This document shows positions 1 through 24,099 of a stretch of 24,099 nt of DNA, piece after piece (positions within the stretch are counted from its first letter, which is position 1; the number at the start of each line of letters is the position of its first letter). Both the position numbers and the translations under genes were made by a program. The notes under the pieces were generated by a model. The model searched no databases, was not told the origin of the DNA, and worked only from the letters and a program-made list of their open reading frames with translations. Origin of the DNA: a virus. The DNA lies in IMG/VR virus record IMGVR_UViG_3300005588_000094, positions 1 to 24,099 of that record; one strand, 5' to 3'.

Positions 1-324
1 GTGCACCCGTGCATCACCGTACACCAATGCATCACCGTGCACCCGTGCATCACCGTGCACCCATGCATCACCGCCCACCCGTGCATCACCGTACACCTGT
101 GCATCACCGTGCACCTGTGCATCACCGTGCACCCGTGCATCACCGTGCACCCGTGCATCACCGTACACCCATGCATCACCGTGCACCTGTGCATCACCGT
201 ACACCCATGCATCACCGTACACCTGTGCATCACCGTACACCCATGCATCACCGTGCACCTGTGCATCACCGTACACCCGTGCATCACCGTACACCTGTGC
301 ATCACCGCCCACCCATGCATCACC
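1..324. repeat. 18 perfect tandem copies of an 18-bp unit
   Basis: Eighteen head-to-tail 18-bp units without indels; each ends in the invariant TGCATCACC and differs only at the second to third and eighth to ninth bases. On the minus strand every unit is Gly-Asp-Ala-x-Val-x, with changes limited to codons 4 (Trp, Arg, Gln, Leu) and 6 (His, Tyr, Gly). The array continues past position 1. It is coding, not a CRISPR array: there are no spacers. Confidence 0.97.
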
Positions 325-465
325 GTTGTGACACAAATTACCTTCATTTCTAATCCATCCGCCAAGGTCCCCCTTTTTTACTTTGGCAAAAGACTTTTTC
401 GCGCGTATCCTATACAAAGATGCTCCAGACACCTCGCCTGTCATTTCAAACTTATCATTGCTCAT
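1..465 (-). CDS. Hexapeptide-repeat (GDAxVx) phage protein, C-terminus beyond window
   Basis: This gene reads leftward and runs off the left edge; 155 residues are visible. The first 47 residues carry the motif KGDLGGWI (31-38), which I recognise as the N-terminal cap of a widespread phage/bacterial family followed by G-[DN]-A-x-V-x hexapeptide repeats. Here 18 consecutive hexapeptides (residues 48-155) all read GDA[WRQL]V[HYG]. Such repeats are expected to form a left-handed beta-helix; the biochemical role of the family is unknown to me. I chose ATG 465 rather than ATG 471 because AGGAG lies 6 nt before it (and directly against 471). The start overlaps the stop of the upstream 26-residue gene (ATGA). 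The repeat makes a competing open frame on the opposite strand, which I treat as a shadow. Family assignment fairly sure, function unknown. Confidence 0.85.
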   Translation of the reverse strand, partial: MSNDKFEMTGEVSGASLYRIRAKKSFAKVKKGDLGGWIRNEGNLCHNGDAWVGGDAQVYGDARVYGDAQVHGDAWVYGDAQVYGDAWVYGDAQVHGDAWVYGDARVHGDARVHGDAQVHGDAQVYGDARVGGDAWVHGDARVHGDALVYGDARVH

Positions 466-542
466 ATCCATCTCCTATTAATCAACCACATGTCAATGCC
501 GACAGTAACTATAACGGCAAGCACCGTGAGGACTGTAGTCAT
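462..542 (-). CDS. 26-residue single-helix membrane peptide
   Basis: A 26-codon frame sits exactly between two genes of the leftward operon, overlapping each by ATGA: its ATG overlaps the TGA of the gene at 539-691 and its TGA overlaps the ATG of the hexapeptide-repeat gene at 465. An AGAGGGG motif lies about 7 nt upstream. Residues 3-16 are almost all hydrophobic (MTTVLTVLAVIVTVGIDMWL at the N-terminus), then the chain ends INRRWI, so it should be a single membrane helix with a positively charged C-terminus. No family recognised. Tight double coupling makes it likely to be translated even though it is very short. Confidence 0.6.
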   Translation of the reverse strand: MTTVLTVLAVIVTVGIDMWLINRRWI

Positions 543-691
543 TTGATTGCCCCTCTAAAATCCCGGCATTCCCTGGATATGAATTCGTTCCAGCTACCGC
601 ACATCGCTACTTCTGACACCAGCAGCATGCACACATTTAGGAGGACTATAAATGCGATAGCTGAAACTACCACGGCTAGTTTATCCCTCAT
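539..691 (-). CDS. Small single-pass membrane protein (50 aa)
   Basis: Fifty residues; one hydrophobic segment at about residues 5-27 (LAVVVSAIAFIVLLNVCMLL), then a polar C-terminal tail of about 20 residues. The frame extends further upstream, but I chose ATG 691 because GGAGGAG lies 5-6 nt before it and the ATG overlaps the end of the upstream gene (GAGGGATAA), as is usual in this operon. It is followed by another one-helix peptide at 462-542, so the pair may be two membrane components made together. Function unknown; too short for a canonical holin and not near lysis genes. Confidence 0.65.
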   Translation of the reverse strand: MRDKLAVVVSAIAFIVLLNVCMLLVSEVAMCGSWNEFISRECRDFRGAIK

Positions 692-998
692 GATGCTCCT
701 CCGGAAGCGGCGTATCAGCATAGTCGATAGCTTCCCCCCACTCCTCCCATTCAACATCGATACCATCAACTGATGGCTTGAGCTTTTCCAGCATCAGGAT
801 AGCGTTTAATCGGCATGACTCCTGAAATCCATATGTAGGCGCCAAGGTTGCCGCCCTATTCCAGTAGACGGCACTCTCACCATATTGCCCACAACCGGCT
901 GCTTTCAACGCTTTGGTTGTTATGTCAGAGCATACGTTAATGAAGCCTTCTGCCGTTCTGCTGTCCTGAAAACGATTTGTATATATTACTGATCCCAT
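681..998 (-). CDS. Hypothetical phage protein, weakly ANR/PerC-like
   Basis: 105 residues, start supported by AAGGAG 6 nt upstream of ATG 998. The middle (about residues 30-70) has a helical pattern with an Ala-x3-Gly-QYGESAVYWNRAATLAP stretch and a following Cys-Arg, reminiscent of the ANR/PerC-type regulators carried by phages and plasmids of enterobacteria, which bind AraC/H-NS-type partners. This resemblance is from memory of the pattern only and is weak. The C-terminus is acidic (EEWGEAID, LPEEHHEG). It overlaps the next gene by about 11 bp. Could equally be an unrelated small early protein. Confidence 0.7.
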   Translation of the reverse strand: MGSVIYTNRFQDSRTAEGFINVCSDITTKALKAAGCGQYGESAVYWNRAATLAPTYGFQESCRLNAILMLEKLKPSVDGIDVEWEEWGEAIDYADTPLPEEHHEG

Positions 999-1008
999 GA
1001 TGTACTCC

Positions 1009-1230
1009 TTAGTTAAAACCTTCGATAAACTTCCTAGTCTCTTCGGCGGTATTTAGGCTCCCCATCATAAGCAGCCCCACCCCAAGTTGAATACCGGCGT
1101 GTCCTTCGGTTTCTGGGTGCTTACTCAGGTCGCTTCCCATTGAAGCAACTGCGTTAGCAAATTCTCCATTGTTGACGTATTCCAGTGCACGATTCTTGCA
1201 CCACTGTAAATGTTCTTCTCTGGTTTTCAT
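1009..1230 (-). CDS. Conserved hypothetical phage protein (73 aa)
   Basis: 73 residues beginning MKTREEHLQWCKNRALEYV, with a central MGSDLSKHPET and a C-terminal RKFIEGFN. I recognise this layout as a recurring small phage early protein of unknown function. ATG 1230 is preceded by AAGGGGAATAAC, the same leader sequence found before the pentapeptide-repeat gene at 1538, which suggests shared origin of the two translation starts. It ends 10 bp before the next gene of the operon. No catalytic motif visible; mostly helical and soluble. Confidence 0.75.
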   Translation of the reverse strand: MKTREEHLQWCKNRALEYVNNGEFANAVASMGSDLSKHPETEGHAGIQLGVGLLMMGSLNTAEETRKFIEGFN

Positions 1231-1247
1231 GTTATTCCCCTTGATGG

Positions 1248-1538
1248 TTAAAACGTGGTATCTTTAAATATGGCACCATTGAGGTTGGCACCAGCAAGAT
1301 CGGCGCTTCGAAGATCTGCACGAGAAAAATCCACGTCGCGAAGATCTGCTCCACTCAAGCTCGCTCCCCTTAAATCTGCATGCTGGAGATTAGCCCCCCG
1401 AAGATTTGCATCTTTCAGGTACGCACCATTAAAGTCAGCATTCCGAAGATATACATCCCGAAATTGAATGTTTTTTAATAAATCTGCTTCACTTGTAAAT
1501 ATTACAGTACCATAAATGTCTTTTATTTCGATTTCCAT
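1248..1538 (-). CDS. Pentapeptide-repeat protein
   Basis: 96 residues. After an N-terminal strand region (residues 1-25) comes an unbroken run of A(D/N)LxX pentapeptides from about residue 26 to 93 (for example ADLRGASLSGADLRDVDFSR), giving roughly 13-14 repeats, enough for about three turns of a right-handed quadrilateral beta-helix. Known members include DNA-gyrase-protecting mimics (MfpA/Qnr), but most small phage members have no known target and this one is short for a gyrase mimic. ATG 1538 has AAGGGGAATAAC upstream. It is followed by the next leftward gene after 17 bp. Repeat family certain; role unknown. Confidence 0.9.
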   Translation of the reverse strand: MEIEIKDIYGTVIFTSEADLLKNIQFRDVYLRNADFNGAYLKDANLRGANLQHADLRGASLSGADLRDVDFSRADLRSADLAGANLNGAIFKDTTF

Positions 1539-1554
1539 GTTATTCCCCTTGGTT

Positions 1555-1601
1555 AGTTACTCAGTTTATCGGCCCTGGTGCCTGGATCTTTAGTCTTTTT
1601 T
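1555..1601 (-). repeat. 47-bp direct repeat, copy 2 (before pentapeptide gene)
   Basis: Matches 1869-1915 over 47 bp with about 6 mismatches and no gaps. On the minus strand it begins with a run of A, contains AAAGATCCAGGCACC and GGGCCGATAA, and ends 17 bp before the ATG at 1538. It overlaps the stop codon of the gene at 1600-1851 by two bases, so it is otherwise non-coding. Confidence 0.85.
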
Positions 1602-1851
1602 AAAAGTCTTTTATGTAATCCGGCTCCGGTGAATAAGACTCCCTTGTCTCGTCGTACTCGCCCTCATACCAGGGTTGCCCAAACAGCTGGCTGTATTTTT
1701 TCGGGGCGTGTTTTTTTACACACTCTTTTGCTTCTGATTCGACAATTGTGTCAGGCTCTCCATATCCCCAATCTAGTTTATATTTTCCTTCCGTTGAGAT
1801 GTGCAAGATGTCTCCATTATCGAGTTTAATCTGTTGTGCTTGCGTCTTCAT
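1600..1851 (-). CDS. Hypothetical protein bracketed by a direct repeat (83 aa)
   Basis: First gene of the leftward operon, 83 residues, ATG 1851 with GGGAG 7 nt upstream. The N-terminal part (QQIKLDNGDILHISTEGKYKLDWGYG) has alternating polar/hydrophobic residues suggesting beta strands; the C-terminal part is rich in Tyr, Glu, Asp and Pro (EGEYDETRESYSPEPDYIKDF) and probably flexible. I do not recognise a family. It lies exactly between two copies of a 47-bp repeat, so it may be an exchangeable cargo gene. Real gene judged from start signal and operon position. Confidence 0.7.
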   Translation of the reverse strand: MKTQAQQIKLDNGDILHISTEGKYKLDWGYGEPDTIVESEAKECVKKHAPKKYSQLFGQPWYEGEYDETRESYSPEPDYIKDF

Positions 1852-1868
1852 TGTATGTCTCCCGTTTC

Positions 1869-1915
1869 AGTTGCTAAAGTTATCGGCCCGGGTGCCTGGA
1901 TCTTTAATCTTTTTT
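1869..1915 (-). repeat. 47-bp direct repeat, copy 1 (before first leftward gene)
   Basis: Partner of 1555-1601, the same orientation, ending 17 bp before the ATG at 1851. It lies in the predicted 5' untranslated region of the leftward transcript (start about 1926). The identical distance to the next start codon in both copies suggests a duplicated leader element. Confidence 0.85.
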
Positions 1916-1932
1916 CCTCCACCCTGGAAACA

Positions 1933-1961
1933 ATCATATACCCCGGTTGACAGACTGTCAA
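1933..1961 (-). promoter_or_regulatory. Leftward sigma70-like promoter
   Basis: Reading leftward, a consensus -35 TTGACA (1961-1956), a 17-bp spacer and TATGAT (1938-1933) as the -10 box. Five of six -10 bases match. Predicted start near 1926, giving a 5' UTR of about 75 nt to ATG 1851. The -35 lies inside the operator at 1946-1962. Confidence 0.8.
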
Positions 1962-1962
1962 C
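1946..1962. promoter_or_regulatory. Operator 1: 17-bp palindrome
   Basis: GTTGACAG-A-CTGTCAAC, perfect 8-bp arms around one central base (1954). It covers the -35 of the leftward promoter. Likely bound by the helix-turn-helix protein encoded at 2004 or by a repressor outside the window. Confidence 0.75.
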
Positions 1963-1968
1963 AACTAT

Positions 1969-1983
1969 TTGACATTCTGTCAA
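1969..1983. promoter_or_regulatory. Operator 2: imperfect copy of the palindrome
   Basis: TTGACA-TTC-TGTCAA, same 6-bp arms and spacing as operator 1, centred on 1976, 22 bp (two helical turns) from the centre of operator 1. It covers the -35 of the rightward promoter, so a dimer here would affect rightward transcription. Confidence 0.75.
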
Positions 1984-1997
1984 CGCGCCTGTAGTAT
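1969..1997 (+). promoter_or_regulatory. Rightward promoter, start at or next to ATG 2004
   Basis: TTGACA (1969-1974), 17-bp spacer, TAGTAT (1992-1997). The expected start, 6-8 nt after the -10, falls on 2003-2005, that is on the ATG of the regulator gene. The mRNA would thus be leaderless or nearly so, like the lambda cI message from PRM. The -10 box is only 4/6, suggesting a weak or regulated promoter. Confidence 0.65.
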
Positions 1998-2003
1998 GGA
2001 ACC

Positions 2004-2213
2004 ATGACAAAATCACACGCAGATATTATAAAGCTGTGGCCAGGTGTCAGAGACCTAGCTACTGACCTAGACGCAAAATACCACACCGTGCAGCAATGGA
2101 AACACCGTGATTGTATCCCTGCAAAACATTGGGTGCCAATCATGGCGGCTGCAAGGAAACGTGATATTTTGATCACTTATGAAATGCTAGCCAAGGGGGC
2201 TAATGATGGGTAG
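2004..2213 (+). CDS. Small Cro/CII-like helix-turn-helix regulator (carph-isopro type)
   Basis: 69 residues. The pattern IIKLWPGVRDLATDLDAKY, then HTVQQWKHRDCIPAKHWVPI, is that of the small phage 'carph-isopro' DNA-binding proteins: a helix-turn-helix in which Thr-Val-x-x-Trp lies in the recognition helix and IPxxxW closes the domain. It begins right at a predicted transcription start and has no good Shine-Dalgarno (only GGAA close to the ATG). Divergent position beside two operators implies that it acts on that region, as Cro does in lambda; direct binding is inferred. A larger CI-type repressor is not seen in this window. Confidence 0.85.
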   Translation: MTKSHADIIKLWPGVRDLATDLDAKYHTVQQWKHRDCIPAKHWVPIMAAARKRDILITYEMLAKGANDG

Positions 2214-2418
2214 AAAGCCGATAAAACACTTGCATATCCCCAATGATGATACCGCCGCCGTAAAGGATCATGGCACTATACGGCTGGTTACATCAAAGGA
2301 GTTTGCGGACGATTACGGGGGCACAGACACGCTAATCGTCAACTATTGCCTGTTTACATTTGGTGGGGTAGTTGTTGGCGCCATGTCTGGATTCTTGCTG
2401 TGCAAATTTGTGATATAA
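2206..2418 (+). CDS. Small C-terminally anchored membrane protein
   Basis: 70 residues from ATG 2206 (71 from ATG 2203). I prefer 2206 because AAGGGGG is about 6 nt upstream. The gene overlaps the end of the regulator gene. Residues 1-45 are polar and charged; residues about 46-70 are hydrophobic (VNYCLFTFGGVVVGAMSGFL), a single membrane helix at the extreme C-terminus, so the N-terminal part would face the cytoplasm. Not recognised. Its position next to the switch region is where phages often carry accessory or superinfection genes, but nothing specific supports that here. Confidence 0.65.
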   Translation: MGRKPIKHLHIPNDDTAAVKDHGTIRLVTSKEFADDYGGTDTLIVNYCLFTFGGVVVGAMSGFLLCKFVI

Positions 2419-2419
2419 T
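2411..2419 (+). promoter_or_regulatory. Extended -10 promoter TGATATAAT
   Basis: A perfect TATAAT preceded by TGn forms an extended -10 element, overlapping the stop codon of the preceding gene. There is no good -35 at 16-18 bp, which extended -10 promoters tolerate. Predicted start is about 2426, the first base of the folded element described next. Confidence 0.6.
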
Positions 2420-2425
2420 TAAACT

Positions 2426-2491
2426 AATGACGGCTTACCAGATATTGGCCCATCTGGGACAGCCGGAAACCCATGCGCGGTTGCCGTCATT
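2426..2491 (+). ncRNA. Predicted three-way-junction RNA element (leader or small RNA)
   Basis: Nine perfect base pairs close the element (AATGACGGC 2426-2434 with GCCGTCATT 2483-2491). Inside are a hairpin CCAGAT/ATCTGG (2438-2443, 2452-2457; 8-nt loop) and a second stem AGCCG/CGGTT (2461-2465, 2478-2482; one G-U, 12-nt loop), with only 3 nt joining strands, so the whole 66 nt forms a compact three-way junction. It starts at the predicted transcription start. It could be a 5' leader of the replication gene at 2527, a processed small RNA, or a poor terminator: a weak TTTCCTTCTTT follows. No known riboswitch or ribozyme class was recognised. Confidence 0.5.
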
Positions 2492-2526
2492 TCCTTCTTT
2501 GCTTGGGTGCTGAATGGGTAAAATAG

Positions 2527-3342
2527 ATGGCTGCATTACCATACATAAAATTATTCCCTGCCGATTATCTGGCGGATACTCAACACTTGACCCTAGAAGA
2601 GCATGGCGCATATTTGCTCCTAATCATGAATTATTGGCAAACTGGCAACGCTTTACGAGCAGAAAGTCAACGGATTGCCAGCGTTTGTTCAACGTCCGTT
2701 GAAAATTGGTTGAAAATACGCCCAATACTATCGGAATTCTTTACAGAAACCACTGATCCAGCCACTGGGCACCTAATTTGGACACATCACCGTATAGAAG
2801 AGGACATTACCGCAGTTCGCAACAAATCTATAAAAGCGAGTATGGCGGGCAGAAAATCAGCCATGCAACGTGCTGAAATTAAAAAGAATTCGAACGAACG
2901 TTCAAAATCCGTTCAACGAAAATCCAACCATACAGAAGCAGAAGCAGATACAGATAAAAGAAAAATAAAACAAAAAGAAAATTTACAACCGATAACACCA
3001 AAAGGGCTTAATCAATCCGCCTGGGATGAATACACAAAATACAGGGCAGATAATAAAATCCGCAAACTTAAACCTGCCTCTGTATCAAAACAGCAGCGAT
3101 GGCTTGTTGAACGTGGGGACACAGAAACACAACAGGCAATCGTCGATCAAACAATCCGTAATGGCCACCAGGGTCTATTCGAGGTAAACGGGAGCAACGG
3201 AAATGGAACTGCAAAAAAACAGAACGCCTCACAATTCCTCGACAACTGCATTGCATTCGCCAATGGAGGAACGGTGGATCGCTGCGATATTTTCGAGGAT
3301 GCAATCAAGGTACCTGCACAAATGGTCAAGCGCATTTCCTGA
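2527..3342 (+). CDS. DUF1376 (YdaU-like) phage replication protein
   Basis: 271 residues. Residues 5-43 (PYIKLFPADYLADTQHL, then EEHGAYLLLIMNYW) are the hallmark of DUF1376, the N-terminal winged-helix domain of phage/prophage replication-initiation proteins. After about residue 100 the chain becomes lysine- and asparagine-rich (a flexible linker, roughly 100-160), and a second helical domain at about 160-271 holds SAWDEYTKYR and VERGDTETQQAIVDQTIRNG, typical of the C-terminal part of these proteins. Together with the next gene it resembles a lambda O/P pair: origin recognition, then helicase recruitment. The start has only a weak GGGTA upstream. It overlaps the next gene extensively. Confidence 0.85.
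   Translation: MAALPYIKLFPADYLADTQHLTLEEHGAYLLLIMNYWQTGNALRAESQRIASVCSTSVENWLKIRPILSEFFTETTDPATGHLIWTHHRIEEDITAVRNKSIKASMAGRKSAMQRAEIKKNSNERSKSVQRKSNHTEAEADTDKRKIKQKENLQPITPKGLNQSAWDEYTKYRADNKIRKLKPASVSKQQRWLVERGDTETQQAIVDQTIRNGHQGLFEVNGSNGNGTAKKQNASQFLDNCIAFANGGTVDRCDIFEDAIKVPAQMVKRIS
2687..2990 (+). other. Candidate replication-origin segment inside the DUF1376 gene
   Basis: Two copies of GTTCAACG (2687-2694, 2911-2918), an inverted repeat TTCAACG-TC-CGTTGAA (2688-2703), and GAACGTTC (2896-2903) are followed by a strongly A-rich coding stretch (about 2934-2990). Phage origins often lie inside the initiator gene with iterons next to an AT-rich segment, as in lambda O. The repeats are few, so this is only a suggestion. 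Confidence 0.25.
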
Positions 3343-3694
3343 TGAACGGACACAAAAACTTGCGATGATTGAATGGGGCGATGCACTAGGCGGGCTGACA
3401 GGTGATGAGGTTAAACATGGATTTGCTACGTGGAAAGAAGAGTGGCCACCGTCCATGTGGGAGTTTTTCACAGCATGCCGTCCTCCTGTTAAACCAGCAA
3501 GCCACAGGGAGTACACGCCACTGCCGCCACCAGTTACCAACCATGGCCCTGCATCAGTCTCTCACTATGCACGAGAGATCGTGGAAACGCTAAAGGAGAT
3601 CGATATGCTGCCGATAGATGGGGAGACACAGCATGATTACTGTATGCGGTGCAAAGTTAGATCACTGCCATCACTGCAGGAGTTGGCTAAATGA
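3203..3694 (+). CDS. Replication protein P-like (putative helicase loader)
   Basis: 163 residues from ATG 3203, or 143 from ATG 3263 (MEERWIAAIF), which is where the recognisable domain begins; neither start has a strong ribosome binding site. The region FSRMQSRYLHKWSSAF, then LGGLTGDEVKHGF, then EEWPPSMWEFFTACRP, follows the pattern of the phage replication P family (motif 'GL...I..GL......WPP...EF...C'), whose lambda member brings the host DnaB helicase to the origin. The gene directly follows, and overlaps by 80-140 bp, the initiator-like gene, as expected for O/P. Moderately sure; alternative is an uncharacterised early protein. Confidence 0.6.
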   Translation: MELQKNRTPHNSSTTALHSPMEERWIAAIFSRMQSRYLHKWSSAFPDERTQKLAMIEWGDALGGLTGDEVKHGFATWKEEWPPSMWEFFTACRPPVKPASHREYTPLPPPVTNHGPASVSHYAREIVETLKEIDMLPIDGETQHDYCMRCKVRSLPSLQELAK

Positions 3695-3828
3695 CAAAGC
3701 GTGAATGGTGGAACACTCTCGACGATGCAGAGAAACGAGAGATTAAGGAATTAAGCGGAAAGCTGTATGAAGATTCAGACGAAACATTTAATCTTGAGTT
3801 TGTTAGAGCGAAACTAAAAGGGGATTAA
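3691..3828 (+). CDS. Hypothetical small protein (45 aa)
   Basis: 45 residues, beginning MTKREWWNTLDDAEKREIKE and ending RAKLKGD. ATG overlaps the previous stop (ATGA) and AGGAG lies 8 nt upstream, so translation is well supported. It is highly charged and likely helical, with no family recognised. Its own 3' end supplies the AAAAGGGGA ribosome binding site of the next gene, 2 bp downstream. Confidence 0.65.
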   Translation: MTKREWWNTLDDAEKREIKELSGKLYEDSDETFNLEFVRAKLKGD

Positions 3829-3830
3829 CG

Positions 3831-4016
3831 ATGACTCTTGAAGAGGCAGAACTAAATATTGGCAGCTGGTTGTCTGCAGCACTAGACGATGACCTTATTT
3901 GTGATGGGATGAAGACAGATATTTTAAACTGGTTCGCTGCACTTGAAGAGAGGGATAAAACCGATCGGTTCGATCTGTGGAAAAAAGCTGTCGCGTCTGG
4001 GTTTGGTACATCATGA
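3831..4016 (+). CDS. Hypothetical acidic protein (61 aa)
   Basis: 61 residues, ATG preceded by AAAAGGGGATTAACG. Sequence is acidic and amphipathic (LNIGSWLSAALDDDLI, DILNWFAALEERDK), suggesting a small helical bundle. Last bases overlap the next start (ATGA). No relation recognised; in the same run of small genes as its neighbours. Confidence 0.65.
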   Translation: MTLEEAELNIGSWLSAALDDDLICDGMKTDILNWFAALEERDKTDRFDLWKKAVASGFGTS

Positions 4017-4216
4017 ATCCTGAAAAAATCAAAGAACTAAAGCATGAAAGAGACCACGCACATAAATCATTGCTCGATGCTCCATCGCCACTACTCTATC
4101 CAGACAGATCAGGAGACTGGCTTGAACAGGCTCAGAGCCTTGTGATGGAATATGGCGAGTGGTATGAAAACTCTCGCGCTACTGCATTAAGTTTAATCCA
4201 TAACGGAAAGCTATAG
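4013..4216 (+). CDS. Hypothetical protein (67 aa)
   Basis: Start taken at ATG 4013, overlapping the TGA of the previous gene, rather than the longer frame from 3977 that would intrude 40 bp. The product begins MNPEKIKELKHERDHAHKSL; Trp/Tyr-rich C-terminal half (DWLEQAQSLVMEYGEWYENS). Likely helical. No family recognised. A 30-bp gap with GGAGG follows before the next gene. Confidence 0.6.
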   Translation: MNPEKIKELKHERDHAHKSLLDAPSPLLYPDRSGDWLEQAQSLVMEYGEWYENSRATALSLIHNGKL

Positions 4217-4246
4217 ACCCAAACTACTGGAAACGGAGGCATGTAA

Positions 4247-4507
4247 ATGTTGACTGATGATACAAAGCTTGCGTTGGAATCTCCTGCCGATGGAGATATG
4301 GCAAAGATCAAGGAAAAGTCGAAGATTATTATTGCACTGAAAGACAACGATAGGAAAAAATCATACAAGTATGTCCCTATGTGTGAGATAGGGTTTTTAA
4401 AATCCTATGTTGATAATCACAATAGTCGTATGTCACAGGCAGCACGCAGAAATAACAGTAACAACTCAAATTGGAGTTTTGCTAATGGGGTTAGGAGGCA
4501 GTACTGA
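4247..4507 (+). CDS. Hypothetical protein (86 aa)
   Basis: 86 residues, ATG 4247 with ACGGAGG about 8 nt upstream. N-terminal half acidic, then a basic middle (KIKEKSKIIIALKDNDRKK), then a C-terminal tail rich in Asn, Ser and Arg (NNSNNSNWSF). Pattern suggests a nucleic-acid-contacting or disordered tail but no domain is recognised. It ends one base before the methyltransferase start, so the two are probably co-translated. Confidence 0.55.
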   Translation: MLTDDTKLALESPADGDMAKIKEKSKIIIALKDNDRKKSYKYVPMCEIGFLKSYVDNHNSRMSQAARRNNSNNSNWSFANGVRRQY

Positions 4508-4508
4508 G

Positions 4509-5177
4509 ATGGACGATATCGTTAAAATCGGGGATGCCACTCTCTACCTCGGCGACTGCATGGATATCCTGCCGACGCTCGGCAAGGTCGATGCCGTGGT
4601 GACTGATCCGCCTTATGGGGTAAATCTAAATACTGATAATTCAAGATTTAGCGGTGGCACTGCTGGACATATAGCCAAAAGAGGGAATGATGTTGGTACG
4701 GCTAACGGTGAGCCAATTGCTGGAGATTCAGAACCTTTTGACCCTTCATTTTTGGTTGGCTATGGGGAGGAACAAATTATCTGGGGGTGGCATAATTTCC
4801 CAAACAAACTTCCTGCAGGAGCGTGTCTTGTATGGATAAAACGGCATGATGCTGCATTTGGTTCATTCTTGAGTGATGCGGAAACCTGCTGGTTTAGTCG
4901 AGGGCATGGTGTTTATTTGTACAAAGACATATCAAACAATCGCATTGCAAAAATACGGCAGCATCCGACCCAGAAGCCAACGGAGTTGATGCGGTGGTGT
5001 ATGGGTAAACTCTTGAAAGATTGTTCAATCATCCTAGACCCCTTCATGGGCAGCGGCACAACCGGCGTGGCCTGCGCACACGAGCGCACCTTCATCGGTA
5101 TCGAGAAGGAACCAAAGTATTTTGACATAGCATGTGAGCGTATCGAAGCCGCTTATGCACAGGGGAGGTTATTTTGA
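4509..5177 (+). CDS. Solitary beta-class DNA methyltransferase (N6-adenine or N4-cytosine)
   Basis: 222 residues. Catalytic motif IV DPPY is at 33-36 and the SAM-binding motif I DPFMGSGTTG at 177-186, preceded by HPTQKP at 152-157; this IV-before-I order is the beta class (N6_N4_Mtase family). The enzyme transfers a methyl group from S-adenosylmethionine to an exocyclic amino group in a specific site. I placed the start at ATG 4509, directly before MDDIVKIGDATLYLGD, with AGGAGG about 10 nt upstream; the longer frame adds 34 unrelated residues. No restriction enzyme is adjacent, so it probably protects phage DNA from host restriction or alters regulation. Target sequence cannot be deduced. The target-recognition segment (about 40-150) is short. 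Confidence 0.9.
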   Translation: MDDIVKIGDATLYLGDCMDILPTLGKVDAVVTDPPYGVNLNTDNSRFSGGTAGHIAKRGNDVGTANGEPIAGDSEPFDPSFLVGYGEEQIIWGWHNFPNKLPAGACLVWIKRHDAAFGSFLSDAETCWFSRGHGVYLYKDISNNRIAKIRQHPTQKPTELMRWCMGKLLKDCSIILDPFMGSGTTGVACAHERTFIGIEKEPKYFDIACERIEAAYAQGRLF

Positions 5178-5461
5178 AAACATGTTGCTTTGATTACTGT
5201 GACAAGGAAGAGTGGAGCCGTACCCTATGCCGTCCTCATTACTACGAATACATCACAAAGGGCAAAGATAACTGCCGTGCGAGATTTCCTGATGGGCGAA
5301 GGTTGAACAATCGTAAAAATACAGATGATGAGGTTGAACTTGTCAGGAAGCTACATGATTATGGCGTGATGCCTAAACAAATCGCAGAGATTTTGAATAT
5401 CCCGTATAACACGATACAGGGATATGTGTATTATACAGACAGAACTGGGGTGGAATTATGA
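5174..5461 (+). CDS. Zinc-binding and helix-turn-helix protein (95 aa), TTG start
   Basis: Begins with TTG overlapping the methyltransferase stop (TTGA), with GGGGAGG 6 nt upstream, so an unusual but well-supported start. Residues 4-23 hold C-C-x3-C-x9-C-x2-H-Y (CCFDYCDKEEWSRTLCRPHY), the 'GLCxxHY' zinc-binding motif common in phage HNH-associated and small DNA-binding proteins. The C-terminal half (about 52-85) has a helix-turn-helix: VELVRKLHDYGVMPKQIAEI followed by NIPYNTIQGY. Hence a DNA-binding regulator is likely. No HNH nuclease motif is present. Target unknown. Confidence 0.75.
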   Translation: MKTCCFDYCDKEEWSRTLCRPHYYEYITKGKDNCRARFPDGRRLNNRKNTDDEVELVRKLHDYGVMPKQIAEILNIPYNTIQGYVYYTDRTGVEL

Positions 5462-5631
5462 GCAAAGACGATAAACATTACGATGAGGCGAGAAAAAAGA
5501 GCTCGTATACATTGGGGCGCGATGACGGGCGTGCATCAATGAAGCTGGATGTATTGTATTTGATGCGCTCATTCACAGGACGCGATTTTACGTTAGCTAA
5601 ATTGGTTAAAGACATTGAGGATTTATCATGA
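5458..5631 (+). CDS. Hypothetical charged protein (57 aa)
   Basis: 57 residues from ATG 5458, overlapping the preceding stop by ATGA and itself overlapping the following gene by ATGA. Starts MSKDDKHYDEARKKSSYTLG; C-terminal half (KLDVLYLMRSF, TLAKLVKDIEDL) looks helical. A weak GGGGTGGAA is upstream. No family recognised. Likely co-translated with neighbours. Confidence 0.6.
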   Translation: MSKDDKHYDEARKKSSYTLGRDDGRASMKLDVLYLMRSFTGRDFTLAKLVKDIEDLS

Positions 5632-5702
5632 ATAAAGCTAATAGCCTTAAAATTAATTGCGATGAAATGAGTGGCTGGTTCACAGATCCACAATTAAGAT
5701 GA
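5628..5702 (+). CDS. Possible 24-residue peptide
   Basis: ATG 5628 overlaps the previous stop and has GAGG 7 nt upstream; the frame ends 10 bp before the next gene. The product is MNKANSLKINCDEMSGWFTD plus four residues. Its only support is coupling and the ribosome binding site; it may simply be a short linker frame in the operon. Confidence 0.4.
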   Translation: MNKANSLKINCDEMSGWFTDPQLR

Positions 5703-5711
5703 GTCACGGAA

Positions 5712-6005
5712 ATGCCAAAACGTATCCAAAGAAAACGTACTTCAGGGTGGCGGATGCCGGACAATGCTAAATCTGTGACGCGTCCGCATAAATACGGTAA
5801 TCCGTTTGTGGTCGGCAGGGATGGTGGTGCCGATGAATGTGTTATGTTGTTTCGTGAGGCCGTTATAAATAACGATAGTAGAATTAAGTTCACACGGGAA
5901 GACTTGAAGGCACTGCGGGGTAAGGATCTAGCTTGTTTCTGCGCTCTTTCCGATCCATGCCATGCTGACGTGTTGATTGAGATGGCGAACAAGGAACTAT
6001 TATGA
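5712..6005 (+). CDS. DUF4326 family protein
   Basis: 97 residues. The order MPKRIQRKRTSGWRMP, then RPHKYGNPFVVG, then LRGKDLACFCAL, then PCHADVLIEMAN, matches the DUF4326 family found in phages and actinobacteria; the C-x-C-x(6)-C-H cluster (residues about 77-87) may bind metal. Function is unknown in the family; some authors place it near nucleotide-modifying folds, which I cannot test here. The start ATG 5712 is preceded by ACGGAA. It overlaps the next gene by ATGA. Confidence 0.85.
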   Translation: MPKRIQRKRTSGWRMPDNAKSVTRPHKYGNPFVVGRDGGADECVMLFREAVINNDSRIKFTREDLKALRGKDLACFCALSDPCHADVLIEMANKELL

Positions 6006-6157
6006 CTCACGTAAATTCAAAATGCTGCGAGACATGCGCTCACGGTGTCGGTGAATGGGACCACGAGGCCGCTATGCCTGTGTGGTATTGTTACAAGGAT
6101 CAGTTTGGGAGCGAGCAATGCGGCTGTTATGAGCGCGATCCGGGGAGTGAAGGATAA
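6002..6157 (+). CDS. Cysteine-rich small protein (51 aa)
   Basis: 51 residues with six cysteines in C-C-x2-C near the N-terminus (residues 8-12) and C...C-x-C towards the end (30-42), plus histidines; the arrangement suggests a small zinc finger or ribbon. Starts with ATGA overlap from the DUF4326 gene and ends TAATG with the next Cys-rich gene. No family name can be given. The adjacent gene has a similar Cys/Trp-rich makeup, so the pair may be related in function. Confidence 0.65.
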   Translation: MTHVNSKCCETCAHGVGEWDHEAAMPVWYCYKDQFGSEQCGCYERDPGSEG

Positions 6158-6369
6158 TGCTAGAATCTGAAACATGTGAAAAATGGTGTCCTGCTGTGCA
6201 AGTCATTGTTGCAAAGAATGGGGACATTATAACCAATCGTATGGACCATGAATATTCTACGTCGGAATGTATCGGGAGCAATTGCATGGCCTGGGTTGAG
6301 GAGGGTGTTAGGATGACTGATGAAGGAATGTGCCCATCTGGACGTTGCGGATGGGTGAAACGTGGATGA
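6157..6369 (+). CDS. Cysteine-rich hypothetical protein (70 aa)
   Basis: 70 residues with cysteines at 7, 11, 38, 43, 59 and 64 arranged as three C-x3/4-C pairs, e.g. CEKWC, CIGSNC and CPSGRC. This spacing suggests a metal-binding or disulphide fold; similar small 'C..SNCMAW' proteins occur in phages without known function. The start is TAATG-coupled to the previous gene, with GTGAAGGA upstream. Its end overlaps the resolvase gene by 8 bp. Confidence 0.7.
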   Translation: MLESETCEKWCPAVQVIVAKNGDIITNRMDHEYSTSECIGSNCMAWVEEGVRMTDEGMCPSGRCGWVKRG

Positions 6370-6676
6370 AAGTAATAATCGAGCTACCGTACCCACTGCC
6401 GACCTGGAACAGGTTACTGGCATGCCACCAATGGCAAAGGATGAAAATCCGTCATTTGATTCACCAGTCACTATCCGGGTTATCAGTTATCGAAAGAGGG
6501 AGCATGATACTGATGGGATTAGCGCAAAAGCCGTTATCGATGGACTTGTGGGAATTGGAATACTCGCAGATGATTCGACCAAACAAGTCAAAAGCGTTAC
6601 ATTTGAAAGCCGCAAGACCGAAAAGGGCGAAAAAGAAAAGACTATAATTGAAATTGATGACAACCTGGGAGAATGA
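6362..6676 (+). CDS. RusA-like Holliday junction resolvase
   Basis: 104 residues with a GTG start. From residue 32 on, SPVTIRVISYRKREHDTDG, then SAKAVIDGLVGIGILADDST, then KSVTF and KEKTIIEI follow the RusA fold; the acidic residues of HDTDG and ADDS are in the places of the catalytic aspartates that cut Holliday junctions. RusA works as a dimer on recombination or replication intermediates. An overlapping frame from ATG 6366 begins MKVIIELPYPLPTWNRLL and resembles the N-terminal strand of classical RusA (see findings), so the N-terminal 30 residues are less certain. The previous gene overlaps by 8 bp. Good confidence in the domain. Confidence 0.8.
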   Translation: MDESNNRATVPTADLEQVTGMPPMAKDENPSFDSPVTIRVISYRKREHDTDGISAKAVIDGLVGIGILADDSTKQVKSVTFESRKTEKGEKEKTIIEIDDNLGE

Positions 6677-6677
6677 T

Positions 6678-7022
6678 ATGCCTGATGATACTCAAGAAGA
6701 GGCGCTAGATGATAAAGTCGAATCAATGAGGCAGCAGGTCGAAGACCTTAAACCAAACCCAAGAAATGCAAAAGGAATGCCACACCCCACACAGGAGGAA
6801 GTAATCAATCGGATTGAGTGGATAAATAGATCTCTCAGGCAAGACCTTAAGTCCGCTCGGCTATTAGTTGATCGTTACGATTATGATAACCGCAAGCTGC
6901 AGAGGGAAAATAAAAAACTTAATGGTAAAATGAAAGCCAGAAGGAATATTGATCGACTTAATGAATTGAAAGAGAAGCTGGCACCAGCAAGACGGCGACT
7001 TTCGAAAGCATTTAAATACTAG
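6678..7022 (+). CDS. Hypothetical coiled-coil protein (114 aa)
   Basis: Start at ATG 6678 (GGGAG 7 nt upstream, just past the resolvase stop) rather than the frame extending from 6648. Residues 10-30 and 45-105 are strongly charged and heptad-like (RIEWINRSLRQDLKSARLLV; NRKLQRENKKLNGKMKARRN), so it should form a long coiled coil. A Pro-rich piece lies between (about 28-40). Unknown function. Similar coiled-coil small proteins recur between here and terL. Confidence 0.65.
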   Translation: MPDDTQEEALDDKVESMRQQVEDLKPNPRNAKGMPHPTQEEVINRIEWINRSLRQDLKSARLLVDRYDYDNRKLQRENKKLNGKMKARRNIDRLNELKEKLAPARRRLSKAFKY

Positions 7023-7037
7023 CGAGGTGGGCGAGAT

Positions 7038-7310
7038 ATGGGTAAAAAGATCGATGGCTTGTTTGCATACGTAATAGTCCAGTTCGAGTTGATTATGGAC
7101 TATTTTCTTGATGTTAATGGCAGGATAGAATCCATTGAAATTGAAATAGAGGATATTAAACGTAGGCTGGGAGACGTGGAAACGCATGTTATTGGTGACG
7201 GTAAGTTTACTGCTATAACTGAGGAGGAGGCTGAATTAATCCTGAAGACCAGGAAAAATACAGGGGGACTGAACCGTTTACGTAAACATTGGTTTAATAC
7301 TTCTGCTTGA
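7038..7310 (+). CDS. Hypothetical protein, MGKK-start family member 1 (90 aa)
   Basis: 90 residues beginning MGKKIDGLFAYVIVQFELIM; a second gene at 8925 begins MGKKLDAIWDYMIEMGRDVM, so the two share an N-terminal module of Gly-Lys-Lys-[IL]-Asp followed by an aromatic helix. After residue 30 comes a coiled-coil stretch (RIESIEIEIEDIKRRLGD). A GAGGTGGG lies upstream of ATG 7038. Likely paralogous small proteins; function unknown. Confidence 0.65.
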   Translation: MGKKIDGLFAYVIVQFELIMDYFLDVNGRIESIEIEIEDIKRRLGDVETHVIGDGKFTAITEEEAELILKTRKNTGGLNRLRKHWFNTSA

Positions 7311-7335
7311 GTGTATTGGAGTTTTGTAGTAAAGT
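7307..7335 (+). promoter_or_regulatory. Possible promoter before gene 7357
   Basis: TTGAGT (7307-7312), 17-bp spacer, TAAAGT (7330-7335). Each box matches four of six consensus bases. It lies in one of the few gaps (46 bp) in this gene string, followed by AAGGGGAAA and ATG 7357. Weak but well spaced. Confidence 0.35.
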
Positions 7336-7356
7336 GTTACTGATAAGGGGAAATTC

Positions 7357-7752
7357 ATGAAAAAGAAAGCGATGAAACGGGAAGTGAAGCAATACCGGAT
7401 ACTTATGGAGATGATCCGGCAGAAGGAAAAGGCGGCTTATCTGTCGGGTGGAGATGGTGGGGGAAGTGTATGGTTTTTTATTGGCGACTTGGGTGCGTAT
7501 GATGTTCAGTTCTTGACAGACGATGAGGTTACGGCGGTAAAGAAGCATAGGATTGCTGAGGTGGCAAAGGAGCATAAGGCTATGATGGATGATAAGAAAG
7601 AGAAGATGGATCGTGAGCAAGCTATAAGGGACATGCATTACTGGCTTGCTGGGATGAAAAGCAGTAATGAGGCGAAAAAGGACATTGAGCAATTTCAAAA
7701 AGAAGTACGTGATAGGGACTGGCTGGATAAGGTAGGGGCCAGCAATGGATAA
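7357..7752 (+). CDS. Hypothetical protein (131 aa)
   Basis: 131 residues, AAGGGG upstream of ATG 7357. An N-terminal basic helix (MKKKAMKREVKQYRILMEMI), a Gly-rich turn (SGGDGGGSVWFFIGDLG, about 31-47), then a long charged helical region (60-125). No domain recognised. It overlaps the following HTH gene by 8 bp, suggesting shared expression with it. Slight resemblance to scaffolding of a DNA-binding partner is not supportable. Confidence 0.6.
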   Translation: MKKKAMKREVKQYRILMEMIRQKEKAAYLSGGDGGGSVWFFIGDLGAYDVQFLTDDEVTAVKKHRIAEVAKEHKAMMDDKKEKMDREQAIRDMHYWLAGMKSSNEAKKDIEQFQKEVRDRDWLDKVGASNG

Positions 7753-8080
7753 ATACACAGAGCTATTGCAAAAGAACAAGGAAAGGAACAACAATATCTT
7801 TGTGTCAGTCATGAACGGGGAGACCCTAGAAAGGGAAGGGGCGCGGCATGATATTTCACGCGAGAGAGTGAGGCAGATAGTCCACCGGCTACTCCGTAAC
7901 GCGGTAAGAATCGCAAGCATGAAGGGACACCCGATAGACAAACCTAAATCCATGAGAGATGCTAGAAAAAACAAGGAGTTATATCTGCGCATTCTAGGTC
8001 TCATGCCAAAAAAAGAGAATCAGAAGTTTTACTACAAGGTGAAAAGCAGGAAAGGAGGTAGAAGTGGGACGTCTATTTGA
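7745..8080 (+). CDS. Sigma70 region-4-like HTH protein, candidate late regulator
   Basis: 111 residues. Residues 25-52 (GETLEREGARHDISRERVRQ followed by IVHRLLRN) closely follow the sigma70 region 4.2 helix-turn-helix (consensus 'TLEEIG..fgVSRERVRQIE..AL.KLR') that contacts the -35 box. The rest, about 60 basic residues, is not sigma-like and no regions 1-3 are present, so it is a region-4-only protein. It precedes the terminase and virion genes, the usual place of phage late-gene activators. Start ATG has GGTAGGGG upstream; overlap of 8 bp with previous gene. Fold assignment good; role inferred. Confidence 0.75.
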   Translation: MDKYTELLQKNKERNNNIFVSVMNGETLEREGARHDISRERVRQIVHRLLRNAVRIASMKGHPIDKPKSMRDARKNKELYLRILGLMPKKENQKFYYKVKSRKGGRSGTSI

Positions 8081-8321
8081 AATTTCACGCTCTGATGCAG
8101 AGGCTATTGTTGATCTGTTCGAGGCAACTGGCATACAGGAAAGGATTGATTTTGCTGCAGAATTAAGGGAAGAGTTCGGTATGGCTAAGTGGGATGGTGT
8201 GATGCCAGTCTCGCTGTGTGTAAGCGAGGTTTGTGCACGGTATCTATACCAGCCATTATTCGTATCTCCATGGAGAGAGCTTTCCACGAACAATGATATT
8301 AAAGGGCATAGCAATGGCTAA
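8064..8321 (+). CDS. Hypothetical protein, GTG start (85 aa)
   Basis: GTG 8064 with AAAGGAGGT 5-6 nt upstream is a clear start, although it lies 17 bp inside the previous gene. Product: MGRLFEISRSDAEAIVDLFE..., with an amphipathic helix (ATGIQERIDFAAELREEFG) and a Cys- and Tyr-containing C-terminal part. No family recognised. It overlaps terS by 8 bp and so probably belongs to the packaging operon. Confidence 0.65.
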   Translation: MGRLFEISRSDAEAIVDLFEATGIQERIDFAAELREEFGMAKWDGVMPVSLCVSEVCARYLYQPLFVSPWRELSTNNDIKGHSNG

Positions 8322-8688
8322 CAGAGTAGGCCGACCTACAAAGTACAACGAGGAAATATTAGAAGACTCGTGGTATTACCTTGAAAACTATAAGCTTATT
8401 GGGGATGAGATACCGATGCTGTGTGGCCTTGGGCAGTATCTGGGTATCCACAAAGACACTATCCAGGTGTGGGCGAAGGAGGAGGGGAAAGAGGAGTTTT
8501 CCTTATTAGTAGGGCTAATCAAGCAAGCACAGGAGTCCAGATTGATTAATGGAGGGCTTAAGGGCGAGCTTAACGCCACGATTACCAAGCTAGTGTTGGC
8601 TAGGCATGGGTACACCGACAAGCAGGAGCTTACAGGCGCTGATGGCGGCCCTGTCCTGCCTACTGAGTACGTTGTTACGTTTAAATGA
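8314..8688 (+). CDS. terS: Terminase small subunit
   Basis: 124 residues. The opening NRVGRPTKYNEEILEDSWYY, then LGQYLGIHKDTIQVWAKEEG, then LINGGLKGELNATITKLVLA, then RHGYTDKQELTGADGGPV, is the pattern of the phage gp3-like DNA-packaging small terminase family (helix-turn-helix for binding the packaging site, followed by an oligomerisation region). It recognises pac/cos DNA and hands it to TerL. I start at ATG 8314 with AAGGG about 7 nt upstream; the frame extends 27 codons further upstream but overlaps the previous gene. Separated from terL by six genes. Confidence 0.9.
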   Translation: MANRVGRPTKYNEEILEDSWYYLENYKLIGDEIPMLCGLGQYLGIHKDTIQVWAKEEGKEEFSLLVGLIKQAQESRLINGGLKGELNATITKLVLARHGYTDKQELTGADGGPVLPTEYVVTFK

Positions 8689-8701
8689 CTTGGGGGTTGA
8701 T

Positions 8702-8905
8702 ATGGAAGGAGTAAAATATTCTTATGCGGAAAGGAAAGGGCTAGAATATTCTTATGCGGAAAGGAAAGGGCTAGATAGTGAAGCCATAGAGCTAAGGAAA
8801 ATGATCCGAGATAATGGCGATCTGATTGCTTCGTTGATCGAAATTGTAAAGAGGATGGAGGTCCAGAACGAAGATATTCTGGGTATTAAGTTAACCGAGA
8901 AGTAA
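8702..8905 (+). CDS. Hypothetical protein with a 10-residue duplication (67 aa)
   Basis: ATG 8702 follows GGGGGTTGAT. Residues 5-24 consist of the 10-residue unit YSYAERKGLE in two copies (second ends in D), encoded by an exact 30-bp tandem duplication. The rest (25-67) is a helical region (ELRKMIRDNGDLIASLIEIV) with coiled-coil character. No family recognised. Lies in the small-gene insertion between terS and terL. Confidence 0.55.
   Translation: MEGVKYSYAERKGLEYSYAERKGLDSEAIELRKMIRDNGDLIASLIEIVKRMEVQNEDILGIKLTEK
8715..8774 (+). repeat. Exact 30-bp tandem duplication
   Basis: Unit 8715-8744 (AATATTCTTATGCGG then AAAGGAAAGGGCTAG) repeated perfectly at 8745-8774, in frame. No mismatch, so it arose recently or is an assembly or replication slip. 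Confidence 0.95.
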
Positions 8906-8924
8906 ATAACCTGGGGAAATAACT

Positions 8925-9320
8925 ATGGGTAAAAAGCTTGATGCTATATGGGATTACATGATTGAAATGGGCCGTGATGTGATGGGTATCGATATGCGGT
9001 CATTCAGCAACGAGGAACGGATAACAGCACTTGAGGCGGAGGTGAAGGGGATTCTTGCCGATACGATTAAAATAGGATGCCTGCCACCAGAAGAAGATAA
9101 TAGCATATACAAAGCATGGCCTTCAGAGCCGCTTATAAAGTTCCATGACGAGAAGAGGATGGAAAGACTTGCCGCCCTAAGGGCAGAGCTAGGCACTGTG
9201 CGGATGTTGTTAAATGAGGCATGTGATAACGGTGACTATGCAGGTAGAGATCTATACGGGCACAGAGTAGGTATTTTAAATCTTGAAGTCAATCGACTTG
9301 AGAGGGGGGGAGAGTCATGA
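8925..9320 (+). CDS. Hypothetical protein, MGKK-start family member 2 (131 aa)
   Basis: Begins MGKKLDAIWDYMIEMGRDVM, paralogous at its N-terminus to the protein encoded at 7038. Residues about 45-120 hold two charged helical runs (RITALEAEVKGIL, RMERLAALRAELGTVRMLL). GGGG lies about 8 nt upstream of ATG 8925. Its stop overlaps the next gene by ATGA. Unknown function. Confidence 0.65.
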   Translation: MGKKLDAIWDYMIEMGRDVMGIDMRSFSNEERITALEAEVKGILADTIKIGCLPPEEDNSIYKAWPSEPLIKFHDEKRMERLAALRAELGTVRMLLNEACDNGDYAGRDLYGHRVGILNLEVNRLERGGES

Positions 9321-9634
9321 CTAAAGCGAAACAGAAAATATCAACCGATGGGATAGTAGCAAAGCTTGATGATATCTATAACTACACAGGTGTCCTGCTA
9401 CATGAGATGACAGACGTTGATGCATGTACTGACATGCTTGAGGTAAGGCGGGAGATAAGACTGTTGCGTATGAGCATCAAGCCATATCCATCAAGCATAG
9501 TGAGTAAGGATGAGGGTGAGTTAAGCATAGCGAGTGCAATGAGCAAGGATTATGGCCAGCCCGTGAAAGATCCAGATAAATTCCTGAAAGAGGTGATGGC
9601 TGAGGTCATGGGCAATCAGCTATATCCAAAATGA
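9317..9634 (+). CDS. Hypothetical protein (105 aa)
   Basis: 105 residues; GAGAGGGGGGAGAG just upstream of ATG 9317. The N-terminus (TDGIVAKLDDIYNYTGVLLH) recalls the 'KLD.I..Y' motif of the MGKK genes, so it may be a diverged third member. C-terminal half contains SKDEGELSIASAMSKDYGQP. It ends in ATGA overlap with the homing-endonuclease gene. No known role. Confidence 0.6.
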   Translation: MTKAKQKISTDGIVAKLDDIYNYTGVLLHEMTDVDACTDMLEVRREIRLLRMSIKPYPSSIVSKDEGELSIASAMSKDYGQPVKDPDKFLKEVMAEVMGNQLYPK

Positions 9635-10134
9635 ACCTAACACAAGAACGATTAAAAGAAGTCCTGCACTATGACCCCGAGACAGGGGTGTTTACCTGGC
9701 GGGTTTGTTTGTCTAATGTTACCCCTGTTGGGTCTGTCGCTGGAACTTTTATTGGGTCTGTTGCTGATCGGGCTAGAGGGAGAATGTACCGGTCAATAAA
9801 AATTGATCGTGTGGCATACAGAGCGCATAGGCTTGCGTTTCTTTACATGACAGGGGAATTCCCGGCAGATGAAGTGGACCATATCAGACATGATAGGTGT
9901 GACAATAGATGGAAGGCTCTAACAAAGGCTACAAGGCGAAGTAATTGTCATAACCAATCACTACGAGAAACAAGCAAGACAGGGCACATTGGGATCAGCC
10001 TCAAGAAGAACGGGCAATATTATGTATGCATTGCTCACAAAAACTGTGGTGTTTATGATAGCCTAGAAGATGCCGTCGCTGTATCACGAAAGAAGTACAA
10101 GGAACTAGGATACCATCCAAATCATGGGAAATAA
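9631..10134 (+). CDS. HNH homing endonuclease-like with AP2 domain
   Basis: 167 residues. HNH_3 type core: YRAHRLAF (63-70), EVDHIRHDRCDNRW (81-94) with the catalytic Asp-His pair at 83-84 and Asn92, and NCHNQS (105-110). The C-terminal part (117-160, TGHIGISLKKNGQYYVCIAH and EDAVAVSRKKYKELG) is an AP2-like DNA-binding domain. Such free-standing genes cut DNA of related phages lacking them and spread by repair. No Shine-Dalgarno is visible; ATG overlaps the preceding stop, so it is probably translated by coupling. Inserted between terS and terL, a frequent location. Confidence 0.9.
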   Translation: MNLTQERLKEVLHYDPETGVFTWRVCLSNVTPVGSVAGTFIGSVADRARGRMYRSIKIDRVAYRAHRLAFLYMTGEFPADEVDHIRHDRCDNRWKALTKATRRSNCHNQSLRETSKTGHIGISLKKNGQYYVCIAHKNCGVYDSLEDAVAVSRKKYKELGYHPNHGK

Positions 10135-10157
10135 GTTAACTACTGGGGAGTAATACA

Positions 10158-10598
10158 ATGGGAACAGAAACTAAGGGCCTGCTGGAAACCATCGATAACC
10201 TTACAGCTGTTAATGAGCTGAATGAAAAAGTTATTTCCGAGATGCAATGCGGTAACGATTACCTTCGGGACAAGTGGTATGCGGCAAAAGAGGCGGGTTC
10301 CTCTCTGGCTGAGGAGAAAAAAGAGTTAGAGAAGGAGAGGGATGCCTATAAGGAGAAGGCTGGCTACCTGCGCGACGACAACACTAATCTAGAGCGGCAG
10401 CGGGATGATGCTAAGGAGCAACTAAAGCTTGTAGAAAAGGAACGGGACGCTCTACGCGAGGATAATGCCAGGTTAGCGTTCGATAATCATGTTGAACGCT
10501 CACATAAAGCCGACGCGCTAGAGATGCAGTTGTTCCAGCTAGAAGAGAAGTATGACCTTCTAGCAGATGCTATGAGCGACTATTTTTTGCGGAAATAA
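10158..10598 (+). CDS. Long coiled-coil protein (146 aa)
   Basis: 146 residues; ATG 10158 with GGGGAG 8 nt upstream. From about residue 45 to 130 it is nearly continuous heptads rich in Glu, Lys, Leu, Arg (LAEEKKELEKERDAYKEKAG; ERQRDDAKEQLKLVEKERDA). Probably an extended dimeric or trimeric coiled coil. It may be a DNA-associated or assembly factor; a virion role is not indicated because it lies before terL. Family not recognised. Confidence 0.65.
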   Translation: MGTETKGLLETIDNLTAVNELNEKVISEMQCGNDYLRDKWYAAKEAGSSLAEEKKELEKERDAYKEKAGYLRDDNTNLERQRDDAKEQLKLVEKERDALREDNARLAFDNHVERSHKADALEMQLFQLEEKYDLLADAMSDYFLRK

Positions 10599-10623
10599 GA
10601 TAGCTAAGAGGGGAGGAAAGAAC

Positions 10624-10986
10624 ATGGCACTAGATCAATTACATAAGACCTACATCGCTATTAGCGAGCATAATGACGAATTGGAGGCTGACTTATCGCA
10701 GGCGCGGCATGACTTGGTTGATGCACGCGCGTGCAACTTTAACCTCAGGAGGGCATTACATAAAGCAACCCATCCGTGGGTATTAGTGGACGATGACCTG
10801 CCGAGTAATAATTCGCCTGTATGCGTCCATATTAAGGTTGAGGCAGATCGTGGGCATCGCTACATGGTATCTATGGGCCGGTACATGCATGACGGTGATG
10901 AGCCCGGGTGGCAGGTTGGGGACAAGACCGCAGTCGTTTTATGCTGGGCGTATTTCCCTGATAACCTGCCGTACTTCGATCAATGA
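10624..10986 (+). CDS. DUF551-like protein (120 aa)
   Basis: GAGGGGAGGAAAGAAC precedes ATG 10624. Residues 1-45 are a charged helix (ISEHNDELEADLSQARHDLV). From about residue 51, HPWVLVDDDLPSNNSPVCVH, then YMVSMGRYMHDGDEPGWQVG and a final CWAYFPDNLPYF, follow the DUF551 layout ('W..v.d.LP....V.v...Y....W...V..W.PLP') common in phages with unknown function. Seven bases separate it from terL, which lacks its own strong ribosome binding site. Confidence 0.6.
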   Translation: MALDQLHKTYIAISEHNDELEADLSQARHDLVDARACNFNLRRALHKATHPWVLVDDDLPSNNSPVCVHIKVEADRGHRYMVSMGRYMHDGDEPGWQVGDKTAVVLCWAYFPDNLPYFDQ

Positions 10987-10993
10987 TCTATGT

Positions 10994-12328
10994 ATGAGTT
11001 GTCTAGTACAAAACTCAGAGATACCAATAATCTACAGCCCTATGGCGGAGGACTACAGGTATAAAGTCCTGTATGGGGGCAGGAGCGCTGGCCGGTCCTG
11101 GAGTATAGGCAGGATACTGCTAAACAAGGGCATAAAAAAACCCCTTCGTATCCTTTGTACAAGGGAGCTACAAAAATCCATTAAACAATCAGTTCATCGC
11201 CTGCTATCTGACCAGATACGGTTGATGAACATGTCGCATCTGTATGAGGTCCAGCAGAATGCGATATATGGCCCTAATGGGACAGAATTTACGTTCCTCG
11301 GTGTGCGCGCCAATCCTGAAGAGATCCGGTCAATGGAAGCGATCGACATCTGTTGGATCGAGGAGGCGCACAGCCTTAGCGAGGGGTCATGGGATATTAT
11401 TGACCCGACAATACGCAAGGAGGGATCGGAAATATGGTTATCATTCAACACAAGATTTAAGTTTGACTATGTATATCAACACTTTATCGTTGATAAGCAG
11501 CCGGATGCGCTCGTTATCAAGTCCAACTACATGGATAATCAGTATAATTCTGATGTGGTGATCAAGCAGGCTGAAAACCTTAAGGTCGTCGACTACGAAA
11601 AATACCTCCATATCTGGATGGGTAACCTCAAGCGGCTGGCAGAAGGGGCCATATTTGGTGCACAAGTCACCCAAGTAAGTAAAGATGGTCGATTATGCTT
11701 TATTCCGATACAGAAAAACTGTGAAGTTATGACTTTTTGGGATGTCGGCAAAGATGATCCAACGGCTGTATGGTTCATGCAAAAAACGGGCCAGCAATAC
11801 AAATTTATTGATTATTTCCAAGGCAGGCTAGAAGAGATTGAATATTACACTAGGTTTGTCCGCAGCCGTGACTACTTGTATTCTATGCATTATTTTCCCC
11901 ATGACGCAGATCATGATAGACTAGGGATGTCAAGGAATATCAAGCAGCAATTTGTTGACGGAGGAGTAAAGCCCGCTACTGTAGTAGACAGGATAGGGCA
12001 CAAGGCTACTGCCATAGCGTTGGCGCGGGAATGGTTTGCAAGGTGCTGGTTTCATTTGGGTGACGATGGAGATACGCCGGTTGAGGAGTGTGACGGGTAT
12101 TACGAGTGTGACGATAAGCACATGCTGACACGTGCAACCCGGATGGAACGGGGTTATGCGACACTGTGTAACTATCGGTACAAGTACGTTGAGGAGGACG
12201 ATGTATATCAGCGCACACCACACCATGACAGGGCTAGTAATGGGGCAGATGCCTACATGTGCTTTGCTCAGGCAGATATGGACAGGCAGGCAGGGATGTC
12301 AGACTGGAGTAAGCCGATTAACTATTAA
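10994..12328 (+). CDS. terL: Terminase large subunit (packaging ATPase/nuclease)
   Basis: 444 residues from ATG 10994. The N-terminal ATPase has a Walker A-like GGRSAGRS (28-35) where the usual invariant Lys is Arg34, Walker B hydrophobics with Glu pair at IDICWIEEA (117-125) and the coupling motif LSFNTR (149-154). The C-terminal RNase H-like nuclease has acidic residues in FWDVGKDDP (D250), HYFPHDAD (D304/306) and NGADAYM (D419). It belongs to the Terminase_3/PBSX-like group of large terminases; it pumps DNA into the prohead. No clear Shine-Dalgarno is present; ATG 10994 is 7 nt after the previous stop, and ATG 11042 (MAEDYRYKV) is an alternative. Following gene starts 14 bp after the stop. 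Confidence 0.93.
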   Translation: MSCLVQNSEIPIIYSPMAEDYRYKVLYGGRSAGRSWSIGRILLNKGIKKPLRILCTRELQKSIKQSVHRLLSDQIRLMNMSHLYEVQQNAIYGPNGTEFTFLGVRANPEEIRSMEAIDICWIEEAHSLSEGSWDIIDPTIRKEGSEIWLSFNTRFKFDYVYQHFIVDKQPDALVIKSNYMDNQYNSDVVIKQAENLKVVDYEKYLHIWMGNLKRLAEGAIFGAQVTQVSKDGRLCFIPIQKNCEVMTFWDVGKDDPTAVWFMQKTGQQYKFIDYFQGRLEEIEYYTRFVRSRDYLYSMHYFPHDADHDRLGMSRNIKQQFVDGGVKPATVVDRIGHKATAIALAREWFARCWFHLGDDGDTPVEECDGYYECDDKHMLTRATRMERGYATLCNYRYKYVEEDDVYQRTPHHDRASNGADAYMCFAQADMDRQAGMSDWSKPINY

Positions 12329-12342
12329 CTGGGGAGAATAGC

Positions 12343-12504
12343 ATGGAAAATGACACCATAGAATCAGTATTTGTTCGTGCTGCGAGATTGCAGGATGAGC
12401 TGGAACATGTGTTTTGCTCAATGCAGGAGGCTTTTGTGAGCCTGCCTGACTCTAATGACCCTGGGGAGGGACAACAGGATACAGCAAAGGATGAGCGGAC
12501 TTGA
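12343..12504 (+). CDS. Hypothetical protein between terL and portal (53 aa)
   Basis: 53 residues beginning MENDTIESVFVRAARLQDEL, acidic, with GGGGAG 7 nt upstream of ATG 12343. It ends within the start of the portal gene (overlap 14 bp, or 50 bp if the longer portal start is used). Helical N-terminal half, disordered C-terminal half rich in Asp, Pro, Gly, Gln. Small genes here are common in this phage; function unknown. Confidence 0.6.
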   Translation: MENDTIESVFVRAARLQDELEHVFCSMQEAFVSLPDSNDPGEGQQDTAKDERT

Positions 12505-14803
12505 GCTTGTAGAAGACACAGAAGAGACGACGGAGGGGGTTGTTGAGCCCCATATGACAGACAGCGAGCTTGTTTCTGTCTGCACGAATGAGGTAAGTCG
12601 CGGCACAGGCGGGTCAATATCATCTGATAATGATGCGAATATTACGCTGCCGATAGAGTATTATTTTGGACGGGCTCCCGGGTTAACGGGTACTAGGGCA
12701 AAAGACCCTAATGCAAGTCGATATGTATCTATGGACGTGATGGACGCTGTAGAGGCTACGGTTGCCGAAATCATGCCGACGTTTACCTCTGAAATGATCG
12801 CACTCTATTCCCCTGAAGATGAGCGGGACGAGGATCAAAGCAAAACAGAATCCGAACTCGTAAACAATCTATTTTTTGAAGAGTACGACGGTTATACCCT
12901 ACTCCAGGTAGCACTTAAAGATGCACTCCTGAACCGTAACTGTACGGCTAAAGCCTATTGGGATGAAAGGGCGTATGTCGAATATGAGGTAATAGAAAAC
13001 ATCCCTGAAATGGCACTAGCTATGGTGATGACGCCACAACAGCCTGACCAGAAAATAGATATTCTAGAGCAGATTGTGACAGAAGAGGGCAATCCTGGCG
13101 CTATCATTGCATTGCAGGCTGAGGCGGACGGGTTGACAGAGATGGAGTCTGCAGTCGCAGCACAAAGCCCGCAAGTACAACAGGTTGCACAGCAGGCCAT
13201 GATGGCCGCGCAGGATAAGTTTACGATTAAAGTCAGGCGTACAACGGTAAAAGGAAAACCAGTAATAGAGTCTGTTGCTCCTGAAAATGCGGTTGTCGCA
13301 GGCAGTCATAAATCACCATACCTCCATGATGCCAGGTTCTGCGCTCATGACATGAGTGTGACCGAATCAGATTTAATAGAACAGGGTTTTGAAGTTGACC
13401 AGGTTAAAAACCTGCCGACCTACAGCACAAACATCGAGGAAGAGGCCAGATCGCGGGATTCTGACGAATACGACTACACCTCTCAACATCACTCAACACG
13501 ATTAATTCGCGTATATGAGTGCTATCCACTGATTGATTTTGATGGTGATGGCATTGCAGAACGGCGTAAGGTCAGTATTGCCGGAAATGAGCTATTACGA
13601 TATGAGGACGGATCAACAGCGAACGAAGAGATAGACGATGTACCGTTGATTGGTGGTGTGACAATGGTTAACCCTCACAAGTATCAAGGTATCAGTATGT
13701 TTGATCGTCTGAAGCAAATCCAGGACGGTAAAACTCCAATATGCAGGGCTATTATTGACGGGACTCTGCTATCAGCTCACCCGCGCGTTGGTATTTTAGA
13801 TGGTGATGTTAACTTGGACGATATGCTTGTGACTCGTACAGGCGGTAACGTGAGGATGAAAAGAATGGACGCTGTAATGCCGTTCCCGAATCCAGAGGTT
13901 CCTCCGTCTAGCTATGCTATGCTTGATTGGTTCGATAAGGTGCGGCGAGATAGGGGCGGTGGTGCTATTGATACGGCAAATACTGCACAGGCTATGCACG
14001 GTGATGCAGGATTTGTTGTGGATCGGGTGATGGGTGCTATGGAGCTTAATAACGCTGTCATGGCCAGGTCATTCGGCGAGACCCTTATCAGAGGTATATT
14101 TATCGAGATCCATAACCTTTTGAGAAAACATCATAAGGGTACTATTTCATCAAAGGTCGGCGGGCGGTGGATTAACTCAACACCATCAGAGTGGCGGACT
14201 CGTACCAATGTGGTTGTACAGATAGGTAGCAGCCATACAGAGCGGTCGCGGCAGGCTGGCGTTGTCAGGGAGGTCATTAAAGAGCAAAAAGAGCTACTGT
14301 CTGTTGGTTCTGTCCTCGCCGATGAAAAGAGGCTATATACAGCAGAGACTGACATGGTGAGTTTGGCGGGTGTAAAGAATCCCGACAGATACTTTGTTGA
14401 CCCTGAAAGTCAGGAAGGGCAGGCAGCTCAGCAACAGAGCGATGCAGAGTCTGCACAAGAAAAGCAAAAGAATGAACAGATACAGGGCGCTATGCTTAAG
14501 TCTCAACTGGATCTAGGCCGGGCTGAACTGATGAAAGGGGAGGCTGATATTCAGGCCCAGCACGTTAAGCTTGAGGTAGAAAAGCAGAAACAACAAGACG
14601 CTAGTGTTATAGCCATGCTTGAGATGAAGCTTGAGCAGATGAAACAGGATGCACAGGATTATAAGGACGGTGCAGCGCAGCGGTTTGATTACGAAAAACT
14701 GGCAAGCGATAACGCCATAAGGATCACAGAGCTTGAAATGCAAGCTAATCGTGATATGAGTGCACAGGTAGAAGAGAATGCTAATGAACTTGGGGAGGAT
14801 TAA
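12491..14803 (+). CDS. Portal protein
   Basis: 770 residues from ATG 12491 (782 from ATG 12455; neither start has an ideal ribosome binding site). Portal hallmarks: YYFGRAPGL near the start, the long helical region ASRYVSMDVMDAVEATVAEI, a DFDGDGIAER segment (349-358) in the wing part, and HKYQGISMFDRLKQIQDG before the stem. The last ~130 residues (about 640-770) form a long Gln-rich coiled coil (AELMKGEADIQAQHVKLEVE), matching the barrel of P22-type portals, which are about 725 residues. Twelve copies form the vertex through which TerL loads DNA. Position after terL and before the scaffold is standard. Confidence 0.92.
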   Translation: MSGLELVEDTEETTEGVVEPHMTDSELVSVCTNEVSRGTGGSISSDNDANITLPIEYYFGRAPGLTGTRAKDPNASRYVSMDVMDAVEATVAEIMPTFTSEMIALYSPEDERDEDQSKTESELVNNLFFEEYDGYTLLQVALKDALLNRNCTAKAYWDERAYVEYEVIENIPEMALAMVMTPQQPDQKIDILEQIVTEEGNPGAIIALQAEADGLTEMESAVAAQSPQVQQVAQQAMMAAQDKFTIKVRRTTVKGKPVIESVAPENAVVAGSHKSPYLHDARFCAHDMSVTESDLIEQGFEVDQVKNLPTYSTNIEEEARSRDSDEYDYTSQHHSTRLIRVYECYPLIDFDGDGIAERRKVSIAGNELLRYEDGSTANEEIDDVPLIGGVTMVNPHKYQGISMFDRLKQIQDGKTPICRAIIDGTLLSAHPRVGILDGDVNLDDMLVTRTGGNVRMKRMDAVMPFPNPEVPPSSYAMLDWFDKVRRDRGGGAIDTANTAQAMHGDAGFVVDRVMGAMELNNAVMARSFGETLIRGIFIEIHNLLRKHHKGTISSKVGGRWINSTPSEWRTRTNVVVQIGSSHTERSRQAGVVREVIKEQKELLSVGSVLADEKRLYTAETDMVSLAGVKNPDRYFVDPESQEGQAAQQQSDAESAQEKQKNEQIQGAMLKSQLDLGRAELMKGEADIQAQHVKLEVEKQKQQDASVIAMLEMKLEQMKQDAQDYKDGAAQRFDYEKLASDNAIRITELEMQANRDMSAQVEENANELGED

Positions 14804-15043
14804 ATGAAACCAATAACCGCACCAGAAGAGCGTTACGCCCGGATTATGGTGGAGGATGATGCAAAAGACCTTATAGCTGAACGTATTCAGGATGGACTAT
14901 TCCGAAGATGGCTAAGGGCTACACCAGAAGAGATGAAAGAACTCCGAAACCTATCGCATGCGGTCAATCTGGTATTTAGAGAATGCAGAATTATACTTAA
15001 CGAAGTAAACGACCTGGAGGAGAAAAATGAGCGGGAAAAATGA
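14804..15043 (+). CDS. Hypothetical protein (79 aa)
   Basis: Starts one base after the portal stop, with GGGGAGGA upstream. 79 residues of mostly charged helix (RYARIMVEDDAKDLIAERIQ; RATPEEMKELRNLSHAVNLV). It overlaps the scaffold start by 17 bp. Likely a small head-assembly or accessory protein by position only. Confidence 0.6.
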   Translation: MKPITAPEERYARIMVEDDAKDLIAERIQDGLFRRWLRATPEEMKELRNLSHAVNLVFRECRIILNEVNDLEEKNEREK

Positions 15044-16055
15044 CGTTAATGCGGTACGTGAGCTGTTTGCAGCGCAAGCACCTACTGAGCAACCGGTAGC
15101 TACTGAGGAGTCAGCAGATGCTCAGGAGGACGCCGCTGTTGAGCAGGTTGCTGACCTGTTAATTGACAGCGCAGAGCCTATTGAGCAGGAGACTGAAGAG
15201 TCTGAACCTGTCTCTGAGGAGGCTGTATCTGAAGAGGCTGAACCGGCTGATAGTTACACCGTCACGTCACTAGGGGAAGCTATCGGGTTTGAGCCATCCC
15301 AGATGTATGATGTTGAGGTTCCGATGGGTGATGGAGTTGAGCCGGTTAGGCTTGGTGATATTAAAGACAAATATCAGGAAGCAAGCAAAGAAAGGGCTCG
15401 ACTTGCTGCAGAGAATACTGCACTAAAGGAAACCGCTGGTAAGGCCAGCCAGCATGCGCAGGAAGTGGACCAGGGGGTAGTAGACGCCAAAGCTGCACTT
15501 AAATCTGTGGTAGACCAATATCAGTCGATAAATTGGCCTGAAATGGAGCAACAGGACCCAGGGAAGGCTGCATTATTGCGCCAGCAGTATCAAATGGCCG
15601 CTGCAAATGCAGGCGAAAATGTCAACAGGGCAATATATGCTGCTGAAATGGGTCAGCGTGAGGCAATGGGTGTGCTGCGTGCTGAAATGATAGAGCACCA
15701 TCCTGCATGGAGCGACCCGGCTGTTATGGACGCCGATCACGGCAAAGTGCGCCGTTTGATGGAGGGTGCTGGGTGTAAAAGCGAAACAGTAAACCGCATA
15801 AGGGACCCACAACTTATAGAGTTGATGCTTGAACTAGATGGCCTAAGGGGTGAAAAAGGTGCGGCAACTGAAGCCATGAAGGTTGTACGCAAGGCACCCA
15901 AGCGAATCCGGGCCACAGGGACGCCAACATCACAGAAAAAAGGTGTTACAGTTCAAGGGCTTAAGAAGGGGATACGGGGAGCACCTGTTGGCGGTAAAAA
16001 GCAGGCTGAAACGGATGCGGTAAGGATGTTGCTTGCAAGGGGGCTGGCGGAATGA
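15027..16055 (+). CDS. Scaffolding protein
   Basis: 342 residues. The first 75 residues are very acidic and low in complexity (EESADAQEDAAVEQ; EQETEESEPVSEEA), followed by a folded piece (DSYTVTSLGEAIGFEPSQMY, 76-95), a coiled coil (KDKYQEASKERARLAAENTA, about 112-135), more helix, and a basic C-terminus (RKAPKRIRATGTPTSQKKG). Acidic N-terminus, coiled coil and basic tail directly upstream of the capsid gene are typical of phage scaffold proteins, which shape the prohead and leave. GGAGGAG precedes ATG 15027. Assigned by features and position, not by a family motif. Confidence 0.8.
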   Translation: MSGKNDVNAVRELFAAQAPTEQPVATEESADAQEDAAVEQVADLLIDSAEPIEQETEESEPVSEEAVSEEAEPADSYTVTSLGEAIGFEPSQMYDVEVPMGDGVEPVRLGDIKDKYQEASKERARLAAENTALKETAGKASQHAQEVDQGVVDAKAALKSVVDQYQSINWPEMEQQDPGKAALLRQQYQMAAANAGENVNRAIYAAEMGQREAMGVLRAEMIEHHPAWSDPAVMDADHGKVRRLMEGAGCKSETVNRIRDPQLIELMLELDGLRGEKGAATEAMKVVRKAPKRIRATGTPTSQKKGVTVQGLKKGIRGAPVGGKKQAETDAVRMLLARGLAE

Positions 16056-16237
16056 TCACCACGGAGATAATTGTAAGGACTGGCAATCGCCATACGGATG
16101 AACATGGCAGCGTGTCATGGTCAGATGATTTTAAGAGGACTTGCTGCATAACCTCACCTGATATTGATAGAGACAAGATTTATATGGAAATTGATTCAGC
16201 CCTTGATGTGATAGAGAGATACAGAGATCTGGATTAA
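16052..16237 (+). CDS. Hypothetical protein (61 aa)
   Basis: 61 residues; ATG overlaps the scaffold stop (ATGA). Beginning MITTEIIVRTGNRHTDEHGS, with a beta-like N-terminal half and a helical C-terminal half (DKIYMEIDSALDVIERYRDL). Possibly a small head protein. No family recognised. A 129-bp non-coding gap follows. Confidence 0.6.
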   Translation: MITTEIIVRTGNRHTDEHGSVSWSDDFKRTCCITSPDIDRDKIYMEIDSALDVIERYRDLD

Positions 16238-16366
16238 TTATTAATTATGTGCTAGTGTTTCAATAACCTGCATAGAGATGTGCAAATTATCAAGTAAAGG
16301 CGAGTAGCTTCTTGCTGGTAAGGATAAAGGTTAACACAACTTTTTCTTAACTATTAGGAGGCTACT
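16238..16366 (+). promoter_or_regulatory. 129-bp leader of the capsid gene
   Basis: No gene here; AT-rich, contains no promoter that I can support with good spacing, and ends with AGGAGG 5-6 nt before ATG 16367. This is one of the longest untranslated gaps among the virion genes, which would suit a separate capsid promoter or a processing site. Confidence 0.35.
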
Positions 16367-17515
16367 ATGACCAATATAAACCTTACCGCTGCGGATCTCG
16401 CAGCGGTTCCCGTGCGCGGAGCAATACACGAATCGCTCATGAATGCCGTGTATGATATATCTCCCGACCCCAGAGTAATATGCGATCAGACAGGCACCAT
16501 GGATTCGGGAAACACCCTAAAAGGGTGGATTCGTGAATCACTAGAAGTTGCCAATCCGCGAAATGCGCGGGTGTCTGGTTCAGACTCTACCGGAAACGAT
16601 ACACGGACCGGTGAGCGTCTTGAAACTTACCACCAGATTGCATCCAAGACCATCAAGGTCTCTGACCGTGCAAGCAACTCCGATACTGTAGGCTCAAGCG
16701 ATGAGTTGATTCGCCAGCTTATCAAGCGTCAGCGAGCGCTCCGGCGTGATGAAGAGTCAACCTATGCATCTCGCGGCATTGCTCAGGAAGGCGACGGTTC
16801 TACGGTTCCAGGTTGGACTGCCGGCGTTGGCGGATGGATTGGTGTGCCGCAGTTCAACATCGACACGGGTGATGATGACCCTAGTACAACCCCTGGTTCT
16901 ACTTCATCCAATAACTCAATACGCGGTGCCGGATTAGGTGCGGACCCTATTCTCTCTAACACCACGAGTGGTGGCGGATATCCAGCTACAGAGGCGGGTG
17001 TCGGCGATACTTGGGCATGGTCTGAGACTGCCACCAAAAACATGATGAGGGCGGCTTACGAAAATGGTGGACAGCCTTCCGTCGCCATGTCTACTCCTGC
17101 TGTAATCGAGATTATGTCCGATTATCTGTTCACCAGCTCGGCGCGTGTTGCAACTTTGCAATCCACTGCACCACAGGGTAACAGGGTCGACAATAGCTCA
17201 GGTGATGGGCAATCGACTGGTGGCATCGTAGCTCAGGGCTCCGTAAATGTGCTAGTAACAAATTTTGGCACTTTATTCCTGACCCCCAATCTTTTCCAGC
17301 CTGATTCAGAGGCTGGCGTATCTGCAGATCTGTATTTGCTTGATATGGAGCTTTGGGAACGGTCGTATCTGCAGGGTTATGAAACCAAGGATCTGGCACG
17401 TACAGGTATCGCGGAAAATCGGGAAATTACGGTTGACTTTGCGTTGTGTTGCCTGAATCCAGAAGGTAATGCGGTGGTGGCTGACGTTTCAACCACACTA
17501 GCGGGTACTGTTTAA
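16367..17515 (+). CDS. Major capsid protein (SU10-type, DUF5309)
   Basis: 382 residues with a strong AGGAGG before the start. The segment KVSDRASNSDTVG (97-109), then ELIRQLIKRQRALRRDEEST (113-132), is characteristic of DUF5309, the SU10-type HK97-fold capsid: the spine helix lies in the RRDEEST region. A glycine/threonine-rich loop (150-210) follows, then the P domain (TPAVIEIMSDYLF, RVATLQ) and a C-terminal strand portion. No protease domain and no obvious delta domain for cleavage are seen. The preceding scaffold and following strong terminator fit a highly expressed capsid gene. Confidence 0.9.
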   Translation: MTNINLTAADLAAVPVRGAIHESLMNAVYDISPDPRVICDQTGTMDSGNTLKGWIRESLEVANPRNARVSGSDSTGNDTRTGERLETYHQIASKTIKVSDRASNSDTVGSSDELIRQLIKRQRALRRDEESTYASRGIAQEGDGSTVPGWTAGVGGWIGVPQFNIDTGDDDPSTTPGSTSSNNSIRGAGLGADPILSNTTSGGGYPATEAGVGDTWAWSETATKNMMRAAYENGGQPSVAMSTPAVIEIMSDYLFTSSARVATLQSTAPQGNRVDNSSGDGQSTGGIVAQGSVNVLVTNFGTLFLTPNLFQPDSEAGVSADLYLLDMELWERSYLQGYETKDLARTGIAENREITVDFALCCLNPEGNAVVADVSTTLAGTV

Positions 17516-17527
17516 TAAATCCCAATT

Positions 17528-17555
17528 GGCGGGGTGAAATCCCCCGCCTTTTTTT
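17528..17555 (+). terminator. Intrinsic terminator after the capsid gene
   Basis: GGCGGGG (17528-17534), 7-nt loop TGAAATC, CCCCGCC (17542-17548), then seven T. All seven pairs are G-C. It starts 12 bp after the capsid stop, and the run of T ends right against the AGGAGG of the next gene, so it would limit rather than fully block downstream head-tail genes. Confidence 0.92.
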
Positions 17556-17567
17556 AGGAGGTAAAAA

Positions 17568-17792
17568 ATGGGAGATGATGAAGTTTATGTTCCGCCAAAG
17601 AAACGGGGGCGGCCTAGAAAACCCCCGGCTGACGCTACACCTGTAGTTGAGGAGCAAGTAGACAAAACCTATGTGAATGTGACAAAGGTTAACGTATTCA
17701 CCCAGCATGGCAGGTGTCCTCCGGGTGCTCATGTAGTCCTAAGTGATGAAGATGCAGCAAGGTATAAGGGGAGGCTGGCATGTCTGATGTAA
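17568..17792 (+). CDS. Small basic/AT-hook-like protein (74 aa)
   Basis: ATG 17568 with AGGAGG 5 nt upstream, directly after the terminator. Residues 9-20 (PPKKRGRPRKPP) are an AT-hook-like core that binds the minor groove of AT-rich DNA. The C-terminal half (VNVTKVNVFTQHGRCPPGAH) looks beta-rich. Similar small proteins follow the capsid gene in other podoviruses, with roles in head decoration or completion unproven here. Confidence 0.65.
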   Translation: MGDDEVYVPPKKRGRPRKPPADATPVVEEQVDKTYVNVTKVNVFTQHGRCPPGAHVVLSDEDAARYKGRLACLM

Positions 17793-18121
17793 TCGGCTAC
17801 GGTAGTAATTCAAAGACAATCGGTAAGTCTGAGGACGGTAAATTCTATGTTCAGACCACCTTCTACGATGACGCTGCACTCCACAGAAACAATGATATCC
17901 GGCTCTCAGGGATGCTCAATAAGGGGAAGCTGGGGCTTCATGAGAATGAGGACATCAGGGGGGTAATTTCATGTCCGTCAGTAGAGCAGTGGAATATCTT
18001 TAAAAAGAAGCATAAGCCGACTATGGATCTGCTTAACTCTAAAGATGAAAGTACGAGAATGAAAGGGTTTAAACAGGTTGAAATATTGGAGCCTAATTGG
18101 GTAGTTTATTCAAGAACGTAG
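17780..18121 (+). CDS. Conserved small protein of the capsid region (113 aa)
   Basis: 113 residues; AAGGGGAGG precedes ATG 17780, overlap with previous gene 13 bp. The pattern GKSEDGKFYVQTTFYDDAAL, then a middle HENEDIRGVISCPSVEQWNI and KKKHKPTMDLLN, resembles an uncharacterised protein often encoded next to SU10-type capsid genes, from memory. Probably a minor head or connector component; role unknown. Confidence 0.6.
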   Translation: MSDVIGYGSNSKTIGKSEDGKFYVQTTFYDDAALHRNNDIRLSGMLNKGKLGLHENEDIRGVISCPSVEQWNIFKKKHKPTMDLLNSKDESTRMKGFKQVEILEPNWVVYSRT

Positions 18122-18130
18122 GAGATTATC

Positions 18131-18388
18131 ATGGCTGGTAAATTGTGTTTCGGGGAGCCAAAGAACAATGCATGGTATCCGCGTACTGCAAGAGCTTTTT
18201 GCGAAGGTATGCAGAACAGATATAACGCGGTTACGCTGGTAACTGAAAATCCGCATGAGATCGGGTCTGAAGACTCGGACGCGTGGATTTTAGGCTGGAC
18301 TGTTTCTGACGACGCCGTAGGTACTACGATAGACCCGGCTGATGCCCCTTGTTGCGCTGTACCTCATGGTGTTGTGCCAGCGCCATAA
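18131..18388 (+). CDS. Hypothetical protein (85 aa)
   Basis: AGGAG is 6-7 nt before ATG 18131. 85 residues, alpha/beta makeup, several aromatics and cysteines (KLCFGEPKNNAWYP; DPADAPCCAVPHGVV). No family recognised; coupled to the next gene by TAATG. Probably a small virion component by location only. Confidence 0.6.
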   Translation: MAGKLCFGEPKNNAWYPRTARAFCEGMQNRYNAVTLVTENPHEIGSEDSDAWILGWTVSDDAVGTTIDPADAPCCAVPHGVVPAP

Positions 18389-18513
18389 TGCCAGCCAAAA
18401 GCAAGGCACAACAGAAATATATGGGTATGTGTGCTAACAAACGCAAGAAAGGGTGCCCGCCCAAATCAGTGGCTCGCAAGTTTGCACGCAAGCCTAAACG
18501 CGGCTACAAATAA
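18388..18513 (+). CDS. Small basic protein (41 aa), MPAKSKAQQ family-like
   Basis: TAATG-coupled to the previous gene. 41 residues with 16 Lys/Arg and opening MPAKSKAQQKYMGM, the same opening as a family of small basic phage/bacterial proteins (DUF3008-like) found near head genes. Two cysteines (15, 23) and a strongly basic tail (RKFARKPKRGYK) suggest nucleic-acid contact. Function unknown. Confidence 0.7.
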   Translation: MPAKSKAQQKYMGMCANKRKKGCPPKSVARKFARKPKRGYK

Positions 18514-18594
18514 CGGTATCGGTTTACTGGTTCCGTTGCGCTTTCAACCTCCCCAGGTCGGCGCATAAATACCAGCTAAATTTGCGAGATTGAT

Positions 18595-19668
18595 ATGCCC
18601 GGATTACTACAGCAAATAATTAGTGGTGAGCTGAACAGGGCAATGAATGCGCCGCTTAATCCTCAATTCTCATCTGGCAACCTTGCGGCGGACAGGCTTG
18701 TCCAGGAGCAAACGGGTCCACCTGCGACTATCGGCGGTGCTGTTAAGACGGGTATGGAGTTCTCTCCTGGTCTAGGTGATGCTATGGCTCTAGAACAGGG
18801 TATCAGGGAGCTACAATCCGGCAACATAGGTGCAGGGATGCTTAACATGGCCACTGCCGTTCCTGGTATTGGTGATGCGGCTATGTTGGCTAAGATGGGT
18901 GGTGGCATCTTACCGGGCCTGATGACGGCCTATCACGGTACCCCGCACAGGTTCCCGCCAACAGAAAGCAACCCGCTAGGTGAGTTCGACCTGTCAAAGA
19001 TCGGCACGGGTGAAGGTGCGCAGGCTTATGGGCATGGTATATATTTGGCTGAGGACCCAGGGACGGCTAAGAGTTATCAGGTTGATCTTGCGCCTGGGCG
19101 CGGCACTGATCCAGCTGTGATAAGGGGGTATGAACCCGGCCTCCCTGCCGGTGTGTCCGGCAAGTGGGGTTTATATGACAAAAAAACAGGCTACCAAGAT
19201 ACCGACTTTTACTTTGACACAGAAGCTGAAGCGCAGAAGTTTATAGATAATGCAGATGAACAGGCAGGCCATCTCTACGACGTTGACCTCCCCGACGAAC
19301 AGATAGCCAAGATGCTGGACTGGGATGCGCCGTTGAGTGAACAGCCGGAGAGTGTGCGGAAAGGGATCAAACAGGTTGTTGATTATCAAGATTTTGATGA
19401 TTTTGATAACCTTGCTTTAGCTGCTGTTAGGGGTACTCACCCTAGAGGTGGGTATGATCCTGTTGGAAAAGATATATATCAAGAATTGAGTGATTTATAT
19501 AGCGATGCAGGATCTTTAGATCCTTCTGTAATGGCGTCTAAAGAGCTGAACACTCTCGGCATCCCCGGAATCAAATACTATGATGCAGGCTCTAGAACAG
19601 CAGGCGAAGGAACACGTAATTTCGTAATGTTTGACCCATCCGTATCAACCATAATTGGCAGGAGGTAG
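18595..19668 (+). CDS. ART-PolyVal-like ADP-ribosyltransferase domain protein
   Basis: 357 residues. From residue 112 the sequence AYHGTPHRF (H114), FDLSKIGTGEGAQAYGHGIY (131-150) and LAEDP...AKSY (151-161) match the N-terminal part of ADP-ribosyltransferase domains of phage polyvalent proteins (ART-PolyVal, H-Y-E clade): 'YHGt', 'fDlskiGtGEGaqayGyGlYfAe'. The distal part IPGIKYYDAG and RNFVMFDP (341-348) completes the same motif set. Family members take NAD+ and transfer ADP-ribose to proteins or nucleic acids. The N-terminal 110 residues are Gly/Ala/Met-rich and may interact with the membrane or capsid. Encoded among structural genes, so it may be carried in the virion and injected; this is inference. 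Weak ribosome binding site. Confidence 0.8.
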   Translation: MPGLLQQIISGELNRAMNAPLNPQFSSGNLAADRLVQEQTGPPATIGGAVKTGMEFSPGLGDAMALEQGIRELQSGNIGAGMLNMATAVPGIGDAAMLAKMGGGILPGLMTAYHGTPHRFPPTESNPLGEFDLSKIGTGEGAQAYGHGIYLAEDPGTAKSYQVDLAPGRGTDPAVIRGYEPGLPAGVSGKWGLYDKKTGYQDTDFYFDTEAEAQKFIDNADEQAGHLYDVDLPDEQIAKMLDWDAPLSEQPESVRKGIKQVVDYQDFDDFDNLALAAVRGTHPRGGYDPVGKDIYQELSDLYSDAGSLDPSVMASKELNTLGIPGIKYYDAGSRTAGEGTRNFVMFDPSVSTIIGRR

Positions 19669-19671
19669 GAA

Positions 19672-19908
19672 ATGGCAAATAAAGGTAACAGATTGAAATC
19701 CGCATTATCACAGATGAAAGGTGGCGACCGCATGTCTGCTTATACTGAGACTGACGGATACCCGAACCGGCGAGCAAGGGTCACGGTTAAAAAGCGGCCG
19801 ACTCGCAGTCGTAGAGGCCCCAGTGCTGGCTTGACTGGAACAGGAACGCTGTCACGTGCAGCCGGTGCGCTCCGTAGTCGCAAGCGCAAGCAAGATAAGA
19901 TTTACTAA
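19672..19908 (+). CDS. Small very basic protein (78 aa)
   Basis: AGGAGGTAGGAA precedes ATG 19672, 3 bp after the previous stop. 78 residues with many Arg/Lys, especially KKRPTRSRRGPS (40-51) and RSRKRKQDK near the end, and a Gly/Thr-rich centre. Likely an intrinsically disordered nucleic-acid-binding protein, perhaps DNA-bound in the head. TAATG coupling to the connector gene. Confidence 0.65.
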   Translation: MANKGNRLKSALSQMKGGDRMSAYTETDGYPNRRARVTVKKRPTRSRRGPSAGLTGTGTLSRAAGALRSRKRKQDKIY

Positions 19909-20558
19909 TGGCTATAGCCAATTACAGCGACCTGCAGGGATCTATCATCACATGGGCGGCGGCCGATGAGCCGACGTTTATCTCAACTGTGCCCGATTTT
20001 GTCAGCCTTGCAGAGGCTGTAATTCGTAGAGAACTTGACCAGTCAGCACTTGATACAGAAGAGTCATTCACTCCTGTAGCGGACATTAACGGCGATTATC
20101 CAACAGACTACACTGTATCGCTGGGTGACTTCCGTGGTATCCGGTCAATAACTTTTGGAACCGGTAACAACATACAGACAGCGGACTACCGGACTCCGGA
20201 AATGTTCTCGCTTGATACGCAGCGGTCAACTGGGGCAGCGCCTGGTACTGAATCTGCATGGATTTATACAATCCTTGACGATGTTATCCGGTTCAATCGG
20301 GGGCCGACTGCGGATTTTGTTATTGTTTACAAGGCTGTTCTCCCTCCCCTTACTGACCTTGCCCCGACTAATTGGTTGATGACTAATTTCCCTGATGTTT
20401 ATCTACGCGGGTCTATGGTTGAGGCTTCGGCATTCAGGAAGGACGTGGAAGCTGAAGCTACATGGCAGACCCGCTTTACCAATAGCCTGAACCAGATGAA
20501 GAGATACCTTGAGAATCGCAGATATGCAGGTGTATCGCTTACCACAAGGGTTGCATAA
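19908..20558 (+). CDS. Head-tail adaptor (P22 gp4-like)
   Basis: 216 residues. The N-terminus IANYSDLQGSIITWAAADEP, then VPDFVSLAEAVIRRELDQSA, the central Ser/Thr-rich part, and the C-terminal WLMTNFPDVYLRGSMVEASA and WQTRFTNSLNQMKRYLENRR follow the phage 'adaptor protein' pattern (P22 tail accessory factor gp4 type), which binds under the portal ring to close the head. It lies just before the gp10-like gene, as in P22-type order. TAATG-coupled on both sides. Confidence 0.8.
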   Translation: MAIANYSDLQGSIITWAAADEPTFISTVPDFVSLAEAVIRRELDQSALDTEESFTPVADINGDYPTDYTVSLGDFRGIRSITFGTGNNIQTADYRTPEMFSLDTQRSTGAAPGTESAWIYTILDDVIRFNRGPTADFVIVYKAVLPPLTDLAPTNWLMTNFPDVYLRGSMVEASAFRKDVEAEATWQTRFTNSLNQMKRYLENRRYAGVSLTTRVA

Positions 20559-22168
20559 TGTTTGCTCAGGCGAAACTAGGTGATTTGTTACCTGATAACC
20601 CTGATAGAGACAACCCAGGCCTGGTTCGTGCCGATAACGTACTGCCAAACGCTACCTCATATACTCCTGCTAATAACATAGTTGAGGAGTCAAGCGCACT
20701 TGATAGCCTATGTAGGGGGGCTGTTGGCCTTACTGATGACCTTGGTGTAGTTCACAACTATGCAGGTGACTTACACGACCTGTACGAGCGTAAAACGGAT
20801 ACAGACGAACCTGGCGGCATAACGTTTGTCCGGATCTCAAGGGCTCCTAATACCGCGCCTCCTGCATACAACTATACTCTTCCAGAGACGCATAACTGGG
20901 ATTTCACGCGAGCAGTCAGCCTTGTGACGGGGGCCAGTAGCGTAATTGTGGCAAATGGCATTGACCCGATACAGGAACAAGTTGGGTTCAGCGGTAATTT
21001 TGAGGATATGTTGCCAACAAGCGGGGCAGATGACCCACTAAACGAAAATACAGATCCTATCCCGACACTCCGATATATTGCCCCTGTCCGAGAGTTTATC
21101 ATGGGCGGATGGACGGCTGCGCAAACAAATCTGCTTAAATGGTCGGCTATTGGTGATCCAAACTGGTGGACGCCTACTTTTAACCAATCAGGTGAACAAT
21201 TATTGCCGCGTGGTGGCCAGATAACAGGAGTTGTCGGCGGTGAATACGGGGTAGTGTTCTGCGAGCAATCCATTTACAGGATTAACTATGCCGGTGATCC
21301 GGAGATTGTTTTCCAGATAGACGAGATCTCACCCGGCCATGGAACGACTGCACCAGGCTCTATTGCTCAATACGGTGAAAATATATTCTTTATTGATACC
21401 GATGGCTTTTACATTTTCAATGGATCTACGGCTGAACCTATTGGATCAAACCGGTTAAATGATACGTTCTTGAAAGATTATGACAGCGAATTCTCTCAGC
21501 GTGTTATATCTGCCGTAGATATAAGTCGGTCGCTGATTTGGTGGGGATACCCTAGTAATGAGGCCAGGACAGATTCAAATGGTGAAAAAGTACCAGACAA
21601 GATTATAGTCTATGACTGGACAAGTGGACGCTTTGCCGGTCCCCTGTTCATGGAGGTTGAGGAGCTTGTCTACTCGGAGACTTCCACCTCGTTTATGTTG
21701 GATGATGTGACTCCAATTAACTTCCCTGATGTGCCAACTATCAATGCAGGTGCAGATGTTGACCTTGATCAGTTTCCGTACCAGCTTGATGCTGGACTAT
21801 TCAAGGGGGGCAATCCAAGGATGCAGGCATTCAGCTTTAACCACAAGCAATCATCCTTTACAGGACCGCCTCTACGCGCAAGTATCGAGGTAGGTGAGTC
21901 CATGCTTGTTCCGGGTGGGAAGGCGTTTGTAACCGGCCTTAGGGCACTTGTGGATGGCAACACGCCGAACATAACTGTAAGGACGGGCACGCGTAACGCC
22001 ACCTATGGCGAGGTCACCTGGTCTGCCGAGCGACCGCCAAACCCTAGAACAGGATCATCAGAGTTTCGGGCGAACGCATTTTACCATCGATTCGAGATTA
22101 ATGTTGACGGTGACTATGACCACATATTTGGCGGCGAGGTAACGTACACAGGGGCGGGGTCTCAGTGA
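20558..22168 (+). CDS. Packaged-DNA stabilisation/hub protein (P22 gp10-like)
   Basis: 536 residues. Typical pieces: VLPNATSYTPANNI near residue 30, NWDFTRAVSLVTGASSVIVA, VREFIMGGWTAAQTNLLKWS, DPNWWTPTFNQSGEQLLPRG, GVVFCEQSIYRINYAGDPEI, GSIAQYGENIFFIDTDGFYI and DKIIVYDWTSGRFAGP. The repeating four-strand layout is the propeller-like fold of P22 gp10-type tail hub proteins that keep the packaged DNA in and bear the fibre. TAATG coupling to the adaptor; GTGA overlap with the fibre gene. Family assignment good. Confidence 0.85.
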   Translation: MFAQAKLGDLLPDNPDRDNPGLVRADNVLPNATSYTPANNIVEESSALDSLCRGAVGLTDDLGVVHNYAGDLHDLYERKTDTDEPGGITFVRISRAPNTAPPAYNYTLPETHNWDFTRAVSLVTGASSVIVANGIDPIQEQVGFSGNFEDMLPTSGADDPLNENTDPIPTLRYIAPVREFIMGGWTAAQTNLLKWSAIGDPNWWTPTFNQSGEQLLPRGGQITGVVGGEYGVVFCEQSIYRINYAGDPEIVFQIDEISPGHGTTAPGSIAQYGENIFFIDTDGFYIFNGSTAEPIGSNRLNDTFLKDYDSEFSQRVISAVDISRSLIWWGYPSNEARTDSNGEKVPDKIIVYDWTSGRFAGPLFMEVEELVYSETSTSFMLDDVTPINFPDVPTINAGADVDLDQFPYQLDAGLFKGGNPRMQAFSFNHKQSSFTGPPLRASIEVGESMLVPGGKAFVTGLRALVDGNTPNITVRTGTRNATYGEVTWSAERPPNPRTGSSEFRANAFYHRFEINVDGDYDHIFGGEVTYTGAGSQ

Positions 22169-23763
22169 GCGAAATAAAAAACTACCCCCGGATACCTGTC
22201 AGACTTAAATCATGGGAGGAGTGGTTACGGCGTGGATCTGCGGCAATAAACTATCTCCTTTTACACCTTGGTAGCACAAGTGATGACCTGGACGATCACA
22301 CGCCAACCAATCCGCCAACACCCCCGACAACTTCAGACAACTGGAACGCACACGGCAATGATGGAGTAGGCGGTGGTGGGTTCAGTTTAGATAATAACCT
22401 GGATATGCCGTTAACGTTTTCCTACCAGATCAATGGCGAAGATATGGTGGCACGGAATACAGATTTAGAGTTCACGATAGGGCCTAATAATAACAATTTT
22501 CCTGGAAATATTGCCGCCAATCCCAACATTATTATGGGATATGGCTGCAGCAGTTTTAGCGGTTCTCGGCATAGCCTGAATGTAGGTTTAGATAACCAGG
22601 TTTTATGGAGGAATAGTGTAGGAGTAGGGATTGATTTACTGGTAAGTAATGTAGTTGGGGGAAAAAATGCTGTATTTGGCTATGAGTGCACAGGCGATGA
22701 CGGATCAGCGGTGTCAGGGGTTGGATGTTCATCATTTGGCGGCGTATCAAACGGGATTGATAGCACAACAAATGCACAGACTTCTGTGGCATCGGGAATT
22801 AATTGTGTTTCAGATGGCGCCTTTGTTTACACATCGGGGGTCAACTGCAGTGCTACAGCGCTTAATAACTCAATGGCTTTTGGTATTAACTGTGAGGCGA
22901 ATGGGCAAAATGTTGGGTCTATCGGTATTGGTGTTAGAAACTCTGTTGGCAACACATTAAAGATCGGTCCCAATAATTCTACGGCGATAGTTGTAGCAGG
23001 CAATGGGTTAGGCGTTGCCATAGATGACCCGCAGGCAAGGCTACATTTGGGACCGCCAAGCCCGACAACTCCTGCAATTATAATGGAGACCTCTGCATTT
23101 GGCCCTATAAATTCCCCAATTGCTGGCGCTATAGAATACTCCGCACAACCTGTATTTGGGCTTAATATTGCCAGCAGTACGGTAGGGGCTCCTGCGCTAT
23201 TAACGACAGCATCCCCCCATGGAGTAACCACAAGTGGAGTTGCTCAATTCACAACAGTTCCAGGTGGTACATTTTCCCCTCAAATACTCGGAAATCAAAG
23301 TATTTCGTTCACGGTAACCGGTCCAAGCACTATTACTCTAGATGCTTACGAGTGTACGGTCGCTGGTGTTGGCGGCGTAATGAATTACACTAACGGCGAT
23401 CATTACATATGGTTCACACATGCCGATCTTGAGCGGAGCCAGGTAGTAACCAACCGCACTATTGAAATAGATGGATCAGTAAACCCATATATTGCACTTG
23501 TCGAGGATTCTAATATCCTTGTGGATACAAGTACAGCGGTTGCGGCTGTTACAGTGCAGCTCCCGATGGCAGCATCTGCTATTAACCGGGTTATGAATGT
23601 TTCGCTGCAGAATGATCCAGGAAATCCACCTTTGCAAAACGTAATTATTCAGCCGATTCTAGGTGAGACTATAAACTTCGTTGCTTCTGCCACCATCCTT
23701 GTGGCGGCGGCTGGCACAAGCTTACAGATCACAAGCACAGGAACAAGGTGGGCCATAATATGA
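22165..23763 (+). CDS. Tail fibre with YadA-like repeats
   Basis: 532 residues starting at GTG, overlapping the gp10-like stop. The N-terminus (1-45) contains IKNYPRIPVRLKSWEEWLRR, expected to bind the tail hub, then a Pro/Thr linker (45-58). Residues about 122-260 hold degenerate 'G.....S.A.G......G' repeats such as SVGVGID, AVSGVGCSS, SMAFGINCEANGQNVGSIGI, like the left-handed beta-roll of trimeric YadA-type heads. Residues 279-295 (GNGLGVAIDDPQARLHL) match the 'GnvGIGT..P.AkLhv' motif common in phage fibres. A C-terminal beta-rich region follows. Host receptor unknown; ends by ATGA overlap with the next gene. Confidence 0.85.
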   Translation: MSEIKNYPRIPVRLKSWEEWLRRGSAAINYLLLHLGSTSDDLDDHTPTNPPTPPTTSDNWNAHGNDGVGGGGFSLDNNLDMPLTFSYQINGEDMVARNTDLEFTIGPNNNNFPGNIAANPNIIMGYGCSSFSGSRHSLNVGLDNQVLWRNSVGVGIDLLVSNVVGGKNAVFGYECTGDDGSAVSGVGCSSFGGVSNGIDSTTNAQTSVASGINCVSDGAFVYTSGVNCSATALNNSMAFGINCEANGQNVGSIGIGVRNSVGNTLKIGPNNSTAIVVAGNGLGVAIDDPQARLHLGPPSPTTPAIIMETSAFGPINSPIAGAIEYSAQPVFGLNIASSTVGAPALLTTASPHGVTTSGVAQFTTVPGGTFSPQILGNQSISFTVTGPSTITLDAYECTVAGVGGVMNYTNGDHYIWFTHADLERSQVVTNRTIEIDGSVNPYIALVEDSNILVDTSTAVAAVTVQLPMAASAINRVMNVSLQNDPGNPPLQNVIIQPILGETINFVASATILVAAAGTSLQITSTGTRWAII

Positions 23764-24099
23764 GTTTCACTCCGATCGCGATTACACATGTCTATGACCC
23801 TACTGACGACCCAACGTCAGACAAGACTAATGTACAAGAGGCAATGATTGACCATGCTCAGTCTATAGAGCAGCGTGTGGCGTCAATGTCCGGTGTTGTT
23901 GCTGGTGGGATTATGACGTTAGCGGACCCGGCAACATTTGATATATCCGATGGCAATGGCGAGATATTCGATAGCTACACTGAACCCGGAAATACATCAA
24001 TCATAGAGTTCACATGGTCTGGTTTGACGGGTATTCCATTGACGATTGTAGGCACAGCAGGGTCAACAGATATATTCCTAAATAGTTCAGGCGCCGTTG
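23760..24099 (+). CDS. Partial tail protein, C-terminus beyond window
   Basis: ATG 23760 overlaps the fibre stop (ATGA); 113 residues are visible and the frame stays open. The start MSFTPIAITHVYDPTDDPTS, then NVQEAMIDHAQSIEQRV and a glycine-rich beta region (TFDISDGNGEIFDSYTEPGN), resembles the N-terminal part of phage fibre-associated or tail-tip proteins. The middle coiled-coil-like segment may be the trimer-forming stalk. Gene identity cannot be settled on this fragment. Confidence 0.65.
   Translation, partial: MSFTPIAITHVYDPTDDPTSDKTNVQEAMIDHAQSIEQRVASMSGVVAGGIMTLADPATFDISDGNGEIFDSYTEPGNTSIIEFTWSGLTGIPLTIVGTAGSTDIFLNSSGAV

Follow-up and report, generated by a model that had tools for sequence, protein, structure and literature searches.

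What does a compact, branched RNA do when it appears to begin exactly at a promoter and lies directly in front of a phage replication gene? The window analyzed here (IMGVR_UViG_3300005588_000094, a virus record of 24.1 kb taken at its full 24,099 nt) poses this question with an element on the + strand at 2426–2491. An earlier note on the same DNA had pointed to an extended −10 promoter, a nine-pair closing stem, two inner hairpins and a compact junction, and each of these is present in the sequence as described there. The promoter element TGATATAAT has no −35 match in the window, and its position predicts a transcription start at about 2426, where the closing stem P1 begins (nine Watson–Crick pairs, 2426–2434 with 2483–2491). 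Within P1, two hairpins complete a three-way junction with 3+3+0 unpaired junction bases. Two further features went unmentioned in that description: a palindrome, GGCC at 2447–2450, in the apical loop of P2, and two downstream repeats complementary to L3, the loop of P3 (2466–2477, including ACCCAT at 2469–2474). The features are as follows.

2411 to 2419, + strand: extended −10 promoter element TGATATAAT, overlapping the final codons and stop codon of the open reading frame at 2203–2418.
2426 to 2491, + strand: predicted three-way-junction RNA core, based on covariance-model matches and pair counts.
2438 to 2457, + strand: P2 hairpin of 6 bp (2438–2443 with 2452–2457), five of the six pairs showing double changes.
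2461 to 2482, + strand: P3 arm AGCCG/CGGUU of 5 bp (2461–2465 with 2478–2482), the fifth pair covarying.
2490 to 2500, + strand: pyrimidine-rich linker TTTCCTTCTTT after P1, with T enrichment across the family.
2501 to 2508, + strand: repeat R1, GCTTGGGT, complementary to L3 through the core TGGGT (2504–2508); the longer match has one mismatch.
2514 to 2519, + strand: repeat R2, ATGGGT, complementary to L3 and covering the sole SD-like bases in front of the 2527 start codon.
2527 to 3342, + strand: primosomal/replication protein (DUF1376, PHROG primosomal protein), the proposed controlled gene; its product matches Pfam PF07120 (E 1.3e-19) and phrog_6451 (E 2.5e-32).

Taken alone, the window gives chance-level statistics for both the inverted repeat and TGNTATAAT. 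Three nine-bp inverted repeats with 20–60 nt spacers are seen versus 2.7 expected, TGNTATAAT occurs once versus 1.14 expected, and, once GC content is allowed for, a fold equally good or within 0.5 kcal/mol is reached by about 54 of the 66-nt stretches across the two strands. For the isolated 66 nt, the three-way junction has a predicted energy of −23.9 kcal/mol versus −25.3 kcal/mol for the minimum free energy fold and a pairing probability of about 0.09, that is, about 9% of the predicted ensemble; several longer transcript contexts are predicted to refold. Nearly all relatives of the primosomal gene lack the element at this place, and the gap to the upstream open reading frame is 108 nt in the window versus a median of 1.5 nt in 58 non-redundant relatives. 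An inverted repeat lying by chance beside promoter-like sequence would account for both the single-sequence statistics and the missing element in relatives, and it is the comparison between phages that refutes this explanation and, at the level of sequence, establishes the element.

A covariance model built from the single window sequence was run over 82 fetched sources (520 kb), and matched L018:2760–2818 (+) with 23.2 bits (E 0.0013), in an intergenic position about 180 nt upstream of the primosomal gene of another phage. The window and L018 have in common the pattern CGGCTTAC-N18-GGACAGCC-N13/14-GGTTGCCG, differ from one another by compensatory changes in P1 and P2, and carry TATAAT upstream at nearly equal distance. 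Directly upstream of the element in L018, at 2705–2747, lies a hairpin, ACGCCCTA...TAGGGCGT, followed on the minus strand by TTTTTGTTT; for leftward transcription this site resembles an intrinsic terminator.

Scanning viral contigs with the pattern GGCTTACN{14,26}GGACARCCN{8,24}GNTGCC gave 57 stretches; together with the window, 50 distinct matches were scorable. When only contiguous P1 and P2 pairs are counted, 22 of the 50 are structured; three more (L168, L175 and L196) also form the stems, though interrupted by a bulge or mismatch, bringing the family to 25 members including the window, and the other 25 distinct matches look like chance. Since members were initially chosen by eye, the split by stem pairs alone serves as the unbiased check: a −10 box matching at least 5 of 6 positions precedes 14 of the 22 structured matches versus 1 of the 28 others, and that one is L168, the member with a bulged P2. 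All 25 members enclose the core GGCUUAC-P2-GGACAGCC-P3-GGUUGCC within the closing stem P1, a core that the pattern scan biases towards invariance, with divergent members missed. The 24 members besides the window all belong to uncultured phages, mostly unrelated.

Evidence for the fold comes from covariation of its stems. Among the 23 members aligned to the model, standard pairs fill 95.0% of pair cells (74.2 ± 1.3 when shuffled), 101 pair cells are changed on both sides (29.0 ± 4.8 in shuffles), and the covariation score is 0.521, compared with 0.145 ± 0.017 for shuffled alignments and at most 0.088 for slid registers. This alignment leans towards its own model, and alignment-free anchored counts agree with it. 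In those counts all 25 members form the first two P1 pairs outside GGC/GCC, with four to five pair types, while P2 pairs one to four are present in 25, 23, 23 and 24 of the 25. The fifth P3 pair contributes 11 cells changed on both sides, while the inner P1 pairs and the other four P3 pairs are uninformative because their invariance is partly fixed by the search pattern. Compensatory changes in P1, P2 and the variable P3 pair are thus what the covariance search proposed in the earlier note brought out. That 25 members form the same three stems, with compensatory changes and with the −10 box at a constant distance, argues that the element is real.

Four features were not part of the search pattern: the −10 box, the pyrimidine tail, the palindromic P2 loop and the complementarity of L3. 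The best TATAAT match 8–12 nt before GGCTTAC averages 4.75 of 6 positions and reaches at least 5 in 15 of 24 members; at 18 control offsets the mean is at most 3.0, with at least 5 matches in at most 2 of 24. Pairing of L3 with the downstream region of its own phage gives a mean best helix of 21.0 versus 12.8 ± 0.5 when L3s are swapped between phages, and none of 300 such shuffles approaches the observed value (maximum 14.1). Two separate L3 helices together give 37.9, compared with 23.2 ± 0.9 after swapping. Relative to GCC at the end of the core, R1 mostly starts 11–20 nt and R2 mostly 23–36 nt downstream. In 23 of 24 members a start codon comes no more than about 15 nt after R2, and 19 of these 23 have an SD-like sequence that R2 overlaps; in some members the start codon is without a clear SD. 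The window itself has the weakest L3:R1/R2 helices of the family (5–6 bp) and a poor SD, and its 66-nt RNA taken alone is predicted to prefer another fold.

After the core, T accounts for 58–79% of bases at positions 7–11 past GCC when the whole family is counted, and certain members have runs as long as TTTTTT; the tail is too variable for an intrinsic terminator common to all members, and that reading was rejected. In 19 of 24 members the P2 loop contains a 4-nt palindrome (GATC, GGCC, AATT, CATG or TATA), always in the same register, and in two more (GATC, TGCA) it is shifted by one base. Counted anywhere in the loop, such palindromes occur in 22 members versus 10.1 ± 2.4 after shuffling (maximum 18). 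One pair of members is especially informative for specificity: the sequences flanking the element in L156 and L179 are nearly the same on either side, yet P2, L3, R1 and R2 all differ, a concerted change that has the appearance of specificity groups in an antisense system.

The genes that follow the element are predominantly replication genes. PHROG scans covered 20 downstream proteins and the window's own, leaving out L156, L179 and the cut-off L197 gene, and the annotations include replication initiation, O-like, primosomal, DnaD-like loader and primase proteins, many of them in mutually unrelated PHROGs. A replication-type gene lies close downstream, as the first or second open reading frame; exceptions are a methyltransferase-like gene in L158, a first gene without a match in L164, and a first gene in L169 that is HNH-like from sequence. 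The proposal of a structured RNA in front of the replication gene thereby gains support from covariation, from the recurring promoter position and from gene context in unrelated phages. At the level of sequence comparison, the conserved fold, the position of the promoter, the covariation of L3 with R1 and R2, and the gene context are each demonstrated.

Could these regularities reflect DNA rather than RNA? The element adjoins a replication gene, L3, R1 and R2 form an inverted and a direct repeat in DNA, and the P2 loop carries palindromes of 4–6 nt, as might be expected if L3, R1 and R2 were sites for a replication protein or part of an origin and the stems were hairpins of single-stranded DNA. 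The G-U pairs in P2 and P3 favor an RNA of the + strand, the promoter keeps a constant distance upstream, and R2 coincides with the translation start region, so that we consider a DNA element very improbable.

The surroundings of the element in the window follow a lambda-type gene order: a YdaS/Cro-like gene (2004–2213), a 71-aa orphan (2203–2418), the element, the DUF1376 primosomal gene (2527–3342) and a P-like helicase loader. The 71-aa frame, at the cII position, encodes a hydrophobic C-terminus, has the −10 element inside its last codons, and is without a Pfam or PHROG match. At 1946–1984 a 15-bp palindrome occurs in two nearly identical versions, TTGACAgaCTGTCAA and TTGACAttCTGTCAA, which lie 22 bp apart, overlap divergent promoter-like sites (TTGACA-17-TATGAT on the − strand and TTGACA-17-TAGTAT on the + strand) and are likely repressor operators before the Cro/YdaS-like gene. 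An open + frame at 2423–2518 with coding-like codon use was rejected as a gene for lack of a start codon, and two peptides tried from it had no match in named phages; it ends in a hydrophobic stretch and may be a gene remnant or arise by chance. The record opens (4–326) with about 18 tandem copies of the 18-nt unit CACCCGTGCATCACCGTA, with a 36-nt higher-order period (92% matches). A 36-kb contig, IMGVR_UViG_3300005612_000015, matches the window at 100% identity in the stretches compared (3831–10000, and the terminase and portal genes); it ends at about window position 3831 and by its coordinates would run past the right end of the window into more of the same phage. Two contigs with terminase and portal proteins 100% identical to those of the window do not reach the leader, and direct protein-based searches with the adjacent genes gave no near relative.

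Among the roles that the earlier note had left open, that of a riboregulator is favored by the complementarity between the P3 loop and the region of translation start. We propose an antisense-type leader RNA in which pairing of L3 with R2 would silence the replication gene, in cis and probably also in trans, by a logic resembling that of P4 CI and P1/P7 C4, and we put the probability of this reading at roughly 60%. A short promoter within the early operon would start transcription at the base of P1, and the first 66 nt would fold into the three-way junction and expose L3 as a specificity loop. Pairing of L3 with R2 over the ribosome-binding region of the replication gene would then repress its translation. 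That L3 can cover this region via R2 is the step best supported by the sequences, and translational control is for this reason the leading reading. R1, just past the linker, may be a competing site, given its position and its similarity to R2, and L3:R1 pairing would leave R2 free. The RNA may additionally work in trans against other copies of the same phage, as an antisense RNA, which would amount to copy control or replicative immunity. Three things point in this direction: a promoter of its own, a short folded unit that carries a pyrimidine tail, and the concerted change between L156 and L179. Except for the L156/L179 comparison, all observations fit a purely cis-acting switch equally well.

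The position of the promoter bears on how such an RNA might be used. The proposed operators and early promoter (1946–1997) lie upstream of the Cro-like gene and the promoter of the element lies downstream of that gene, and so a repressor acting only at 1946–1997 would leave the element's promoter active in the lysogen. In that case a block on replication by the RNA would presumably be needed, as in P4. The palindrome in the P2 loop might in turn allow RNA homodimers to form by loop–loop contact. As a tentative extension, one that we consider possible at best, the family could represent a class of self-dimerizing RNAs in which a kissing dimer through P2, dependent on RNA concentration and thus on genome copy, sets the choice of L3 between R1 and R2, so that in many unrelated uncultured phages the RNA would act as a copy-number sensor for initiation and for superinfection immunity.

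The conserved core is not accounted for by antisense pairing alone. Were the junction the aptamer of a metabolite or ion riboswitch, the choice of L3 between R1 and R2 would be its expression platform at the ribosome-binding site of the replication gene; the strongly conserved junction (UUAC, GGACA), its constant geometry across unrelated phages and the alternatives R1 and R2 in cis would all suit such a switch. The search pattern is, however, responsible for part of the junction conservation, a riboswitch would not need the variability of L3, R1 and R2 or the concerted L156/L179 change, and the gene context is replication only, without a metabolic theme, which makes this explanation unlikely. 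A host or phage protein could instead bind the junction or a dimer and control elongation or translation, the candidates being a ribosomal protein, RNA polymerase (as for HK022 put RNA) or a replication protein. The element begins at its promoter, as put RNAs do, and the palindromic P2 loop could give a symmetric dimer; protein binding alone would leave the L3-R1-R2 pairing unexplained, and we judge this possibility quite improbable. Autoregulation by the downstream product in particular is unlikely because the downstream proteins are unrelated between phages.

Returning to the antisense-type leader, its closest parallels are two phage systems. P4 CI RNA pairs with seqA and seqC, and premature termination shuts off the replication genes (PMC4825925). 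P1/P7 C4 RNA has three stem-loops and is excised by RNase P; its b' segment partly occludes ribosome-binding sites and a' gives specificity (PMC5320573). Like C4 (RF01695) and P4 CI, the element would be a small phage RNA with three stems and a variable loop complementary to two segments of its own transcript. Targets in C4 lie at or near a ribosome-binding site, as R2 does on the SD-like region, the controlled operon of P4 holds a replication gene, as with the element, and in both systems specificity differs between related phages. There are also differences: a single loop, L3, serves two downstream repeats, where C4 and CI use two loops or an upstream and a downstream target, and in the element a promoter of its own sits right at P1, the P2 loop is palindromic and the conserved core is another one. 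The Rfam C4 model gives no score above cut-off in the window or the other members, although the same tool detects the P4 CI region at 74.9 bits, and the family covariance model (itself named R2) has no match in P4. The element is therefore C4/CI-like in outline yet, judged by these model searches, not a C4 RNA. A promoter directly at P1 also suggests that its 5′ end is primary rather than cut by RNase P.

Other leader RNAs are more distant. Lambda OOP RNA occupies the corresponding place of a lambda-type early region, between the gene at the cII position and the O-like gene. OOP, an antisense RNA to cII mRNA, comes from the opposite strand, whereas promoter position and G-U pairs favor the + strand for the element. 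HK022 put RNA is a structured RNA of about 65–70 nt with which an early phage transcript begins; it has two hairpins and acts on RNA polymerase in factor-independent antitermination. By description it differs from the element, which is a predicted three-way junction with complementarity between a loop and the ribosome-binding site. In the pseudoknots of the IncB/IncIalpha plasmid repA/repZ leaders, the loop of a hairpin pairs to a distant site beside the ribosome-binding site, under antisense control. By description these leaders resemble the element as replication-initiator mRNA leaders with a loop that pairs near the ribosome-binding site; the element has a different fold, and neither leader-peptide coupling nor an opposite-strand antisense gene was seen. 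An 'M3-like RNA' of phage HK639 (L211 727–786, between the cII and replication genes) does not match the family model, and no description of it was found in the literature.

A scan of all Rfam 15 families, riboswitches and ribozymes among them, gave no match at gathering score or credible E-value, in keeping with the earlier note, which had recognized no known riboswitch or ribozyme class. Searches for members beyond uncultured phages, all of them weak, were likewise negative. BLAST against named phages and plasmids gave no convincing member, and one Proteus match was rejected as it lacks GGCTTAC and the inner part of P1. Twelve named-phage loci around replication genes hold no member, and bacterial genomes yielded 0 of 369 by the model, whose first pass scores few candidates and is weak, and 0 of 398 by exact pattern. 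A pattern specific to the P2 of the window found nothing, and the single match to a fixed-length P1 pattern was coincidental, in an unrelated stretch. No earlier description was found in the literature, with subscription journals mostly outside the search. The element thus looks like the window's member of a previously undescribed RNA family that is absent from Rfam 15.

An important aspect of this family, which lies beyond Rfam 15, is that it is common to phages with unrelated replication proteins. Since the replication proteins of the carrier phages are unrelated, a regulatory RNA cassette appears to have been exchanged in front of interchangeable replication modules. The family suggests that uncultured phages widely use RNA to control replication, a mode of control for which P4, P1/P7 and plasmids are the main known examples. 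With a variable loop and repeats that match each other, the sequence predicts groups of immunity or incompatibility, and the palindromic loop raises the question of whether RNA dimerization serves as a copy-number sensor.
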